NCBI RefSeq assembly: GCF_963677155.1
Contig: NZ_OY781884.1
Span: 3,096,501-3,160,500 of the forward strand
Direction: 5' to 3'
DNA: 64,000 nucleotides
Origin: an uncultured Draconibacterium sp.
GTDB taxonomy: Bacteria > Bacteroidota > Bacteroidia > Bacteroidales > Prolixibacteraceae
Shown here: positions 1 through 64,000 of the stretch, one piece after another
How positions within the stretch are numbered: position 1 is the stretch's first letter
How the letters are laid out: every line of letters begins with the position of its first letter
The notes under the pieces: model-generated
Databases searched by the model: none
What the model was told of the DNA's origin: nothing
What the model saw: the letters and a program-made list of their open reading frames with translations, nothing else
Made by a program: the position numbers and the translations under genes

Positions 1-2919
1 AAACAACCTGAAATACTTGACAATATTTCATCGGGAATTACACATTCAACATCAACGTTTGATTGTTATGACTTGATAGAGCAAGAAAAATACAACTTGT
101 TGGAAATGGGGTCGGGTAAACGTTGGTATGGTGATCGGTTTACAAATGGCGGATCAAAAACCTACACTTTTACGGTTCCTGATCCGGCAGAAGTAACAGC
201 AGCCAAATTAACAGTGAGCGGTGCTGCACGGTCGTTTCGGTCGTCGGATTTTGGGATTGCCGCCAACGGAACGGAAGCAGGAACAGTATCATTCAGAAGT
301 GTTAATACCGGTGAAACTTATGGTATTTTTGCCGATTCCGAAACCAAAACAATAGATGTTGATTTGTTGGAAGGCGAACAGGAAATCAGTATTAGTTTCA
401 ATGCTTCCAACAGCAGTGCTGAAGCGTGGCTCGATTATCTGGAATTGAACTACCGACGAAACATTGCGGTGGGTGATGTGCCTTTGTTCTTTCGAGATTC
501 AAAATCGGTTGGATACGGGAATGTTGTTGAGTTTCAAATTGCCAATGCAGGAAATGATACCAAAGTGTTGGACGTTTCAGATGTAAACAATACAAAAGAG
601 ATAAGTGCGGTGCTAAATGGTACTGATTTACGTTTTAAACAAGAAGCCTCGGAATTAAAAGAATATGTGGTCTTTAATACTACAGGGACTTTTCCGGAAC
701 CGACATTTGTTGAAAACGTTGAAAACCAGAATTTACACGACATAAGCACCCCGGAATTCCTGATCATTTCGCACAGCAACTTTATGAGTTCTGCCGAAGA
801 GCTGGCCAATTTTCACCGTACGCAGGATGGAATGAGTGTGGAAGTGGTTGATGTAAACGATGTTTATAACGAATTCAGTTCGGGCAGCAAAAGTGCCACC
901 GGAATCCGAAATTTTATTAAAATGATTTACGACCGGGGGAACACTCTAAAATATGTATTGCTTTTTGGCGATGGCAGTTACGATAACCGAAACATCACCG
1001 GAAGTGGACTGAATTTTATCCCCACTTACCAATCTTCGAATTCGCTTGATCCGTTAAACTCATATGTTAGCGACGATTATTTTGTAATGCTCGATGCCGG
1101 AGAGCGGTTATGGAATGGGGCAATCGATTTGGGGATTGGACGAATTCCGGCATCAACAGCTTATCAGGCGCAGTTGGTGGTTGATAAAATAAAACGCTAT
1201 TACGAACCGGAGGCTTTGGGCGACTGGCGAAATGTGGTTTGTATGATCGGAGATGATGGCGATACCGGAGTTCATATGCGGCAGTCGGAGCAAATTGCCG
1301 ATACACTTAATCGCAGTTACGGAGAATTTATTACCGACAAAATATATTTTGATGCATATGCCGAAAATATCACACCGGCAGGTGAGCGCTATCCTGAAGT
1401 AAATGCGGCAATTAATGAAAGGGTAGAAGAAGGGGTGCTCATTCTTAATTATATCGGGCATGCCAATAACAGTTTCCTGTCGCACGAACATGTATTGGAA
1501 AAAGGAGATATTAATTCGTGGTCGAACCGAAATCAGTTACCGATTTTTGTAACAGCTACTTGCGAGTTCAGCCGGTTTGATGCTGATGAAACCTCGGCAG
1601 GAGAGGAAGTACTGATGAATCCAAATGGTGGTGGTATCGGGCTGTTTTCTACCACACGAGTGGTAACTTCAGGCGCGAACTTTATGCTGAGCCGCAGTTT
1701 TTACCGCTTTATTTTTGCCAAAGACGAAAACGGAGAACACTACCGCATGGGCGATGTAATGCGCCTCGCAAAATCTAACCTTGCAAACGGAATCAACAAA
1801 CGTAACTTTTCGTTGTTGGCCGATCCTGCATTAAAACTTTCGTATCCGAAATACCAGGTAGTTACCACTTCAATAAATGGCAAGGATGCAACAAGCAGCG
1901 CCGATACGATTGGCACACTCGAAAAAATTACCATCGAAGGTTATGTGGCCGATTATTTCGATAAGCGAATTGATAATTTTAACGGTGAGATAACACACAC
2001 TGTTTACGATAAGGAAATGGATTTAACAACACTTGGAAATGGAGACGACAACAGCCCATTGACTTTTCAGGTGCAGAACAACATTATCTACTCGGGGACG
2101 ACCAGTGTTACCAACGGAAATTTCAGCTTTAGTTTTGTTGTCCCCAAAGATATATCGTATAAAATTGGTTCGGGGAAAATTATGTATTACGCCCAAAATG
2201 GCAAAGAAGATGCGCACGGTGCCTTTACTAATTTTAGTATTGGCGGCGAAGGTTCGAACATTACAGATAACAGCGGGCCTGAGATTCAGCTTTATCTGGA
2301 TTCGGAAGATTTTCAGTCGGGAGATATAACCGGAAAGAACCCAACATTATTGGCTTATTTGTCGGATGAAAATGGTATCAACACGGTTGGAACCGGAATT
2401 GGACACGATATTACAGCGGTAATCGATAACGATTATTCAAAAGTTTATGTGCTGAACAACTATTACCAGGCCGAAAAAGACGACTACACCAGTGGCTCAT
2501 TACAATATCCGTTAAATAATCTTTCGGTTGGAAAGCACACGCTGTCGTTAAAAGCATGGGATGTTGCCAATAACTCATCAGAAGTGGAAATTGAGTTTGA
2601 AGTTACCGGCGACTTTATTATTAATGAAATTAGTAATTACCCGAATCCCATAACAGATCATACCTATTTTGTAATCGAGCATAATCAGGCAGGCGAAAGC
2701 TTTTCGGCAATTTTCGACATTTATAACATCAACGGCAAATTGGTCGATCAGTTTGAAACAGAAATCAGTTCCAACGGAACTATTACTAACCCGGTGCGCT
2801 GGGATCTTTCCGAATCACAAATTCCGCTTACTCAGGGAGTTTATGTGTATCAGGTTTTTTTGAAAAACAACGATGGGCTAATTGTTTCTAAATCAGGAAA
2901 GTTGCTTGTGATACAATAA
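1..2919 (+). CDS. porU: Type IX secretion sortase PorU (C25 peptidase), 5' truncated
   Basis: The reading frame is open from base 1, so the N-terminus lies outside the window and 972 codons remain; the in-frame TTG at 73 is not the true start. PorU is the outer-membrane transpeptidase that removes the C-terminal signal of T9SS cargo and attaches the product to A-LPS. The gingipain-type catalytic domain is visible: the His of GHANNSF is codon 487 and the Cys of TATCEFSRF is codon 521, a 34-residue spacing close to that of the Porphyromonas enzyme (as I recall it). Ig-like and FlgD-like segments follow, and the last roughly 90 residues begin at SNYPNPITD and resemble a T9SS sorting domain. porV follows directly, as is usual in Bacteroidota. 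Confidence 0.92.
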   Translation, partial: KQPEILDNISSGITHSTSTFDCYDLIEQEKYNLLEMGSGKRWYGDRFTNGGSKTYTFTVPDPAEVTAAKLTVSGAARSFRSSDFGIAANGTEAGTVSFRSVNTGETYGIFADSETKTIDVDLLEGEQEISISFNASNSSAEAWLDYLELNYRRNIAVGDVPLFFRDSKSVGYGNVVEFQIANAGNDTKVLDVSDVNNTKEISAVLNGTDLRFKQEASELKEYVVFNTTGTFPEPTFVENVENQNLHDISTPEFLIISHSNFMSSAEELANFHRTQDGMSVEVVDVNDVYNEFSSGSKSATGIRNFIKMIYDRGNTLKYVLLFGDGSYDNRNITGSGLNFIPTYQSSNSLDPLNSYVSDDYFVMLDAGERLWNGAIDLGIGRIPASTAYQAQLVVDKIKRYYEPEALGDWRNVVCMIGDDGDTGVHMRQSEQIADTLNRSYGEFITDKIYFDAYAENITPAGERYPEVNAAINERVEEGVLILNYIGHANNSFLSHEHVLEKGDINSWSNRNQLPIFVTATCEFSRFDADETSAGEEVLMNPNGGGIGLFSTTRVVTSGANFMLSRSFYRFIFAKDENGEHYRMGDVMRLAKSNLANGINKRNFSLLADPALKLSYPKYQVVTTSINGKDATSSADTIGTLEKITIEGYVADYFDKRIDNFNGEITHTVYDKEMDLTTLGNGDDNSPLTFQVQNNIIYSGTTSVTNGNFSFSFVVPKDISYKIGSGKIMYYAQNGKEDAHGAFTNFSIGGEGSNITDNSGPEIQLYLDSEDFQSGDITGKNPTLLAYLSDENGINTVGTGIGHDITAVIDNDYSKVYVLNNYYQAEKDDYTSGSLQYPLNNLSVGKHTLSLKAWDVANNSSEVEIEFEVTGDFIINEISNYPNPITDHTYFVIEHNQAGESFSAIFDIYNINGKLVDQFETEISSNGTITNPVRWDLSESQIPLTQGVYVYQVFLKNNDGLIVSKSGKLLVIQ

Positions 2920-3042
2920 TTTTTCGCTTTGCGTAAAATTTTTTGTCAAAAGCTGCGTTCTCATTCTTGTATGCTTACAAGCTGCAACAGAAGAATTACT
3001 ACACTTGAAATGAAAACTATTTAGGGTACAGATTTAACCTAT

Positions 3043-3070
3043 TGTTGCAAAGACAAATGTTGTATCTTTG
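3043..3070 (+). promoter_or_regulatory. Bacteroidota-type promoter before porV
   Basis: A TATCTTTG match to the Bacteroidota -7 consensus TAnnTTTG lies at 3063-3070, with TTG triplets about 16 to 19 bases upstream as a possible -33 element. The predicted transcript would begin about 15 bases before the porV ATG. porV can therefore be transcribed independently of porU, from which it is separated by 171 bases. Confidence 0.6.
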
Positions 3071-3090
3071 CACGCTCAATTTTTAAAAGT

Positions 3091-4254
3091 ATGATTAAAC
3101 TAATACGAATTCTATTTGTGGTGGCTATGGTCGCCATGGTAAGTAAAAATGTACAGGCCCAGACAGTTAATGGAGCCAATATGATAAAAACTGCTGTGCC
3201 GTTTTTGGCAATCACGCCCGATTCGCGCGCAGGAGGTATGGGTGATGCCGGTGTGGGTACCACTGCCGATGTGAACTCGCAGCACTGGAATCCGGCAAAA
3301 TATGTATTTATGGAGAGCGAAATAGGAGTTGGTTTGTCGTATTCGCCATGGTTACGTAATTTGGTTGATGACATCAACCTTGCTTACCTTACAGGATATA
3401 AAAAATTGGACGATGTGCAGAGCATAAGTGCTTCATTGCGTTACTTTGCGCTTGGTGACATATTAACAAGAGATGAGCAGGGACAGCAGGGAATTCAGTT
3501 GAATCCAAATGAATTTGCGATAGATTTTGCTTACTCTCGTTTGTTGAGTGATGTTTTCTCGGGATCGGTTGCAATACGCTATATTCGTTCCGATCTTACC
3601 GGAGGACAATTGGTAAATGGTGTTGCTTCTCAAGCCGGTAATTCGTATGCGGCCGATGTGGCTTTCTATTATTATAACGAATTCAGAGCAGGTCGACAAG
3701 ACAATATTTTTGCAGCCGGTATCAATATTCAGAATATCGGATCAAAAATATCTTATACGGATGGAACGATGAAAGACTTTATTCCAACCACGCTGAAACT
3801 GGGTGCATCATACACCATGGAGCTTGACGATTACAACTCGTTTGGTTTTACAGTTGAAGCCAATAAATTACTAGTGCCAACGCCAAATGACTCTACTTAT
3901 AGTGATGGTGCTGTAATTTCAGGAGGAATTGGTTCGGATGTTGGTGTTATCAAAGGTATTTTTAAATCGTTTGGCGATGCGCCGGGCGGATTTAAAGAAG
4001 AGATGAAAGAAATTACCTGGTCGTTTGGTGTTGAGTACTGGTACAACAAGCAGTTTGCTTTGCGCGCTGGTTATTTCTACGAAAATGAAAATAAAGGTAA
4101 CCGAAAGTTCATTACTGCGGGTGCGGGTTTAAAAATGAATGTTTTTGCGCTCGATTTCTCGTGCCTGTTGCCAACAGAACGTAACCACCCATTGGAAAAT
4201 ACGCTGCGTTTCTCGCTGGCGTTTGATATTGATGCATTTAGTAGCCAACGTTAA
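3091..4254 (+). CDS. porV: Type IX secretion outer-membrane protein PorV (LptO)
   Basis: This 387-residue protein has a signal peptide ending near VQAQ (residue 24) and then the PorV hallmark stretch AVPFLAITPDSRAGGMGDAG. The rest is rich in alternating aromatic and polar strands typical of an FadL-like 14-strand barrel. In the type IX system PorV is the shuttle that takes cargo from the Sov translocon and delivers it to PorU. The gene lies directly downstream of porU, with its own promoter match just upstream. Its stop codon overlaps the ispF start by one base (TAATG), so the two are co-translated. Confidence 0.93.
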   Translation: MIKLIRILFVVAMVAMVSKNVQAQTVNGANMIKTAVPFLAITPDSRAGGMGDAGVGTTADVNSQHWNPAKYVFMESEIGVGLSYSPWLRNLVDDINLAYLTGYKKLDDVQSISASLRYFALGDILTRDEQGQQGIQLNPNEFAIDFAYSRLLSDVFSGSVAIRYIRSDLTGGQLVNGVASQAGNSYAADVAFYYYNEFRAGRQDNIFAAGINIQNIGSKISYTDGTMKDFIPTTLKLGASYTMELDDYNSFGFTVEANKLLVPTPNDSTYSDGAVISGGIGSDVGVIKGIFKSFGDAPGGFKEEMKEITWSFGVEYWYNKQFALRAGYFYENENKGNRKFITAGAGLKMNVFALDFSCLLPTERNHPLENTLRFSLAFDIDAFSSQR

Positions 4255-4733
4255 TGGATTTCAGAATCGGACAAGGATATGATGTACACCGTTTAGCCGA
4301 AGGAGAAACTTTGTGGTTAGGCGGTGTTCTTATTCCCCACAGTAAGGGAACCGTGGCACATTCTGATGGGGATGTATTGATACATGCCATTTGCGATGCC
4401 TTGCTGGGCGCGCTGAAACTGCGCGATATTGGTACGCATTTTCCTGATACCGCTGCCGAGTTTAAGAATATCGACAGTAAAATTTTGCTGAAAAAGTCGT
4501 ACGAGCTGGTAAAACAAAAGGGCTACGAAATTGTAAATATCGACTCAACGGTGCAGGCGCAACAGCCCAAATTGAAGCCGCATATTCCGGCAATGGAGCA
4601 ATGTATGGCCGATGTTTTGGAAATCGATGTCGACCGCGTATCGGTGAAAGCAACAACTACTGAAACGCTTGGTTTCGAAGGCCGCGAAGAAGGTATGTCG
4701 GTTAATGCAGTGGTCCTTCTAAAACGCATATAA
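4254..4733 (+). CDS. ispF: 2-C-methyl-D-erythritol 2,4-cyclodiphosphate synthase
   Basis: IspF (159 residues, full family length) cyclises CDP-methylerythritol phosphate to MEcPP in the cytoplasmic non-mevalonate isoprenoid pathway. The zinc ligands D10 and H12 are in GYDVHRL, and the AHSDGDVLIHAICDALLGA motif carries the third ligand and the trimer interface. The C-terminal TTTETLGFEGREEGM block, which lines the cytidine pocket, is intact. The gene overlaps porV by one base and is followed without a gap by a CoA-binding protein gene, so it belongs to the porV transcript. Confidence 0.96.
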   Translation: MDFRIGQGYDVHRLAEGETLWLGGVLIPHSKGTVAHSDGDVLIHAICDALLGALKLRDIGTHFPDTAAEFKNIDSKILLKKSYELVKQKGYEIVNIDSTVQAQQPKLKPHIPAMEQCMADVLEIDVDRVSVKATTTETLGFEGREEGMSVNAVVLLKRI

Positions 4734-5096
4734 ATGAGCAAACGCACACTTGTTATCGGTGCCAGCGAAAACCCGGCACGATATTCCAACAAAGCAATTC
4801 TTGCACTTCGCCGGAACAATCACGAGGTGGTAGCACTGGCTAAACGCAAAGGTTTGGTTGATGATGTTGCTATTGAAACAATCTTCCCGCAAAACGAAGA
4901 TGTTCATACCGTAACACTTTATGTTGGATCACAGCATCAGCTGGAGTATTATTCGGATATTATTCGAATGAAACGACAACGTGTTATTTTTAATCCGGGA
5001 ACTGAAAATCCGGAGTTTGCTAAAAAGTTGGAAGCCAACGGAATTGAGACAGAAGAAGCTTGCACGTTGGTGTTGTTGAGTATTGGGGATTACTAG
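4734..5096 (+). CDS. CoA-binding domain protein (YccU-like)
   Basis: This 120-residue protein is a single Rossmann-like CoA-binding domain. Visible features are the N-terminal LVIGASENPARYSN nucleotide loop, the central VTLYVGSQHQLEYY strand-helix and the FNPGTENPEFAKKL segment, which are all typical of the succinyl-CoA-synthetase-like CoA_binding_2 family. The substrate and cellular role of these small proteins are not known. The ATG comes immediately after the ispF stop codon, so the gene is probably translationally coupled to the isoprenoid gene. Confidence 0.85.
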   Translation: MSKRTLVIGASENPARYSNKAILALRRNNHEVVALAKRKGLVDDVAIETIFPQNEDVHTVTLYVGSQHQLEYYSDIIRMKRQRVIFNPGTENPEFAKKLEANGIETEEACTLVLLSIGDY

Positions 5097-5162
5097 GCTT
5101 CTACTGCATTCAGCCTGATGTTATAGTGAGCGAAGTAGAACTATGATGCTTACAAATTTTAT

Positions 5163-5504
5163 ATGCCGACCATGTTCAAAGAAATAAAATCATTAGAAGA
5201 GTTTATTGCGCTGAAAGAAGAGCAGACTGCTGTTCTTGCTTATTTCTCAACCGATGCCTGTTCAGTTTGTAAGGTTTTAAAACCAAAAGTAGAGGAAATG
5301 GCAACAGTGGCGTTTCCGAAAATGCAACTGGCTTACGTTAAATCAGATGTTTTGCCCGATGTGGCTGCCCAAAACAGCGTATTTACTGCACCTACCATTG
5401 TGGTGTTTTTCGATGGCCGCGAAACCATTCGTAAGAGCCGTGCCTTTAGTATTGATGAGTTGCAACAGGAAATTCAACGGTATTATTCGATGTTGTTTGA
5501 TTAG
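5163..5504 (+). CDS. Thioredoxin-like protein with CSVC active site
   Basis: A 113-residue thioredoxin-fold protein without signal peptide or membrane segment, so probably cytoplasmic. The redox pair is C33 and C36 in TDACSVCKVLKP, and the cis-proline loop is visible as FTAPTIVVFFDGRE. CSVC differs from the CGPC of classical thioredoxin, so this is more likely a specialised oxidoreductase or a thiol buffer than the main thioredoxin. Two Met codons (residues 1 and 4) are possible starts; neither has a clear ribosome site. It follows the CoA-binding gene by 66 bases. Confidence 0.85.
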   Translation: MPTMFKEIKSLEEFIALKEEQTAVLAYFSTDACSVCKVLKPKVEEMATVAFPKMQLAYVKSDVLPDVAAQNSVFTAPTIVVFFDGRETIRKSRAFSIDELQQEIQRYYSMLFD

Positions 5505-5745
5505 TTTATTGCACCAGCTTTTTTCCTGAACAGAAGACGCAATCTCCTTTTTGTTCACTCGTTGCAGGTGGACAAAACCTGCCAAAATACTTTTTGATGG
5601 CATTGCCGCGGGCAAAAGCCTGCCTGATTAGTTTTGGTGTTATTTCTTTAACAGCAGTCTTAAGTCATTTAATTAAAGTGAAAGACATATGTTCATTTAT
5701 GGCATGAATATTGTTTGCTATTGATTAAAAATAAAATCAATAAAC

Positions 5746-7095
5746 ATGAACCCGAATCAATCATTCTATCTCTTCATCATTTCCCTATTTTTCATCTTTT
5801 CTTCTTGTACAAAGGACGAAGTAGAACCTGGCAGTGATAGTGTACAAAAGGATGTGATTATCATCGATGTCAGTGATCTAGACTTTAAAATAGCTCCGTT
5901 ATCGGACACTCAGTTTGATTTCATGATTATAAATCAAACTGAAAAGGAGTATGAATTGGAGTTAATTTGTGCACAAGATACTTTGCTGAGCCAAAAAATT
6001 GAGAGTAAGAAAGATGGTTATGCAAATTTGTACACCGGTGTGAGTTATCAATTTGATCCGAACAAACTATATCAAATTAATGTATATGCAAGCCATGTGG
6101 AAAACAATACGATAGTTAAAGAAAAATTCCAGTGCTCGTACCAACATCAGTATAAAAATGGGTTGAACTATCAAGAATTAGCAGAAATAAATCAATGGCT
6201 TGAAGCTGATATTACCCCGTCACGCGATGCTATTTTTTATGAGGACTATGTGAAGAATAAGATAATTTTGAAGCGGCTTTTATTGAAAGATAATAGTTTG
6301 GAAGTGATGAATGAAGACTTTATCTCTACCACGATGCGCGCGATTGATACTTCTAATGTAATACTTGAAAAGAGATTTTATGATAATCGATATTTGGGAA
6401 AAGATTCCAGTGCAGTTGTTGCGCTTAATTTAAGTACCAATGAACAACATTTTTTAGGATGGGGTTCAGGTGATTATGGAAGGTATTCACGAATTGTAAA
6501 TAATAATATTTTTATCTCAAATCCGCTTGAGACAGGTACCGTTACAAGAATAGATCTTTCTGATCATTCGAGCATGTCCTACCCGGCTGATATCAGGTTT
6601 TTAAGTGAAAATAGTTACGACAATATTTATTTAAATGGAGAAGCTTATGATTTCAATACATCAACATTTAAGAACTTATTCCCAACCCTTGGGGTTAATT
6701 ATTATGTTGCTTATTCGGATACGGAGTTAGGCTATTCAATTGTTGTTGAACGTTTTCACGATGAAAGCGAGTCGGAAGTTTATTCAAGGTTTTTAGTTTA
6801 CCACGATGACAAAATTGTTTATGAAGGACCTTACGAAAAAGGATTGACTTTTCAATTCCCGGCACTTATGGATTTCTCGTCAGATAAGATTATTTTTTAT
6901 AAAGGATATGACTATAGCTCCGTTGTCAGGTTGGACGGTTATTACACATTGAACCTAAAAACCAAGCAGATTGAGTTATTGCAAAATGACAGCGAAGAGT
7001 ATAATTATATAAAACGTGATTTTTTTATTAATAAAGATTCCAATTCATTTATTTCTGTGCGGCCTCACCGGATTTATAAAATATCTCAAAATTAA
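5746..7095 (+). CDS. Uncharacterised lipoprotein, 449 residues
   Basis: The product starts with a signal sequence and a lipobox (IFSSC, Cys near residue 21), followed by an acidic linker (TKDEVEPGSD), so it is predicted to be an outer-membrane or surface lipoprotein. I recognise no family. The C-terminal two thirds have recurring short strands with aromatic residues (YYVAYSDTELGYSIVV, RFLVYHDDKIVYEGPY), compatible with a beta-propeller or beta-sandwich. The A+T content looks higher than in the neighbouring genes and the gene stands alone between intergenic gaps, so recent acquisition is possible. The function is unknown. Confidence 0.75.
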   Translation: MNPNQSFYLFIISLFFIFSSCTKDEVEPGSDSVQKDVIIIDVSDLDFKIAPLSDTQFDFMIINQTEKEYELELICAQDTLLSQKIESKKDGYANLYTGVSYQFDPNKLYQINVYASHVENNTIVKEKFQCSYQHQYKNGLNYQELAEINQWLEADITPSRDAIFYEDYVKNKIILKRLLLKDNSLEVMNEDFISTTMRAIDTSNVILEKRFYDNRYLGKDSSAVVALNLSTNEQHFLGWGSGDYGRYSRIVNNNIFISNPLETGTVTRIDLSDHSSMSYPADIRFLSENSYDNIYLNGEAYDFNTSTFKNLFPTLGVNYYVAYSDTELGYSIVVERFHDESESEVYSRFLVYHDDKIVYEGPYEKGLTFQFPALMDFSSDKIIFYKGYDYSSVVRLDGYYTLNLKTKQIELLQNDSEEYNYIKRDFFINKDSNSFISVRPHRIYKISQN

Positions 7096-7097
7096 TT

Positions 7098-7136
7098 GAA
7101 TATCTGTTTTGGGTATTAGCACCCTACTTGATATTC
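7098..7136. terminator. Hairpin between convergent genes
   Basis: Nested inverted repeat: GAATATC at 7098-7104 pairs with GATATTC at 7130-7136, and inside it GGGT pairs with ACCC. It lies between the convergent stops of the lipoprotein gene and hutU, so it may end both transcripts. There is no proper T tract on either strand, which lowers confidence. Confidence 0.4.
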
Positions 7137-7160
7137 GGCTTGTAATAAGTTGTTGAAGTT

Positions 7161-9161
7161 TTATAATAAACTATCGAGCAATTCATCGTCAGCTTCTTCA
7201 GGTAGCGTAACTTTCAGATCCGGATTTTCTTTCATGGCCTGCTCAATGGCAAAACGTGCCGGTTTGTTTCGTGCCCAGCTGCGGCGCGAAATGCCGTTGT
7301 TTACATCCCAGTGAAGCATCATTCTCAGGCGTTCTTCTGCTTCGGGCGAGCCGTCGATGGTCATCCCAAAACCGCCGTTAATTACTTCTCCCCAGCCAAC
7401 ACCGCCGCCGTTGTGCAACGAAATCCAGGTAGCGCCACGGAAACCATCTCCCACAAAATTCTGCACAGCCATATCGGCTGTAAACGACGAACCATCGTAA
7501 ATATTTGAAGTCTCACGATACGGCGAGTCTGTTCCTGATACATCGTGGTGATCACGCCCCAGGACGATAGGAGCAGTGATTAGTCCGTCGGCAATGGCAT
7601 CGTTAAAAGCTTTGGCAATTTTTGTACGTCCGTTACAGTCGGCATATAAAATACGTGCCTGCGAACCCACAACCAGTTTGTTTTTCCCGGCTTCTTTTAT
7701 CCAATGAATATTGTCTTCCATTTGGCGGGTAATTTCTTCCGGTGCCGAGGCTGCTATTTCAGTCAGCACTTCGGCAGCAATTTTGTCTGTAGTTTCCAAA
7801 TCCTCGGCTTCCCCTGATGTGCACACCCAGCGGAACGGCCCAAAACCATAATCGAAAAACAGCGGCCCCATAATGTCCTGCACGTACGACGGGTATTTAA
7901 ATTCGCCATCAGCTTTCGTAATATCGGCTCCGGCCCGGCTGGCTTCGAGCAAAAAGGCATTGCCGTAATCCCAGAAATACATGCCGTTTTGTGTGAGTTT
8001 ATTCACGGCAGCTACATGTCGGCGCAGGGTTTTATATACTTCTTCCTTAAACTGATCAGGGTTTTCGGCCATCATTTTATTCGATTCTTCAAAACTCAGT
8101 CCTGCCGGGTAATAACCACCTGCAAATGGATTGTGTAACGACGTTTGATCAGAGCCCAGTTCAACCGGAATATTTTCTTCGGCCAGTTTTTCCCACAGAT
8201 CAACAATATTGCCCTGGTAAGCCAGCGAAACGGCTTCTTTATTCTTGCGTGCTAGTTGTGTCCGGGTCATTAACTCATCGAGGTCGGTATAAACTTCATC
8301 CACCCAGCCCTGGCTGTGGCGAACTTCCACTGCTTTCGGGTTTACCTCGGCAACAATACAAATCATGCCTGCAATTACTGTTGCTTTTGGCTGCGCTCCC
8401 GACATGCCTCCCAGTCCGCTGGTAACAAATATTTTTCCGCCAAAATCGCCGGGTGAGTGCAGGCGGGCGGCATTCATAACGGTAATTGTTGTGCCATGCA
8501 CAATGCCTTGCGGCCCAATATACATGTACGATCCGGCAGTCATTTGCCCGTATTGTGAAACGCCAAGTGCATTCATTCGTTCGTAATCATCGCGCCCCGA
8601 ATAGTTCGGAATTACCATGCCGTTGGTAGCTACAACACGCGGTGCGTTTTTATGCGACGGGAACAAACCCATTGGGTGCCCGGAATACATTACCAGCGTT
8701 TGTTCGTCGGTCATTTCGGCCAGGTATTTCATCGTAAGCAGGTACTGCGCCCAGTTTTGAAAAACTGCACCGTTTCCACCGTAAGTGATCAACTCGTGCG
8801 GATGTTGTGCCACGGCATAATCCAGGTTGTTTTGTATCATCAGCATAATCGATGCTGCCTGTTTCGACTTTGCCGGGTATTCATCAATAGGGCGTGCATA
8901 CATTTTGTAATCGGGGCGGAAACGGTACATATAAATGCGTCCAAATGTTTCCAGTTCGTTCAAAAACTCGGGGGCAAGTACTTCATGAAATTTCGCAGGG
9001 AAGTAACGCAAGGCATTTTTTAACGCCAGTTTTTTTTCATTCGCCGATAATACGTCCTTTCTTTTTGGGGCATGGTTAATGTTGGTTTCATACGGTTTCG
9101 GCATTGGAAGTTCGTCTGGGATCCCTTGTAAAATAGCGGTTTTAAAATCTTCTGAATTCAT
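7161..9161 (-). CDS. hutU: Urocanate hydratase, long form
   Basis: Urocanase converts urocanate to imidazolonepropionate, the second step of histidine breakdown, using tightly bound NAD+. The 666-residue length fits the long Bacteroidota form rather than the roughly 555-residue proteobacterial form. Recognisable blocks are YSGHPMGLFPSH, the glycine-rich NAD loop SGLGGMSGAQPKATVIAGM, the WVCTSGEAEDL block expected to hold the active-site cysteine, and the C-terminal SLHNGGGVGWGEVINGGFGM segment. No hutH, hutI or formiminotransferase gene is adjacent, so the pathway must be split across the genome. Confidence 0.94.
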   Translation of the reverse strand: MNSEDFKTAILQGIPDELPMPKPYETNINHAPKRKDVLSANEKKLALKNALRYFPAKFHEVLAPEFLNELETFGRIYMYRFRPDYKMYARPIDEYPAKSKQAASIMLMIQNNLDYAVAQHPHELITYGGNGAVFQNWAQYLLTMKYLAEMTDEQTLVMYSGHPMGLFPSHKNAPRVVATNGMVIPNYSGRDDYERMNALGVSQYGQMTAGSYMYIGPQGIVHGTTITVMNAARLHSPGDFGGKIFVTSGLGGMSGAQPKATVIAGMICIVAEVNPKAVEVRHSQGWVDEVYTDLDELMTRTQLARKNKEAVSLAYQGNIVDLWEKLAEENIPVELGSDQTSLHNPFAGGYYPAGLSFEESNKMMAENPDQFKEEVYKTLRRHVAAVNKLTQNGMYFWDYGNAFLLEASRAGADITKADGEFKYPSYVQDIMGPLFFDYGFGPFRWVCTSGEAEDLETTDKIAAEVLTEIAASAPEEITRQMEDNIHWIKEAGKNKLVVGSQARILYADCNGRTKIAKAFNDAIADGLITAPIVLGRDHHDVSGTDSPYRETSNIYDGSSFTADMAVQNFVGDGFRGATWISLHNGGGVGWGEVINGGFGMTIDGSPEAEERLRMMLHWDVNNGISRRSWARNKPARFAIEQAMKENPDLKVTLPEEADDELLDSLL

Positions 9162-9306
9162 GGTTCCTCTGCTTTAATCTTAAATATTTCGAAATACAGC
9201 GACAAATTATCGCCTTTCCCCGAATTTACTTCTGATATTTCACACCTTTTGAAAATATTTGCAGTTATTGCATACGCAAAAGGGAAAACAAATAATAATT
9301 GAATAG

Positions 9307-9885
9307 ATGAAAAGATTAAAAATTGTATTAATAGCGTTAGTAAGTGTAGTTCTGTTTTCGAGTTGTGGGTACAACAAAATGGTGGAAATGGATGAGCAGG
9401 TAACTGCATCGTGGGCACAGGTAGAGAACGTGTATCAGCGTCGTGCCGATTTGATTCCGAACCTTGTAAATACTGTAAAAGGTTATGCCGAACACGAGCA
9501 GGAAACGCTGACCGGCGTTATTGAAGCGCGTTCGAAAGCTACTTCTGTGAATGTAGATCCTACAAAATTGAATGCGCAGTCGCTTCAGCAATTTAACCAG
9601 GCGCAGGAAGGACTTTCCTCTGCTTTAAGTAAGCTGATGGTAGTTGTTGAACGTTATCCTGATTTAAAAGCCAATCAGAATTTTCTTGAATTGCAGGCGC
9701 AGTTGGAAGGAACGGAAAACCGAATTGCTGTAGAGCGGCGTAAATTTAATCAGACGACACAATCGTACAATGCCTATATCCGGAAATTTCCGCGGGTAAT
9801 TTATGCCGGTTGGTTCGGTTTCGAAAAGAAAACCTATTTCGAAGCGCAGCAAGGTGCAGAAAAAGCTCCTGAAGTACAGTTCTAA
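9307..9885 (+). CDS. lemA: LemA family lipoprotein
   Basis: LemA proteins are envelope proteins of uncertain function with a long helical bundle. This one (192 residues) has a lipobox ending at C20 (LFSSC) and the family block WAQVENVYQRRADLIPNLV, followed by HEQETLTGVIEARSKA. The C-terminal part contains ERRKFNQTTQSYNAYIRKFP, the expected second half of the core. It is followed by two TPM-domain genes on the same strand; the LemA-TPM pairing is common in bacteria and suggests a shared envelope task, possibly in stress response or assembly of membrane complexes. Confidence 0.93.
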   Translation: MKRLKIVLIALVSVVLFSSCGYNKMVEMDEQVTASWAQVENVYQRRADLIPNLVNTVKGYAEHEQETLTGVIEARSKATSVNVDPTKLNAQSLQQFNQAQEGLSSALSKLMVVVERYPDLKANQNFLELQAQLEGTENRIAVERRKFNQTTQSYNAYIRKFPRVIYAGWFGFEKKTYFEAQQGAEKAPEVQF

Positions 9886-9984
9886 TAGTTTTTAGAAGTA
9901 TGCCATGCTGAACTTGTTTCAGCATCTGGCAAGTGAAGGAGAGCATCTTTTGGGGATGCAGTAATTATAAAAAGGAGTAAAAAT

Positions 9985-10422
9985 ATGGGAGTTCAAAAAT
10001 ATTTTAGTGAAGCAGGAAAACTGCAAATAACCAATGCCATTCGTGTGGCTGAAACCAATACCTCGGGAGAGATACGGGTGCACATCGAAAATCACTGTAA
10101 AGGAGATGTTTTGGATCGTGCCGCTTATCTTTTTGAAAAGTTGGAAATGCACAAAACTGAATTACGCAATGGTGTGCTTTTTTACCTGGCGGTTGAGGAT
10201 AAACAGTTTGCGATTTTAGGCGATGGGGGAATAAACCAAAAGGTGCCCGACGATTTCTGGGAAAGTACCAAAGAAGTGGTTATTGCCAAATTAAAAGAGG
10301 GTAAATACGCTGAAGCTTTGGCCGACGGAATTATAATGGCTGGCGAACAGTTAAAAACGCATTTCCCTTATCAGGATGATGATGTGAATGAATTATCAGA
10401 CGAGATTTCGTTTGGAAAATAA
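9985..10422 (+). CDS. TPM-domain protein, cytoplasmic type
   Basis: A 145-residue TPM (TLP18.3/Psb32/MOLO-1) domain protein without signal peptide. The domain begins with TNAIRVAETNTSGEIRVHIE and contains the hydrophobic strand NGVLFYLAVEDKQFAILGDGG, which is characteristic of the family. The start is supported by AAGGAG 9 bases upstream of the ATG. It lies between lemA and a secreted TPM protein gene and is presumably part of the same functional module. The molecular role is not established. Confidence 0.86.
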   Translation: MGVQKYFSEAGKLQITNAIRVAETNTSGEIRVHIENHCKGDVLDRAAYLFEKLEMHKTELRNGVLFYLAVEDKQFAILGDGGINQKVPDDFWESTKEVVIAKLKEGKYAEALADGIIMAGEQLKTHFPYQDDDVNELSDEISFGK

Positions 10423-10433
10423 AAATCACTGTT

Positions 10434-10500
10434 CCGCTTTTTCTTCCCTGGTAAGGGGAGACCTGCCTGCCGCAGGCAGGTGCCCGCATAAGGAAAGCGG
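10434..10500. repeat. REP-like nested palindrome
   Basis: The core 10461-10481 is a perfect 21-base palindrome built on CCTGCCTGC/GCAGGCAGG around a single central base. It is enclosed by the outer arms CCGCTTT at 10434-10440 and AAAGCGG at 10494-10500. GC content is far above the surroundings. This looks like a short dispersed palindromic repeat of the kind scattered between Bacteroidota genes. It sits in the gap between the two TPM genes and could also attenuate transcription or protect the upstream mRNA. Confidence 0.6.
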
Positions 10501-10530
10501 GGATGGCAGAGGGGTTAAAATTTAAAAAGT

Positions 10531-11322
10531 ATGAAACGAACAATAATATTACTAATTGCAGTTATTGTAACCGCTACAAGCGTTTTGGCGCAAATACCCG
10601 AACGTCCGCAACCGGCACGTTTGGTAAACGATTTTGCGAATGTGTTAAGTGATAGCGAACAGCAAAATATGGAAAGTGCCTTGGAGCAGTTTGCACGAAA
10701 AACTTCCACACAAATTGTTGTGGTAACGGTTCCTGATCTCGAAGGATATGATCGTGCAGATTATGCGCAACGACTGGGCGAAAGCTGGGGAGTTGGTCAA
10801 AAAGGCAATGATAATGGATTGGTGGTTTTGGTAAAACCAAAAGTTGGTAACAGCAGGGGCCAGGTGTTTATTGCAACCGGCTACGGTTTGGAAGGTGTTT
10901 TGCCCGATGCCATCGTAAATACCACCATTGTAAACGAGGAGATGATTCCTCGATTTAAGCAAAATGACTATTATGGTGGTTTGGCGGCAGGCTTGAATGT
11001 AATTATGGATATTACCCGCGGAGAATATACAGCCGCGAATTACCAGGAAAAGGTTAACGCCGGTGGTAGTGCCGGAATTCCCTTTATAATTATCTTTTTT
11101 GTTTTGCTAATAACTTTATTTGGAAGAAGCAGGCGAGGTCGGTTTTATTCACCAGGTAGAAGTTTGCCATTCTGGTTAGCGATGGGAATGATGTCGGGGA
11201 GTGGTCGTTCATCAGGCTCGTTCGGAAACTTTTCGTCGGGAAGCGGAAGTTTCGGCGGCGGCGGCTTCGGTGGTTTTGGTGGTGGAAGCTTTGGCGGCGG
11301 AGGCGCCGGTGGAAGCTGGTAA
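10531..11322 (+). CDS. Secreted/membrane TPM-domain protein with Gly-Ser-rich tail (YgcG-like)
   Basis: This 263-residue protein has a signal peptide (cleavage near VLAQ, residue 21), a TPM domain beginning LVNDFANVLSDSEQQNMESA and including FIATGYGLEGVLPDA, then one membrane helix at about residues 183-198 (GIPFIIIFFVLLITLF). The C-terminal 40 residues are almost entirely Gly, Ser and Phe. The order signal peptide, TPM, helix, glycine-rich tail is the standard YgcG architecture. It is the third gene of the lemA cluster and is followed by a terminator. Confidence 0.9.
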   Translation: MKRTIILLIAVIVTATSVLAQIPERPQPARLVNDFANVLSDSEQQNMESALEQFARKTSTQIVVVTVPDLEGYDRADYAQRLGESWGVGQKGNDNGLVVLVKPKVGNSRGQVFIATGYGLEGVLPDAIVNTTIVNEEMIPRFKQNDYYGGLAAGLNVIMDITRGEYTAANYQEKVNAGGSAGIPFIIIFFVLLITLFGRSRRGRFYSPGRSLPFWLAMGMMSGSGRSSGSFGNFSSGSGSFGGGGFGGFGGGSFGGGGAGGSW

Positions 11323-11370
11323 CAGAAGTTCATTTTTCGTTATATAAATTACAATGTTCAAATTTAATGA

Positions 11371-11402
11371 AGTCGTTTCTGAAGGAGCGGCTTTTTTCTT
11401 TT
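11371..11402 (+). terminator. Terminator of the lemA-TPM cluster
   Basis: AGTCGTTTC (11371-11379) pairs with GGAGCGGCT (11384-11392), allowing three G-U pairs, around a TGAA tetraloop. A run of six T follows, then C and further T. It lies 49 bases after the YgcG-like stop codon. Confidence 0.7.
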
Positions 11403-11548
11403 AAGGATTTTGGCGGTAGGTCATAGGTAATTATAACCCCGCTTTTAAGCAGGCTTGTGTAGCCAGTTTCGAAAATCATCATCTATAAATACTGCTTTTG
11501 TCGACTCCGATTAGGCAAAAAATAATGCTGTGACTCAATCGTAGCCAC

Positions 11549-11661
11549 TATATTTGTACTATACAAACCCGATTTATACAAACTCTTAATAACAGAGTCA
11601 GTCAAAAGAAGAATAGATGTAAAGAAGAAAAAATCCCGGAGTGGACGCCGGGATTTTTTTT
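11549..11661 (+). ncRNA. Candidate small RNA unit
   Basis: The 435-base gap between the TPM cluster and the convergent zinc-ribbon gene already contains the TPM terminator, yet holds a second strong plus-strand terminator at 11631-11661 with no open frame in front of it. A TATATTTG match to TAnnTTTG at 11549-11556 could start a transcript of roughly 95 to 100 nucleotides ending there. No -33 element is clear and I recognise no RNA family, so this is an inference from promoter-plus-terminator spacing. Confidence 0.3.
11631..11661 (+). terminator. Orphan intrinsic terminator
   Basis: AAATCCCGG (11631-11639) pairs perfectly with CCGGGATTT (11648-11656) around an 8-base loop, followed by a T run to 11661. 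No coding sequence on the plus strand ends nearby; the previous gene has its own terminator about 230 bases upstream. Confidence 0.75.
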
Positions 11662-11698
11662 ATGGACAAAATGTTAGGAATACTTTTGAGCTTCTTTC

Positions 11699-11742
11699 AA
11701 AAAAAACAGCCGATTCAAAATTTTGAACCGGCTGTTTTTTTA
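11699..11742. terminator. Terminator downstream of the zinc-ribbon gene, bidirectional
   Basis: AACAGCCG at 11705-11712 pairs with CGGCTGTT at 11729-11736, with the palindromic TTCAAAATTTTGAA between them. It is flanked by an A run on the left and a T run on the right, so it can work in both directions. On the minus strand it follows the zinc-ribbon stop codon by about 20 bases. Confidence 0.8.
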
Positions 11743-11757
11743 TCAATATCTTAATGC

Positions 11758-12534
11758 TTAGTCAGCAATATCTTCAACTACGTTAATATTCTGGTCAACC
11801 AAGATCCGACCGCAATATTCGCAAACAATAATTTTTTTGCGGCTGGCAATGTCCAACTGGCGCTGAGGTGGAATTTTGTTAAAACAACCACCGCAAGCAT
11901 CACGTTGAATAGTAACTACGGCCAAACCGTTGCGTGCGTTTTTGCGAATACGTTTAAAAGCTCCCAAAAGGCGAGGCTCGATAAACGATTCGATTTTTTC
12001 TGATTTCGTTCTCAGCTTATCTTCTTCGATTTTGGTTTCTTCAGTAATTTCAGAAAGTTCGCTTTTCTTTCTGTCCAGATCTTCTTCTCGCTCTTTCAAC
12101 TGTTCTTTCGATGCAGTAATAGTCTCTTTTTTCTGAGCCATTTCCGCAGTGAATTCTTTAATACGTTTTTCCGAAAGTTCGATTTCCAGATTTTGGAACT
12201 CAATCTCTTTCGAAAGCGAGTCGAATTCACGGTTGTTACGAACGTTGTTTTGCTGCTCGGTATATTTTACAATCAACGCTTGCGAATCTTTAATCGCAAT
12301 TTTTTTGTTGTTGATTGACGTATCCAGATTTTTAACCTCGTCATCAAGATTTACTAACCTGGTTTTTAAACCGGCAATTTCGTCTTCCAAGTCCTGAACT
12401 TCCAAAGGAAGCTCACCCCTTAGGGTTTTTATTTTATCAACTTCAGATACAACACTCTGCAACTCATGCAATGCGCGTAATTTCTCTTCTACTGAAATGT
12501 CTTTGTCTTCTTGCCTTGAATATGGTGCATTCAT
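11758..12534 (-). CDS. Coiled-coil C4 zinc-ribbon protein (CdsZ-like)
   Basis: This 258-residue protein has a long heptad-patterned helical hairpin from about residue 20 to 195 and a C-terminal zinc ribbon, with cysteine pairs in CGGCFNKIPP and CEYCGRILV. This is the architecture of the DUF164/zf-RING_7 proteins such as CT398/CdsZ, which have been linked to RNA or secretion factors in other phyla. The gene lies 28 bases downstream of the NIF3-family gene on the same strand, a pairing conserved in many bacteria. The biochemical role remains open. Confidence 0.88.
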   Translation of the reverse strand: MNAPYSRQEDKDISVEEKLRALHELQSVVSEVDKIKTLRGELPLEVQDLEDEIAGLKTRLVNLDDEVKNLDTSINNKKIAIKDSQALIVKYTEQQNNVRNNREFDSLSKEIEFQNLEIELSEKRIKEFTAEMAQKKETITASKEQLKEREEDLDRKKSELSEITEETKIEEDKLRTKSEKIESFIEPRLLGAFKRIRKNARNGLAVVTIQRDACGGCFNKIPPQRQLDIASRKKIIVCEYCGRILVDQNINVVEDIAD

Positions 12535-12562
12535 GCTCGTAATATTTTTTTATACATAAAAA

Positions 12563-13657
12563 TCAGAAGTAAAAAACCGGGTTGGTATTCACCTCTGATA
12601 AATGGACTGCAAATTTAGGGAATTTTTTTGTAAGTAGCTCATAAAAAAGTTCTTTAGTGAACTGTTCACTCTCAAAATGTCCGATATCGGCGATAACTAT
12701 TTTATTTTCGGCATCAAAAAATTGATGATATTTAAAATCGCCAGTCACAAAAAAGTCGGCTTCGGCCGCAATAGCCTGGTTTAGAAGAAACGAACCTGCC
12801 CCTCCGCAAACCGCTATTTTCTTCACTTTTTTATCTTGTAAGGCAGTGTGCCTGATCATTTTTACATCAAAAGTTTTCTTTAACTGGCGAAGAAAAGCGG
12901 TTTCGCTTTTTTCTTTGGGTAATAAACCGATCATACCAGCTCCAATCTGATCGAATTTATTGTCTAGCGAATAAATATCATAGGCTACTTCTTCGTACGG
13001 ATGCGCCTGGATGAGGGCATTTATAACTTTCCCCTGAAGGTAATCGGGAAAGATGGTTTCAACGCGGATCTCGTTTTCGTAATGTTGTTCACCTTTTTTC
13101 CCGACAAAAGGATTTGTGGTGTCGCTACCACGGAAAGTGCCTTGCCCGTGTGCGTTAAAACTGCACGAGTCGTAATTCCCAATTTGTCCGGCACCGGCAG
13201 CAAAAACTGCTTCGCGAACCTTATTGGCATGATCAACTGGAACATAAGTAACCAATTTTTTCAGCATTCCGCCTGCAGGCTGAAGAATTTTGCAGTTCTC
13301 CAATCCAATTTTTTCGCAAATTTTTCCATTTACGCCTCCAGTAACACTGTCAAGATTGGTATGTGCGGCATAAATGGCAATATCGTTTTTTATGGCTTTT
13401 ATCAGCGTGCGCTCAATGTAATTTTTTCCTGTAATTTTTTTCAATCCCGAAAAAACAATGGGGTGGTGGGCAATTATTAATCCTGCTTTTCTTTTTATCG
13501 CTTCATCAACAATCGCTTCAGTAACGTCGAGCGTAACCAGGGCTGCCGATACTTCAGCGTTTTTATCGCCAAGAATTAGCCCGGCATTGTCGTATGATTC
13601 CTGCAATTTTAACGGTGCAAGATCTTCCAAAAAATTAGTAATAGCTTTAATTTTCAT
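12563..13657 (-). CDS. NIF3/YbgI family dinuclear-metal protein
   Basis: NIF3 proteins form toroidal hexamers with a two-metal site; some relatives have GTP cyclohydrolase-like sequences, but the cellular role is not settled. The product is 364 residues, the long form with a PII/CutA-like insertion in the middle. Metal-binding blocks are visible: LIIAHHPIVFSGLKKI, IYAAHTNLDS, and near the C-terminus DIGHFESEQF. I start at ATG 13657 because GGAGAG lies just upstream; a TTG three codons earlier is also possible. The start overlaps the end of the merR-type gene by 11 bases, implying translational coupling. Confidence 0.9.
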   Translation of the reverse strand: MKIKAITNFLEDLAPLKLQESYDNAGLILGDKNAEVSAALVTLDVTEAIVDEAIKRKAGLIIAHHPIVFSGLKKITGKNYIERTLIKAIKNDIAIYAAHTNLDSVTGGVNGKICEKIGLENCKILQPAGGMLKKLVTYVPVDHANKVREAVFAAGAGQIGNYDSCSFNAHGQGTFRGSDTTNPFVGKKGEQHYENEIRVETIFPDYLQGKVINALIQAHPYEEVAYDIYSLDNKFDQIGAGMIGLLPKEKSETAFLRQLKKTFDVKMIRHTALQDKKVKKIAVCGGAGSFLLNQAIAAEADFFVTGDFKYHQFFDAENKIVIADIGHFESEQFTKELFYELLTKKFPKFAVHLSEVNTNPVFYF

Positions 13658-13997
13658 TCTCTCCAAGTCCTTGTTTTATCGCGATTAGTTCTTGTCTGAT
13701 ATCCTGCAAACGTTTAACTACCTCGAAATTGTTTAATGTGTCTTCCGGATTTTCTTTTAATTTTTTTCGGGCGCCTTCAATAGTTAGTCCGCGTTCTTTT
13801 ACCAGGTGATGAATAAAACGAATCGTTTCAATATCCTTTTTGGTAAATTGCCGGTTGCCTTTTTTATTTTTTACCGGTTTTAGCGCCTCAAACTGATTTT
13901 CCCAATAACGAATGTGCGACACGTTTACGCCAAACATATCAGCTACTTCGCCAATGGAATATAGTATCTTTTCTATTTTGGGCTTTTTGTATGGCAC
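13647..13997 (-). CDS. MerR family transcriptional regulator
   Basis: A 116-residue protein with a MerR winged helix at residues 11-80: ILYSIGEVADMFGVNVSHIR, then YWENQFEALKP and RQFTKKDIETI. A short helical tail follows, and no effector-binding domain or metal-binding cysteine cluster is present. The start is GTG, because an in-frame stop lies two codons upstream and no ATG precedes the domain. Such short MerR proteins occur upstream of NIF3/zinc-ribbon genes in Bacteroidota. The target is unknown. Confidence 0.88.
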   Translation of the reverse strand: MPYKKPKIEKILYSIGEVADMFGVNVSHIRYWENQFEALKPVKNKKGNRQFTKKDIETIRFIHHLVKERGLTIEGARKKLKENPEDTLNNFEVVKRLQDIRQELIAIKQGLGENEN

Positions 13998-14082
13998 ACG
14001 CTAATAATTTATATGCAAGATAAAAGAATTTGAAGCTGCGACAAAAGAGTGAATGAATTTTTAATGGTTATACATTTTGGAA

Positions 14083-14117
14083 ATAAAAAACTTCCGTCGG
14101 AATAAACCGATGGAAGT
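14083..14117 (-). terminator. Terminator of the M23 peptidase gene
   Basis: ACTTCCGTCGG (14090-14100) pairs with CCGATGGAAGT (14107-14117) around AATAAA with one mismatch. On the minus strand it is followed by a T run (the A run at 14085-14090). It lies 30 bases after the peptidase stop codon. Confidence 0.8.
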
Positions 14118-14146
14118 CTCAATATCTTTTAAAATTCGTGAAACCG

Positions 14147-15127
14147 TTAATCCAGCGACTGCCCGATATTCGACGAAATTGCAATCATTTTATCGTATTC
14201 CTGTGGTGTTAAATCTTTAAACATGTAGTAAGCCGGATTTACTCTTTTCCCGTCTTTATGCACTTCATAGTGCAAGTGTGGTGCAGTAGAGCCACCTGTG
14301 TTACCCAGATATCCGATAACATCACCACGTTTTACTTTTTGGCCGCGTTTTACGTTAAAACCATTCAGGTGGCCATAAACGGTTTCGTAACCAAAACCGT
14401 GATCGATTTTAACGTGAAGGCCAAATCCAACTTTGCTTCGTTTTGATCCTTTTACATCGGTTACTGTTCCATCCCCGGTTGCATAAACCGGCGTTCCTAT
14501 TGGAGCTGTAAAGTCTTGTCCCCAGTGCATTTTTCGCACTTTATAAATAGGGTGCATCCGGTACCCCCAACCGCTCGATGTACGTTTTAGGTCTTTATTG
14601 GTAATGGGCATAATTGCTGGCAACGAAGCCAGCATTTTTTCTTTATTCAGCGCCAGTTCCAACACTTCGTCGTACGATTTCGACTGAATATAAGCTTGTT
14701 TCGAAATTACATCCAACTTATGAGCTGTGGCAATTACCAGGTCGGCATTGTCCATGTCTTCCAACTCCGAATATTTATTGGCACCACCAAAACCTGCATT
14801 TCGTACAGTTGAAGGAATAGGATCGGCTTCAAAAATTACACGGTAAATATTATCGTCGCGCTGTTGCAGTTCCGACAATACATTTTCTACTTTATCCAAA
14901 TCTTTTGAAAGCAACTCGTACTGAGTAATTAAACGCTTATTTTCGCGCATCAAATGTTTTGCACGCGGTGTATCGTAAAAGTTTACGAAGATTAGCGAAA
15001 TTACGATTGCTAAAGCGAAACTACTCGAAAAATAGGTGAGTATTTTTGTTGCTTTGGTTTTCCAACTTAATCCTACACTCTCGTAACTGAGGGTATCCGG
15101 GTTAAATTTATATTTCTTTTTTGCCAT
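14147..15127 (-). CDS. M23 family metallopeptidase, membrane-anchored
   Basis: This 326-residue protein is an envelope peptidase of the LytM type, predicted to cut peptidoglycan cross-links or to activate other hydrolases. One membrane helix (about residues 28-50, SSSFALAIVISLIFVNF) is followed by a coiled-coil stretch. The LytM domain starts near residue 190. The zinc site is complete: HWGQD (H and D near residues 200-204) and HLHYE (near 284), with YGHLNG between them. With all ligands present it is probably an active enzyme rather than an EnvC-type degenerate activator. Confidence 0.92.
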   Translation of the reverse strand: MAKKKYKFNPDTLSYESVGLSWKTKATKILTYFSSSFALAIVISLIFVNFYDTPRAKHLMRENKRLITQYELLSKDLDKVENVLSELQQRDDNIYRVIFEADPIPSTVRNAGFGGANKYSELEDMDNADLVIATAHKLDVISKQAYIQSKSYDEVLELALNKEKMLASLPAIMPITNKDLKRTSSGWGYRMHPIYKVRKMHWGQDFTAPIGTPVYATGDGTVTDVKGSKRSKVGFGLHVKIDHGFGYETVYGHLNGFNVKRGQKVKRGDVIGYLGNTGGSTAPHLHYEVHKDGKRVNPAYYMFKDLTPQEYDKMIAISSNIGQSLD

Positions 15128-15305
15128 ACAAAAGGCCGGTTTTATCTCTTTTTTAATGTCTATTCATTAAATCCTATAACTTTGCATGGATTTAATAAAA
15201 CGTGATTTTTCACGCGGCAAAGGTAAGTAAATAACTCATAATTAATGAATTTGTTTTCTTTGCATTAAATATTTTTAACGAATTCATAAATCATACAGAC
15301 GGAAA

Positions 15306-17927
15306 ATGAAGACTTCTAAAGAGATACGTAAGGCTTTTCTCGACTTTTTTACCGGGAAAGAACATCAGATTGTAAACTCTGCTCCGATGGTGGTAAAAGG
15401 CGATCCAACGCTGATGTTTACCAATGCAGGGATGAACCAGTTTAAAGACCAGTTTTTAGGTAACGAACCGGTAAAATATCCGAGGGTGGCCGATACGCAA
15501 AAATGTCTGCGTGTTTCAGGAAAACACAACGATCTGGAAGAAGTTGGTTTGGATACTTACCACCACACCATGTTTGAAATGCTGGGAAACTGGTCGTTTG
15601 GCGATTACTTTAAAAAAGAAGCCATCGATTGGGCTTGGGAATTTCTGGTAGACCGTATGGGGATTGACGCCAGCCGTTTGTATGCCACCGTTTTTGAAGG
15701 AAGCGCCGACGATAACCAGGAGCGCGACAACGAAGCTGCCGGTTACTGGGAGCAATACCTGCCAAAAGACCGTATTTTGAACGGTAACAAAAAAGACAAT
15801 TTCTGGGAAATGGGCGAAACCGGGCCTTGCGGACCTTGTTCGGAAGTGCACGTTGATATTCGCTCGGAAGAGGAACGCGCAAAAGTTCCGGGGTGCGATT
15901 TGGTAAATATGGACCATCCACAGGTGATTGAAATCTGGAACCTCGTATTTATTCAGTTTAACCGAAAAGCAAATGGAAACCTTGAAAGTTTGCCAGCTAA
16001 ACACGTTGATACGGGAATGGGATTCGAGCGTTTGTGTATGGTATTGCAAGGTGTTCAGTCGAATTACGATACCGATGTTTTCCAGAATACAATTGCTGAA
16101 ATTGGCAAGTTGTGTAACAAAAAATATGGCGAAAACGAAAAGGTTGATATTGCTATGCGCGTTATTGCCGATCATCTGCGTGCGGTTGCTTTTGCCATTG
16201 CCGATGGTCAGTTGCCTTCGAATAACAAAGCCGGTTATGTAATCCGCCGTATTTTGCGTCGTGCTGTGCGTTACGGCTACACTTTTCTCGATTTAAAAGA
16301 CGCTTTTATTTATCGTTTAGTTGATGTGCTGAAAGAAACCATGGGAGAAGCTTTTCCTGAGTTGGTAAGCCAGCAAACGCTGATTGAAAAGGTAATTAAA
16401 GAAGAGGAAGAATCGTTCCTGCGTACACTTTCAACCGGAATAAAATTGCTCGACGATATTATTTCGAAAGCAAAAAATGAAGGCGCTAAAGAAATTGCCG
16501 GAAAAGATGCTTTTGTATTGTACGATACTTTTGGTTTCCCGCTCGATCTTACTGAGCTGATTACCCGCGAAAACGGTTTGGGTGTCGACGAAAACGGTTT
16601 TGGCGTTGAAATGCAGGCTCAAAAAGACCGTTCAAGAAATGCCGCAGCTCAGGAAACTCATGATTGGGTGGAACTACGAAAAATTGAAAAGACTGAATTT
16701 TTAGGCTACGATAAACTGGAAGCCGAAATTAAAATAGCACGTTACCGCAAAGTAACACAAAAGAAAAAATCGTTTTATCAATTGGTATTCGACCAGACGC
16801 CGTTTTATGGCGAGTCGGGTGGTCAGGTTGGCGATGCCGGTTACATCGAGTTTGATGGTGTAAAAACATCAATCTTCGATACGCAAAAAGAAAATAACCT
16901 TACTGTTCATTTGGTAAATGAGCTTCCTGAAAATCCGGAAGAAACTTTTTACGCTGTGGTAAATGCCAAACGCCGGACAAATATTGCCAATAACCACACG
17001 GCAACGCACTTACTGCATGCTGCATTGCGCGAGGTTTTAGGAACGCATGTTGAGCAAAAAGGATCGCTGGTAAATGCCGACCATCTGCGTTTCGATTTCT
17101 CGCATTTCCAAAAAATGACCGATGAGGAAATTGCAGCAGTAGAAAAACTGGTTAATGAAAAAATTCGTGCTAATTCAGTAAAAGAAGAAAACCGCGAAAT
17201 GCCGATTGAAGAAGCTAAAGCATCGGGAGCAATGATGTTGTTTGGTGAGAAATACGGCGAGGCTGTTCGTGTAATTAAATTTGGCGAATCGGTTGAGTTG
17301 TGCGGAGGAACACACGTTGCTGCAACCGGTCAGATAGGTTTGCTGAAAATTGTATCGGAGAGCGCCATTGCTGCCGGTGTTCGCCGAATTGAAGCAATTA
17401 CTGCCGATCGTGCGGAGAAATACATTAACGATCAACTGGCGCTGCTTAACGACATTAAAGAAACGCTAAAAGGTTCGAACGATATCCTGGGTAGCGTAAC
17501 TACGCTACTTCAGCAAAATACAGAATTTAGTAAACAAATTGATACTTTTCAGCAGGAGAGTTTGAAAATTACCAAGTTGAATCTGAAGAGCAAAATTTTA
17601 TATGAAAAAGGTGTAAATATTATTGCCGATAAAATTGTTATCGATAATGCCGGATTGGTAAAAGATTTGGCTTTCCAGCTTAAAGGCGAGATTGATGATC
17701 TGTTTTTAGTAATCGGAGCTGATGTTAACGGCAAACCAAATTTAACGGTAATGATTTCGGATAATATTGTTGCCGATAAAGGATTAAATGCCGGACAAAT
17801 TGTTCGTGAAGCCGGGAAAGAAATTAAAGGTGGCGGCGGAGGTCAGCCGTTTTACGCTACTGCCGGCGGAAAAGATGTAAACGGTTTGCAGGCTGCTATT
17901 GAAAAAGCACTGTCGTTTTTGCAATAA
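15306..17927 (+). CDS. alaS: Alanyl-tRNA synthetase
   Basis: AlaRS (873 residues, full length) charges tRNA-Ala and edits mischarged Ser and Gly. The class II catalytic domain is visible in [15 protein letters not shown] and [20 protein letters not shown]. The editing domain holds the zinc-binding [17 protein letters not shown] and [13 protein letters not shown] motifs. The C-Ala region ends with [18 protein letters not shown]. It is transcribed divergently from the M23 peptidase gene, with a TAACTTTG promoter-like site at 15177-15184, and is followed by a strong terminator. Confidence 0.97.
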
Positions 17928-18005
17928 GATGAAAATGGAACGCTGATGCACTGGTGTAGCTGATTCTCACAGAAAGCTACTAAGGGATCGGAAACAATGC
18001 TTACT

Positions 18006-18044
18006 AAGACCTTCAGGGTTTCGAAAAACCTTGAAGGTCTTTTG
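18006..18044 (+). terminator. Terminator after alaS
   Basis: AAGACCTTCAGGGTTT pairs with AAACCTTGAAGGTCTT with one mismatch, around a short CGAA loop, followed by TTTGTTTTG. It lies 79 bases after the alaS stop and just outside the insertion sequence. Confidence 0.8.
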
Positions 18045-18132
18045 TTTTGAGATGCCCCTTTTGCTTGTCGGTAGTGCAAAAAACAGTCGTTGTCTTATAC
18101 TAAAATAGCTTGACTAAAAAAGTTAAGCAAAA

Positions 18133-18537
18133 ATGAAAAAAATCAGCACTAACCTTTCGGATAATATGGAAGGTTTTAATCAGAAAAAAGTAGATTACAG
18201 TAATTACGAGACCAGTTTTCGGCGTTGGTTAATAGCCGAACTTGATTCCGGACGGATGAGTGTGACTGAAGCTCGTGAAAAATTTAATTTACCACATCGA
18301 TTTGATAAGACGTACAAGCACTGGCAAGTCAAATATTCCGACGAAATCCACTTATCTTTGCAGTCTATGAGTTCAAAAGAAAGAGCAGATAACAAGGCCT
18401 TGGAAAAACGCATCAAAGAGCTGGAGAAGCAGCTGGAACTGGCGCAGATGAAAAACGTTGCGCTGAACACCATGATCGACATTGCCGAGAACGACTACAA
18501 ACTCGAGATCAGAAAAAAGTCTGGCCCCAAGCAGTAG
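18133..18537 (+). CDS. IS3-family OrfA (DNA-binding subunit)
   Basis: A 134-residue OrfA. The N-terminal half contains a helix-turn-helix (RMSVTEAREKFNLPH), which binds the element's ends. The C-terminal half is a leucine-zipper-like coiled coil (ALEKRIKELEKQLELAQMKN) for multimerisation with the transposase. The last codons contain the slippery heptamer A AAA AAG, after which a -1 shift enters the OrfB frame with no stop before the orfB ATG. Without the shift the product ends at the TAG at 18535-18537. Confidence 0.88.
   Translation: MKKISTNLSDNMEGFNQKKVDYSNYETSFRRWLIAELDSGRMSVTEAREKFNLPHRFDKTYKHWQVKYSDEIHLSLQSMSSKERADNKALEKRIKELEKQLELAQMKNVALNTMIDIAENDYKLEIRKKSGPKQ
18513..18519 (+). other. 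Programmed -1 frameshift site of the IS
   Basis: The heptamer A AAA AAG lies in the correct phase in orfA (codons AGA AAA AAG). A -1 slip continues in the orfB frame through 18519-18551 with no stop, so an OrfAB fusion transposase can be made. A hairpin follows: GTACCCGCT at 18554-18562 and AGCGGTAC at 18572-18579, about 35 bases downstream. A. the heptamer and open frame are seen directly; B. their use in translation is inferred from known IS3 elements. Confidence 0.8.
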
Positions 18538-18551
18538 GTGTACTAACGCAC

Positions 18552-19472
18552 ATGTACCCGCTAACAAGCAAAGCGGTACTGTGCGGACTGTTTGGGTTTA
18601 GCCGTCAGGCCTGGTACGACAGCAAAAAGCGCCAGTCGGGGCTTCAAATGCAGGAAGTATTTATATTAACATTGGTAAAAGAGCTGCGTGGGGATCACCC
18701 TCGCATGGGGGCCGAGAAGCTCCATCATTTGATAGCGCCGCAGTTACAGGACCATAATATTAAATATGGACGTGACAAATTCTACTACCTTTTGCGCGAA
18801 CACGGTTTATTGGTAAAACGTAAAAGAAGAGGACCTAAAACCACGAATTCGAACCATTTTTACCGTAAATATTCCAACCTGATCCGGGAGATAGAACTAC
18901 TCAGCTCAGGGCGCTTATGGGTGAGCGACATTACCTATATCCGCACCGAAAAAGGCTTTGTTTACCTTTCACTGGTAACCGATGCCTATTCGAAGAAGAT
19001 AGTAGGCTGGTGCCTCTGGCCCGATTTAACCAGCGAAGGGGCATTAAACGCCTTGCGTATGGCAGTTGCAGGCGAGGGAGTGAAACAAGGTCTCATCCAT
19101 CATTCTGACCGGGGGATACAATACTGTTGTAACGACTATGTGAACTTTCTGAAGGGCTCGAAAATAAATATCTCGATGACCGAAAACGGCGATCCGTACG
19201 AAAATGCAATAGCCGAAAGGGTTAATGGGATTTTAAAGGACGAATACGATTTAAACCATACATTTTCTGATTATCGGGAAGCGCTTGAAGCCACAAAAGT
19301 TGCGGTGTACAAATACAACAACAAACGGCCTCACCGCAGCGTAGACTTCATGTTTCCAACAGATGCACACTTGCATACAGGAGTACTAAAAAAACACTGG
19401 AAAAAGCGGCATTATAAGGCGAATGCGGAAACAGGGGAAAGCCTGCAGAGTGTTCCTGCAAACCAGGATTAA
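18552..19472 (+). CDS. IS3-family OrfB transposase (DDE integrase)
   Basis: A 306-residue OrfB with an N-terminal HTH_21-like segment (HPRMGAEKLHHLI) and an rve integrase core. The catalytic triad is complete: D126 in WVSDITYI, D186 in HHSDRGIQY and E222 in AIAERVNGILKDEY, giving the DDE spacing of 60 and 35 residues typical of IS3. The protein ends in KYNNKRPHRSVDFMFP, the usual C-terminal motif. It is probably made mainly as an OrfAB fusion by frameshifting, although the ATG at 18552 could allow separate translation. Confidence 0.93.
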   Translation: MYPLTSKAVLCGLFGFSRQAWYDSKKRQSGLQMQEVFILTLVKELRGDHPRMGAEKLHHLIAPQLQDHNIKYGRDKFYYLLREHGLLVKRKRRGPKTTNSNHFYRKYSNLIREIELLSSGRLWVSDITYIRTEKGFVYLSLVTDAYSKKIVGWCLWPDLTSEGALNALRMAVAGEGVKQGLIHHSDRGIQYCCNDYVNFLKGSKINISMTENGDPYENAIAERVNGILKDEYDLNHTFSDYREALEATKVAVYKYNNKRPHRSVDFMFPTDAHLHTGVLKKHWKKRHYKANAETGESLQSVPANQD

Positions 19473-19619
19473 AAAATAATACTGTAAGAAACTACAGGAG
19501 GATAAAATTTACCTGTCGCCAGTTTTAGGGCATACACAAAATCATGTCGGACTTTGCAGAAACAAAAAATGAAAACGCAGGAAAGAACAGTAAAGAAAAA
19601 CTTAGTAGTTTTGTAAAAC

Positions 19620-19644
19620 AGTAAATGAGAAAAAATCATTTACT
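19620..19644 (+). repeat. 9-bp inverted repeat before the 21-bp array
   Basis: AGTAAATGA at 19620-19628 and TCATTTACT at 19636-19644 are perfect inverted arms around a 7-base A-rich loop. They lie between the IS right end and the phased TCCTAC array and flank the ATG of a possible 82-codon frame. Confidence 0.6.
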
Positions 19645-19696
19645 CCTATCAGTAAAGAAAGTAATAATCTGTCAAGCTATTTTAGGAAAGGTCACG

Positions 19697-19880
19697 TCCT
19701 ACGTTGGAATAATGGTTTCCTACAATGAAAAATTGCCTTCCTACACCGAAAAGAACCGCTCCTACACAAAAAAAATGTCATCCTACACTGAAAAAACTAC
19801 GTCCTACATTGGTGAACCTATCTCCTACATTACATTTGTCTTGTCCTACAGGTGTAGGACGAGCATTTTGTAGCGTAGGA
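19697..19880. repeat. 21-bp phased TCCTACA array, direct then inverted
   Basis: TCCTAC occurs at 19697, 19718, 19739, 19760, 19781, 19802, 19823 and 19844, exactly 21 bases apart eight times, and seven of the eight continue with A. The complement GTAGGA then occurs at 19854 and 19875, again 21 apart. Where orientation switches, TCCTACA-GG-TGTAGGA forms a palindrome (19844-19859). The 14-base spacers are different from each other, but in copies 2-5 hold A-runs at similar phase. One frame (19625-19873) reads a Ser-Tyr heptad repeat, yet Ser is always TCC and Tyr always TAC, pointing to DNA-level constraint. The remaining sequence from the IS end to ccsBA holds no recognisable gene. Confidence 0.85.
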
Positions 19881-20133
19881 GCGATGATATTCGCCCTTTT
19901 TTTGTCATTTTGATATTTACAACCCAATTTCGCTGCAAAAAAACGAAACAAAAACTTCCTGCCTCGTTCGCTTCCCATAATCCGCAGAGAAAAAGTAGCA
20001 GACGGGCTTTTGTTTTGTTTCTTTTTTTGATTTGTTCTAAATAAGGATTATTTTCAGCAACTATTTTGTTTGGAAATAGTTATTCCAATTGTTCCTAAAC
20101 AAAAGACTTATAACTAAAATCGAAAAATTAAAG

Positions 20134-23100
20134 ATGAAGAAATTCTTTGCGTTTATAACATCCATACCGTTCGCGGCATTTATTTTTCTCGCGCTTGCTT
20201 TTTCAATGGCTGTGGCCACATTTATCGAAAGCAGTTATGGCACACCAACTGCCCGTGCGTTGGTGTATAACACGCACTGGTTCGAGGTACTTTGGGGGCT
20301 GTTTGCACTCAATCTTATCAATAACATGTTTCGTTACCGGTTTTTCACCAACAAACGTTACACATTGGGTATTTTCCACATGTCGTTTTTGGTGATGATA
20401 CTGGGAGGTGCAGTTACCCGTTTCATTAGTTTCGAGGGAGTAATGCACATTCGCGAAGGACAGAGTGCTGATTATATTCTTTCAACCAACGATTATTTTT
20501 ATGCCGGATTTGAAGGACAGGAAAAAGTGTCGCACGTGCGATTCTCGGAGGTTACGCCAAAGCAGTTTTCCACGAAGATGGATGTAAACGGAAAAGCGGT
20601 AAAAGTAAAAGCCGTTGGTTTTATCGAAAATGCTGAAAAAAAGGCCATCGCTTCCGATTCGGGCGAGCCGGTAATCGACTTTGTTTTTTCAGCGCCCAAT
20701 ACCCAGGGAATGCAATCGTTTTCGTTTAAAGAAGGAGATGTGTTGGATTATCCCGGTTTTTCTGCCGGTTTTGAAGTTAATGATGAAAAAGTGATCAACT
20801 TCTTTATGCAGGATGGAGCTTTGTTTATGACTTCTTTTGCGCAACTGGAAGAAACAACTATGGCTACGCAGGAGACGGTTAACTTATCTCCGGGTGATAC
20901 AATTCCGGTTAAACCAATGTTTTTATATGGTTATGATAATTTCCGCTTCCTGATTCGGAAATTCCTGCCAAGTGCTACATTTACGGCAGTAAAAAGCCAG
21001 ACCGAAACAGGTGAAGATGCTGTGATGGTGCAGATTTCTGATGGTGTGCGACAGCAAAATATTCCGGTGTTTGGTCATTCAGGGCAACGCGCAGATACTG
21101 TACGCGTGCCGCTGGGCAACGGTAATTTAAAACTGGCCTATGGCGCGCTGCCGCTGCAAGTGCCATTTAGTATTTATTTAAAAGATTTTCAGTTGGAGCA
21201 TTATCCTGGATCGAATTCTCCGTCGTCGTTTGCTTCGGAAGTTGTTTTGGTCGATCAGGAAAAAGGCATTAACGAGGATATTCGCATTTTTATGAATAAC
21301 ACTTTAAATCACCGGGGCTATAAGTTTTTTCAATCGTCGTACGATCGCGATGAACAGGGAACAATTCTTTCGGTGAATTACGATTTTTGGGGAACATGGA
21401 TATCGTACCTCGGTTATATTTTGCTTATTGTTGGTGTAATTCTGTCGTTGGTAAATCCAAATTCGTATTTCCAGTATCTGGCAAAAAAACTAAAATCCAG
21501 TTCGGTAAAAGTAATTGCAATCCTGGCTTTGTTGAGTAGTGTGGCTTTTTCTGCATCGGCACAAAGTGGTGTTGGCGCGGGAATTCCCTCGATTGACAAA
21601 GAAGTAGTAAAAGAATTTAGCGAATTGTGGGTACAAGGTGTTGATGGACGTATTGAGCCGGTATCTACGCTGTCGGGCGAAATCGTTCGTAAAATAAGCC
21701 GTAAATCCGGATTATATGGTTTGTCTGCCGATGGGGTGGTGCTGAGCATGATGGCGTATCCCGAAATCTGGCAATCGATGCCCATTATAAAAGTGGGAGA
21801 TAAATCGCTGGAGATGGCACTTGGTGCACAGAATAAATACATTACCATTCAATCGCTGTTTGATGAAAACGGTAATTATAAAATATCAGATGCTGTGCGG
21901 GCGGCTTATGCTAAAGCGCCGGGAATGCGCAACCGAATGGATAAAGAGTATATTAATGTTGATGAGCGGGTAAATATCTGTTTTATGGTATTTCAGGGTT
22001 CTATGTTTCATCTTTTCCCGCGCGAACGGGTGGAAGATAGCTGGTATGCACCAGGAAGTGCTGCTGTTGAATATTCTGATGGCGATTCTATATTTATACA
22101 AAGTGGATTTCAGCTGCTGTTGCAATCGATTACCGAAAAACAAAGTGAGAATGCTGTGCAGGTATTGCAAGCGGTCGATAATTTTCAGGCGAAATACGGA
22201 GCTGATCTCTTACCCGGAGAAAAGAAGAAAAACGTTGAGATTCTTTTCAATAAAGTCAATCCGTTTAAACGCATTTTTCCGTTTTACCTGTTGTTTGGTT
22301 TCTTGCTGTTGACGGTACTTTTTATCAACATTTTCAGGCAAAAGCAATTACCGTCGTTTTTAAAGTATTCGTTTTTCGGATTCATTATAATCCTGTTTTT
22401 AGTACACACCGTTGGATTAGTTGTACGTTGGTACATATCGGGACATGCGCCGTGGAGTAACGGTTACGAATCGGTGGTGTATGTTGCGTGGGCAACCATG
22501 CTGGCCGGAATTATTTTTGGACGGAAATACCCAATGGTTGTGGGTACTGCAGCATTTTTAACCGGAATTGCGCTCTTTGTGGCTCACCTCAGTTGGATGA
22601 ATCCGGAGGTGACCAATCTGGTGCCGGTGCTTAAATCGTACTGGTTAGCTATCCATGTGGCGATAATTACGGCCAGTTACGGATTTCTGGGACTGAGTAT
22701 GTTTCTTGGAGTTTTGGTGATGCTATTAATCGTTCTGCGAAGAAGCGTGAACGAGATAAAAGTAAACGGCTTTATTGAGCAGCTTACAACAATTAACGAA
22801 ATGTCGGCAACGGTTGGTTTGTATTTTCTTACCATCGGGACTTTTCTTGGTGGCGTGTGGGCTAACGAAAGCTGGGGCCGCTACTGGGGCTGGGATCCGA
22901 AAGAAACCTGGGCACTTATTACTGTAGTGGTTTACTCGTTTATTGTACACATGCGATTGATTCCTTCATTGAAGGGAATTTTCAATTATAATTTTGCGTC
23001 GATACTTGGTTTTGCTTCGGTAATGATGACCTATTTTGGCGTCAATTATTACCTCTCAGGATTACACTCCTACGGAAAAGGTGTTGCCGATGGAGTTGAT

Positions 23101-23196
23101 CCGGCGGTTCCTGCATTTATTTTGGTATTGGTTGGATTGATAATCTGGGCCTATGTAAAAGACAATAAATATCAGGCTCAACAAGTTGAAAGCTGA
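20134..23196 (+). CDS. ccsBA: Fused ResB-CcsA cytochrome c biogenesis protein
   Basis: System II cytochrome c synthetase: it exports haem and attaches it to CXXCH apocytochromes outside the inner membrane. The 1020-residue protein carries an N-terminal ResB part (membrane segments near residues 3-25, 50-65 and 80-95, then a large periplasmic region) and a C-terminal CcsA part with at least six helices. The tryptophan-rich haem loop is intact as WGRYWGWDPKETWAL, and SGHAPWSNGYESV precedes it. I start at ATG 20134, where the first helix begins, rather than the in-frame TTG at 20089. It is preceded by the phased repeat array. Confidence 0.93.
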   Translation: MKKFFAFITSIPFAAFIFLALAFSMAVATFIESSYGTPTARALVYNTHWFEVLWGLFALNLINNMFRYRFFTNKRYTLGIFHMSFLVMILGGAVTRFISFEGVMHIREGQSADYILSTNDYFYAGFEGQEKVSHVRFSEVTPKQFSTKMDVNGKAVKVKAVGFIENAEKKAIASDSGEPVIDFVFSAPNTQGMQSFSFKEGDVLDYPGFSAGFEVNDEKVINFFMQDGALFMTSFAQLEETTMATQETVNLSPGDTIPVKPMFLYGYDNFRFLIRKFLPSATFTAVKSQTETGEDAVMVQISDGVRQQNIPVFGHSGQRADTVRVPLGNGNLKLAYGALPLQVPFSIYLKDFQLEHYPGSNSPSSFASEVVLVDQEKGINEDIRIFMNNTLNHRGYKFFQSSYDRDEQGTILSVNYDFWGTWISYLGYILLIVGVILSLVNPNSYFQYLAKKLKSSSVKVIAILALLSSVAFSASAQSGVGAGIPSIDKEVVKEFSELWVQGVDGRIEPVSTLSGEIVRKISRKSGLYGLSADGVVLSMMAYPEIWQSMPIIKVGDKSLEMALGAQNKYITIQSLFDENGNYKISDAVRAAYAKAPGMRNRMDKEYINVDERVNICFMVFQGSMFHLFPRERVEDSWYAPGSAAVEYSDGDSIFIQSGFQLLLQSITEKQSENAVQVLQAVDNFQAKYGADLLPGEKKKNVEILFNKVNPFKRIFPFYLLFGFLLLTVLFINIFRQKQLPSFLKYSFFGFIIILFLVHTVGLVVRWYISGHAPWSNGYESVVYVAWATMLAGIIFGRKYPMVVGTAAFLTGIALFVAHLSWMNPEVTNLVPVLKSYWLAIHVAIITASYGFLGLSMFLGVLVMLLIVLRRSVNEIKVNGFIEQLTTINEMSATVGLYFLTIGTFLGGVWANESWGRYWGWDPKETWALITVVVYSFIVHMRLIPSLKGIFNYNFASILGFASVMMTYFGVNYYLSGLHSYGKGVADGVDPAVPAFILVLVGLIIWAYVKDNKYQAQQVES

Positions 23197-23399
23197 GTCA
23201 GCGGAATAGATATCCGTTAAGTGAAACTTTAGAATAATAAGTTCATAAAGTCGATTCGTCAGATTTTAACTTTTTGTTATACAGGTAATTGATGTTATTT
23301 GGAATGTGTATAAATAGGATGAGCTAAAAAATAGCATAATCGCTTTATAAATCAACCAACAACAAAAGCCTTATATTTCGAGGTTTTTAAAATTGAAAT

Positions 23400-25190
23400 A
23401 TGGGACAGACAGTAACACGTACCTTTGATATTCTTGAACGGATATTGAAAGAATTCCCCCGTGAAGATGCCATTGCTGGTAAAAAAGAGGGCAAATGGTA
23501 CACCTATTCAACCAACGAATATTATAAAAAATCGCATCATCTGGCCACAGGGCTAATGGCTTTGGGCTTAAAGCGTGGCGATAGAGTGGCTACAGTTACC
23601 ACCAACCGGGCGGAGTGGAATATTGCCGATATGGGAATGGCAATGGCCGGAATAATTCATGTTCCTATTTACCCAACGCTGGGCGACGATGAATACAAGT
23701 ATATTCTGAAACACGCCGAAGTAAAGATCATTTTGGCAGGCGATAAAAAGCTTTTCCAAAGCATGTGTCCGCTGGCCAGTGCGAGTGATGGTGTTGATGC
23801 TGTTTATACTTTTGAAGAAGTTGACGGGGCAAAGAATTTCCAGCAGATTCTGGATTTGGGGGAGGAGAAAAATGACGAATTTGCCGATCAGTTGGAGGCC
23901 GTAAAAAAAGACATTAAGCCGGAAGATCTGGCAACTATTATTTATACCTCGGGAACAACCGGTGTCCCCAAAGGGGTGATGCTTAGTCACAAGAATTTGG
24001 TTTCGAATTTTACCGAGCATGCAAAACTTCATAACCTTGGAATAGAGCACAAAGCATTGAGTTTTCTCCCACTTTGCCATGTTTACGAGCGAAGTGTCAA
24101 TTATCATTTCCAGTACCGGGGAATGGGCGTGTATTATGTGGGAAACCTCAGTCAGATTGTTTCATCTATTAAAGAAGTAAAACCGCATATGTTTAACTCG
24201 GTGCCACGATTGCTCGAAAAAGTATACGATGGTTTTGTGGCCAAAGGAAAAGAACTGACAGGAATTAAAAAGAAACTTTATTTCTGGGCATTAAATCTTA
24301 CGCATCATTTTGAATACAATAAAAAGTTCGGTCCGTTAATGCGACTGAAAATTTCGGTGGCCGATAAATTAATCTACTCCAAATGGAGAGAAGCACTTGG
24401 CGGAAATATCACCTATATTGTTTCTGGTGGTGCCGCACTTCAGCCGCGTATTGGCCGCGTATTTGGGATGGCCAAACTTACCACACTTGAAGGATACGGT
24501 TTAACCGAAACTTCGCCGGTAATTGCCGTAAATAATCCAACTACAAAGGAAATGATGGTGGGAACAGTGGGCCCGATACTGGAAGGTTATGATGTGAAAT
24601 TTGCTTCGGATGGCGAGATTTTATGTAAGGGGCCAGGTATTATGAAAGGCTATTACAAAGCCCCTGAATTGACCGATGAAGTGATTGACAAAAACGGGTG
24701 GTTTCACACCGGCGATATTGGTATGTTAGTAGACAATAAATACCTGAAGATTACCGATCGTAAAAAAGAAATTTTTAAACTTTCGGGCGGAAAATATATT
24801 GCTCCTCAGATGATTGAGAACAAGTTGAAAACATCTGAACTGATTGAGCAGGTGATGGTAATTGGGGCCAACGAGAAATTTGCCAGTGCCATCATTTCAC
24901 CGTGTTTTCCAATTCTTCACGACTGGGCAGGCGAGCACAAACTGCACTACGAAAACAATGAAGAACTGATTCAGCTTCCGGAAGTAATTCAAAAAATGCA
25001 AAAAGAAGTGATGAAGGTGAATAAAACCCTGGGATCGCACGAACAAATCAGCCGCATTCGTCTGGTGTGCGAAGAATGGACTCCAACATCGGGGGAACTG
25101 TCGCCAACACTAAAACTTCGACGAAATGCCGTTGCAGTAAAATACAAGCACTTAATTGATGATATATATGCCGTAGGGGCAAAAAAGTAG
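23400..25190 (+). CDS. fadD: Long-chain acyl-CoA synthetase (AMP-forming)
   Basis: Activates fatty acids to acyl-CoA through an acyl-adenylate, in the cytoplasm or at the inner membrane. At 596 residues it has the FAA1-like length. Diagnostic motifs are complete: the P-loop IIYTSGTTGVPKGVMLSHKN, the adenine motif GYGLTETSPVIAVN, the GWFHTGDIG hinge region with its Asp, and DRKKEIFKLSGGKYIAPQ, which carries the C-terminal domain. Substrate chain length cannot be read from sequence alone. A TATATTTC site about 30 bases upstream resembles the -7 box. A hairpin terminator follows. Confidence 0.94.
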   Translation: MGQTVTRTFDILERILKEFPREDAIAGKKEGKWYTYSTNEYYKKSHHLATGLMALGLKRGDRVATVTTNRAEWNIADMGMAMAGIIHVPIYPTLGDDEYKYILKHAEVKIILAGDKKLFQSMCPLASASDGVDAVYTFEEVDGAKNFQQILDLGEEKNDEFADQLEAVKKDIKPEDLATIIYTSGTTGVPKGVMLSHKNLVSNFTEHAKLHNLGIEHKALSFLPLCHVYERSVNYHFQYRGMGVYYVGNLSQIVSSIKEVKPHMFNSVPRLLEKVYDGFVAKGKELTGIKKKLYFWALNLTHHFEYNKKFGPLMRLKISVADKLIYSKWREALGGNITYIVSGGAALQPRIGRVFGMAKLTTLEGYGLTETSPVIAVNNPTTKEMMVGTVGPILEGYDVKFASDGEILCKGPGIMKGYYKAPELTDEVIDKNGWFHTGDIGMLVDNKYLKITDRKKEIFKLSGGKYIAPQMIENKLKTSELIEQVMVIGANEKFASAIISPCFPILHDWAGEHKLHYENNEELIQLPEVIQKMQKEVMKVNKTLGSHEQISRIRLVCEEWTPTSGELSPTLKLRRNAVAVKYKHLIDDIYAVGAKK

Positions 25191-25232
25191 TAGTAACGAA
25201 ACAGGTGCGAAAGCACAAGCTGAACCAAGCTT

Positions 25233-25266
25233 AAAAGGTTGCAAGTTCATTCCTGCAGCCTTTTTT
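25233..25266 (+). terminator. Terminator after the acyl-CoA synthetase gene
   Basis: AAAAGGTTGCA (25233-25243) pairs with TGCAGCCTTTTT (25254-25265) with one mismatch, followed by T residues. The convergent membrane-protein gene ends 27 bases further on. Confidence 0.75.
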
Positions 25267-25292
25267 ATTGCCCGATTTTAAGTATCTGTTGT

Positions 25293-25733
25293 TTAAAACA
25301 AAGCCCTGTCCCACGGAATGGCCGCCAGAACGAGTACTAATGCAAGGCCATAAAAAATTGTCGCTGCCCGGTATTTCTTTAGCGGAGCCACATTTTTTTT
25401 CGATTTTGCCCTGCCAATGTGCACCAATGCAAGTGCAATTATCATTAACAGGATATGTTCAACGGCGTAAAAACGCAAATCGCTGTTTTTCATGGCCGCT
25501 CCAAAATCTGCAAATGCTGCTTTGGTAATAGGGCTAACAAAAGCGTAGAGTACAATTCCTACCAGAAACTGAATGTCCATTATCATTACCAGAATTAATC
25601 CTGACAGATTATCGGTCCGGCTCCATATACGTTTACTTGCGAGGCCGCTTGCTGCAAGCAAAACTGCAAAAACAAGTGCGATTAAAACCAGCCATCTAAA
25701 TCCGTTGTGTGCATGTAATAGTCCTTGGTACAT
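25293..25733 (-). CDS. Small four-helix membrane protein
   Basis: A 146-residue integral membrane protein with four predicted helices (about residues 13-32, 44-65, 86-103 and 123-140). It starts with MYQGLLHAHNGFRWLVL and has a conserved-looking His in HAHNGFRW and in YAVEHILLMI, spaced as in di-haem cytochrome-b-like small membrane proteins. I cannot confirm haem binding. It stands alone and is convergent with the acyl-CoA synthetase gene. The family is common but uncharacterised in Bacteroidota. Confidence 0.8.
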   Translation of the reverse strand: MYQGLLHAHNGFRWLVLIALVFAVLLAASGLASKRIWSRTDNLSGLILVMIMDIQFLVGIVLYAFVSPITKAAFADFGAAMKNSDLRFYAVEHILLMIIALALVHIGRAKSKKNVAPLKKYRAATIFYGLALVLVLAAIPWDRALF

Positions 25734-25912
25734 AATTTATGTTTTTATAGAAATGTAACACCAGATTTTGCTTTTGGTTGAAAGCTTTCAGAAAAACATC
25801 GATTGGTTTTATGATAATCCGATCAGTTTTTTCAATCCCGTATTTTCTTATCTTTATTTGGTTCAATAACATGCTATCGAGAATTAGGACTCAGAACACG
25901 AATTAGCCGAAT

Positions 25913-26665
25913 ATGCAGGAAGTAAAGAAACAGCTGGAAGTTTTACTTGTAAACTATTTTCGAGATTGTTACCCCGATTTTCCGAAAGGGAAAGTTGTGG
26001 CCTCCGAATCGCCCGATTTTGTGGTGAAAATGAAAAATGCACACAAATTGGGAATTGAACTTACACGGTTAAACCCCGCTAGTGCGACAATTAAAACAGA
26101 AACAGATCAGGCCCGGATTAATTTCAGGGACGAAATGGTTGAAGCTATGAAGGAGCTTTTTGAAGCGAGATCAGATGCAAAGCTTTTTGTGAAATTTATG
26201 TTTTCGGAGAAACACCAAATCGTCCCAGAACGTGAGTTAATGATCCGATCGAAAACCGTGGCAACAATAAAGTCTTCTATTTCGGGTAACGCCAATGAAG
26301 CTTTTTTCCATAAGATCCTCACAAATTCAGAGTTGCCTGATGGTGTGGAACAGGTAATGATCGCTCATCATCCGGATTTAAAAGAATCGGTTTGGGAACG
26401 TTCGAATAACCTGGGAATATCAAATAATGTGATTGATGATATTCGTTTAGCGATTGCCAAGAAAGATGAAAAACTGCGCTTGTATCAAAAACAACAGCTC
26501 GATGAGTACTGGCTATTGATAACTACTGATTGTTTGCGAGCTGATAAAAATATCAATCTTTTGAATAAGATTAGTAATGAGGAATTTGAATCAAGGTTTC
26601 AACAGGTTTTTGTGCTTGATTTAATGCGTGCCCGGGTTATACCACTAATTGAAAATCAGAAATAG
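25913..26665 (+). CDS. Hypothetical protein with PD-(D/E)xK nuclease-like motif
   Basis: A 250-residue soluble protein without signal or membrane segment. Near residues 33-55 the pattern SPDFVV then GIELTRL resembles motifs II and III of the PD-(D/E)xK nuclease fold (Asp, then Glu-x-Thr with a hydrophobic flank), although the usual Lys is replaced by Thr. Glu/Lys-rich helices and a C-terminal strand-rich part (QLDEYWLLITTDC, FQQVFVLDLM) follow. It stands alone and no methyltransferase or toxin-antitoxin partner is adjacent. The nuclease idea is an inference from a short motif. Confidence 0.7.
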   Translation: MQEVKKQLEVLLVNYFRDCYPDFPKGKVVASESPDFVVKMKNAHKLGIELTRLNPASATIKTETDQARINFRDEMVEAMKELFEARSDAKLFVKFMFSEKHQIVPERELMIRSKTVATIKSSISGNANEAFFHKILTNSELPDGVEQVMIAHHPDLKESVWERSNNLGISNNVIDDIRLAIAKKDEKLRLYQKQQLDEYWLLITTDCLRADKNINLLNKISNEEFESRFQQVFVLDLMRARVIPLIENQK

Positions 26666-26698
26666 CCGAAGCCTGATTAGAAAAAGACTTCGGCTATT
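26661..26698. terminator. Bidirectional terminator between convergent genes
   Basis: TAGCCGAAG (26663-26671) pairs with CTTCGGCTA (26688-26696) around a 16-base A-rich loop. The left arm includes the stop codon of the upstream gene, and the convergent hexokinase stop lies 11 bases to the right. Confidence 0.6.
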
Positions 26699-26706
26699 AA
26701 ACGATA

Positions 26707-27984
26707 TTAGTTTACAATGGCCGCAATGGCAGCACCGAGTAAACTTGAGTTTTCCACTTCCACAATTTCGTAATAACGTTGATTATCGCCTGAAAGGAAA
26801 CCCTGCAGGTATTCTTCAAACATCTCCTGAAAATTATGAAGCTTGTAAAATGTTGTTCCTTCAATGGTCATTAATACCGGCTTTTCGTGGCTTTTCCCTT
26901 TTCCGGTTTGCAGAATTACGGCAGCCAGGTTGGCAGCTACCAGTTTTGCCGCACGCTCGATAAGCTTGTCGATAATTTCTGCTACCAGCATTTTATCCGA
27001 ATCGCTGGTGAAAACTCCGGGCAATACATTGTGCGCACTTTCAATGCCGTGTACATAATTATTCACTTCTTCCGATGTTAACTCCTGTAGATTCTTAAAA
27101 ACTTCTGGGTCGGCAAAAACACCCTCAGCTGCTGCCGTTTTTAAAGCTGCGGTGCACAAGCCACCAAAGTAACCTCCCGAAAACATTTTTTCAAAAGCAT
27201 AACGTCCCGGATTCTCAGTGGTATTATCGAAGGCAATGTCAATATCAGTGCGTGGTGCCAGCGTAAATGCCCCCGATTCGATATTGATGATTTGGCTGCC
27301 TTCCATATTGAGACCGTCGGTTTTGGTAATGTTTTTATTGGCCTCGATGTAGCTGGTGTTGGTTCCGGTACCAAGGATAAAACCAATGTACGTATCGTAT
27401 GCTTTTATTGCTCGCGCAGCCTTTCCGGCAAGCAGGGTAGAAACGGTGTCGTTCATCAGCACCAATTGTTTGTCGGGCGTTTGCATAGCCTTTAAAAGTC
27501 CTTCTCCTATCATTTCTCCAATCACATCGGGTGCTTTCACTTCTTTGCTCCATTCTATCAATTTTCCGTCTTTGTTTGGGAAAATCTCTGCGGCGTACGA
27601 AAAGCAAAATCCCAGTTTATCCGATATGTTTTTGTAATCTGCCAGATACGATGCAAACGTATCAAAGAATTCGGCTTTTGTCAGTTCTTTTTCAACGCCG
27701 GGCATTTTTGCCTTTTTTATGTTTTCAGTAACCAGTTTTAGGTTGTCGTCGAAATACACTTTTGCAGCCCTGAAATTGGTTCCTCCTGCATCAATGGCCA
27801 CAACAGGTTCGTTGGCTTTTACTTCTCCATCAGCTTCAATATATGTCGGAAGCATCAGGAGTGAGCTGTCTTTTCCGGCCAGTCCTTTTGCCATTTCATT
27901 TAAAAAGGCGTTCACCACCTCTTTCATGTTAATATCGTCAGCCATCATTTTGTGGCTTTTCAAAAATTCAGTTGCTTTGGTCAT
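26707..27984 (-). CDS. Hexokinase family sugar kinase
   Basis: A 425-residue kinase of the eukaryote-like hexokinase family found in Bacteroides. It phosphorylates glucose or related hexoses at C6 with ATP. The phosphate-1 loop is VVAIDAGGTNFRAAKV (near residue 60), the sugar-binding segment contains GFCFSYAAEIFPN, the catalytic Asp is in LMNDTVSTLLAG, and the phosphate-2 loop is GFILGTGTNTSYIE. The gene lies 27 bases downstream of the GH29 fucosidase gene on the same strand and may be co-transcribed with it, which fits use of sugars released from glycans. Confidence 0.9.
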   Translation of the reverse strand: MTKATEFLKSHKMMADDINMKEVVNAFLNEMAKGLAGKDSSLLMLPTYIEADGEVKANEPVVAIDAGGTNFRAAKVYFDDNLKLVTENIKKAKMPGVEKELTKAEFFDTFASYLADYKNISDKLGFCFSYAAEIFPNKDGKLIEWSKEVKAPDVIGEMIGEGLLKAMQTPDKQLVLMNDTVSTLLAGKAARAIKAYDTYIGFILGTGTNTSYIEANKNITKTDGLNMEGSQIINIESGAFTLAPRTDIDIAFDNTTENPGRYAFEKMFSGGYFGGLCTAALKTAAAEGVFADPEVFKNLQELTSEEVNNYVHGIESAHNVLPGVFTSDSDKMLVAEIIDKLIERAAKLVAANLAAVILQTGKGKSHEKPVLMTIEGTTFYKLHNFQEMFEEYLQGFLSGDNQRYYEIVEVENSSLLGAAIAAIVN

Positions 27985-28011
27985 AATACTATTGCGTTTT
28001 ATTGGTAATTC

Positions 28012-29388
28012 TTATTTAAGTACATTTTCAAGTTTAAATACCCAGGCATAAGTGCGGGTAAGTTTACCCGGATTTAATACCGGCGCAGAAATGCTGATTG
28101 TTTTTCCCGATTTCTTGAATTTCACATTGCCTTGATAGCCTAACAAATTAACAGATGAGGCTTTTTTTAATCCTTTTATCTTTAGTTCGGAAGTTGGATA
28201 TTTGGTGCAATGTACGTACAGGTCTTTTCCTTTTTTTGTGAAATATACATCAGTGATATTATTTTTTTCAGCGCCTTCCCATTTTCTTGTTTCGTAAATT
28301 GCTTCTCCGTTTATTTCGAGCCAGTTGCCAATATCAAGTAAACGTTGTTGCTGAATTACAGGAATGCGACCATCGGCAGTTGGCCCAACATCAAGCAGAA
28401 GATTGCCTCCTCCGGCAACTTTCTCAATTAGGAGATGAATCAATGCTTCAGAGCTCATGTAGTTTTCAACGGTTTCAATCTGGTTATACCCAAATGAAGT
28501 TCCTATTCCGCGACATTCTTCCCATGCTTTTTCAATTTTGGAACTTTTTCCGTCGTGCACTAAATCGTACTCGGTAGTATAAAATCCACCATGTTTGCTG
28601 CGGGTTTCTTCTCCCCAGCGGTCGTTAACACAAATCCGGTCTTTAACCGGAGATTCGTTGTAAAGCCAGGTCAAAAACTCGGTGCTTTTCCAGTCTTTAC
28701 TTGGATGTTCCCACTCGCCGTCGGTCCATAAAATATCCGGTTCGTAGCTGGTAACAAGGTCTTTCATTTGTGGAATCATATGGTCGTCGACATATTTTTG
28801 AAGGTTGTTGTGGTAGAGTGGATTATACCATTCGTATAGCGAATAGTAAAATCCCATGTGCAACCCGGCATTTTTAACTGCAGTCGTTAAATCGCCACAA
28901 ATATCACGGTGCGGGCCAATATCAACGCTGTTCCAGTTCCAGCTTTGCGCGCTGGGCCAAAGCGTAAATCCCTCGTGGTGTTTCGAGGTAAGTACCACAT
29001 ATTTTGCTCCGGCGCGTTTAAACAAATCGGCCCATTGTTCGGGGTTCCAGTGTTGCGCTTTAAATTGTGGGGCAAAGTCCGGGTAAAGAAAATCTTCTCC
29101 ATACATTTTGTTATGGTATTCGCGAAAGAGTTTTCCGGCCTTGCTATCGTCGTTAATTCGGTATCCATACCACTCGGCGTATTTGGCATAAACGCCAATA
29201 TCGGCATTTGCAGGTGCCCAGGCCGGAACCGAATAAACTCCCCAATGAATGAAAATGCCAAATTTTACATCTTCAAACCATTGAGGGACTGGTCGGCTAT
29301 CAATTGATTTCCAGTTTGCTTCGTATTTCTGGGCGTACGAAATAGTAATGAGAAGAGACAAGACAAACGGCAAAATAAGTCGTTTCAT
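28012..29388 (-). CDS. Alpha-L-fucosidase, GH29
   Basis: Retaining glycosidase that removes alpha-linked fucose from glycans; a signal peptide (residues 1-19, ending ISYAQ) sends it to the periplasm or outside. The 458-residue protein shows the GH29 features WFEDVKFGIFIHWGVYSVPA near the N-terminus, LTSKHHEGFTLWPS, and the nucleophile motif DILWTDGEWEH, with Asp near residue 222. A C-terminal beta-sandwich follows. It is the first gene of a pair with hexokinase, and a GH20 hexosaminidase lies 1.2 kb away. Linkage preference cannot be inferred. Confidence 0.94.
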   Translation of the reverse strand: MKRLILPFVLSLLITISYAQKYEANWKSIDSRPVPQWFEDVKFGIFIHWGVYSVPAWAPANADIGVYAKYAEWYGYRINDDSKAGKLFREYHNKMYGEDFLYPDFAPQFKAQHWNPEQWADLFKRAGAKYVVLTSKHHEGFTLWPSAQSWNWNSVDIGPHRDICGDLTTAVKNAGLHMGFYYSLYEWYNPLYHNNLQKYVDDHMIPQMKDLVTSYEPDILWTDGEWEHPSKDWKSTEFLTWLYNESPVKDRICVNDRWGEETRSKHGGFYTTEYDLVHDGKSSKIEKAWEECRGIGTSFGYNQIETVENYMSSEALIHLLIEKVAGGGNLLLDVGPTADGRIPVIQQQRLLDIGNWLEINGEAIYETRKWEGAEKNNITDVYFTKKGKDLYVHCTKYPTSELKIKGLKKASSVNLLGYQGNVKFKKSGKTISISAPVLNPGKLTRTYAWVFKLENVLK

Positions 29389-29488
29389 TTTGTTGGTTTT
29401 AGATTATGATTTAAATTATTCAGAAAGGTTTCTGATGCTATAAACTTACAATTATTTTTATTTTAGTTTTATAAAAAAATATCTATAC

Positions 29489-30526
29489 ATGAAATTTCTT
29501 CTGACTTCCGCTTTTATTTTGTTTTTATTTTCTTGCCAACTTTCACCTAAAAAACCGACCTCCCTAGTATATACAGAGCTGAATACGGATGCTGAAGCCA
29601 GTTTTCGGGGCTTGCATGTAGTTGATAAAAACATTGTTTGGGCTAGTGGTTCCAGGGGAACAGTGTTGGTATCGACTGACAGTGGCAATAGCTGGAAAGA
29701 TGTTTCCATTCCTGGAACTGAGCAAAATGATTTTCGCAGTATTCATGCCTGGGATGAAAAAACGGCCATCGTTTTTGGTGTTGCAGGCCCTGAATTTGGC
29801 TACAGAACCGTTGATGGCGGAACGACCTGGAATGTGGTTTTCAGTGATACTACAAGTGGTCTGTTTTTTAACTCGGTAAAATTTGCCGATGCAAAAAATG
29901 GTTTGGCTGTCAGCGATCCGGTTGACGGAAAGTTTTTTGTGTTGAGAACAGAAGATGCCGGAAATACCTGGAAACAGGTTGTGAATTTGCCACCTGTAGA
30001 AGCAGGAGAGGCCAACTTTGCAGCTTCAAATACCTGTATTGAATATTTGCCATCGGGGAAAGCATGGATCGCCAGTGGTGGAAAAGCTGCGCGTGTGTTT
30101 TATTCTGATGATTTTGGAAAATCGTGGAAGGTATCGAATACGCCAATGGTACGCGGACTGGCATCATCAGGAATATTTTCTGTAGCCTTTAAAAATGACG
30201 GGGAAGGAATTATTGTTGGGGGAATTTACGATCAGCCGGAATTGAATACTAATATTGCATCGTATACTTTTGATGGTGGAGTGACCTGGCAGCCTACAGT
30301 AACAATGCCAAAAGAATACCGCTCGTGTGTACAGTTTGTAAATACAGGTAACGATTCGTTTGTATTTGCCATTGGAAAAACGGGTTGCGATATATCAACT
30401 GATGGAGGAATAAACTGGAGTTTTCTTTCTGGCGAAGGGTATTTTACATTTCGATCGATTCCGAATCAGTTGACAGGTTTTGCTGCCGGGAGCAATGGCC
30501 GAATTGCAAAAGTTGAATTTAAATAA
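29489..30526 (+). CDS. Ycf48-like beta-propeller lipoprotein
   Basis: A 345-residue lipoprotein (lipobox LFSC, Cys near residue 16) made of repeated BNR/Asp-box blades. The recurrent S/T-x-D-G-G-x-x-W pattern is seen in VSTDSGNSWKDV, RTVDGGTTWNVV, RTEDAGNTWKQV, YSDDFGKSWKVS, TFDGGVTWQPT and STDGGINWSFL. The same fold occurs in Ycf48/HCF136 photosystem assembly factors and in some sialidases, but the sialidase catalytic residues are not evident. In a Bacteroidota it is best called a surface or periplasmic propeller of unknown ligand. It is divergent from the GH29 gene. Confidence 0.85.
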   Translation: MKFLLTSAFILFLFSCQLSPKKPTSLVYTELNTDAEASFRGLHVVDKNIVWASGSRGTVLVSTDSGNSWKDVSIPGTEQNDFRSIHAWDEKTAIVFGVAGPEFGYRTVDGGTTWNVVFSDTTSGLFFNSVKFADAKNGLAVSDPVDGKFFVLRTEDAGNTWKQVVNLPPVEAGEANFAASNTCIEYLPSGKAWIASGGKAARVFYSDDFGKSWKVSNTPMVRGLASSGIFSVAFKNDGEGIIVGGIYDQPELNTNIASYTFDGGVTWQPTVTMPKEYRSCVQFVNTGNDSFVFAIGKTGCDISTDGGINWSFLSGEGYFTFRSIPNQLTGFAAGSNGRIAKVEFK

Positions 30527-30527
30527 A

Positions 30528-30557
30528 AAGACGGGCTGCAATTTTGCAACCCGTCTT
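30528..30557. terminator. Bidirectional terminator
   Basis: AAGACGGGCTGCA pairs with TGCAACCCGTCTT with one mismatch, around a short AT loop. It separates the convergent stop codons of the Ycf48-like gene and the GH20 gene. Confidence 0.8.
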
Positions 30558-30583
30558 CTATATTTTAATCCAATCAGTTTCTT

Positions 30584-32125
30584 CTATTCTTCCCACGGAA
30601 CAAGCGGCGATTTGTAATAGTCAATTCCCAACGCATCGAAACGTTTGCCATGTTTAGCCAAACGTGTTTTGTATTCTTCCCAGTTTCTTTCGGCTGGTGC
30701 TGTCCAGCCAATTTCGGCATATCCTGGCAAACGAGGGAATACCATGTATTCCACTTCGTCGATATTGGTAACTGTTTCCGACCAAAGTGGAGCCTCAATT
30801 CCCAGAATTTTGTCTTTAGTAACACCTTCAACCAGTGTTGCCGGATCCCAATTGTAACCTTGATCCACTTCAATGTAACCGGCCCAGTGCAAGCCCAGAT
30901 GAGTTGTTGAGTCGTACTGCATATCGAGGTAAGCGCGTGCTGCCGGCGACATAAGTACTTGTGCCCCTTTTTCAACGCCCATTGTTGTGTTTTCAACATC
31001 GGCCCAGAATTGTACGGTAACGCCGTCAATTAGTTTGGCGTTGGCAATTTCGTCCCAGCCAATAATTTTTTTACCGTGTTTTTTAACAATGTCCTGAACT
31101 TTATTTACAAAGTACACATAATCGTCGTGAGCTGTTACATGCGATTCGTCGCCACCAATGTGGATGTATGGCCCAGGAGTTATTTCAGCCAACTCGCGAA
31201 TTACATCGTCGATAAATTGGTAAGTAATTTCTTTATCGGTACAAAGCGTACTGAAACCAACTTCAGTTCCGGTGTATAGCTCGCGGGCTTTGCCGTCGCA
31301 ATTTAGTTCAGCGTATGCTGCAAGTGCTGTGTTGGTATGCCCCGGCATATCAATTTCAGGAACGATCATAATCTGGCGATCGGCTGCATACTGAACCAAC
31401 TCTTTGTATTGTTCCTGCGTGTAAAAACCACCTTCGCCGCCACCAACTTCAGTTTTACCTCCGATTTCAGTAAGCTTTGGCCAGGATTTTATCTCAATTC
31501 TCCAACCCTGATCGTCCGATAAATGCAGGTGAAGCACATTCATTTTGTACATCGCCAGAAAATCAATGTATTGTTTTACTTCTTCAATATTAAAAAAGTG
31601 GCGCGAAACATCGAGCATTGCACCACGGTAGGTGTATTCTGGTGCGTCAGTTATTATTCCGGTTGGCACATATAGTGGCTGGGTATTGTCGGCCTTAACA
31701 GGTAGGGTTTGTAATAGTGTTTGGATGCCAAAAAAACATCCGGCAGCATCAGCACCCTGAATCGAAATCAGGTGCTTTTCAATTTTAAGCTCGTAACCTT
31801 GCTCGCTTAAATGTTCGTTGTCTGCATTCGAAATATAAATCTCTCTCGACGGTGGGGTGCTGGTAGGTTTTACTACAATTGAACCTTCGGTAAGCTGGTT
31901 GATCTTCTCGGCCAGTATTTCAGCCGAACGAACCACTCCTTCGCTACCTGCCTGTACATAAATTACGCTGGCTTTATTAAGGTTGAAACCATCGCCCGTA
32001 GCTGTTACACTGGTTGGTTTTGGTATAAAAGCTGTTTTCGTGAGGTCGGTATCAACTTGCTCTGAACAGGATTGAAACATGGATAAAAGGATTACTAAAA
32101 TTGACAAAACAGATATCTTTCTCAT
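30584..32125 (-). CDS. Beta-N-acetylhexosaminidase, GH20 lipoprotein
   Basis: Exo-acting hexosaminidase that releases terminal GlcNAc or GalNAc by substrate-assisted catalysis. The 513-residue protein starts with a lipobox (MFQSC, Cys near residue 20) and has an N-terminal GH20b domain up to about residue 150. The barrel begins YRGAMLDVSRHFFNIEEVK, with HLHLSDDQGWRIEI and the catalytic pair in HIGGDESHV near residue 325. The C-terminal WSETVTNIDEVEYMVFPRL segment carries the substrate-binding Trp. Together with GH29 and hexokinase this suggests scavenging of N-acetylated and fucosylated glycans. Confidence 0.94.
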   Translation of the reverse strand: MRKISVLSILVILLSMFQSCSEQVDTDLTKTAFIPKPTSVTATGDGFNLNKASVIYVQAGSEGVVRSAEILAEKINQLTEGSIVVKPTSTPPSREIYISNADNEHLSEQGYELKIEKHLISIQGADAAGCFFGIQTLLQTLPVKADNTQPLYVPTGIITDAPEYTYRGAMLDVSRHFFNIEEVKQYIDFLAMYKMNVLHLHLSDDQGWRIEIKSWPKLTEIGGKTEVGGGEGGFYTQEQYKELVQYAADRQIMIVPEIDMPGHTNTALAAYAELNCDGKARELYTGTEVGFSTLCTDKEITYQFIDDVIRELAEITPGPYIHIGGDESHVTAHDDYVYFVNKVQDIVKKHGKKIIGWDEIANAKLIDGVTVQFWADVENTTMGVEKGAQVLMSPAARAYLDMQYDSTTHLGLHWAGYIEVDQGYNWDPATLVEGVTKDKILGIEAPLWSETVTNIDEVEYMVFPRLPGYAEIGWTAPAERNWEEYKTRLAKHGKRFDALGIDYYKSPLVPWEE

Positions 32126-32258
32126 TCAGTTAGTTTTTAAAAAATTTAAATAGATGATAAAAATATGGAAAAAATTAATTTATAGGCTAACAAATTGCGT
32201 TTTCACACGATAAAAAAGTTGGTATGTGCTCAAAATATCTTTTTAGTGAAATTTTGCT

Positions 32259-33143
32259 TTAATAGCGTTCAAATGTTTTGAGTTTGTTGTTCAACGGCTC
32301 GGGGTGAATGGTGGTGAAAAAACCAAATTCTTCGTTAATGGCTTTCTCTATTTTTGTGCAGATCTCGTGCGTTTCGTATAATGTCATTTCTGGTGGAAGT
32401 TTTATATGGCAACTCATTTCGGTGTGGTTGCCGTAGTGATGCAGATGTATGTGATGCAGGTTAACCCGGATTACGCAATTATGGCTAACTGTTTTATGAA
32501 TCTTCTCCAATAACTCATCAGAAGGACTTTCGCCAAGAAGTGATTTGATTTCTTTCGACAGAATTTCGAAACTGGCATATCCGATCATTATGGCAACAAC
32601 CAGTCCCAAAACTGCATCGGTCCACCAGAAATATTTACCCACGAATATTCCAATCAGAATAATTACCGATGAAAGTGCATCGGTGCGGTGATGCCATGCA
32701 TCAGCTTTTAAAATAGTTGAGTTGGTTTTCCGAAATCCGAAAAAGGCATATTGAGCCAGCAACTCTTTGGCAATAATGGAAACAATAGTAACCACCCAGG
32801 CAACTGTTCCGAAAATCGTCTGTTCGTGTGAGCCAAACTTATCTACTGATTTCAGTACAAAATCGAAAGCTACAATAGCAAGCAACACACCTATTATAAT
32901 GGCAGCAATGTGTTCGGCACGACCATGCCCGAAGGGATGATCATCGTCGGCTGGTTTGCTTGATATTTTTCCGCCGATTAAAACAATTACCGATGACACC
33001 GAATCGGTAAGTGTATGCCAGGCGTCAGCAATTAAAGCCACCGAGCCTGTTACAGTCCCTGCCCAGTATTTCAAGCCGAAAAGTAAAGTGTTGACAAAAA
33101 TCGATATCCAACCCTCACGAAATATGTATCTGTTGTTTTGCAT
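32259..33143 (-). CDS. Cation diffusion facilitator metal exporter
   Basis: Inner-membrane H+-coupled exporter of Zn2+ or another divalent metal. The 294-residue protein has six predicted helices. Both tetrahedral half-sites are present: DAWHTLTDS in helix 2 and DAWHHRTDA in helix 5, each with the HxxxD signature. DDDHPFGHGRAEHIA lies between helices 2 and 3. The cytoplasmic C-terminal domain contains several His residues (RVNLHHIHLHHYGNHTEM), fitting metal sensing. H/D half-sites suggest zinc, possibly also cadmium or cobalt. The gene lies downstream of the LytS/LytTR pair on the same strand but is separated by 53 bases. Confidence 0.93.
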   Translation of the reverse strand: MQNNRYIFREGWISIFVNTLLFGLKYWAGTVTGSVALIADAWHTLTDSVSSVIVLIGGKISSKPADDDHPFGHGRAEHIAAIIIGVLLAIVAFDFVLKSVDKFGSHEQTIFGTVAWVVTIVSIIAKELLAQYAFFGFRKTNSTILKADAWHHRTDALSSVIILIGIFVGKYFWWTDAVLGLVVAIMIGYASFEILSKEIKSLLGESPSDELLEKIHKTVSHNCVIRVNLHHIHLHHYGNHTEMSCHIKLPPEMTLYETHEICTKIEKAINEEFGFFTTIHPEPLNNKLKTFERY

Positions 33144-33196
33144 CGGGTAATGTATGTAGTTTAAAAGTAGATAAAACAGATTAAAAACGGAAAGGT

Positions 33197-33901
33197 TTAG
33201 TGCGATAACAGTTTCTGAAGGCTCGGTTTGTAGTTTCGGCCAACAGGTAGTTTTTTACCCTTAATCTCTACAAAGCCAGCACCAATCGATTCAATTTTGT
33301 CGATAGAAACAATATAGCCACGATGAATCTGCATAAAGCGTTTTGGGGGAAGTAAATCAGACAGATGACTGAGCCGTTCTTTGGTTACAATTTTTTGGTC
33401 GTTGGTGTAAGCGATTACATAATCGCCGAGGCTCTCGAAATACAGGATGTCGGTAAGGTTTATTTTATGATGTTTTTTATCGGCTTTAAGAAAAATGAAA
33501 TCGCGGGTTTCTGTTTCTTCTTCTTCTGACGACGATGCAGAAGTAGCCGTCTGTAATTCGAGAAAATGGTTAATGGCCTTGGTAAAACGCTCGAACGAAA
33601 TGGGTTTTAGCAGGTAATCAACTACGTTTAGTTCAAATGCATCGATGGCATAATCGCGGTAGGCAGTCGTGAAAATAACCTTGGGCGGGTGTAGTAATGA
33701 GCGAATAAAATCGACTCCCGTAATTTGTGGCATCTGGATATCGCAAAACAGCATATCGATGTTTCCCTTTTGCAGAAGGGGCATGGCTTCCAGCGCGTTG
33801 CTGCATTCGGCAACAATCTCAAAATCGGTAAAAACCGACAGGTGGTTCCGGATTACCCGAATGGCAATGGGTTCGTCGTCTATGATTATACAGCGGTGCA
33901 T
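33197..33901 (-). CDS. LytTR-family response regulator
   Basis: A 234-residue response regulator: receiver domain with acidic pocket D8-D9 and phosphoacceptor D54 (MLFCDIQMP), conserved Thr in VIFTTAYRDYAI and Lys in YLLKPISFERF, then a LytTR DNA-binding domain (FIFLKADKKHHKINLTDILY through QIHRGYIVSIDKI). It pairs with the adjacent LytS-type kinase; the ATG overlaps the kinase stop by one base (TAATG), so the partners are coupled. Targets are unknown; in Bacteroidota such pairs often regulate neighbouring envelope genes. Confidence 0.94.
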   Translation of the reverse strand: MHRCIIIDDEPIAIRVIRNHLSVFTDFEIVAECSNALEAMPLLQKGNIDMLFCDIQMPQITGVDFIRSLLHPPKVIFTTAYRDYAIDAFELNVVDYLLKPISFERFTKAINHFLELQTATSASSSEEEETETRDFIFLKADKKHHKINLTDILYFESLGDYVIAYTNDQKIVTKERLSHLSDLLPPKRFMQIHRGYIVSIDKIESIGAGFVEIKGKKLPVGRNYKPSLQKLLSH

Positions 33902-34986
33902 TATTTTGCTAGTTCTAACGCTAAAGTTACTGAAAAAGTTGTTTCTTTTTCGTCGATTTCCAACTTGTATTTTCTGGGGTAAAGTAACTCCAGCCGTTTT
34001 TTTACATTGCTCAGGCCAATTCCTTTCGACAGACTTTTTATATGTTGTTGCGCAGGATTCTTTGAGTTTTCGATTTTAAATACCATAGAAGTATGTTGTG
34101 TTTTTAAGCTGCATGTAATTTGTGCTGTGCCGGGATTGTTGCTTACACCATGTTTAAACGCATTCTCAACAAATGGCAGCAGAAGTAGTGGGGCAATTTG
34201 CCGATTATTGGTTTCTTTGGGGAAATCAGTTGTTATACTTAGTTTTTCCGAGTAGCGCAGCTTTTCAATCTCGATATAGTTTTCCAGGTTCAAGATCTCG
34301 TCGAAGAGTAAAACCTTTTTTTCGTTGCAGCGGTAAAGAATATAATCCAGAATATCGGAAAGGCGTAATACCAGCCCCGGTGCTTCATCCGATTTTTCAA
34401 TGGTAAGGCCGTAAAGGTTATTCAGGGTGTTGAAAAGAAAATGAGGATGGATTTGCGCTTTTAGTAACTTCAGTTCTGCTTCTTTCAGCTTGAGTTCGGT
34501 ACTGAGTTTTTTCCGCTCCAACTCGTTCTTTTCCTGCTGAATAAAAAAGGCACGTTTTATCTGTTTAACAGCAATGGCAAGAAATACGATAAAATTTAGC
34601 GAAATCACTTGTAGCTCGGGGTGAAGCACTGACGGATCGATCATTGCTTTGTTATTCAGAATATGAATTAGTGCATAAAACACAATTAAAAACGACAGCC
34701 ATACACCGGTAAGCAGGGTGAATAAACTATATAAGAAAAACAGCCCATAACGTTTTTCCCAGAGATAACGCGGCACTAGAAAGTTGTTAAAAAAGTAGGT
34801 AAGCAAAATAGCCACCGGTAGCAGCCCGGCCGAAAAAATGATAGTGGCCTCGCGAAAAGCACTGTTCCAGCTAAACATGAAAAAGTAGAAGCAGGCAACC
34901 AATATCCAAAATGCAATGTGATAGACAGGTCGGATGTACTTCGAGGTTTTTACCCGGGTTATTATATGTTGAATCTTATCAGTCAT
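33901..34986 (-). CDS. LytS-type sensor histidine kinase
   Basis: A 361-residue membrane kinase with four N-terminal helices (about residues 20-40, 48-70, 82-108 and 122-142), a linking coiled coil rich in Glu, Lys and Leu, and a His_kinase domain. The phosphorylated His is in AQIHPHFLFNTLNNLYGL, and the ATPase part has PLLLLPFVENAFKHGVSNN and KGIGLSNVKKRLELLYP. No separate input domain is present, so the signal is probably read by the membrane part. It is the partner of the LytTR regulator that overlaps its 3' end. Confidence 0.93.
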   Translation of the reverse strand: MTDKIQHIITRVKTSKYIRPVYHIAFWILVACFYFFMFSWNSAFREATIIFSAGLLPVAILLTYFFNNFLVPRYLWEKRYGLFFLYSLFTLLTGVWLSFLIVFYALIHILNNKAMIDPSVLHPELQVISLNFIVFLAIAVKQIKRAFFIQQEKNELERKKLSTELKLKEAELKLLKAQIHPHFLFNTLNNLYGLTIEKSDEAPGLVLRLSDILDYILYRCNEKKVLLFDEILNLENYIEIEKLRYSEKLSITTDFPKETNNRQIAPLLLLPFVENAFKHGVSNNPGTAQITCSLKTQHTSMVFKIENSKNPAQQHIKSLSKGIGLSNVKKRLELLYPRKYKLEIDEKETTFSVTLALELAK

Positions 34987-35204
34987 AATACAATTAAAAC
35001 AGGAAATTATCGAGGATTTTTGGATTTACCTATTTTTATCGGCTAAATTCACAGAAACAAAGATGAATGACTTAAAAGTGGCCTGATAAGTTATGCTTCC
35101 CGGAAATTGTTACTGAGCGTTGATTTGTGGTTGTTAAACGATTAAATTAGTACTAACAGAACAAACTGCAGTAGCTTGTCGGTGTAAACTTTAAAATTAT
35201 TATC

Positions 35205-35585
35205 ATGAATTTTATGCAATTTCATAAAGAAGGTGGTCCGTTTATGGGAGTAATTACTGTAATGGGCGTGTTAATGCTGGTAGTAGCCGGGATAAAAATT
35301 TATCAGATAACTGTGCAAAAGCATTATGATTTGAAACTGGTGAGCTTGATTCGAATGGCCGGACTATTTGCCGCCGCATTGGGCGTGCTATCACAAATTA
35401 CGGGCATTGTGCAAGCTTTGGAGGCTATACGTGCTGCTGAAGATATATCTCCTCAACTGGTTATGGGCGGAGCAATTGTTAGCTTTTACACTACTATTTG
35501 GGGACTAATAGTTTTGCTTGTTTCCTTACCGATTTACTTTGTGCTAAAAGAATTTATTAAGCAGAAAATGAAAGAAAACGATTAA
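35205..35585 (+). CDS. Small MotA/TolQ/ExbB-like membrane protein
   Basis: A 126-residue protein with three predicted helices. Residues 45-115 resemble the TolQ/ExbB core: GLFAAALGVLSQITGIVQAL, then EDISPQLVMGGAIVSFYTTI followed by a hydrophobic helix. The same DISPxLVxGGI phrase occurs in the full-size ExbB at 59 kb. It lacks the large cytoplasmic domain of ExbB and no ExbD or MotB partner is adjacent. It is divergent from the LytS kinase gene, which might control it. Whether it conducts protons is unknown. Confidence 0.8.
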   Translation: MNFMQFHKEGGPFMGVITVMGVLMLVVAGIKIYQITVQKHYDLKLVSLIRMAGLFAAALGVLSQITGIVQALEAIRAAEDISPQLVMGGAIVSFYTTIWGLIVLLVSLPIYFVLKEFIKQKMKEND

Positions 35586-35667
35586 ACAAGTAATCTTTAT
35601 TTATGTGTAGGGCGGGTTTCCTAATGGAGATCTGCCTTTTTATTTGCTAAAACTCGGTAGCAAAGGA

Positions 35668-36354
35668 TTATTTAATTTTATCCGAAATCTTACCAATAAC
35701 CTTATTTAGCAGCGGAATTTTATTGAGCCTTTCGAATAAACTACTTTTGCCATAGTGTAGAGCAATATTTCGCATGTAGGTAAACAGTCCTAAACTGTGA
35801 GCTGCGAAAAGAACCGGATCAAGTCGGATGATTGAGTAGGTGAAAATCATTAATGATCCGCAAGTGCTGATAATCCAGAATCCCAGTGGAAATAGCGATT
35901 CCTTTTTATTTTCGGAGTGAATCCACTGGTAGAAAAAGCGCGATATAAAAACCATTTGTGCGGTGGTTCCCCAAACCATCCAGAAAAGCGAAACATCTTC
36001 GTTGTGCAGAATGTTGGCAAAGTTCCCCGACGTAAGTAGCCAAACCCAGTAGACAACAGGAATAGCCAGTGCAAGAACTTTTATAGCCCAGTGCATTTTG
36101 GCCCACACATTTTTAAGCTGCAGGTTTCTGATGTAAATGCCGTACACCAGCGATTGCCCCATAACAATGGCAAAATCGTGGCGAAGGATTCCATAGGTTA
36201 ACATCATTATCGATGCCACCAGGCTAATTTGCCAATAAATTACCGGCGATATTACTTCTCCTTCTTTCTCCGATTTAAACCATTGAGCAATGGTGCGGAT
36301 AAAGAATAATCCCTGGGCAAAAAATCCAAGTCCTATAATTAAAATGCCTTCCAT
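35668..36354 (-). CDS. Double LAB_N (lipid-A-disaccharide synthase N-terminal-like) membrane protein
   Basis: A 228-residue membrane protein made of two copies of the LAB_N domain. Copy 1 has GLGFFAQGLFFIRTIAQWFKSE then PVIYWQISLVAS; copy 2 has GTTAQMVFISRFFYQWIHSE then LGFWIISTCGSLMI. The shared pattern is aromatic-Gln-Trp, Ser-Glu, then hydrophobic-Trp. About six helices are predicted. LAB_N is known as the N-terminal part of some LpxB fusions and as a stand-alone protein, with a suspected link to lipid A or phospholipid glycan handling. It is co-directional with rnc but separated by 63 bases. Confidence 0.83.
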   Translation of the reverse strand: MEGILIIGLGFFAQGLFFIRTIAQWFKSEKEGEVISPVIYWQISLVASIMMLTYGILRHDFAIVMGQSLVYGIYIRNLQLKNVWAKMHWAIKVLALAIPVVYWVWLLTSGNFANILHNEDVSLFWMVWGTTAQMVFISRFFYQWIHSENKKESLFPLGFWIISTCGSLMIFTYSIIRLDPVLFAAHSLGLFTYMRNIALHYGKSSLFERLNKIPLLNKVIGKISDKIK

Positions 36355-36417
36355 GTATTGTTATTGCGGGGCAAATTTAATAAACGTAACGAATAAGTTC
36401 TGTGAGCACTGAAAATA

Positions 36418-37149
36418 TTAAAGCTGGTCAAGTTTTTTTAATGTTTCGTGTGCTGCTTTTTGGTGGGCTTCTTTTTTAGAAGTTCCAACGCCTTCGCCAG
36501 CTTTTTTATTGTCGATTTTAACAACCGCTTTAAATCGTGGCTGTTTAATTTTTTCGTCGGTTTCTTCAGTGGTTTCAAACTCTATTTCGCGTTTGTTTTT
36601 CTGGCTCCACTCAATCAACTGGCTTTTAAAATTCGAGTCTTCCTGTTCAATTTCGTTCAGATCAACAAATTGGGGCAGGATTCTTTTTGTAACAAAAAAC
36701 TTAGCTGCTTTATAGTCTTTATCGAGATAAATGGCTCCGATCAGCGCTTCAAGTGCATCGCCGTAAATATGGCTTTTATCGATGTTTTTTGTGGTGTTTG
36801 AATCGATAAAGATATGCAATCCCATTTCGTGTGTTAACTGAGTGAGAATGGCACGGTTTACCAGTTTAGATCGGGTTTTGGTTAAAAAACCTTCATCTTC
36901 CTGCGGGAAACGATTGTACAGAAAATCGGCAATAATAGCCCCAAGAATGGCATCGCCGAGGTACTCTAAACGTTCGTTATTTACAAAATTGCCCTGCGAA
37001 TCTACTATCGAAGCCGACTTGTGAATAAAAGCAAGATCGTACAATCGTAAGTTCTGGGGGTAAAATCCTAAAAGATTTTTTAAAAACAAATAAAACTCTT
37101 TTCGATCAGACGAAAAGAGTTTTACTCGTTGTACTATTTTTCTAACCAC
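36418..37149 (-). CDS. rnc: Ribonuclease III
   Basis: Processes double-stranded RNA such as rRNA precursors. The 243-residue protein shows the RNase III signature NERLEYLGDAILGAIIADFL near residues 58-78, a second acidic cluster HIYGDALEALIGAIYLD, and a C-terminal dsRNA-binding domain (SQLIEWSQKN through TSKKEAHQKAAHETLKKL). The start is GTG, six bases after the fabF stop; an in-frame stop lies immediately upstream, so no ATG is possible. acpP-fabF-rnc is a conserved operon order. Confidence 0.95.
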   Translation of the reverse strand: MVRKIVQRVKLFSSDRKEFYLFLKNLLGFYPQNLRLYDLAFIHKSASIVDSQGNFVNNERLEYLGDAILGAIIADFLYNRFPQEDEGFLTKTRSKLVNRAILTQLTHEMGLHIFIDSNTTKNIDKSHIYGDALEALIGAIYLDKDYKAAKFFVTKRILPQFVDLNEIEQEDSNFKSQLIEWSQKNKREIEFETTEETDEKIKQPRFKAVVKIDNKKAGEGVGTSKKEAHQKAAHETLKKLDQL

Positions 37150-37155
37150 AGTGTA

Positions 37156-38397
37156 CTATAGTTTTTTAAAAACTACTGTTGCATTATGTCCACCAAAACC
37201 AAATGTATTGCTAATAGCAACATTGATTTCCCTTTCTTTGGCTTTGTTGAATGTGAAATCCAACTTTTCGTCAATTTCAGGATCTGGTGTAAAGTGGTTG
37301 ATTGTAGGTGGAACAATACCTGCACGCATGGCAAGAACACTAGCAAGACCTTCAATGGCTCCGGCAGCACCTAACAAGTGACCTGTCATTGATTTGGTAG
37401 AACTAATGCTTAGGTTGTAAGCATCTTCTCCAAATAATTTGCTAATAGCCTTTGGTTCTGCTATGTCACCAAGCGGAGTTGAAGTACCATGAACGTTAAT
37501 ATAATCAACGTCTTTAGTTGTCAATCCAGCATCCTCCAATGCCCACTTCATAACTAAACCGGCACCTTTTCCTTCAGGATCAGGAGCAGTCATATGATAA
37601 GCATCGGCCGACATGCCACCACCTGCAACCTCGGCATAAATTTTTGCTCCACGTGCTTTTGCATGTTCGTATTCTTCCAGCATAAATGCTGCAGAACCTT
37701 CACCCATTACAAAACCATCACGGTCTTTATCAAATGGGCGCGAAGCAGTTTTGGGATCATCATTGCGTGTAGAGATAGCTCTCATTGAGTTGAATCCGGC
37801 AATACCAGCTTCGTTAACTCCTGCTTCAGAACCTCCCGTAAGTATGATATCAGCTTTTCCCATACGAATGGTGTTTAAAGCGTCGATCATTGCGTGAGAG
37901 GCTGATGCACAGGCACTAACAGTTGTGTAGTTTGGCCCTCTGAATCCGTACTTAATTGAAACTAATCCACCTGCAATGTTTGCAATCATTTTAGGGATAA
38001 AAAACGGAGAAAAACGAGGACGCTCCTCTTTGTAAGCCCGAACTTCCTTGTGGAAAGTTTCCAAGCCTCCAATTCCTGCACCCCAAATAACGCCTACCCG
38101 GTCACCGTCAACTTTTTCCAGGTCGAGGCCACAGTCTTCAACAGCCTGGGCCGCGGTTGCAAATGCATACTGTGTATACAGGTCGTATTTGCGGATTTCC
38201 TTTTTCTCCATGTACTGAAGAGGATCAAAGTTTTTAACTTCACATGCAAACTTAGTTGCGTGAAGCGAAGCATCGAAGTGGGTTATAGGCCCAGCTCCGC
38301 TTACTCCATTCTTTAGATTCTCCCAGTACTCTTCAACGGAATTCCCTAAAGGATTAACGGTTCCAACACCGGTTATTACTACCCGTTTTAATTCCAT
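37156..38397 (-). CDS. fabF: 3-oxoacyl-ACP synthase II
   Basis: Condenses acyl-ACP with malonyl-ACP in fatty acid elongation. The 413-residue protein has the Cys-His-His triad of KAS II: nucleophile Cys in TVSACASASHAMIDA (near residue 165), His in NVHGTSTPLGD and His in SMTGHLLGAAGAIE. The N-terminal VVITGVGTVNPLGN and C-terminal SNTFGFGGHNATVVF blocks are standard. It sits between acpP (36 bases upstream) and rnc (6 bases downstream), so acyl carrier, condensing enzyme and RNase III are on one transcript. Confidence 0.97.
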   Translation of the reverse strand: MELKRVVITGVGTVNPLGNSVEEYWENLKNGVSGAGPITHFDASLHATKFACEVKNFDPLQYMEKKEIRKYDLYTQYAFATAAQAVEDCGLDLEKVDGDRVGVIWGAGIGGLETFHKEVRAYKEERPRFSPFFIPKMIANIAGGLVSIKYGFRGPNYTTVSACASASHAMIDALNTIRMGKADIILTGGSEAGVNEAGIAGFNSMRAISTRNDDPKTASRPFDKDRDGFVMGEGSAAFMLEEYEHAKARGAKIYAEVAGGGMSADAYHMTAPDPEGKGAGLVMKWALEDAGLTTKDVDYINVHGTSTPLGDIAEPKAISKLFGEDAYNLSISSTKSMTGHLLGAAGAIEGLASVLAMRAGIVPPTINHFTPDPEIDEKLDFTFNKAKEREINVAISNTFGFGGHNATVVFKKL

Positions 38398-38433
38398 AAA
38401 TGAATTCTATGAATATAACTTCTTTTGGTAAAA

Positions 38434-38667
38434 TTAGAGAGCAGCCTCGATGTGAGCTACTGCTTCACCTACTGTAGAAATTTTTTCTGCCTCGTCGTCT
38501 GGAATAGCAAGATCAAATTCTTTCTCGAATTCCATGATCAATTCAACTGTGTCAAGTGAGTCAGCACCAAGGTCGTTAGTGAAAGATGCTTCTGTAGTTA
38601 CTTCACTTTCGTCAACACCTAATTTATCAACGATTATTGCTTTTACTTTTGCTGCAACGTCAGACAT
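38434..38667 (-). CDS. acpP: Acyl carrier protein
   Basis: The 77-residue ACP carries growing acyl chains on a phosphopantetheine arm attached to S37 in the [15 protein letters not shown] motif. The protein is acidic and four-helical as expected. It is the first gene of the acpP-fabF-rnc operon and divergent from purN. On the minus strand a TTACTTTGC sequence near 38715-38723 is a near match to the Bacteroidota -7 element and would give a leader of about 45 bases. Confidence 0.97.
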
Positions 38668-38850
38668 AATTCTTAATTTTAATTAATACTAAATTTTGTT
38701 TTCAAATAATTCGCTGCAAAGTAATACATTTACGTTTTAAATCTCCAAGAAAAAAACTAAAAAAGATGTTAACGTAGTAGCTCATATAACTATTAATCGC
38801 CTAAAATTGAACGAATTGTTTAAAAGTTCTAAGTCTAAAGAAACGTTAAA

Positions 38851-39423
38851 ATGGAACAAAAGAGGATTGCAATATTTGCTTCGGGATCGGGAACCAATGC
38901 CGAGAATATTTTTAAGTACTTTCTTGGAAATGAAAAAATTATGATCGATTCTTTGTGGGCAAACAAATCTGATGCTTATGCATTGGTTCGTGCTCAAAAA
39001 CATGGGGTGGAGACCTTTGTGTTTAATCGCAACCAATTCTATAATACCAACGAAATTATTGAAACATTAAGAAATCGTAAAGTGAATGTTATCGTGCTGG
39101 CGGGTTTTTTGTGGCTTATTCCCGATAATCTGGTTGAAAACTTCACGATTGTTAATATACATCCGGCTTTACTGCCCAAATATGGCGGCAAAGGAATGTA
39201 CGGAATGAATGTACACAAAGCCATAGTTGCAAATAAAGAAACACACTCGGGAATCACAATTCATTACGTAGACCAGAATTATGATGAAGGAAAAATCATT
39301 TTTCAGGCCAAATGCGAGGTGTTGCCCGATGATACGCCCGAGCAGGTAGCTGCAAAAGTTCACGCGTTGGAATACGAACATTATCCAGCGGTAATAGAAA
39401 ACGTAATAAACGGAAATAGCTAA
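38851..39423 (+). CDS. purN: Phosphoribosylglycinamide formyltransferase
   Basis: PurN (190 residues) transfers the formyl group of 10-formyl-THF to GAR in purine synthesis. It has the phosphate loop ASGSGTNAENI, the catalytic Asn and His in VNIHPALLPKYGGKGMYG, and the Asp in HYVDQNYDEGKIIFQ that completes the triad. It is divergent from acpP, a neighbourhood conserved among Bacteroidota. About 120 bases with the rprX promoter follow. Confidence 0.96.
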   Translation: MEQKRIAIFASGSGTNAENIFKYFLGNEKIMIDSLWANKSDAYALVRAQKHGVETFVFNRNQFYNTNEIIETLRNRKVNVIVLAGFLWLIPDNLVENFTIVNIHPALLPKYGGKGMYGMNVHKAIVANKETHSGITIHYVDQNYDEGKIIFQAKCEVLPDDTPEQVAAKVHALEYEHYPAVIENVINGNS

Positions 39424-39533
39424 TAACCGTCAATGATTAGCTGGAATTGCGACGGGTTGGTTAATTAATTATACAAATCACGGTATCCTGTTAAATAATG
39501 TTAAGTACCATATTCTCAGCATTTCAATAAAAT

Positions 39534-39541
39534 TATCTTTG
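39534..39541 (+). promoter_or_regulatory. Promoter -7 element immediately before rprX
   Basis: TATCTTTG, a perfect TAnnTTTG match, ends only four bases before the rprX ATG. Initiation normally occurs a few bases after this box, so the mRNA would start at or within a few bases of the start codon, giving a leaderless or nearly leaderless transcript. The upstream -33 element is not clear. Confidence 0.55.
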
Positions 39542-39545
39542 CTGC

Positions 39546-41087
39546 ATGAGTCGTAAAATGTTAATAACATTAATTGTGTTGATGGCTGTTGTGCTGTCGG
39601 GGTTGATATTGGTGCAGGGATCGATGATTAGATCGGCATCCGATATCAGGGAGGAGCAGTTTAATCAGCAGGTGGCTAATGCATTAGATGTGGTTGCGGT
39701 GCAACTGAATTTGGCCGAACAACGACTGGCGCGTGAGTATGCAAGCCGAGGAATCGTTCCCGGGCAAAATGCCAATCCAAGTGAGTTTAGCAATGTTTTT
39801 CCGCGAAATAGCCTGTCGCAAGCAACCGTAAGTTTTCGGCTGAGCTACTCTAAGAGTAACCAGTATGGGCAAATGGAAGAAAAGTACAACTCCGAAACAG
39901 CGGATTCGACGGAACTAAGTGCAGTTTCACAAATGCAGCGCTTTTTGGAGGAAAGTCTTGATTTGGAACGAAAGCGGCAGCAATGGATACGCGATGGAAA
40001 CTGGCAGAACTATGAAATTCTTTTGGAAGACCGGCCCATCGAAGAGCGAATTGACTCGACACTGCTTGAAATGTTTTTGAGAGATGCGCTGGCGCAAACC
40101 GAAATCGATTTGGAATATAAATATGCCATTAAAAATTCAACGCTGGGAAAAGACCGGATAATTTTTGGTGATATGGATTATAAACCGGGTAAAAGGAAAG
40201 AATATCCGCAGTTGCTTTTTCAGAACGACTACAACGGTGCGGAACCCAATTATTTAAATATATATTTCCCGGAACGCAGAAAATACCTGGTAAAACAAAC
40301 CGGTTTAACCATTATTCCAACATTTATATTAACCGGATTGCTAATTGCCATTTTTGCTTATGCTTTAATGGTTATTATGCGCCAGAAAAAGTTGTCGAAT
40401 ATTAAAAACGACTTTATTAATAATATGACGCACGAGTTGAAAACACCAATTTCAACTATTTCGCTTGCCAGCCAAATGTTGCAGGATGGAAGTGTGACAA
40501 ACACGCCATCGATAATTGAACACGTTGCAAACGTAATTAATCAGGAGAGTAAACGTTTGGGGTTTCAGGTAGAGAAAGTGCTGCAAATGGCCGTTTTTAA
40601 CGAAGGCCGTTTAAAATTAAAGTTCAGGGAGTTTGATGCGAATAAAATGATAAAAACCGTGACTGGTAACTTCGAGTTGCGGGTTAACAATAAAAACGGA
40701 ACGCTTCATACCGAAATTTTAGCAGACAATGCACTTATTAAAGGCGACGAGGTGCATATTACAAATGTTATTTTTAACTTGCTCGACAATGCAATGAAGT
40801 ACAGCAAGGATGTACCTGAAATTTGGGTAAAAACCGAGAATCGAAAAGATCAGCTTGTTATTTCGGTGCAAGATAATGGCATTGGAATTGCTAAAGAACA
40901 TCAGGCGCAGATTTTTGATCGCTTTTACCGGGTGCCTACCGGAAATGTACATGATGTAAAAGGATTTGGTCTGGGATTAAGTTATGTGAAGAAGATTATC
41001 GACCTTCATGATGGTACAATAAAAGTAGAGAGTGCATTGAATAAAGGAACGAAATTTAAAATTTATTTCCCACAAATAAATAATTAA
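39546..41087 (+). CDS. rprX: Sensor histidine kinase, RprX type
   Basis: A 513-residue membrane kinase with an N-terminal helix (residues 5-27), a periplasmic region of about 230 residues and a second helix near residues 257-277. The HisKA box is NNMTHELKTPISTISLASQM, and the ATPase domain has NLLDNAMKYSKD, DNGIGIAKEHQAQIFDRF and GFGLGLSYVKKII. The architecture and partner match RprX of Bacteroides, a kinase first found through tetracycline-related regulation. The regulator gene starts two bases after the stop codon. Confidence 0.88.
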   Translation: MSRKMLITLIVLMAVVLSGLILVQGSMIRSASDIREEQFNQQVANALDVVAVQLNLAEQRLAREYASRGIVPGQNANPSEFSNVFPRNSLSQATVSFRLSYSKSNQYGQMEEKYNSETADSTELSAVSQMQRFLEESLDLERKRQQWIRDGNWQNYEILLEDRPIEERIDSTLLEMFLRDALAQTEIDLEYKYAIKNSTLGKDRIIFGDMDYKPGKRKEYPQLLFQNDYNGAEPNYLNIYFPERRKYLVKQTGLTIIPTFILTGLLIAIFAYALMVIMRQKKLSNIKNDFINNMTHELKTPISTISLASQMLQDGSVTNTPSIIEHVANVINQESKRLGFQVEKVLQMAVFNEGRLKLKFREFDANKMIKTVTGNFELRVNNKNGTLHTEILADNALIKGDEVHITNVIFNLLDNAMKYSKDVPEIWVKTENRKDQLVISVQDNGIGIAKEHQAQIFDRFYRVPTGNVHDVKGFGLGLSYVKKIIDLHDGTIKVESALNKGTKFKIYFPQINN

Positions 41088-41089
41088 CC

Positions 41090-41779
41090 ATGGAACAAAA
41101 AACAAAATTATTACTGGCGGAAGACGATGAAAATTTAGGCTTGTTATTGAAGGAGTATTTGGTTGCAAAAGGATATGATGCAGAGCTTTATCCTGATGGT
41201 GAAGCCGCTTACAAAGGATTTATGAAAGAGCATTTTGATATCTGCGTTTTGGATGTGATGATGCCGAAAAAAGACGGGTTTACTTTGGCAAAAGATATAC
41301 GTATTATTAATGCCGACATTCCGATAATCTTTCTTACCGCAAAAAACATGAAAGACGATGTGCTGGAAGGTTTTCAGCTGGGAGCCGACGATTATATTAC
41401 CAAGCCTTTTAGCATGGAAGAGTTGATTATGCGTTTGGAGGCGATTCTTCGTCGTACTTCGCATGAAGGACAGGCCAATACTCAGCAGATTTTTACTTTA
41501 GGTAAATTTACTTTCGATACGAGAAAACAAACACTTACTGAAGGTGAAAACACCGTAAAACTAACCACAAAAGAATCGGATTTGCTGAAATTGCTTTGCC
41601 AGAATGCCAACAAGGTGCTGGAACGTAATTATGCATTAAAATCGATTTGGATCGACGATAATTACTTTAATGCGCGTAGTATGGATGTTTATATTACCAA
41701 ACTGCGCAAGCACCTGAAAGAAGAACCTACCGTTGAAATTATAAATGTACACGGAAAAGGTTATAAACTGATTGTTTGA
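41090..41779 (+). CDS. rprY: OmpR-family response regulator, RprY type
   Basis: A 229-residue regulator with a receiver domain (acidic pocket E11-D13, phosphoacceptor D55 in CVLDVMMPKKDG, Lys in YITKPFSMEELI) and a winged-helix DNA-binding domain (KLTTKESDLLKLLCQNANK through DVYITKLRKHL). It is the partner of the RprX-like kinase two bases upstream. In Bacteroides RprY responds to oxidative stress and membrane conditions; the regulon here cannot be read from the sequence. Confidence 0.92.
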   Translation: MEQKTKLLLAEDDENLGLLLKEYLVAKGYDAELYPDGEAAYKGFMKEHFDICVLDVMMPKKDGFTLAKDIRIINADIPIIFLTAKNMKDDVLEGFQLGADDYITKPFSMEELIMRLEAILRRTSHEGQANTQQIFTLGKFTFDTRKQTLTEGENTVKLTTKESDLLKLLCQNANKVLERNYALKSIWIDDNYFNARSMDVYITKLRKHLKEEPTVEIINVHGKGYKLIV

Positions 41780-41798
41780 CAACATTAAATAGCAAAAG

Positions 41799-41828
41799 AA
41801 AAGCCTGATAAAATTATCAGGCTTTTTT
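41799..41828. terminator. Bidirectional terminator between rprY and lepA
   Basis: AAAAGCCTGATAA pairs with TTATCAGGCTTTT around AAT-rich sequence, with an A run on one side and a T run on the other. It ends rprY and the convergent lepA transcript. Confidence 0.85.
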
Positions 41829-41844
41829 ATGATGTTGATTTTTG

Positions 41845-43632
41845 TTAATCCAACTTTAATACAGCTAGGAAAGCTTTTTGAGGTACTTCAACATTACCTA
41901 CTTGTTTCATTCGTTTCTTTCCTTTTTTCTGCTTTTCCAACAGTTTTCGTTTACGCGTAATATCGCCACCGTAACATTTTGCCGTAACATCTTTTCGAAC
42001 AGCTTTTACGGTTTCGCGGGCAATAATTTTTGCACCAATAGCTGCCTGAATGGCAATGTCGAACTGTTGTCTCGGAATTAGTTCTTTCAACTTCTCACAC
42101 ATGCGGCGACCGAACGGGTAAGCATTATCGAAGTGAATTAGTGTTGATAAGGCATCAACCATTTCGCCGTTCAGCAGAATGTCTAAACGGACCAGTTTTG
42201 CCGGTTTAAAACCACTCATGTGGTAATCAAACGAAGCGTAGCCTTTCGAAATGCTTTTTAGTTTGTCGTAAAAATCGAAAACGATTTCGCCCAGCGGAAG
42301 GTTAAAAACCAGTTCGGCGCGTTCGGCAGTCAGGTAATTCTGGCTGATCAGTTCGCCACGTTTGTCGAGGCACAAGGTCATTACCGGCCCGATAAATTCC
42401 GAGGCTGTAATAATATTGGCCCTGATATATGGTTCTTCAATCTCGTCAACTGTTGTTGAAGCTGGCATTCCCGAAGGGTTGTAAACCGTAATTTCACTTC
42501 CGTCGGTAAGGTGGGCTTTGTATGAAACGTTAGGAACTGTTGTAATTACGTTCATATCGAATTCGCGCTCCAGACGTTCCTGAATAATCTCCATGTGTAA
42601 AAGCCCCAGGAACCCGCAGCGGAATCCAAATCCCAACGCAGCCGACGATTCCGGCTCGAAAGTTAACGATGCATCGTTTAGCTGCAGTTTGTCCATTGCT
42701 GCGCGCAAATCTTCATAATCATCGGCGTCAATGGGGTAAACTCCGGCAAAAACCATCGGTTTTACTTCCTCAAAACCTTCAATCGCTTTATCGCACGGAT
42801 TTTCAACATGGGTAATAGTATCACCAACTTTTACCTCTTTGGCTGTTTTAATTCCCGAAATAATGTATCCAACATCGCCGGGACCTAAAACATCACGTGG
42901 TTGCAAACTCAATTTGAGTACGCCCACTTCGTCGGCATTGTATTGTTTGCTAGTGGCCACAAATTTTACCAGATCTTTTTTGCGAATCTGCCCGTTCTGA
43001 ATTTTGAAATAGGCAATAATTCCACGAAACGAATTAAAAACCGAATCGAAAATAAGAGCTTGTAGTGGTGCTTTCGGATCGCCCTTCGGGTGTGGTATTT
43101 TATAAATAATATGATCAAGAATCTCCTGAACTCCTTCGCCTGTTTTTCCACTGGCTCGAATGATATCTTCGCGTTTGCAGCCAATCAGGTCGATGATTTG
43201 ATCCTCTACGACTTCGGGCATTGCGTTAGGAAGATCCATTTTATTCAGTACCGGAATAATCTCCAGGTCGTGTTCAATAGCCAGGTACAAATTCGAAATA
43301 GTTTGTGCCTGAATTCCCTGGGTAGCGTCAATAATAAGCAATGCCCCTTCGCATGCCGCAATCGATCTCGAAACCTCGTATGAGAAATCCACGTGTCCCG
43401 GAGTATCAATCAGGTTTAATTTATAAGGTTCACCATCGTGCACATAGTCCATCTGAATGGCATGGCTTTTAATTGTAATACCACGTTCCTGTTCCAGATC
43501 CATACTATCGAGTACCTGAGCGTGCATTTGGCGTTCGCTAACGGTCTTGGTAAATTCCAACAGGCGGTCAGCCAGCGTACTCTTTCCATGGTCGATGTGT
43601 GCAATGATGCAAAAGTTTCTAATTTTCTCCAT
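41845..43632 (-). CDS. lepA: Elongation factor 4
   Basis: LepA/EF4 is a ribosome-bound GTPase that affects initiation and elongation under stress. The 595-residue protein has G1 [15 protein letters not shown]3 [13 protein letters not shown]4 NKMDL and the LepA-specific C-terminal domain ending [29 protein letters not shown] promoter element lies about 50 bases upstream on the minus strand. It is convergent with rprY. Confidence 0.97.
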
Positions 43633-43681
43633 TTACTACCTCTTAACAACCATTCACTTAAATGGTTCCTTCTATTTTGCG

Positions 43682-43689
43682 CAAAGATA
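43682..43689 (-). promoter_or_regulatory. Promoter -7 element of lepA
   Basis: On the minus strand TATCTTTG matches TAnnTTTG exactly, about 50 bases before the lepA ATG. No convincing -33 box is visible. Confidence 0.5.
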
Positions 43690-43975
43690 TTCTAATTTTT
43701 GATATAAATCAGGACTGGTTCACCGATGCTGATGTTTAATTTTTACAATAAGTTCGGTAGTAAATAGAAAGGATATTATATAGGCGTCAATTCATTCGTT
43801 TTTGTGTGGAACCAGAATATTTAGGTATTTACTTTGTTTGCAATTAACCACGAAATTATGTGTTGCGGATTTGTTTCAGTTTGAACGATGCACAATGGTT
43901 TTTGTGGCTTCAGGCAAAAAGTTGAGGAAGTAAAGTTTCGTTTTTAAGCCTTCATGAACGATTATTAAAGTTCCG

Positions 43976-44206
43976 TCAGGTTCGGTGACATTTTTTCGGG
44001 TTCTGGGCAGCATCGTTTTCTTGTGGAAGTTCATTTAGCAGGTATTTTGCATTGATTCTGCCATCTTCTGCTTTCCTGTTTTTAGGACGCTGGTCGCTAA
44101 ACAGGAATGAATATTTAAGGTAAGTGTATAAAATCGCACGTTTAACTCCAATTTGTTCTTTTGAAATTAGGTTTTGGCATAGTATTTGTAATTTATTTTT
44201 CGTCAT
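43976..44206 (-). CDS. Possible small protein, 76 residues
   Basis: An open frame with ATG and a basic, slightly hydrophobic N-terminal half (LICKEQ-like charged run, then KRAILYTYLKYSFLF) and a polar C-terminal half (ENDAAQNPKKC). No family is recognised, no ribosome site is clear and no promoter match precedes it. It is included because the surrounding 870 bases hold nothing else; it could equally be a chance frame or a gene remnant. Confidence 0.25.
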   Translation of the reverse strand: MTKNKLQILCQNLISKEQIGVKRAILYTYLKYSFLFSDQRPKNRKAEDGRINAKYLLNELPQENDAAQNPKKCHRT

Positions 44207-44269
44207 GAAAACAATTAAACTGAGTATAGTTAATAGTATTCAGGAAATAGATTAGAAACAAAATACTTC

Positions 44270-44289
44270 ACAGCAATATGCTGTTTTTT
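44270..44289 (+). terminator. Orphan terminator 1 upstream of deoC
   Basis: ACAGCA (44270-44275) and TGCTGT (44279-44284) form a perfect 6-bp stem with an ATA loop, followed by a T run. No plus-strand coding region ends here. Confidence 0.5.
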
Positions 44290-44318
44290 CATAAGTTTGG
44301 TTTAGTTAGGTTTAGTTT

Positions 44319-44351
44319 GAATCCCGGTAGCAGAGGCGCCGGGATTTTTCT
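44319..44351 (+). terminator. Orphan terminator 2 upstream of deoC
   Basis: AATCCCGG (44320-44327) pairs with CCGGGATT (44339-44346) around an 11-base loop, followed by TTTCTTTT. The arms are nearly the same as those of the orphan terminator at 11631-11661. No coding region precedes it on this strand. Confidence 0.7.
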
Positions 44352-44558
44352 TTTATGAATCCTTTTGTTTATAATATTCAATTCCTTATGATTGAGTAAG
44401 AACTTTTATTTTCTCTGATAGCTCGGAGAATGAGCGTGCCTGCACAATTTTCGCGTATGTATGTTGCGTTCTCACTTTATTCGGAAAGGTTATGTGAGGA
44501 TTGTTTAGATAGTCGGTATATTTTGTAAATTTACCCTATAACTTAAAAATCAATTAAA

Positions 44559-45272
44559 ATGACTAGTGTTCAGAAGCTTGCAAAAGTGATTGATCATTCG
44601 ATCCTTCATCCCACCATGACAGATTATGATTTAGAACGAGAATGTGCAGTTGCGGCAAAGTATAATGTGGCATCGGTTTGTGTTAAGCCTTATGCGGTAA
44701 AACAAGCCACGCAGCTTTTAAAGAATACCGGGGTAGCAGTTGGTTGTGTTATTGGTTTTCCGGCCGGAAATTCAGCAATAGAAGTAAAAGCTTTTGAAGC
44801 CGAAACAGCCTGTAGGGATGGAGCGGTTGAGATTGACATGGTAATAAATATCGGGAAGGCTTTGCAAGGTGACTGGGATTATGTTGAAGATGAAATTGCC
44901 ACAGTAGTAAAAACTTGTCATAGAAATGGGGCGATTGTAAAGGTGATTTTTGAAACCGACTATATTGCTAATGAACAGGATCTTAAAAAACTTTGCGAGA
45001 TATGCACAAAAGTGGGGGCTGATTATATCAAAACATCCTCCGGTTTTGGTTTTGTAAAAGGTGCTGATGGACGATATTCATACATGGGAGCTACTGTTGA
45101 AAACCTGAAGCTCATGCGCGATAATAGTGGACAAAATGTAAAAATAAAAGCTGCCGGGGGTGTGCGTACGCTCGGTGCTTTGTTGGCCGTGTATGAAGTC
45201 GGTTGCTCGCGTTGTGGAGCTACGGCAACTGTTGCTATTCTTGAAGAAGCAAAAAAACGATTTGGGGAATAG
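44559..45272 (+). CDS. deoC: Deoxyribose-phosphate aldolase
   Basis: Class I aldolase cutting 2-deoxyribose-5-phosphate to acetaldehyde and glyceraldehyde-3-phosphate in deoxynucleoside salvage. The 237-residue protein carries the Schiff-base Lys in GADYIKTSSGFGF and the second Lys in VKIKAAGGVRTLGALLA. DHSILHPTMTDYDLE and the VCVKPYAVKQA substrate loop are typical of the family. The gene has no salvage partners nearby and ends in its own terminator. Confidence 0.95.
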   Translation: MTSVQKLAKVIDHSILHPTMTDYDLERECAVAAKYNVASVCVKPYAVKQATQLLKNTGVAVGCVIGFPAGNSAIEVKAFEAETACRDGAVEIDMVINIGKALQGDWDYVEDEIATVVKTCHRNGAIVKVIFETDYIANEQDLKKLCEICTKVGADYIKTSSGFGFVKGADGRYSYMGATVENLKLMRDNSGQNVKIKAAGGVRTLGALLAVYEVGCSRCGATATVAILEEAKKRFGE

Positions 45273-45279
45273 AAAAGAA

Positions 45280-45306
45280 GCTTCCCTTTCAGGAAGCCTT
45301 TTTTAT
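45280..45306. terminator. Terminator between deoC and the secreted PLD gene
   Basis: AGCTTCC (45280-45286) pairs with GGAAGCC around CTTTCA, followed by a run of T; on the opposite strand the pairing extends in the GGCTTCC arm. It sits between convergent stop codons and overlaps the last bases of the minus-strand gene. Confidence 0.75.
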
Positions 45307-47498
45307 TTCTTCAATATTTTATACGTATTATAATCGCCGTTGCCTAATTCTACTTTTAGCAGAAAAAGCCCGGTTGAATTGTGTGGCAAATTAAATTCTG
45401 CAGTATTTTCATTGGGATGTAGTTCTTTGATTTTTGCACCGGTTGTGTTATATACTGAAATACTTGAAATCTCTTTATCGGCATTTATTATTAGTCTTCC
45501 TTCTGTTGGATTTGGAAATACCTTAACAGAAGTTGATTTTATATGCTGTGCCGAGAGTACCAGTGTCCCTTTGTTTTGTTCAAAGCGATAAGCAAATTGC
45601 TGGTAATACTGGTTGGCAATATCTGCATCGTGAATGATGAGTGTATTTTCGTCGTTTCTTTCGTTGGCCGAATTACTCCAGTTGTGGCTTCCGGTTATTG
45701 TTTGCGGATCAGAATCAGGGGTGTTTGCATCTATTAGTGCCATTTTGTGGTGAAGCTGACCTGCTGCATCGTCAAAAATATATTTTTTAGCGGGTAACGA
45801 ACTTTTAAGGGAGGAATTCACGAAGTCGGTATTGTCCGTCTCTGATTCTGTGAGAACATTTACCTCCACGTTGCGGTCGTAGGCATCGGTAATAGCATTG
45901 CTCAGGTCTGAGCGGGTAATTAGCATGGTTTCAATATCCAGATTGTAATCTGCTGTGTTAATCGCATTTATTAATTGTTGGTTGGTATTGTCCGACGGAC
46001 TGAAGTAACAGGCAATTAGTTTATCGCCCACCTGAATTTGGTGTGGAGTATTATCAATTTTTGTATTTCCAAATTTTGCATTTCCGGCATTTGGCTGGTT
46101 GCCGGTGCTACCCCACATTTCTTCAAATTCAATCTCATAAACTTTTGCCAGCGATTGGTCTTGAATAAAGATCATATTATTGCTGTCGTAAGTTAATTGG
46201 TTTGGGGTGAGATTGGTAGAGCCCGACCATACCCAGGAAGCATTTGCGTTGGCAGAATTGGCATCGAAAACAACAAATTTGTTGTGCATAATTCCGCCTT
46301 CAGCTATCTCCGGCCGTTCGAGTACCGGAATATTGTTATTCAGATCATAAACACTGGAGTGTTTTGTTGATCCGCAGGTGATAAAACGAATAGTTACCCC
46401 GCGATTGTAGGCAGCATTTAGCGCGTCTGCTATTTTTGAATTGTCGATATTATAAATACAGAAATCTATTGTTTCGCTGGCTCTGTTAATATAGGCCGCG
46501 AGTGTGTCTGCCATAAAATCATCGATATAGGATGCAACAGTTGGATTAGCGTAGCTTTCATCAATGTCGGTGTTGAAGTATACTTTTATTTCTCCAGATG
46601 AATTTGAATTACTTACAAAAGCATTGATGGCTGAAAAAGCAGTGTCGCTTTCGTTAACCGAGAAAGCTTGTGCATAAACGATCTCTGAATTTTGCAGACC
46701 TGTAATTTGTGCCTGATGCGTATATTCGTCGGCATTAGCAGTTGATTCGCCACTTGCATGATTTGTCAAGGCTGCTACTTCCATGCTTGATCCGTATCGT
46801 ACTTCAGAGGTGCCATCTGTATCAGTATGCCATTTAATCGTAATCGAACTGGTTGTGCTTTCAACTGCTTTAAGCGCTGAAGTTAGCTGAATGCTGGAGT
46901 TGGAAATAAAATCATCGGCATCGCGCGGAAGAAGTTGGTAAGTTGTTTTGTATTGCGAGCAGATAGCAACCAAGTCAAATTTTCCGGCTGGAATTGCCTC
47001 TCCAACAAGCGGGCTGCCTGAGCTTATCCGTATTTCTCCTGTATTTGTGCCATCAGTAAAAGAGTAATTGTTATTTCCGCCAAATTGCCCGCTGGCATTT
47101 ACAAACTCAACATTATTCATTCGTATCAATTCGGCTTCATAATCTTCACCAATATTGTTAATACTGATGATTTGGGGCTCGGCCAGCGATATTCCCGAAG
47201 CATGATTCGTAAAGTTGGTAACCGGGTTTATTTCCAATAAATTGTTATAATCAACAAGCTTGCCGGTAACAGTAATTGAATCTCCTCGTAGCGTCCCAGA
47301 TAGAGTATTGTCGTATATGCCAATTCCGCCGGTATCATCCTGTATATACCTGATGGCGCCAAGTTCGGAACCGTTAGTCACTACTCCTGAAACCGTAACG
47401 CTTGTGTTTATTGGTTTTTGGCGAGCTTCGTAGATACTTGTTTGAGCGAACAACTCAACGCTTGTAAAAAGAAACAGAATGAATGTCAAGATCTTCAT
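45303..47498 (-). CDS. Secreted phospholipase-D-family protein with OB and FN3 domains and T9SS tail
   Basis: A 731-residue exported protein. After the signal peptide (to about LFAQ, residue 19) comes an OB-fold-like domain (VTVSGVVTNG through DDFIS, to about residue 195), an FN3-like domain (about 200-290), and two PLD domains with HKD motifs at MHNKFVVFD (near residue 404) and LHHKMALID (near 583). GSTNLTP and GSHNWSN follow each HKD as in the family. The C-terminal roughly 75 residues (FPNPTEGRLIINAD, YNTYKILKK) form a type A T9SS sorting signal. It is probably a surface nuclease or phospholipase; the substrate cannot be decided. Confidence 0.92.
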   Translation of the reverse strand: MKILTFILFLFTSVELFAQTSIYEARQKPINTSVTVSGVVTNGSELGAIRYIQDDTGGIGIYDNTLSGTLRGDSITVTGKLVDYNNLLEINPVTNFTNHASGISLAEPQIISINNIGEDYEAELIRMNNVEFVNASGQFGGNNNYSFTDGTNTGEIRISSGSPLVGEAIPAGKFDLVAICSQYKTTYQLLPRDADDFISNSSIQLTSALKAVESTTSSITIKWHTDTDGTSEVRYGSSMEVAALTNHASGESTANADEYTHQAQITGLQNSEIVYAQAFSVNESDTAFSAINAFVSNSNSSGEIKVYFNTDIDESYANPTVASYIDDFMADTLAAYINRASETIDFCIYNIDNSKIADALNAAYNRGVTIRFITCGSTKHSSVYDLNNNIPVLERPEIAEGGIMHNKFVVFDANSANANASWVWSGSTNLTPNQLTYDSNNMIFIQDQSLAKVYEIEFEEMWGSTGNQPNAGNAKFGNTKIDNTPHQIQVGDKLIACYFSPSDNTNQQLINAINTADYNLDIETMLITRSDLSNAITDAYDRNVEVNVLTESETDNTDFVNSSLKSSLPAKKYIFDDAAGQLHHKMALIDANTPDSDPQTITGSHNWSNSANERNDENTLIIHDADIANQYYQQFAYRFEQNKGTLVLSAQHIKSTSVKVFPNPTEGRLIINADKEISSISVYNTTGAKIKELHPNENTAEFNLPHNSTGLFLLKVELGNGDYNTYKILKK

Positions 47499-47670
47499 CT
47501 TATTAAAATGTTTGTTTTAAAGGTATAAGATATAACTCGCATGATTTTGATTATCCACTTTTATGTGAAAATCTGTTACATGCTTGTTTCACAATGTGTA
47601 ATTTAATTTTTATGTGAAAGTAAATAAATACCGTTGAAAAATACAGGCGAAAAAGAAAATTGTTCAAAAA

Positions 47671-48018
47671 TTAATTTCTCGAGATCATCAGTTTTTTTAC
47701 GGTTCGTTTATTGTCGGTTGTTGAGATTTGAACCAGATAAATTCCGTTTGGAATATCGTTAAGTGATAGCTGTATTTTTGAAATCGGAAATTTGTATTCT
47801 TTCAAATAAACCTGTTTCCCTGTAATGTTGGTGATACGGATTTCGCTTATTTCTTTTAACGTATAGTCAATAGTAACTTTATTATTCTTGCAAGGATTGG
47901 GATAAACTTTTACTTCGTTTTTTTCTTCTTCATTTTGGAACGAAGAGAATCCAGTATCTTGAGCATAAGATGCTGAAGCAACAATTAATGTAAATAAGAG
48001 AAGTATAATATGTTTCAT
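47671..48018 (-). CDS. Very small T9SS cargo: signal peptide plus sorting domain
   Basis: A 115-residue exported protein. Residues 1-19 are a signal peptide ending ASYAQ, residues 20-36 are a polar linker (DTGFSSFQNEEEKNE), and the rest is a type A T9SS C-terminal domain (VKVYPNPCKNNK, NITGKQVYLKEY, IPNGIYLVQISTTDNK, TVKKLMIS). No other domain is present. I start at ATG 48018, since the signal peptide begins there; an upstream in-frame start at 48057 would add 13 residues. PorU cleavage would leave a peptide of only about 17 residues. Its function is unknown. Confidence 0.85.
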   Translation of the reverse strand: MKHIILLLFTLIVASASYAQDTGFSSFQNEEEKNEVKVYPNPCKNNKVTIDYTLKEISEIRITNITGKQVYLKEYKFPISKIQLSLNDIPNGIYLVQISTTDNKRTVKKLMISRN

Positions 48019-48079
48019 GGCGGTATTGTTTAATTGTTTTCGAAGTATATGCTGCAAATAACATGCCTGTGTATATTTA

Positions 48080-48832
48080 TTATATGACAGAAAAAGATTC
48101 GAATAGTTGCAAAGCTGCTTTCAAATCTTCTGGTGTATCAATGCCAATGGTGGCAGAATTGGTTTCTGCTGTTTTTATTTTGTAGCCATTTTCGAGCCAG
48201 CGTAACTGTTCCAGCGATTCGGCCAGTTCCAGTTTTCCTTGCTTTAGTTGAGTTATTTTTTGTAATACGTCGGCCTTAAAAGCATACATGCCAATGTGCC
48301 CCCAGAATGTATGTTTTTTTATCCAGTCTTTATTTTCTTCTCCACGGAAATACGGAATAGGAGAGCGGCTGAAATACAAGGCAAAATCGTTTTTGTCGAG
48401 CACTACCTTTGGGCGGTTCGGATTAAAAAGTTCCTCTTCCGAATCTAGTTTTTTTACCAGTGTTGCAATTTCTGTTTCGCTTTCAAAACACGACTTAATT
48501 AATTCAATTTGTTCCGGTTTTACAAAAGGCTCGTCGCCTTGTATGTTTATCACGATATCTACAGGGCGATTTTTTGCAATTTTTAATGCTGCCTCGGCAC
48601 AGCGGTCGGTGCCACTTTGGTGTGTAGGACGTGTTTTTTCTACTTTGCCACCAAATGCTTTTACTGCATCGAAAATACGATCGTCGTCGGTGGCAACACA
48701 AACATACGGAAGAGCTTTCGATGCATTTTCATACACCCACTGAATCATAGGTTTGTTCTTTATTTTTGCCAGCGGCTTTCCCGGAAATCGTGAGGATTGA
48801 TAACGGGCAGGTATAACTCCAATGAAGTTCAT
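48080..48832 (-). CDS. kdsB: CMP-KDO synthetase
   Basis: 3-deoxy-manno-octulosonate cytidylyltransferase activates KDO with CTP for LPS inner-core assembly. The 250-residue protein has the nucleotide-binding motif IPARYQSSRFPGKPLAKI, INIQGDEPFVKPEQIE with the Mg-binding Asp, and the dimer segment YFSRSPIPYFR. HIGMYAFKADVLQKI and the C-terminal GIDTPEDLKAAL complete the family pattern. The promoter box lies about 70 bases upstream on the minus strand. Confidence 0.96.
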   Translation of the reverse strand: MNFIGVIPARYQSSRFPGKPLAKIKNKPMIQWVYENASKALPYVCVATDDDRIFDAVKAFGGKVEKTRPTHQSGTDRCAEAALKIAKNRPVDIVINIQGDEPFVKPEQIELIKSCFESETEIATLVKKLDSEEELFNPNRPKVVLDKNDFALYFSRSPIPYFRGEENKDWIKKHTFWGHIGMYAFKADVLQKITQLKQGKLELAESLEQLRWLENGYKIKTAETNSATIGIDTPEDLKAALQLFESFSVI

Positions 48833-48900
48833 TCTTCTCTTTTTTTATTCGTTTACAGTTTGTTTTGTGAACAATTTGTCAGAAATACTTATCGACGCAT

Positions 48901-48908
48901 CAAAGATA
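48901..48908 (-). promoter_or_regulatory. Promoter -7 element of kdsB
   Basis: TATCTTTG on the minus strand matches TAnnTTTG, about 70 bases upstream of the kdsB ATG. No clear -33 element is visible. Confidence 0.5.
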
Positions 48909-49042
48909 ATAATCGCTTAAGACATAATCTATATTGCGCAGAAAATATGTTGGAATAGGTTTTGCAAAACACTTCTAAGTGTCGAAAAAAACTAAAAAAA
49001 CTTAATTGTGACTGACTTTCTGTCATTGCCACCGAAAAATTG

Positions 49043-49050
49043 TAAATTTG
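49043..49050 (+). promoter_or_regulatory. Promoter -7 element of the sigma-54 activator operon
   Basis: TAAATTTG matches TAnnTTTG, 22 bases before the ATG at 49073. A TTG at 49026-49028 is rather too close for a -33 box. No GG-N10-GC sigma-54 site is seen in front of the gene, so the activator itself appears to use the housekeeping promoter. Confidence 0.5.
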
Positions 49051-49072
49051 CAAGTTGTTGACTGGATACAAT

Positions 49073-50305
49073 ATGGAATTACAAGCAATAAAACAAAGAT
49101 TTGGAATAATAGGAAACACCGCCGGTATAAACCGGGCCATTGAAGTTGCCGTTCAGGTGGCACCAACTGATTTGTCGGTTTTGGTAACTGGTGAAAGTGG
49201 TGTTGGTAAAGAAATATTTCCACAAATAATACATCAGTTTTCGAGCCGGAAACATGGTAAATATATTGCCGTAAACTGCGGAGCTATTCCCGAGGGGACA
49301 ATCGATTCTGAGTTGTTCGGGCACGAAAAAGGAGCATTTACCGGAGCACTCGCCGACCGGAAAGGATATTTTCAGGAAGCCGATGGCGGAACCATATTTT
49401 TGGATGAAATTGGCGAGTTGCCTTTGTCAACTCAGGTGCGTTTACTGCGAGTGTTGGAAACCGGCGAGTTTATGAAGGTTGGTTCGTCGCAGGTAATAAA
49501 AACCAATGTGCGGGTAATTGCCGCTACCAACGTAATTATTCCGAAAGCAATTGAAGGAGGGAAATTCCGTGAGGATTTGTATTATCGTTTAAATACGGTG
49601 CCAATTGCAATTCCGCCTTTGCGCGAACGTCCCGACGATGTTATTTTGTTGTTTCGAAAATTTGCGCGCGATTTTGCCGAAAAATACCGTATGCCTCCCG
49701 TGCGTTTAAAGGAAGACGCACGAACTGTTTTGGTAAGTTTTCGCTGGCCCGGAAATATTCGCCAGTTAAAAAATATTACTGAGCAGATTTCGATAATTGA
49801 GCAGGAACGTGATATTTCGGGCGAAGCGTTACGCCCGTATTTACCTGTTAGCGGGGGAGCTAATTTGCCGGCTTTGCTGGCACGTGAAGAAGACAATAAG
49901 TCGTTTGCCAACGAGCGGGAAATTCTGTACAAAGTTCTTTTTGATATGAAGAGCGATATGAACGATTTGAAAAAGCTGGTGCTCGATTTAATGGAAAACC
50001 GAGATGCGCCGATTTCTGGCGATCAGGCACAAATTATCCGTAATTTGTACAATACCGACGATGGTAATTTTGTGGCAAAAGATCACGCGCCGAGTCCAAT
50101 ACATATTACCTCGGTTGACAAAGATAATATTCAGGATACGGAAGAATTTGTGGAAGAATCGCTTTCTTTGGCCGATAAAGAAATTGAGTTGATTCAGAAA
50201 GCACTGGAGAAACACCGCGGGAAAAGAAAATATGCCGCTCAGGAATTGGGAATTTCGGAACGGACATTATACCGCAAAATTAAAGAATACGATATTAAGG
50301 GATAA
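49073..50305 (+). CDS. Sigma-54-dependent activator, AAA+ and Fis-type HTH, no receiver domain
   Basis: A 410-residue enhancer-binding protein starting directly with the AAA+ domain: Walker A TGESGVGKEIF, sigma-54-contacting loop GAFTGA, Walker B GGTIFLDEIGEL, sensor R-finger region REDLYYRLNTVPIAIPPLRE. A linker of about 85 residues without recognisable domain precedes a Fis-like HTH (KYAAQELGISERTLYRKIKE). With no receiver or GAF domain, activity is probably controlled by level, by the linker or by a partner protein. The first gene of a four-gene operon ending in secG. I start at ATG 49073, following the promoter box. Confidence 0.93.
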   Translation: MELQAIKQRFGIIGNTAGINRAIEVAVQVAPTDLSVLVTGESGVGKEIFPQIIHQFSSRKHGKYIAVNCGAIPEGTIDSELFGHEKGAFTGALADRKGYFQEADGGTIFLDEIGELPLSTQVRLLRVLETGEFMKVGSSQVIKTNVRVIAATNVIIPKAIEGGKFREDLYYRLNTVPIAIPPLRERPDDVILLFRKFARDFAEKYRMPPVRLKEDARTVLVSFRWPGNIRQLKNITEQISIIEQERDISGEALRPYLPVSGGANLPALLAREEDNKSFANEREILYKVLFDMKSDMNDLKKLVLDLMENRDAPISGDQAQIIRNLYNTDDGNFVAKDHAPSPIHITSVDKDNIQDTEEFVEESLSLADKEIELIQKALEKHRGKRKYAAQELGISERTLYRKIKEYDIKG

Positions 50306-50308
50306 AAT

Positions 50309-50824
50309 ATGTTGAGAAAACTATTGTTTGTTGCTGTTTTGGCGGGTCTGGCTGGCATTTTTATGCCATCTTGTAAAGTTAGTTATACATTTACTGGCGC
50401 TAACTTATCGCCCGAAGTAAAAACATTTACGGTATATTACTTTCCCAATCGCGCGCGTTTGATTAACCCAACGCTGAGCCAGAGTTTTACCGAAGAATTG
50501 CGCGAGAAATTAACGCGCCAAACATCATTAAACGAATTGTCGGAAAGTGGGGATCTTGAATTTGAAGGGCAGATTACAGGATACGAATTTCGTCCAATGT
50601 CAGTTCAGAAAGAGGACGTGTCGGCGCAAACACGCCTTACTGTTACAATTAATGTGAAGTATACCAATAATAAGGTTCCTGATGATAATTTCGAAAAGTC
50701 ATTTTCTGCCTACGAAGACTTTGATAGTAACGAATCTATCAGTTCGGTGGAAGAGGAATTGACTGCCCAAATTATTGAAAAACTTACCGAGGATATTTTT
50801 AACGCTACAATTGCAAACTGGTAA
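50309..50824 (+). CDS. lptE: LPS assembly lipoprotein LptE-like
   Basis: A 171-residue lipoprotein (lipobox MPSC, Cys near residue 22). LptE plugs the LptD barrel and helps insert LPS in the outer leaflet. The domain begins VSYTFTGANLSPEVKTFTVY and ends with helix EELTAQIIEKLTEDIFN, in the strand-helix order of the Bacteroidota LptE family. The gene starts 3 bases after the sigma-54 activator stop and ends one base before the next start, so translation is coupled. Confidence 0.9.
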   Translation: MLRKLLFVAVLAGLAGIFMPSCKVSYTFTGANLSPEVKTFTVYYFPNRARLINPTLSQSFTEELREKLTRQTSLNELSESGDLEFEGQITGYEFRPMSVQKEDVSAQTRLTVTINVKYTNNKVPDDNFEKSFSAYEDFDSNESISSVEEELTAQIIEKLTEDIFNATIANW

Positions 50825-50825
50825 T

Positions 50826-51425
50826 ATGGAACGGGAACAGTTTCAGTCATATATAAATGCATCGAAATCGCTGAATGAAGAGTCGTTGGCTGAGGTTAAA
50901 AAACTCACTGTCGATTTTCCATGGTTTTCAGCAGGCTGGATGTTGTATTTAAAGAGCCTAAAGAAACTGGAGCATGCGGATTATGATGTTATTTTGAAGC
51001 AAGTGGCGGTTATGGTTCCTGACAGAAGGATGTTGTTTAAGTTTTTAAATGATGAGTTGCCTAAAAAACAGGTGGAAGTAGCAACAGAGAACACGCCGGT
51101 AACTTATCGTTTAGAAGGAGATGTCGAACTACAATCGGAGAATTCGTTGATCGATAAATTTTTATCGGCCAACAGTACTCGTTTAGGGACGGTGAAAATT
51201 AATTTGGATACCAATGGGAATGGTAGCGATACTGCACATGTAGAGCAATCAGTAAAAGAAGATAACGAGCTGGTTACAGAAACGTTGGCGTCGATTTATT
51301 TTCAGCAGAAGAACTTTGATAAAGCTTTGGATGCCTATCGGAAATTAAGTTTGAAATATCCAGAAAAAAGTGTTTACTTTGCAGGCCGTATTGAAGAAAT
51401 TGAATTGTTAAAGAATAATAATTAA
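50826..51425 (+). CDS. TPR-like protein in the lptE-secG operon
   Basis: A 199-residue soluble protein. The C-terminal part holds a tetratricopeptide-like unit (ETLASIYFQQKNFDKALDAY, then RKLSLKYPEKSVYFAGRIEE). The N-terminal region (FPWFSAGWMLYLKSLKKLEHADY) looks like a helical repeat with conserved Trp. I start at ATG 50826, directly after the lptE stop, and not at the upstream 50775, which would overlap lptE. The position between lptE and secG is conserved in Bacteroidota, so a role in envelope export is inferred, but no function is established. Confidence 0.8.
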   Translation: MEREQFQSYINASKSLNEESLAEVKKLTVDFPWFSAGWMLYLKSLKKLEHADYDVILKQVAVMVPDRRMLFKFLNDELPKKQVEVATENTPVTYRLEGDVELQSENSLIDKFLSANSTRLGTVKINLDTNGNGSDTAHVEQSVKEDNELVTETLASIYFQQKNFDKALDAYRKLSLKYPEKSVYFAGRIEEIELLKNNN

Positions 51426-51430
51426 AAAAG

Positions 51431-51796
51431 ATGTATACTTTAATCACCGTTTTACTATTTATCGTTTGTGTGCTTTTGGTACTAATTGTATTGGTGCAAA
51501 ACTCACAAGGTGGAGGTCTGGCAAGCAACTTCCAGTCTTCAGGACAGGTTATGGGAGTGCGAAAAACAAATGATTTTCTTGAAAAAGGAACCTGGTTTTT
51601 GGCAGGCGCTTTATTATTCCTTTCTGTTGTAGGTGCAGGTTTTATCCCTCGCGAACAAGCCGGTACCGAGGAAAGTCGTGTTCTGGAGCAAATTGAAACA
51701 GCTGTTGATCCTACTCAGGTACCAACATTTCCAACAACTCCTCCGGCTGCAACAGAAGAAGCTCCGGCTGCCGACGATGAAGGTGGTGCAAACTAG
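51431..51796 (+). CDS. secG: Preprotein translocase subunit SecG
   Basis: Inner-membrane subunit that assists SecYEG in export. Two helices are visible (about residues 1-24 and 50-72) with the family motif VLIVLVQNSQGGGLASNF and the short periplasmic-to-cytoplasmic loop between them. The tail (TPPAATEEAPAADDEG) is longer and more Ala/Pro/Glu-rich than in E. coli, as in many Bacteroidota. It is the last gene of the operon and is followed by a terminator. Confidence 0.93.
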   Translation: MYTLITVLLFIVCVLLVLIVLVQNSQGGGLASNFQSSGQVMGVRKTNDFLEKGTWFLAGALLFLSVVGAGFIPREQAGTEESRVLEQIETAVDPTQVPTFPTTPPAATEEAPAADDEGGAN

Positions 51797-51818
51797 AATT
51801 TCATGAAATAATATATTT

Positions 51819-51848
51819 AAAGCCGTTCAAATCCGAACGGCTTTTTTT
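51819..51848. terminator. Terminator after secG
   Basis: AAGCCGTTC pairs with GAACGGCTT around AAATCC, followed by a T run. The convergent PAS gene ends 23 bases further on, so it may be used from both sides. Confidence 0.8.
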
Positions 51849-51870
51849 ATGTCCGATTTTTTGATTTGCA

Positions 51871-52368
51871 CTATCGTTTATCTTCTTCATACTTGCTGGA
51901 GGCAATGGTTTTTTCTGTAATATCATTAATAATAAGAATAATGTATTTCTCTTGCTTGAAATAGAAATGGCGGGTTGAAAACTGCAGGTCTTTCATTTCT
52001 CGCTCATTATTTTGATTAAAGAAAGGGCGCCTGATATGTTTTTTATATACAATAGTATTGTTGAGGTACGAATCGAAAGCTGCCAGCCGTAGCTCGCAGG
52101 TGCAACATTTACTGGTTTTTCCGCAATCTTTTGCTTCCTCAATTTGGTAAGCACATCCAATTGCTTCGCCGCAAGGCTTGTACAGAAGGTCTTCATTCGC
52201 TTTGCTCGAAAAAATCGTTTTTAGAGCGTTGTTAAACGCTTGTAGTCTCATGTTTTTATCGAGTAGTAATACGCAGCTGGTTATATTATCTAATAACAAA
52301 TTCATAAACTCTCCCGATCCGGCGAGCATGTCGAAGCTGTGATTGGCCATCGTTTTTTTTGCTTGCAT
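51871..52368 (-). CDS. PAS-domain protein with clustered cysteines
   Basis: A 165-residue soluble PAS protein. The PAS core runs from about LDNITSCVLLLDKNMRLQAF to YIILIINDITEKT. Between residues 66 and 91 lie six cysteines (C66, C72, C82, C88, C89, C91) in the pattern PCGEAIGC, DCGKTSKCCTC, which look like a metal or iron-sulphur site. No output domain is present. I start at ATG 52368 because a promoter-like TATCTTTA (minus strand, 52395-52402) lies just upstream; ATG 52350 is also possible, and an upstream start at 52425 would fall before the promoter. It is a likely redox or gas sensor working through a partner. Confidence 0.75.
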   Translation of the reverse strand: MQAKKTMANHSFDMLAGSGEFMNLLLDNITSCVLLLDKNMRLQAFNNALKTIFSSKANEDLLYKPCGEAIGCAYQIEEAKDCGKTSKCCTCELRLAAFDSYLNNTIVYKKHIRRPFFNQNNEREMKDLQFSTRHFYFKQEKYIILIINDITEKTIASSKYEEDKR

Positions 52369-52402
52369 AGCAATGTTGTTTGGTGTACTACTGATAAAGA
52401 TA

Positions 52403-52880
52403 CAACAAAAGATGTTGAAAATCAATAGATAAAGGGTTTGGGTAACCGGATGATTCTTGTTCTGTTTGTGGGGTAAAAGTAAATTAACTGGCTTCTTTTT
52501 TTGCTGTTATCAAATTCAACTAATCCTGAGGCAGCATAATTCTTGTTATTTCAATCTCTATAGGGAGTAGTGTTCGCTCTCAATAACTAAGGGAAAAACA
52601 AATTGCGCGTCGGTTGAGAGATTTAAATTAGCGAAGCCCTTAATTTTAATCGAAGCAAGGTTTTTGTTTTTGGCTGTCACCATGGCAGAAAGTGTGACAT
52701 TTGTCTAATGGGAAGAAAATCAGATATGTAGTTAGCTGGCGGTAGAGTGTCTTAACGTTTAAGGTGTAATTTTGTCTTCAATTTGGCGGACGGAGTTGCT
52801 TTTTATCTATTGGCATAAAATATGATACTGAAAGTGCGTTAAAACGAAAAAAATATTTAATCATAAAAAACTAAAACAAA
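52403..52880. other. Gap upstream of groES
   Basis: About 480 bases without a recognisable gene. A possible promoter for groES is the TAATTTTG at 52767-52774. I do not see a CIRCE inverted repeat (TTAGCACTC-N9-GAGTGCTAA) in front of groES, so heat regulation by HrcA through CIRCE is not supported here. The rest is AT-rich with nothing clear. Confidence 0.5.
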
Positions 52881-53159
52881 ATGGCAGATTTAAAAGGTAA
52901 AATTCTTGCTGGCAAGATCCTGGTTCAACCACAGGAAGCAGAAGAAAAAACAGTGAGTGGAATCATTATTCCTGATTCGGCAAAGGAAAAACCACAGGTT
53001 GGTACTGTAGTATTGGTAGGCGCCGATAAAAAAGATGAGCCAATGGAAGTAAAAGTTGGTGATATTGTTTTTTACGGTAAATATTCAGGTACTGAGTTGA
53101 ATATTGATGGAGTAGACTATTTATTGATGTCGCAATCTGACGTTTTATACATTAACTAA
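52881..53159 (+). CDS. groES: Co-chaperonin GroES
   Basis: A 92-residue co-chaperonin that caps GroEL. It shows the GroES elements ILVQPQEAEEKTVSGIIIPD (mobile-loop region), GDIVFYGKYSGTEL and a C-terminal DVLYIN. It is followed by groEL after 25 bases in one operon. Confidence 0.96.
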   Translation: MADLKGKILAGKILVQPQEAEEKTVSGIIIPDSAKEKPQVGTVVLVGADKKDEPMEVKVGDIVFYGKYSGTELNIDGVDYLLMSQSDVLYIN

Positions 53160-53172
53160 TTTCAAAAAGTAA

Positions 53173-54828
<1,656 letters not shown>

Positions 54829-54851
54829 AATCAGCTCGTAGAAAAATATAG

Positions 54852-54883
54852 AAAGCTCTTCTCGTTTGAGAAGGGCTTTTTTT
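54852..54883 (+). terminator. Terminator of the groES-groEL operon
   Basis: GCTCTTCTC (54855-54863) pairs with GAGAAGGGC (54868-54876, one G-U pair) around GTTT, followed by seven T. Confidence 0.85.
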
Positions 54884-55207
54884 ATGCCCAACCAGGCTAC
54901 TGTTACGGGAGAATTTTGGTTACAGCATTTATGCAAAATTGAAAGGTTGAGATGTCGCTGCGTTTTTCTGATACTTTGATAGAAAAATCAGTGATAAAAT
55001 AACAAGCACTTGGGTTTCAGAAATACAACAGTTAAAAATTTAAACTAAAGGAGTGTAAATGCTTACAGTTGCTTGTTTTATAGGGGGTTGGCGAATGATG
55101 TCGGGAATGCTGATTTCCGTCACACAGTGTTTTTTAACATCTTTTTGCTGAGGCTTAATAGTTTGGTAATCAATAAGTAAGTAGTGTCTGTAAATCTTTA
55201 AAAAAGC
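54884..55207. other. Gap between groEL and gdhA
   Basis: About 320 bases with no gene or RNA that I recognise; the gdhA promoter starts at its right edge. Confidence 0.6.
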
Positions 55208-55239
55208 TTGTTATTTATTTTTTTACTTCTCTACCTTTG
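55208..55239 (+). promoter_or_regulatory. Promoter of gdhA
   Basis: TTG at 55208-55210 followed after 21 bases by TACCTTTG at 55232-55239, fitting the Bacteroidota -33 and -7 arrangement. The transcript would carry a leader of about 90 bases before the ATG at 55333. Confidence 0.65.
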
Positions 55240-55332
55240 CCAAACAATCATTTTTTGATTGGAAGAGTTCATAAAAGAATATGATTTTTAATGAGGCAGT
55301 CGCATGTTGATTGTCTTCTAATTTTTAACCTT

Positions 55333-56667
55333 ATGAAAACAGATATAAATGAATTCATCGCGAATTTGGAGCACAGAACTCCGGGGGAAAATGAATTTCA
55401 CCAGGCGGTAGAAGAAGTAATTGGTTCGGTTTGGGATTTCTACGAAAAAAATCCTCGTTACCAACGTGCTAAAATTCTGGAGCGCATGGTAGAGCCCGAA
55501 CGGGTAATTATGTTTCGTGTGCCTTGGGTCGACGATCGGGGAGAAGTGCAAATCAACCGTGGCTACCGGGTTGAGTTTAACTCTGCATTGGGACCATACA
55601 AGGGAGGTTTGCGATTTCACGCCAGTGTTACTCTGAGTATTTTGAAGTTTTTAGGATTTGAACAAACATTTAAAAATAGCCTTACTACTTTGCCAATGGG
55701 TGGAGGAAAAGGAGGATCGGATTTTAGTCCGAAAGGGAAAAGCGATGGCGAGATTATGCGGTTTTGCCAGAGTTTTATGACGGAATTGTATCGTCACATC
55801 GGACCACATACTGATGTTCCTGCCGGTGATATTGGCGTTGGTGGACGTGAGATTGGCTACTTGTTTGGACAATACAAAAGAATTAAGAATGAATTCACCG
55901 GAGTATTAACCGGGAAAGGTTTGGCTTGGGGCGGAAGTTTAATTCGTCCGGAAGCAACAGGTTTTGGTGCCGTGTATTTTGCTCAACATATGTTGCACCG
56001 AATTGGAAAAGATATTGCAGGTCAAACAATTTCGGTATCGGGATTTGGAAATGTAGCCTGGGGAGCTATTTCAAAAATTAATGAGTTGGGCGGAAAGGTG
56101 GTAACTATTTCAGGCCCGGACGGATACATTTACGATAAAAATGGAATTACTGGCGACAAAGTGGACTATCTGCTTGAGTTGCGCGCCACAAATAATGATA
56201 TTGTTTCTCCGTATGCCGAAGAGTTCGACGCCGAGTTTGTTGCCGGTAAACGCCCGTGGGAAGTGCCGGTTGACCTGGCAATGCCTTGTGCTACCGAAAA
56301 TGAAGTTGGGCTGGAAGATGCAAAAGAATTGGCAAAAAATGGTTGTAAGCTATTGGCCGAAGCGTCGAATATGGGATGTACTGCCGATGCAGTCGACTTT
56401 TTAAGCGAAGCGATGGATTATGCTCCGGGTAAAGCTGTTAATGCAGGTGGTGTTGCCGTCTCCGGTTTGGAGATGTCGCAAAACAGTATGCGAATTAACT
56501 GGCCGCGCGAAGAAGTGGATGAGCGTTTAAAGGGAATTATGAAAGCGATTCACGAAACATGTGTAAGTTACGGCTCGAAAGGAAACAAGGTTGACTATGT
56601 AAAAGGTGCTAACGTTGGTGGTTTTGTGAAAGTAGCCGAGGCGATGTTGGCGCAGGGGGTTGTGTAG
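55333..56667 (+). CDS. gdhA: Glutamate dehydrogenase
   Basis: Hexameric enzyme that interconverts 2-oxoglutarate plus ammonium and glutamate. The 444-residue protein has the family block GPYKGGLRFHASVTLSILKF, the catalytic Lys in PMGGGKGGSDFSPKG, VPAGDIGVGGREIGYLFG, and the nucleotide fold around ISVSGFGNVAWGAIS. Coenzyme preference is not decided by visible residues. I start at ATG 55333 because the Bacteroides homologues begin at this point; an in-frame ATG at 55291 would add 14 residues of no family similarity. Confidence 0.96.
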   Translation: MKTDINEFIANLEHRTPGENEFHQAVEEVIGSVWDFYEKNPRYQRAKILERMVEPERVIMFRVPWVDDRGEVQINRGYRVEFNSALGPYKGGLRFHASVTLSILKFLGFEQTFKNSLTTLPMGGGKGGSDFSPKGKSDGEIMRFCQSFMTELYRHIGPHTDVPAGDIGVGGREIGYLFGQYKRIKNEFTGVLTGKGLAWGGSLIRPEATGFGAVYFAQHMLHRIGKDIAGQTISVSGFGNVAWGAISKINELGGKVVTISGPDGYIYDKNGITGDKVDYLLELRATNNDIVSPYAEEFDAEFVAGKRPWEVPVDLAMPCATENEVGLEDAKELAKNGCKLLAEASNMGCTADAVDFLSEAMDYAPGKAVNAGGVAVSGLEMSQNSMRINWPREEVDERLKGIMKAIHETCVSYGSKGNKVDYVKGANVGGFVKVAEAMLAQGVV

Positions 56668-56701
56668 CTTGGTTAAGAATTACTTAATATTGAAAATAGT
56701 A

Positions 56702-56738
56702 AAACATTCGTTCGTATTTCGGGCGGATGTTTTATTTT
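56702..56738 (+). terminator. Terminator after gdhA
   Basis: AAAACAT (56702-56708) and ATGTTTT (56728-56734) form the outer stem, with a CG pairing inside and a T-rich end. It lies 35 bases after the gdhA stop. Confidence 0.55.
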
Positions 56739-56930
56739 GTACGTAGTTCAGCGGTGCTGCATTCTCCGAAAACTAAAATTTAATTTTTAGGTAAAGTTGA
56801 AAAGAAAGCAATAAACAAACACTTTTTTACTTTTGTCAGCAATTAAGGTTTAGTTGTCTGGTTTCGCAGAGTATTTAATTTAATTCGTACGGGAGGACAG
56901 GCAATAGTTAGCTTAATGTAAAAGCACCAG

Positions 56931-57695
56931 ATGTTAATAGATACACATTCGCATATATATTCAGAAGATTTTATTCACGATCGGGACGAAGCATTAAAGC
57001 GGGCTGATGAAAGTGGAATCAAAAAAATTATACTTCCAAACATCGATTCCGGCTCGATAAAGCATATGCTTGATTTGGCAGAGGCTTATCCAAATTTATG
57101 TTTTCCGCTTATTGGTTTGCATCCAACTTCGGTAGAAGAAGATTACGAAGAGGAGTTGGAAGCTATTGAATACTGGTTGCAACGGCGAAAATTCTATGGT
57201 ATTGGAGAAATTGGCATCGATTTGTATTGGGAAAGCAAATATGAGCAGGAACAAAAGGAGGCTTTCCGATACCAGATACGATTGGCAAAAAAATTAAACC
57301 TGCCCATAGTTGTGCATGTGCGCAAATCTTTCGATCAAACTTACGAGATTGTAAAGGAAGAGCAAGATGGAACATTGCGTGGGATCTTTCATTGTTTTAA
57401 CGGAACGGTGGAGGAAGCACAAAAAATTACGGAATTAGGATTTTTGCTTGGAATAGGAGGAGTCGTTACGTTTAAAAACAGCGATCTCGACGAAGTAATC
57501 AAAGAAATCAATCCGCATCATCTTGTTCTCGAAACCGATTCTCCTTACTTGGCGCCGGTTCCTAAAAGAGGTAAACGCAACGAGAGTTCTTATCTCATTC
57601 ATGTAGCACAAAAAGTTGCTGATGTATATCGCTTACCGCTTACCCGCATTGCCGAAATTACCACCACTAATGCCCGTGATTTATTCGGAATTTGA
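56931..57695 (+). CDS. tatD: TatD-family metal-dependent DNase
   Basis: A 254-residue TIM-barrel hydrolase. Metal ligands are recognisable: H6 and H8 in DTHSHIYSEDF, Glu in GIGEIGIDLYW, His in VHVRKSFDQ, His in FHCFNGTVEE and Asp in LETDSPYLAP. TatD enzymes are 3'-5' exonucleases acting on damaged DNA. It is followed by ansA after 28 bases and could share its transcript. Confidence 0.95.
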   Translation: MLIDTHSHIYSEDFIHDRDEALKRADESGIKKIILPNIDSGSIKHMLDLAEAYPNLCFPLIGLHPTSVEEDYEEELEAIEYWLQRRKFYGIGEIGIDLYWESKYEQEQKEAFRYQIRLAKKLNLPIVVHVRKSFDQTYEIVKEEQDGTLRGIFHCFNGTVEEAQKITELGFLLGIGGVVTFKNSDLDEVIKEINPHHLVLETDSPYLAPVPKRGKRNESSYLIHVAQKVADVYRLPLTRIAEITTTNARDLFGI

Positions 57696-57723
57696 TAACT
57701 TGCAGGCCTAATTAAAAACTGCA

Positions 57724-58767
57724 ATGACCGCAAGAGCTGCCAAAAAGACTTCGATATTAATAATATATACGGGAGGTACCATTGGTATGGTTCAGGATGC
57801 CAAAAATGGTGCTTTGAAACCTGTAAAGTTTGATAAAATTCAGGAAGTGGTTCCCGAGTTGAAGAAGTTTGATTTTATAATTAAAACCATCACCTTTAAT
57901 CCAGCTCTCGATTCTTCTAATATGAACCCGATTTCGTGGATCAAGATTGCCAAAACTATCGAGCGACACTATAATGCATACGATGGTTTTGTCGTTTTAC
58001 ACGGAACCGATACTATGGCTTATACAGCTTCTGCATTAAGTTATATGTTTGAGAATCTGGATAAGCCAATCATACTTACCGGATCGCAACTGCCGATCGG
58101 GGTAATTCGCACCGATGGAAAAGAAAACCTGATTACAGCGGTTGAAATTGCGGCCGAAAAAGTTCAGGGAGAATGTTTGGTTCCTGAAGTGTGTATTTAT
58201 TTTGATTTTAAATTGTATCGCGGAAACCGCACTTTAAAGCGCGATGCCGAATTGTTTAGCGCGTTTCGTTCTGTGAATTATCCTGCCTTGGCTGTGGCCG
58301 GTATCGATATAAAATATAGTATTGAGTTTATTTATTATCCTGAGAATAAGGGGATCTTAAAAGTGAATACCGATTTTGATGACAATGTAGTTATCCTGAA
58401 AATATTTCCAGGGATTAATCAGAACGTTTTTAATTCGGTGTTAAATACTCCTGGGTTAAAAGGTGTTGTGCTTGAGACTTTTGGGTCGGGGAATGTTCCT
58501 ACATCGCGTTGGCTTATTAATGCTATTAAGCGTACTATTAAGCGTGGCATAGTGGTATTAAATGTTACACAGTGCCAGGGGGGAAAGGTGGTTATGGGGC
58601 AGTATCAAACAAGTGTAGAGTTACTTAATGCAGGAGTAGTTTCCGCAAAAGATATGACCACTGAAGCTGCAGTTACAAAGCTGATGTTTTTGCTCGGGCA
58701 AGGCCTAAAACCGGACGAAATCAAAATGTACCTCAATAAAAGTCTGCGCGGGGAAATTAGTGAATAG
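57724..58767 (+). CDS. ansA: Type I L-asparaginase
   Basis: Hydrolyses asparagine to aspartate and ammonia. The 347-residue protein lacks a signal peptide, so it is the cytoplasmic type I form. The nucleophilic Thr is in YTGGTIGMVQD (T16/T19 region) and the second triad in VVLHGTDTMAYTASALSYM. LPIGVIRTDGKENLI continues the active-site region, and the C-terminal part has LKGVVLETFGSGNVP. It follows tatD closely. Confidence 0.95.
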   Translation: MTARAAKKTSILIIYTGGTIGMVQDAKNGALKPVKFDKIQEVVPELKKFDFIIKTITFNPALDSSNMNPISWIKIAKTIERHYNAYDGFVVLHGTDTMAYTASALSYMFENLDKPIILTGSQLPIGVIRTDGKENLITAVEIAAEKVQGECLVPEVCIYFDFKLYRGNRTLKRDAELFSAFRSVNYPALAVAGIDIKYSIEFIYYPENKGILKVNTDFDDNVVILKIFPGINQNVFNSVLNTPGLKGVVLETFGSGNVPTSRWLINAIKRTIKRGIVVLNVTQCQGGKVVMGQYQTSVELLNAGVVSAKDMTTEAAVTKLMFLLGQGLKPDEIKMYLNKSLRGEISE

Positions 58768-58838
58768 CAAAGTTTTTTTTTCACAATTTTTTATTAATTT
58801 GCAGCCCTCATTTTTGGGAGGCCGCGCCAAAAAATATT

Positions 58839-58926
58839 GGAGAGGTGCAGGAGTGGCTGAACTGGCACGCCTGGAAAGCGTGTGTACCCCGAAAGGGTAC
58901 CGAGGGTTCGAATCCCTCTCTCTCCG
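58839..58926 (+). tRNA. tRNA-Ser (GGA)
   Basis: An 88-base tRNA with the acceptor pair GGAGAGG / TCTCTCC (one G-U at the last pair), discriminator G, anticodon stem-loop CACGC-CTGGAAA-GCGTG with anticodon GGA at 58873-58875 (reads UCC/UCU Ser codons), a long variable arm with stem GTACCC/GGGTAC and T-arm GAGGG-TTCGAAT-CCCTC. The long variable arm is typical of type II tRNA-Ser. CCA is not encoded. Confidence 0.95.
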
Positions 58927-59064
58927 CAAAAATGAGACGTTCATTAAAAATAAGAACAAGCTTTTAATAGGGGCATGTTTTTTGTGGGACAATGGATTAA
59001 TTATTTAAAAAATCAATACAAAAACAAATTCAAAGAGATTATTAATTAAAAATTCAAATCAATT

Positions 59065-59874
59065 ATGAAAAGACTATTCGCGTTAATAGCCGTATTTGGG
59101 ATGCTGTTTTTTATGGCATCGAATGTAGCGCTTGCTCAGGAGGAAGAAGCAGCTGCCACAGAAACTGCTACTGAACAAGTAGAGCAAACATCTGCTGCAA
59201 TAGCTGAAGAAGATGCTGCAGCCGCTGCAGAAGAAGGAAAATCACTTCACAGCCAGATGAAACAAAAATTTATTGAAGGTGATCCTGCTTTCATGAGCTT
59301 CGTATTGGTAGCCCTTATTTTAGGTCTTGCCTTTGCAATTGAAAGAGTTCTTTACCTTAACCTTGCAACCAGCAATACTAAAAAACTGTTGGCTAATGTT
59401 GAAGAAGCATTAGAAAGTGGTGGTGTAGAGGCAGCAAAAGAAGTATGTCGTACTACTCGAGGACCAGTTGCCAGTATTTTCTACCAAGGACTTGATCGTT
59501 TCGATCATGGTATTGATGTAGTTGAAAAAACAGTTATTTCTTATGGTGGTGTTCAAGCCGGTCTTTTGGAAAAAGGATTGAGTTGGATCGCACTTTTTAT
59601 CGCTTTGGCTCCTATGTTAGGTTTCATGGGTACAGTAATCGGTATGATTGGTGCTTTCGATGCTATTGAAGTAGCAGGTGACATTAGCCCTTCTCTTGTG
59701 GCTGGTGGTATTAAAGTAGCTTTGATTACAACTGTATCAGGTCTTGTGGTTGCTATTATTCTTCAGATTTTTTACAACTACTGTGTTGCTAAAATTGATA
59801 GCATCATCAACAACATGGAAGATGCATCAATCTCGTTGTTAGACTTATTGGTAAAACATAACATGAAAAAATAA
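59065..59874 (+). CDS. ExbB/TolQ/MotA-type proton channel protein
   Basis: A 269-residue inner-membrane protein. An N-terminal helix (residues 3-22, possibly a signal sequence) is followed by an Ala/Glu-rich segment, a helix near 77-95, a cytoplasmic domain, and the paired helices SWIALFIALAPMLGFMGTVIGM and SPSLVAGGIKVALITTVSGLVVA. ExbB with ExbD harvests the proton-motive force for TonB-dependent uptake or a related outer-membrane task. It heads a four-gene operon. Confidence 0.92.
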   Translation: MKRLFALIAVFGMLFFMASNVALAQEEEAAATETATEQVEQTSAAIAEEDAAAAAEEGKSLHSQMKQKFIEGDPAFMSFVLVALILGLAFAIERVLYLNLATSNTKKLLANVEEALESGGVEAAKEVCRTTRGPVASIFYQGLDRFDHGIDVVEKTVISYGGVQAGLLEKGLSWIALFIALAPMLGFMGTVIGMIGAFDAIEVAGDISPSLVAGGIKVALITTVSGLVVAIILQIFYNYCVAKIDSIINNMEDASISLLDLLVKHNMKK

Positions 59875-59885
59875 GGAGTAAAGAA

Positions 59886-60344
59886 ATGGGTAAAACAGCA
59901 AAAATAGTAACTATTGTACTATGGGCTCTTATCATTGTTTCTACTATTCTTCTTGTTTCTTTATTTGTAAACATAAGTGATGTAGATACAGACCCTACTA
60001 TGGGGCGTTGGATTAATTCCAACTTGGTATGGAGCTACATACTTGTAGCTGTTGGTGCCGGTGTAGCAATTCTTTCGGGACTGTTCCACATGTTCACCGA
60101 CAAAAAAGCTGCAAAATCAGGGCTTATTTCCCTGGGTTTTATGGCAGCGGTGGTTTTTGTAGCCTACTTATTGGCTTCTCCTGAAATTCCACAATTTCCA
60201 GGAGTTGACAAATTTTTGGCAGACGGAACCTTGAATGAGAAAGTAGCAAAATTAACAGACACTGGGCTGTATGCAACATATATCCTTTTAGGATTGGCAG
60301 TATTGTCGGTTGCATCATCAGCAGTAATGCGTTTGTTTAGATAA
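59886..60344 (+). CDS. Four-helix membrane protein between exbB and exbD
   Basis: A 152-residue inner-membrane protein with predicted helices near residues 9-28, 50-68, 82-97 and 128-148. It has no recognised family signature. The fixed place between ExbB and ExbD genes on a compact transcript (11 bases after exbB, 33 before exbD) suggests it belongs to the energising complex, but its role is inferred from context only. Confidence 0.8.
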   Translation: MGKTAKIVTIVLWALIIVSTILLVSLFVNISDVDTDPTMGRWINSNLVWSYILVAVGAGVAILSGLFHMFTDKKAAKSGLISLGFMAAVVFVAYLLASPEIPQFPGVDKFLADGTLNEKVAKLTDTGLYATYILLGLAVLSVASSAVMRLFR

Positions 60345-60377
60345 GTTTAATCGTGGTAATAAAAACAGGAAAAAGTT

Positions 60378-60950
60378 ATGGCTAAGAAAATACCTGAAAT
60401 ACCGGCAGCATCTTTAGCAGATATTGCATTTATGTTGCTGATCTTCTTCCTGGTAACAACCACGATGGACGTTGACAGCGGTCTTCGAAGAAAACTTCCG
60501 CAATGGGTTGATCCTTCAGAATTAAAGGATCAGAATAACGAAATCAATGAAAGAAACATTTTCGTTGTGCTCGTTAACAAAAATAACGACCTATTAGTAG
60601 AAGGTGACTACGAACAAATTGAGAACCTACGTGAAAGGGCAAAAGAATTTATGGCGAACCCATATAATGCTGAAAATTTGCCTGAGAAAGAACCTATGGA
60701 GGTACCATACTTTGGACAAGTTATGGTAAGCAAAGGGGTAATTTCGTTACGAAACGACCTGGATACTCAATATGGAACCTATCTCGCTGTTCAAAACGAA
60801 CTGGTTGCTGCCATTAATGAATTAAGAGACGAGTTGGCTAAACAACAGTTTGGTAAAGCATACGATGATCTTGATAGTGACAAACAAGATGCCATCAGAA
60901 AGATTTATCCGCAGAAAATCTCGGAAGCTGAACCAAAAGGTAAAATTTAA
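60378..60950 (+). CDS. ExbD/TolR biopolymer transport protein 1
   Basis: A 190-residue protein with a single N-terminal membrane helix carrying the conserved Asp (AASLADIAFMLLIFFLVTTT) and a periplasmic domain. The family Asp is the proton carrier in ExbD. The soluble region has a long acidic linker not found in short ExbD proteins. It is the first of two ExbD genes in a row, 12 bases before the second. Confidence 0.9.
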   Translation: MAKKIPEIPAASLADIAFMLLIFFLVTTTMDVDSGLRRKLPQWVDPSELKDQNNEINERNIFVVLVNKNNDLLVEGDYEQIENLRERAKEFMANPYNAENLPEKEPMEVPYFGQVMVSKGVISLRNDLDTQYGTYLAVQNELVAAINELRDELAKQQFGKAYDDLDSDKQDAIRKIYPQKISEAEPKGKI

Positions 60951-60961
60951 AAGAATAGATT

Positions 60962-61432
60962 ATGAGCAAGTTTAGAAAAGATGATGGTAAGGAATTACCT
61001 CCTATTTCAACGGCCTCGTTGCCTGACATTGTGTTCATGCTTCTGTTCTTCTTTATGGTTAGTACAACAATGCGTGAGGTAACACTAAAAGTAAAAATGC
61101 GTATTCCGGAAGCTACAGAATTGAGTAAGCTGGAAAAGAAATCTTTAGTAAGTTACATTTACATTGGTGAACCTCTTCCTACGTATCAAAAAACGTTTGG
61201 TAAGGCACCACGTATTCAGTTGAACGATCAATTCGCAACAGTAGATGAAGTACAAGATTTCGTTATTGCTGAGCGCGAAGCCAGAGATGAGGCTGAACAA
61301 CCATTTATGGTTACTTCGTTGAAAATTGATGAGAATACAAGAATGAGTATTGTAGGTGATGTAAAGCAGGAGCTGCGTAAATCGGCTGCACTGAACATTA
61401 ACTACTCGTCAAGAAAGAAAGCTGAAAGATAA
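60962..61432 (+). CDS. ExbD/TolR biopolymer transport protein 2
   Basis: A 156-residue ExbD-like protein: TASLPDIVFMLLFFFMVSTT is the membrane helix with the conserved Asp, followed by a periplasmic domain ending in LNINYSSRKK. The tandem ExbD pair suggests a heteromeric complex with ExbB. It is the last gene of the operon and is followed by a strong terminator. Confidence 0.9.
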   Translation: MSKFRKDDGKELPPISTASLPDIVFMLLFFFMVSTTMREVTLKVKMRIPEATELSKLEKKSLVSYIYIGEPLPTYQKTFGKAPRIQLNDQFATVDEVQDFVIAEREARDEAEQPFMVTSLKIDENTRMSIVGDVKQELRKSAALNINYSSRKKAER

Positions 61433-61449
61433 TTCATTGAATTAGATAC

Positions 61450-61481
61450 AAAAAAAGGGAAGCATTAGCTTCCCTTTTTTT
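61450..61481. terminator. Terminator after the exb operon
   Basis: AGGGAAGC pairs with GCTTCCCT around ATTA, with A and T runs on both sides, so it is symmetrical. It lies 18 bases after the second ExbD stop. Confidence 0.85.
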
Positions 61482-61577
61482 GTTGCCCTTTTTTTAAATT
61501 TGAAAAGGGAAAACATGTGGAAGGGCATGCGGTTTATCAGGCCAAGACTTTCCATCATCTGAAACTACAATTATAAA

Positions 61578-61655
61578 CACAAGTGATTCGCAAAAAAGTC
61601 ACTTGTGATTCGTATAAAGATCACAAGTGTTTAAAGTAGAAAAGACAAGTGTTTA
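61578..61655. repeat. Cluster of CACAAGTG / CACTTGTG repeats
   Basis: CACTTGTGAT (61600-61609) and ATCACAAGTG (61620-61629) form a perfect 10-bp inverted repeat with a 10-base loop. Further half-copies are CACAAGTGATTCG (61578-61590) and ACAAGTGTTTAA at 61645-61655, so the motif occurs four times in 80 bases. It could be an operator or the remnant end of a mobile element. It lies in a 370-base gap between the exb terminator and the nitrilase pseudogene. Confidence 0.6.
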
Positions 61656-61737
61656 ACTTTTATCATTCAAAAACATGTATTTGTTAGTTGAAAAATAGTA
61701 TTTCGCCGAATTTCTGATTAAGATTTACAGCGATTAA

Positions 61738-61812
61738 TTAATTTTGATTTTCCTGTTTTGCGGCTGAAAAACAAAATAGAAGTGCTAATCCCGCAAACAC
61801 GAAAAGTCTCAT
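61738..61812 (-). pseudogene. Remnant of an exported protein gene (signal-peptide fragment)
   Basis: A 24-codon frame on the minus strand starts with ATG at 61812 and reads MRLFVFAGLALLFCFSAA and then KQENQN before a TAA. It looks like a signal peptide (short basic start, hydrophobic core, small residues) with the rest of the gene missing. It may be a leftover of a deleted exported-protein gene, or a chance frame; no homology is claimed. Confidence 0.3.
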
Positions 61813-61848
61813 ACTAAACAAAACCGAACGTTAACGATCAAAAATACA

Positions 61849-62170
61849 ATGAGAGTAGCTGTTGGACAAATTGAGGCCGTAAAAGAGAACATTGCAAAAT
61901 AATACAACAATTTATATTGCAAGCGTATTAAGCTCGGTTGCAGGAATTGATGTAGAACTCAAGAAGCTTTAGGGTATGGTCAGGATCAAAAAACTGGTAA
62001 CATTTATGGCCAATTATGTTGGAATGTCAGGAGGTTACGAATGCGCTGGAAGATCATCGGTTTGGAATGAACAAGGGGAGCTAATGGGGCAAGTCGGCGA
62101 TAAATCGAAAGCCTTATTAGTTTATGATACTCAAAAGGAAATAATAACTATTACTAACGGAGAGGAATAA
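61849..62170 (+). pseudogene. Broken carbon-nitrogen hydrolase (nitrilase family)
   Basis: Three in-order fragments of a nitrilase-type amidohydrolase remain. The N-terminus MRVAVGQIEAVKENIAK ends in TAA at 61900. In another frame IASVLSSVAGIDVELKK (61913-61969) ends in TAG. Downstream, in that same frame, KKLVTFMANYVGMSGGYECA and SSVWNEQGELMGQVGDKS run to 62170. The middle of the gene, which should hold the catalytic Glu, Lys and Cys, is missing. The total is about 107 codons where roughly 230-280 are expected, so it is a deletion-damaged pseudogene, not a small functional gene. Confidence 0.8.
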
Positions 62171-62193
62171 CACCTAAATATAGAACGAAAACA

Positions 62194-62664
62194 ATGAATA
62201 AATTTTTAGACAACAACCAGCTTGGCAATGAAGCAGCAGAGCTGTTTTTGCAGGATTATAATTGTGCCCAATCTGTTTTGTTAGCTTATTCTGATGTTTT
62301 GCAAATAGATAAGGAAACCGCGATTAATTTGTCGTGTGGATTTGGGGGCGGGATGAGCCGGTTGCAGGAAACTTGTGGTGCTGTATCAGCAGCCTATATG
62401 ATTTTTGGTTTGGCAAATGCCGATTTGAAAGATAATCCGGAAAAGGTTGCGAAGACATACACGATGGTTCAAACATTTCATAAGCAGTTTACGCAGCTAA
62501 GAGGAACAACCGTTTGTAAAACCTTAATCAGTTGTGACTTAAATACTGAAGATGGTCAGAAGTATTTTAAAGCCAATAACTTGAAAGCGGATGTCTGCGA
62601 GGGGTGTATCCGCGATTCAGTTAAGCTGATAAATGAAATAATCCGAGAATCTCACCGGGAATAA
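62194..62664 (+). CDS. C_GCAxxG_C_C family protein
   Basis: A 156-residue protein with the family signature: C in NLSCGFGGGMSRLQETCGAV, then CKTLISCD and CEGC near the C-terminus. The N-terminal segment NCAQSVLLAYSDVL is also conserved. The cysteine set is thought to bind a metal or redox cofactor, and the name reflects that no function is established. It starts 24 bases after the nitrilase pseudogene, and the neighbourhood gives no further clue. Confidence 0.9.
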   Translation: MNKFLDNNQLGNEAAELFLQDYNCAQSVLLAYSDVLQIDKETAINLSCGFGGGMSRLQETCGAVSAAYMIFGLANADLKDNPEKVAKTYTMVQTFHKQFTQLRGTTVCKTLISCDLNTEDGQKYFKANNLKADVCEGCIRDSVKLINEIIRESHRE

Positions 62665-62715
62665 TTTTCTCCTATTCCGGATGATAATTCACTCATATTT
62701 TAAGCCCGATCTTCT

Positions 62716-63540
62716 TTAATTTGGGTTTTGCCGGCCTTTAAGAAAGGTGATAATACCACCAGCAGATGCCAGCACAAAAAAGTATTCGGCAATAATGCCA
62801 ATGTAGAAAAAAAGTGATTCTTCACTTCCGGTTTTGCCCGAATGTACATTATGAACAATTACACCGGCAATCGCAACAGGAAGCGAGACTACCGCTATAG
62901 TCAACGTGCCTTTTAACCTTTTTTGGAGTTTTTCTACTAATGCCACTTCCATTTCTGGGGAGAAAAAGGAGTGCTTTTTTCGGAGGATTACGCCCAAATA
63001 AATCCAAAATGCCAATGAAAGAATTATCCCCCAGGGAAACGCGAAGAAGATCATAACCATTACGCCTAATCCAATTCCCAAGCCGTTTAGTAGCTTCTTG
63101 TCAGCCGCAGTTTGAATTTGGTTATTTATTGGTTTTATCGACGCGGCTATAAAAGTTAGTATTGCGGCAGTTAGGTCGCAAAAGATACTTGTAAACATCA
63201 AAAAGGAAATGTATAGGACATCCTTATTGTCGAGGTATGCAAAAGCCCCGTCGGTATCAATTAATCCCAAAAGAAGCAGAACAACACCGATAGCGATGTA
63301 TCCTCCAATCCGTATGTTGTCGTTATGTCTGCTTCTTTTAATAATTAGCAGGTAGCCGAACAACAGTGCCAGGCGAAATATAATTGCCAGAGATATTCCA
63401 ATTAAAGCGCCTGTATTGGCTGAGCCGGGTAGTGTTTTGGTATAAACTCCGGGCGCAACAATGAGTAAAAAAAGGATTGACAGTAACAATATACTGACAG
63501 CAATAACCAAAAGCCTGATATGTCCCTGTGTAATTTTCAT
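62716..63540 (-). CDS. Multi-helix membrane protein of unknown family
   Basis: A 274-residue membrane protein with about seven hydrophobic segments, for example RLLVIAVSILLLSILFLLIV at the start and GLGVMVMIFFAFPWGIILSLA in the middle. Charged loops separate them and there is no signal peptide cleavage site. I start at ATG 63540, where the first helix begins; a start 14 codons upstream is less likely. No family is recognised, so the function is unknown. It is convergent with the C_GCAxxG_C_C gene. Confidence 0.75.
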   Translation of the reverse strand: MKITQGHIRLLVIAVSILLLSILFLLIVAPGVYTKTLPGSANTGALIGISLAIIFRLALLFGYLLIIKRSRHNDNIRIGGYIAIGVVLLLLGLIDTDGAFAYLDNKDVLYISFLMFTSIFCDLTAAILTFIAASIKPINNQIQTAADKKLLNGLGIGLGVMVMIFFAFPWGIILSLAFWIYLGVILRKKHSFFSPEMEVALVEKLQKRLKGTLTIAVVSLPVAIAGVIVHNVHSGKTGSEESLFFYIGIIAEYFFVLASAGGIITFLKGRQNPN

Positions 63541-63773
63541 TGTAACTTGTTTAATCCCGCGTTGCTCCACATTTACACGCAACGATACCTTTTTTTACAT
63601 AAATATTCTAAAAAAGGTTACGGGATTTCTTCAGTTGAAATCACTTAGGATTTCGGAGGATTTCCACGGTTTAGGATGCAAAACTTTCGGTAATAAGTTG
63701 TTGTGCTTCCTGTTACGCAAAAATCAACTTAAGGAAAATGAAACTGGGAAGATGGATATTTTTGAGTGCTTCA

Positions 63774-64000
63774 TTAAATAAGCGAAATGCGAACTTTTTT
63801 ATTTTTCAACTTAGTGTTGCTAACTGCCGGAATTACTGCCTCAACTTTATCCGACCGAACAGCTACAAAAGCGCAGTCGTGTTTTAATTCGATCACACCT
63901 AATTCATCTTTGCCGAGTTTACCTTGTTTAAAAAACAGTCCGGCAATATCGCCTTTCGAAATTTTATCTTTCCGTCCGCCCGAAACAAAAAGCGTATCCC
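63774..64000 (-). CDS. C-terminus of a DbpA-type DEAD-box RNA helicase, partial
   Basis: 74 codons and a TAA at the window edge, on the minus strand; the gene starts outside. The sequence reads LFVSGGRKDKISKGDIAGLF, then KLGKDELGVIELKHDCAFVA and KNKKVRISLI. This is the DbpA-like RNA-binding domain found at the C-terminus of DEAD-box helicases related to DbpA, which act on rRNA during ribosome assembly. The assignment rests only on this domain. About 230 bases with no other gene separate it from the membrane protein gene. Confidence 0.85.
   Translation of the reverse strand, partial: DTLFVSGGRKDKISKGDIAGLFFKQGKLGKDELGVIELKHDCAFVAVRSDKVEAVIPAVSNTKLKNKKVRISLI

Follow-up and report, generated by a model that had tools for sequence, protein, structure and literature searches.

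In the Rep–iteron, ParR–parC and TubR–tubC systems, one protein gene lies beside phased direct repeats, and related proteins differ in site specificity. A second kind of association is that of REP/BIME repeats with RAYT transposases, in which the REPs are GTAG- or CGTC-tagged (PMC3733652); the specific insertion of insertion sequences (ISs) into REPs is a known parallel to the insertions reported below (PMC1525189).

The array investigated here lies in a window of 64,000 nt, the whole stretch of DNA analysed, on contig NZ_OY781884.1 of an uncultured Draconibacterium sp. (genome G000). Its more complete relatives are cassettes of a protein gene and an array. Like iteron origins and partition sites, these combine phased direct repeats with one protein gene next to them; they differ in being chromosomal where the context is known, in carrying the array 3′ of the gene, and in occurring as several differently tagged copies per genome. 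The plasmid or replicon context of such systems was not found in plasmid, phage, or viral-contig searches: the protein of locus L088 gave no tblastn hit in 72,556 plasmid and 50,697 phage records, and viral contigs yielded no relatives of the cassette protein. The likeness to REP/RAYT systems is that intergenic tagged repeats are apparently paired with a candidate repeat-recognising protein family, and that both REPs (PMC1525189) and these arrays are targeted by specific ISs. The arrays here differ in consisting of tandem 21-bp non-palindromic units, with a private word at each locus and few copies, and the accompanying protein is of no known family, with no Y1 transposase found nearby. No description of the gene–array cassette was found in a lexical search of open-access PMC full text (titles and abstract starts).

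In the window, eight direct TCCTAC words occupy 19697..19849 of the forward strand at exact 21-bp spacing (19697, 19718, 19739, 19760, 19781, 19802, 19823, and 19844), each unit being TCCTAC plus 15 nt, and GTAGGA follows at 19854 and 19875; all ten positions agree exactly with the original prediction. On the opposite strand the word is GTAGGA, the tag of this type of element. The 21-bp pair pattern has eight matches in the window, against a mean of 0 over 100 dinucleotide shuffles, none of which reached eight, and a single one of the 128 window tiles (500 nt each), that holding the array, has a 21-bp chain scoring at least 24. The ten hexamers are genuine and far exceed chance. The distance of 254 bp from the array to the ATG of ccsBA (20134) had also been given correctly. 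A small palindrome, TCCTACAGGTGTAGGA, had been reported where the orientation switches; it is present, and its size is to be revised, since 19823..19880 forms an imperfect dyad of 58 bp, all in the same register, at the end of the array, with TCCTAC units 7 and 8 mirrored by GTAGGA at 19854 and 19875. Inside it are the conserved sequences TTACATTTGTC and TTTTGTA, and what we take to be a promoter-like box (TAnnTTTG). There was no Rfam match at E≤1 in window positions 18000–21000. Comparison with the corresponding loci of G032 and G035 also marks a minus-strand hairpin, AACGA..TGCCTCGTT, at 19942..19968. By eye, a matching hairpin with a T-run ends the cognate gene in gene-bearing relatives, on the strand opposite to the array, and the window hairpin may be the relic of a lost gene end.

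On its other side the array is bordered by an IS at 18091..19694 of the forward strand, presumably of the IS3 family from its orfA/orfB layout (orfA 18133–18537; orfB/rve 18552–19472, Pfam rve). Its inverted ends, TGTCTTATACTAAAATAGCTTGAC and TGACCTTTCCTAAAATAGCTTGAC, are 24 bp long and identical at 20 of 24 positions (4 mismatches). Copies of the target site CGT are at 18088–18090 and 19695–19697, the last base of the latter being the first T of the first TCCTAC. The IS end had been placed 160 bp from the array; the transposase stop is at 19472, but the IS appears to run to 19694, with CGT target copies on either side of its span, so that it abuts the array, its right end being 2 bp before the first word. 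The uninterrupted site, with the sequence CAGTCGTCCTACGTTGGAATAA, is found at the ccsBA locus of G031 (L058), where a single unit is left and the whole palindrome is gone. Further upstream, the stretch after alaS at 17938–17985 is one that we take to resemble the CTGAT/GCAGA short-period intergenic repeats of Bacteroidota, and a strong hairpin follows at about 18006–18043.

This IS has a preference for such arrays. Allowing at most one mismatch, its right end was found at 21 places in 7 of the 37 Draconibacterium genomes (reversed control, 1), and outside 11 of these 21 ends, the window included, there is a 21-bp chain scoring at least 24, compared with 0 of 162 control tiles. Five of the 11 abutting arrays have other words and no gene of the family in the fetched locus, the words of L407, L421, L422 (own genome), L409, and L410 being ATTCCC, TTTCCG, CCTTGG, GTTGAT, and CTTACA. 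Two further ends (L406 and L415) adjoin a gene of the family. At L412, a weak CTTCCG array (score 23) lies at the same IS in a fetched locus without the gene family, and another gene, of 237 aa and with no Pfam match, is present on the array side. At L362 in the window's own genome (1874900–1878600), the IS is directly behind gene copy 1 with no array on its far side; there the array seems to have been replaced by the IS.

Related arrays are present across the genus. The absence of repeated TCCTAC units from relatives had been named as evidence against a functional array; three exact units were found in 15 of 37 same-genus genomes (reversed control, 1/37). With a covariance model trained on 15 copies of the 60-nt palindrome region, at least 32 distinct places were identified in 15 of the 37 Draconibacterium genomes at E<1e-3, a lower bound, with 148 candidates scored per genome and most places matched on both strands; positive genomes have at least one to five places each. 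The layout is one of ~21-bp units with the 58-bp palindrome as the end of the array. In other copies other words are mirrored in their own palindrome (TCCGCA/TCCGCT, TTCTCCCA, and TCCTCCGA/TCCTTGATC), and TCCGCAG, GATAAC, and TACTCG also occur, as does TCCTGCA in a weaker model match in G007 (E 0.015). The unit is 20 bp in some copies. The place matched by the three exact units lacks such a palindrome in G003 and G004, G003 having the palindrome elsewhere, and the match in G026 is a tandem repeat of homogeneous units where a contig begins. Among 66 arrays with non-palindromic words, 27 hold at least two exact inverted words and 23 hold none, so the palindrome is not universal. In the TCCGCA-type arrays L285, L287, and L291, neighbouring spacers alternate A-runs and T-runs, giving a 42-bp superperiod, and in the predicted fold of L291 neighbouring spacers partly pair with each other.

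The array at the ccsBA locus is orthologous in G000, G005, G009, G027, and G034. The word there is TCCTAC in five species, TCCTCCGA in G036, and TCCGCAG in G003 and G035; in G007 and G032 the locus has no array. A constant link to ccsBA, raised earlier, is not borne out, as other copies adjoin unrelated genes and the word at this locus varies. The statement that the hexamer is kept while the spacer drifts is upheld by the comparison of G000 with G005, in which 0 of 36 word sites and 25 of 76 spacer sites differ (P=1.7e-5). Likewise, G000 and G034 differ at 1/42 word and 24/90 spacer sites (P=5.7e-4), and G005 and G009 at 0/36 and 10/75 (P=0.029). Between G027, in which no gene of the family was found, and G034b the figures are 3/42 and 9/89 (P=0.75), so that here words have lost their better preservation over spacers. 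Over ten non-independent pairs, 14 of 378 word sites and 216 of 794 spacer sites differ.

Several of the arrays are 3′ of homologous genes encoding a protein of ~250 aa with a basic C-terminal tail. The protein is probably all-helical, as judged from a poor AlphaFold model (mean pLDDT 48.7, two-row alignment). Searches of Pfam, PDB, PHROG, and PADLOC found nothing worth naming (best stray E values 0.0033 and 0.0096), with no match to PADLOC anti-phage defence families among four cassette proteins. The body has a weak likeness to NCBIfam NF052641, 'PQLLE family protein' (L333, own genome, E 7e-8, 32 bits; L326, 2e-5), far below the 80-bit curated cut-off, and no paper was found for that name in open-access PMC full text. 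No curated cut-off in Pfam or NCBIfam was reached and no solved relative was identified. The gene was found in 23 of the 37 genomes of the genus and 49 of the 140 of the family; a phylum sample of 394 other genomes yielded one, with a weak match. A homologue that shares 37% identity with the first alignment row is present in an Aminicenantes metagenome-assembled genome (MAG), in which contamination is possible (L160); there, the gene is followed by a terminator-like hairpin and then by ~15 GTAGGAA units. Another contig of the same MAG carries a second similar array (L164).

The association between gene and array was assessed from 81 gene loci, 41 located by search, 39 picked by hand from the family listing, and L160, leaving aside L323 (partial), L332 (weak, outside the family), and family-listing matches that were not fetched. 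L307 was dropped for its short 3′ flank, giving 80 copies that are not a random sample of the family listing. A 21-bp chain scoring at least 24 is present in the 3′ flank of 68 of the 80 (61 at a score of at least 30) and 12 are below the threshold; if L160, discovered by way of its array, is set aside, the figure is 67/79. The best of six other periods gave 4/80 (0 at a score of at least 30), the maximum of five shuffles of the 3′ flanks was 0/80, and no array was found in 41 5′ flanks or in 162 tiles taken as controls from RAYT loci and further ccsBA loci. Phased repeats adjoin the protein gene, which is presumed to be cognate from the covariation of tail and word.

The words are private to the gene copies. 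In many groups the word goes with the tail: NKxYxxxK with GTAGGA, NKHRSSG with GGGAGAA, NKHKKS with GGTGATAA, NKKNKPG with CTGCGGA (one copy), xNRK with ACAGG, xHRKQ with GCAGGA, KNSRK with TAC[TC]CG, NGRR with GCGAGC, and DQRK with GCGAGG. In the 58 of 80 copies with an array scoring at least 24, a GY tail, and a word that is not homopolymer-like, the partial correlation of tail identity with word similarity, given body identity, is 0.365 (0/2000 permutations, maximum 0.165). With bodies at least 75% identical, tail identity is 75% in same-word pairs (n=59) and 35% in different-word pairs (n=39). By body identity, r is 0.79 at 0.80–1.0, 0.68 at 0.65–0.80, 0.59 at 0.55–0.65, 0.18 at 0.45–0.55, and 0.03 at 0.30–0.45. 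Among genes with bodies less than 65% identical, a similar word (≥0.70) was reached through the nearest tail in 24 of 58 cases and through the nearest body in 15 of 58. L315 and L328 have bodies that are 98% identical, with unlike tails and unlike words. Tails and words do not correspond strictly one to one: three dissimilar tails are found with GCAGG words, and the GTAGGA-like tail of L308 goes with mixed CGGAGGA/TCAAGGA words.

In the genome of the window there is a second GTAGGA array (G000b; C1:2028792–2028956). In G032 a GTAGGA-type gene lies beyond the palindrome of this locus; in G000 the gene has been deleted, the palindrome end jumping to the region upstream of the gene in G032, with GGG at the junction. 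All three gene copies of G000 have other tail types, two of them with arrays, whose words are GCGAGCT and GGCAGTTTAA, and the third with the same IS where the array would be. The window array therefore looks like an orphan, since the GTAGGA-type gene is missing and none of the copies left carries a tail of that type. The inverted hairpin suggests that the ccsBA copy also once had a gene beyond its palindrome. In G007 there is a GTAGGA array with no gene of that type; the words of the three gene copies read there are GGTGATAA, GCAGGA, and GCGAGG.

The best explanation, to which we assign a probability of roughly 0.6, is that the window carries an orphan copy, lacking the gene, of the target array belonging to a cassette whose protein reads the word with its tail and coats its own locus. 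The full cassette would consist of the gene for the ~250-aa protein with its basic tail, a terminator-like hairpin in several copies, and about 4–20 tandem ~21-bp units with a 6–8-bp locus-private word, often with a palindrome. The tail would recognise the word in duplex DNA, the two-turn spacing of the units would put the bound molecules on one face, the palindrome would seed a dimer, and the protein would form a nucleoprotein array over its locus, with tail and word changing together. The window copy has also received an insertion of the IS with a preference for these arrays, and is now likeliest to be a relic, possibly still bound by some protein. Pure relics would not explain why words are still conserved at the ccsBA locus of G000, G005, and G009, genomes in which none of the gene copies read has a GTAGGA-type tail. 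Binding to duplex DNA is favoured because words occur in both orientations with a dyad that lacks RNA covariation, and because of the two-turn spacing, the words kept over drifting spacers, and the tail–word covariation.

Alternatively, the arrays might be transcribed and the tail might bind the words in RNA, for example in an RNA that acts as a sponge or in autoregulation from the 3′ side. RNA can be bound by short basic tails, the minus strand of the window array folds better than its shuffles (z −3.9), the array of L333 starts ~30 nt past the stop with no hairpin evident by eye, and 23 of the 66 arrays lack an exact inverted word. However, 27 of the 66 arrays hold inverted words besides direct ones, folding of the plus strand is weak (z −1.9), and in the palindrome, where 75.5% of the alignment cells pair in register, there is no RNA covariation above shuffles. 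Gene and array are separated by a T-run hairpin in L301 and L160 (by eye), and gene-less copies vary in their orientation to flanking genes. Action through RNA is accordingly judged to be quite unlikely. A similarly doubtful, if slightly less improbable, explanation requires no binding: the arrays would be minisatellites made by slippage and homogenised at each locus, with tail and array merely co-inherited or co-exchanged. Part of the covariation may indeed be linkage, because tail and array adjoin on the DNA. The correlation is absent in cross-genus pairs with bodies less than 50% identical (r=0.05, 306/2000 permutations), and spacers are slightly more alike in same-word pairs with bodies less than 65% identical than in different-word pairs (0.31, n=114, versus 0.24, n=964). 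Against this, the correlation holds in cross-genus pairs with bodies 50–65% identical (r=0.43, 0/2000 permutations), words are kept while spacers drift, and the spacing and the 3′ position recur in another phylum. Recent DNA exchange as the whole cause is argued against, since in same-word pairs with bodies below 65% word similarity is at least 0.72 and spacers are far less similar; in nine hand-picked cross-genus pairs the spacers are mostly unlike (0.31–0.42).

Mobilisation by RAYT as a REP/BIME-type repeat is very improbable. The word contains GTAG (GGAG in one variant), the position is intergenic, and the IS hot spot resembles those described for REPs (PMC1525189). Membership of this class was nevertheless rejected on its defining features: instead of a 20–40-bp palindromic unit with an unpaired GTAG/CGTC tag, the units are direct and only the array end is palindromic, most words lack GTAG, and the few places per genome found with the palindrome model are not a REP-like high copy number. 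None of ten Y1_Tnp (RAYT) loci examined among the many listed carries an array, and ten RAYT queries in tblastn over 228 loci matched two (L108 and L161), neither a Draconibacterium array. The original prediction had also left a choice between a protein-binding array (iteron-like or partition-like) and a small heptad-repeat protein; word conservation and tail covariation support the former indirectly, and the latter, as a Ser-Tyr or Val-Gly product, is scarcely credible. A repeat of 21 bp is seven codons, and of ten arrays checked the minus-strand Val-Gly frame is free of stops in eight (with stops in the other two) and the Ser-Tyr frame in six. However, the forward-strand ORF of 82 aa at 19625..19873 has its ATG within the IS and no Pfam match at E≤1, the Ser-Tyr frame has stops in the other four arrays (two in G005, one in G009, one in G034b, and two in G031), 20-bp units break the frame, and copies of the family differ in their words. 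The ORF is taken as spurious, and the array is therefore not considered to encode a protein.

If the preferred reading, a word-specific protein coating its own DNA, is correct, the complex may serve in silencing or insulation of the locus, in segregation, or in selfish maintenance. That the words are private suggests selection against cross-talk between paralogues. About evenly balanced is the broader proposition of a class of self-labelled loci, in which the tail residues of a helical protein would read a private 6–8-bp word repeated every two turns on the 3′ side of the gene, word–tail turnover would insulate paralogues, and an IS family would land on the arrays. Were the tail to read the word, these loci would be dozens of natural paired protein–DNA recognition experiments, with near-identical bodies and differing tails and words (NRK with ACAGG, HRKQ with GCAGG, and NSRK with TACTCG, for example). 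They would offer a compact recognition code and a new type of nucleoprotein array on the chromosome, and would account for the IS hot spots.

TCCTAC was rejected as a universal motif: outside the genus, four-unit repeats are no more frequent in the phylum sample (1 of 394 genomes) than the reversed control (2 of 395). The four-unit pattern was found in at least 115 stretches of genome contigs and 29 of viral contigs; 145 arrays from these loci were profiled by script, 14 of them displayed in full, and many resemble ordinary tandem repeats. Seven Paenisporosarcina loci (L096, L116, L138, L144, L153, L167, and L194), which have no member of the gene family, carry arrays in which four TCCTAC units are spaced by 21 bp, followed in six of the seven by TACAACTGAGC and a hairpin. 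Arrays of TCCTAC at 21 bp with drifting spacers are also present in Riemerella columbina (L125) and Polaribacter (L127 and L137), with hairpin-like sequence after the array in L125 and L127.
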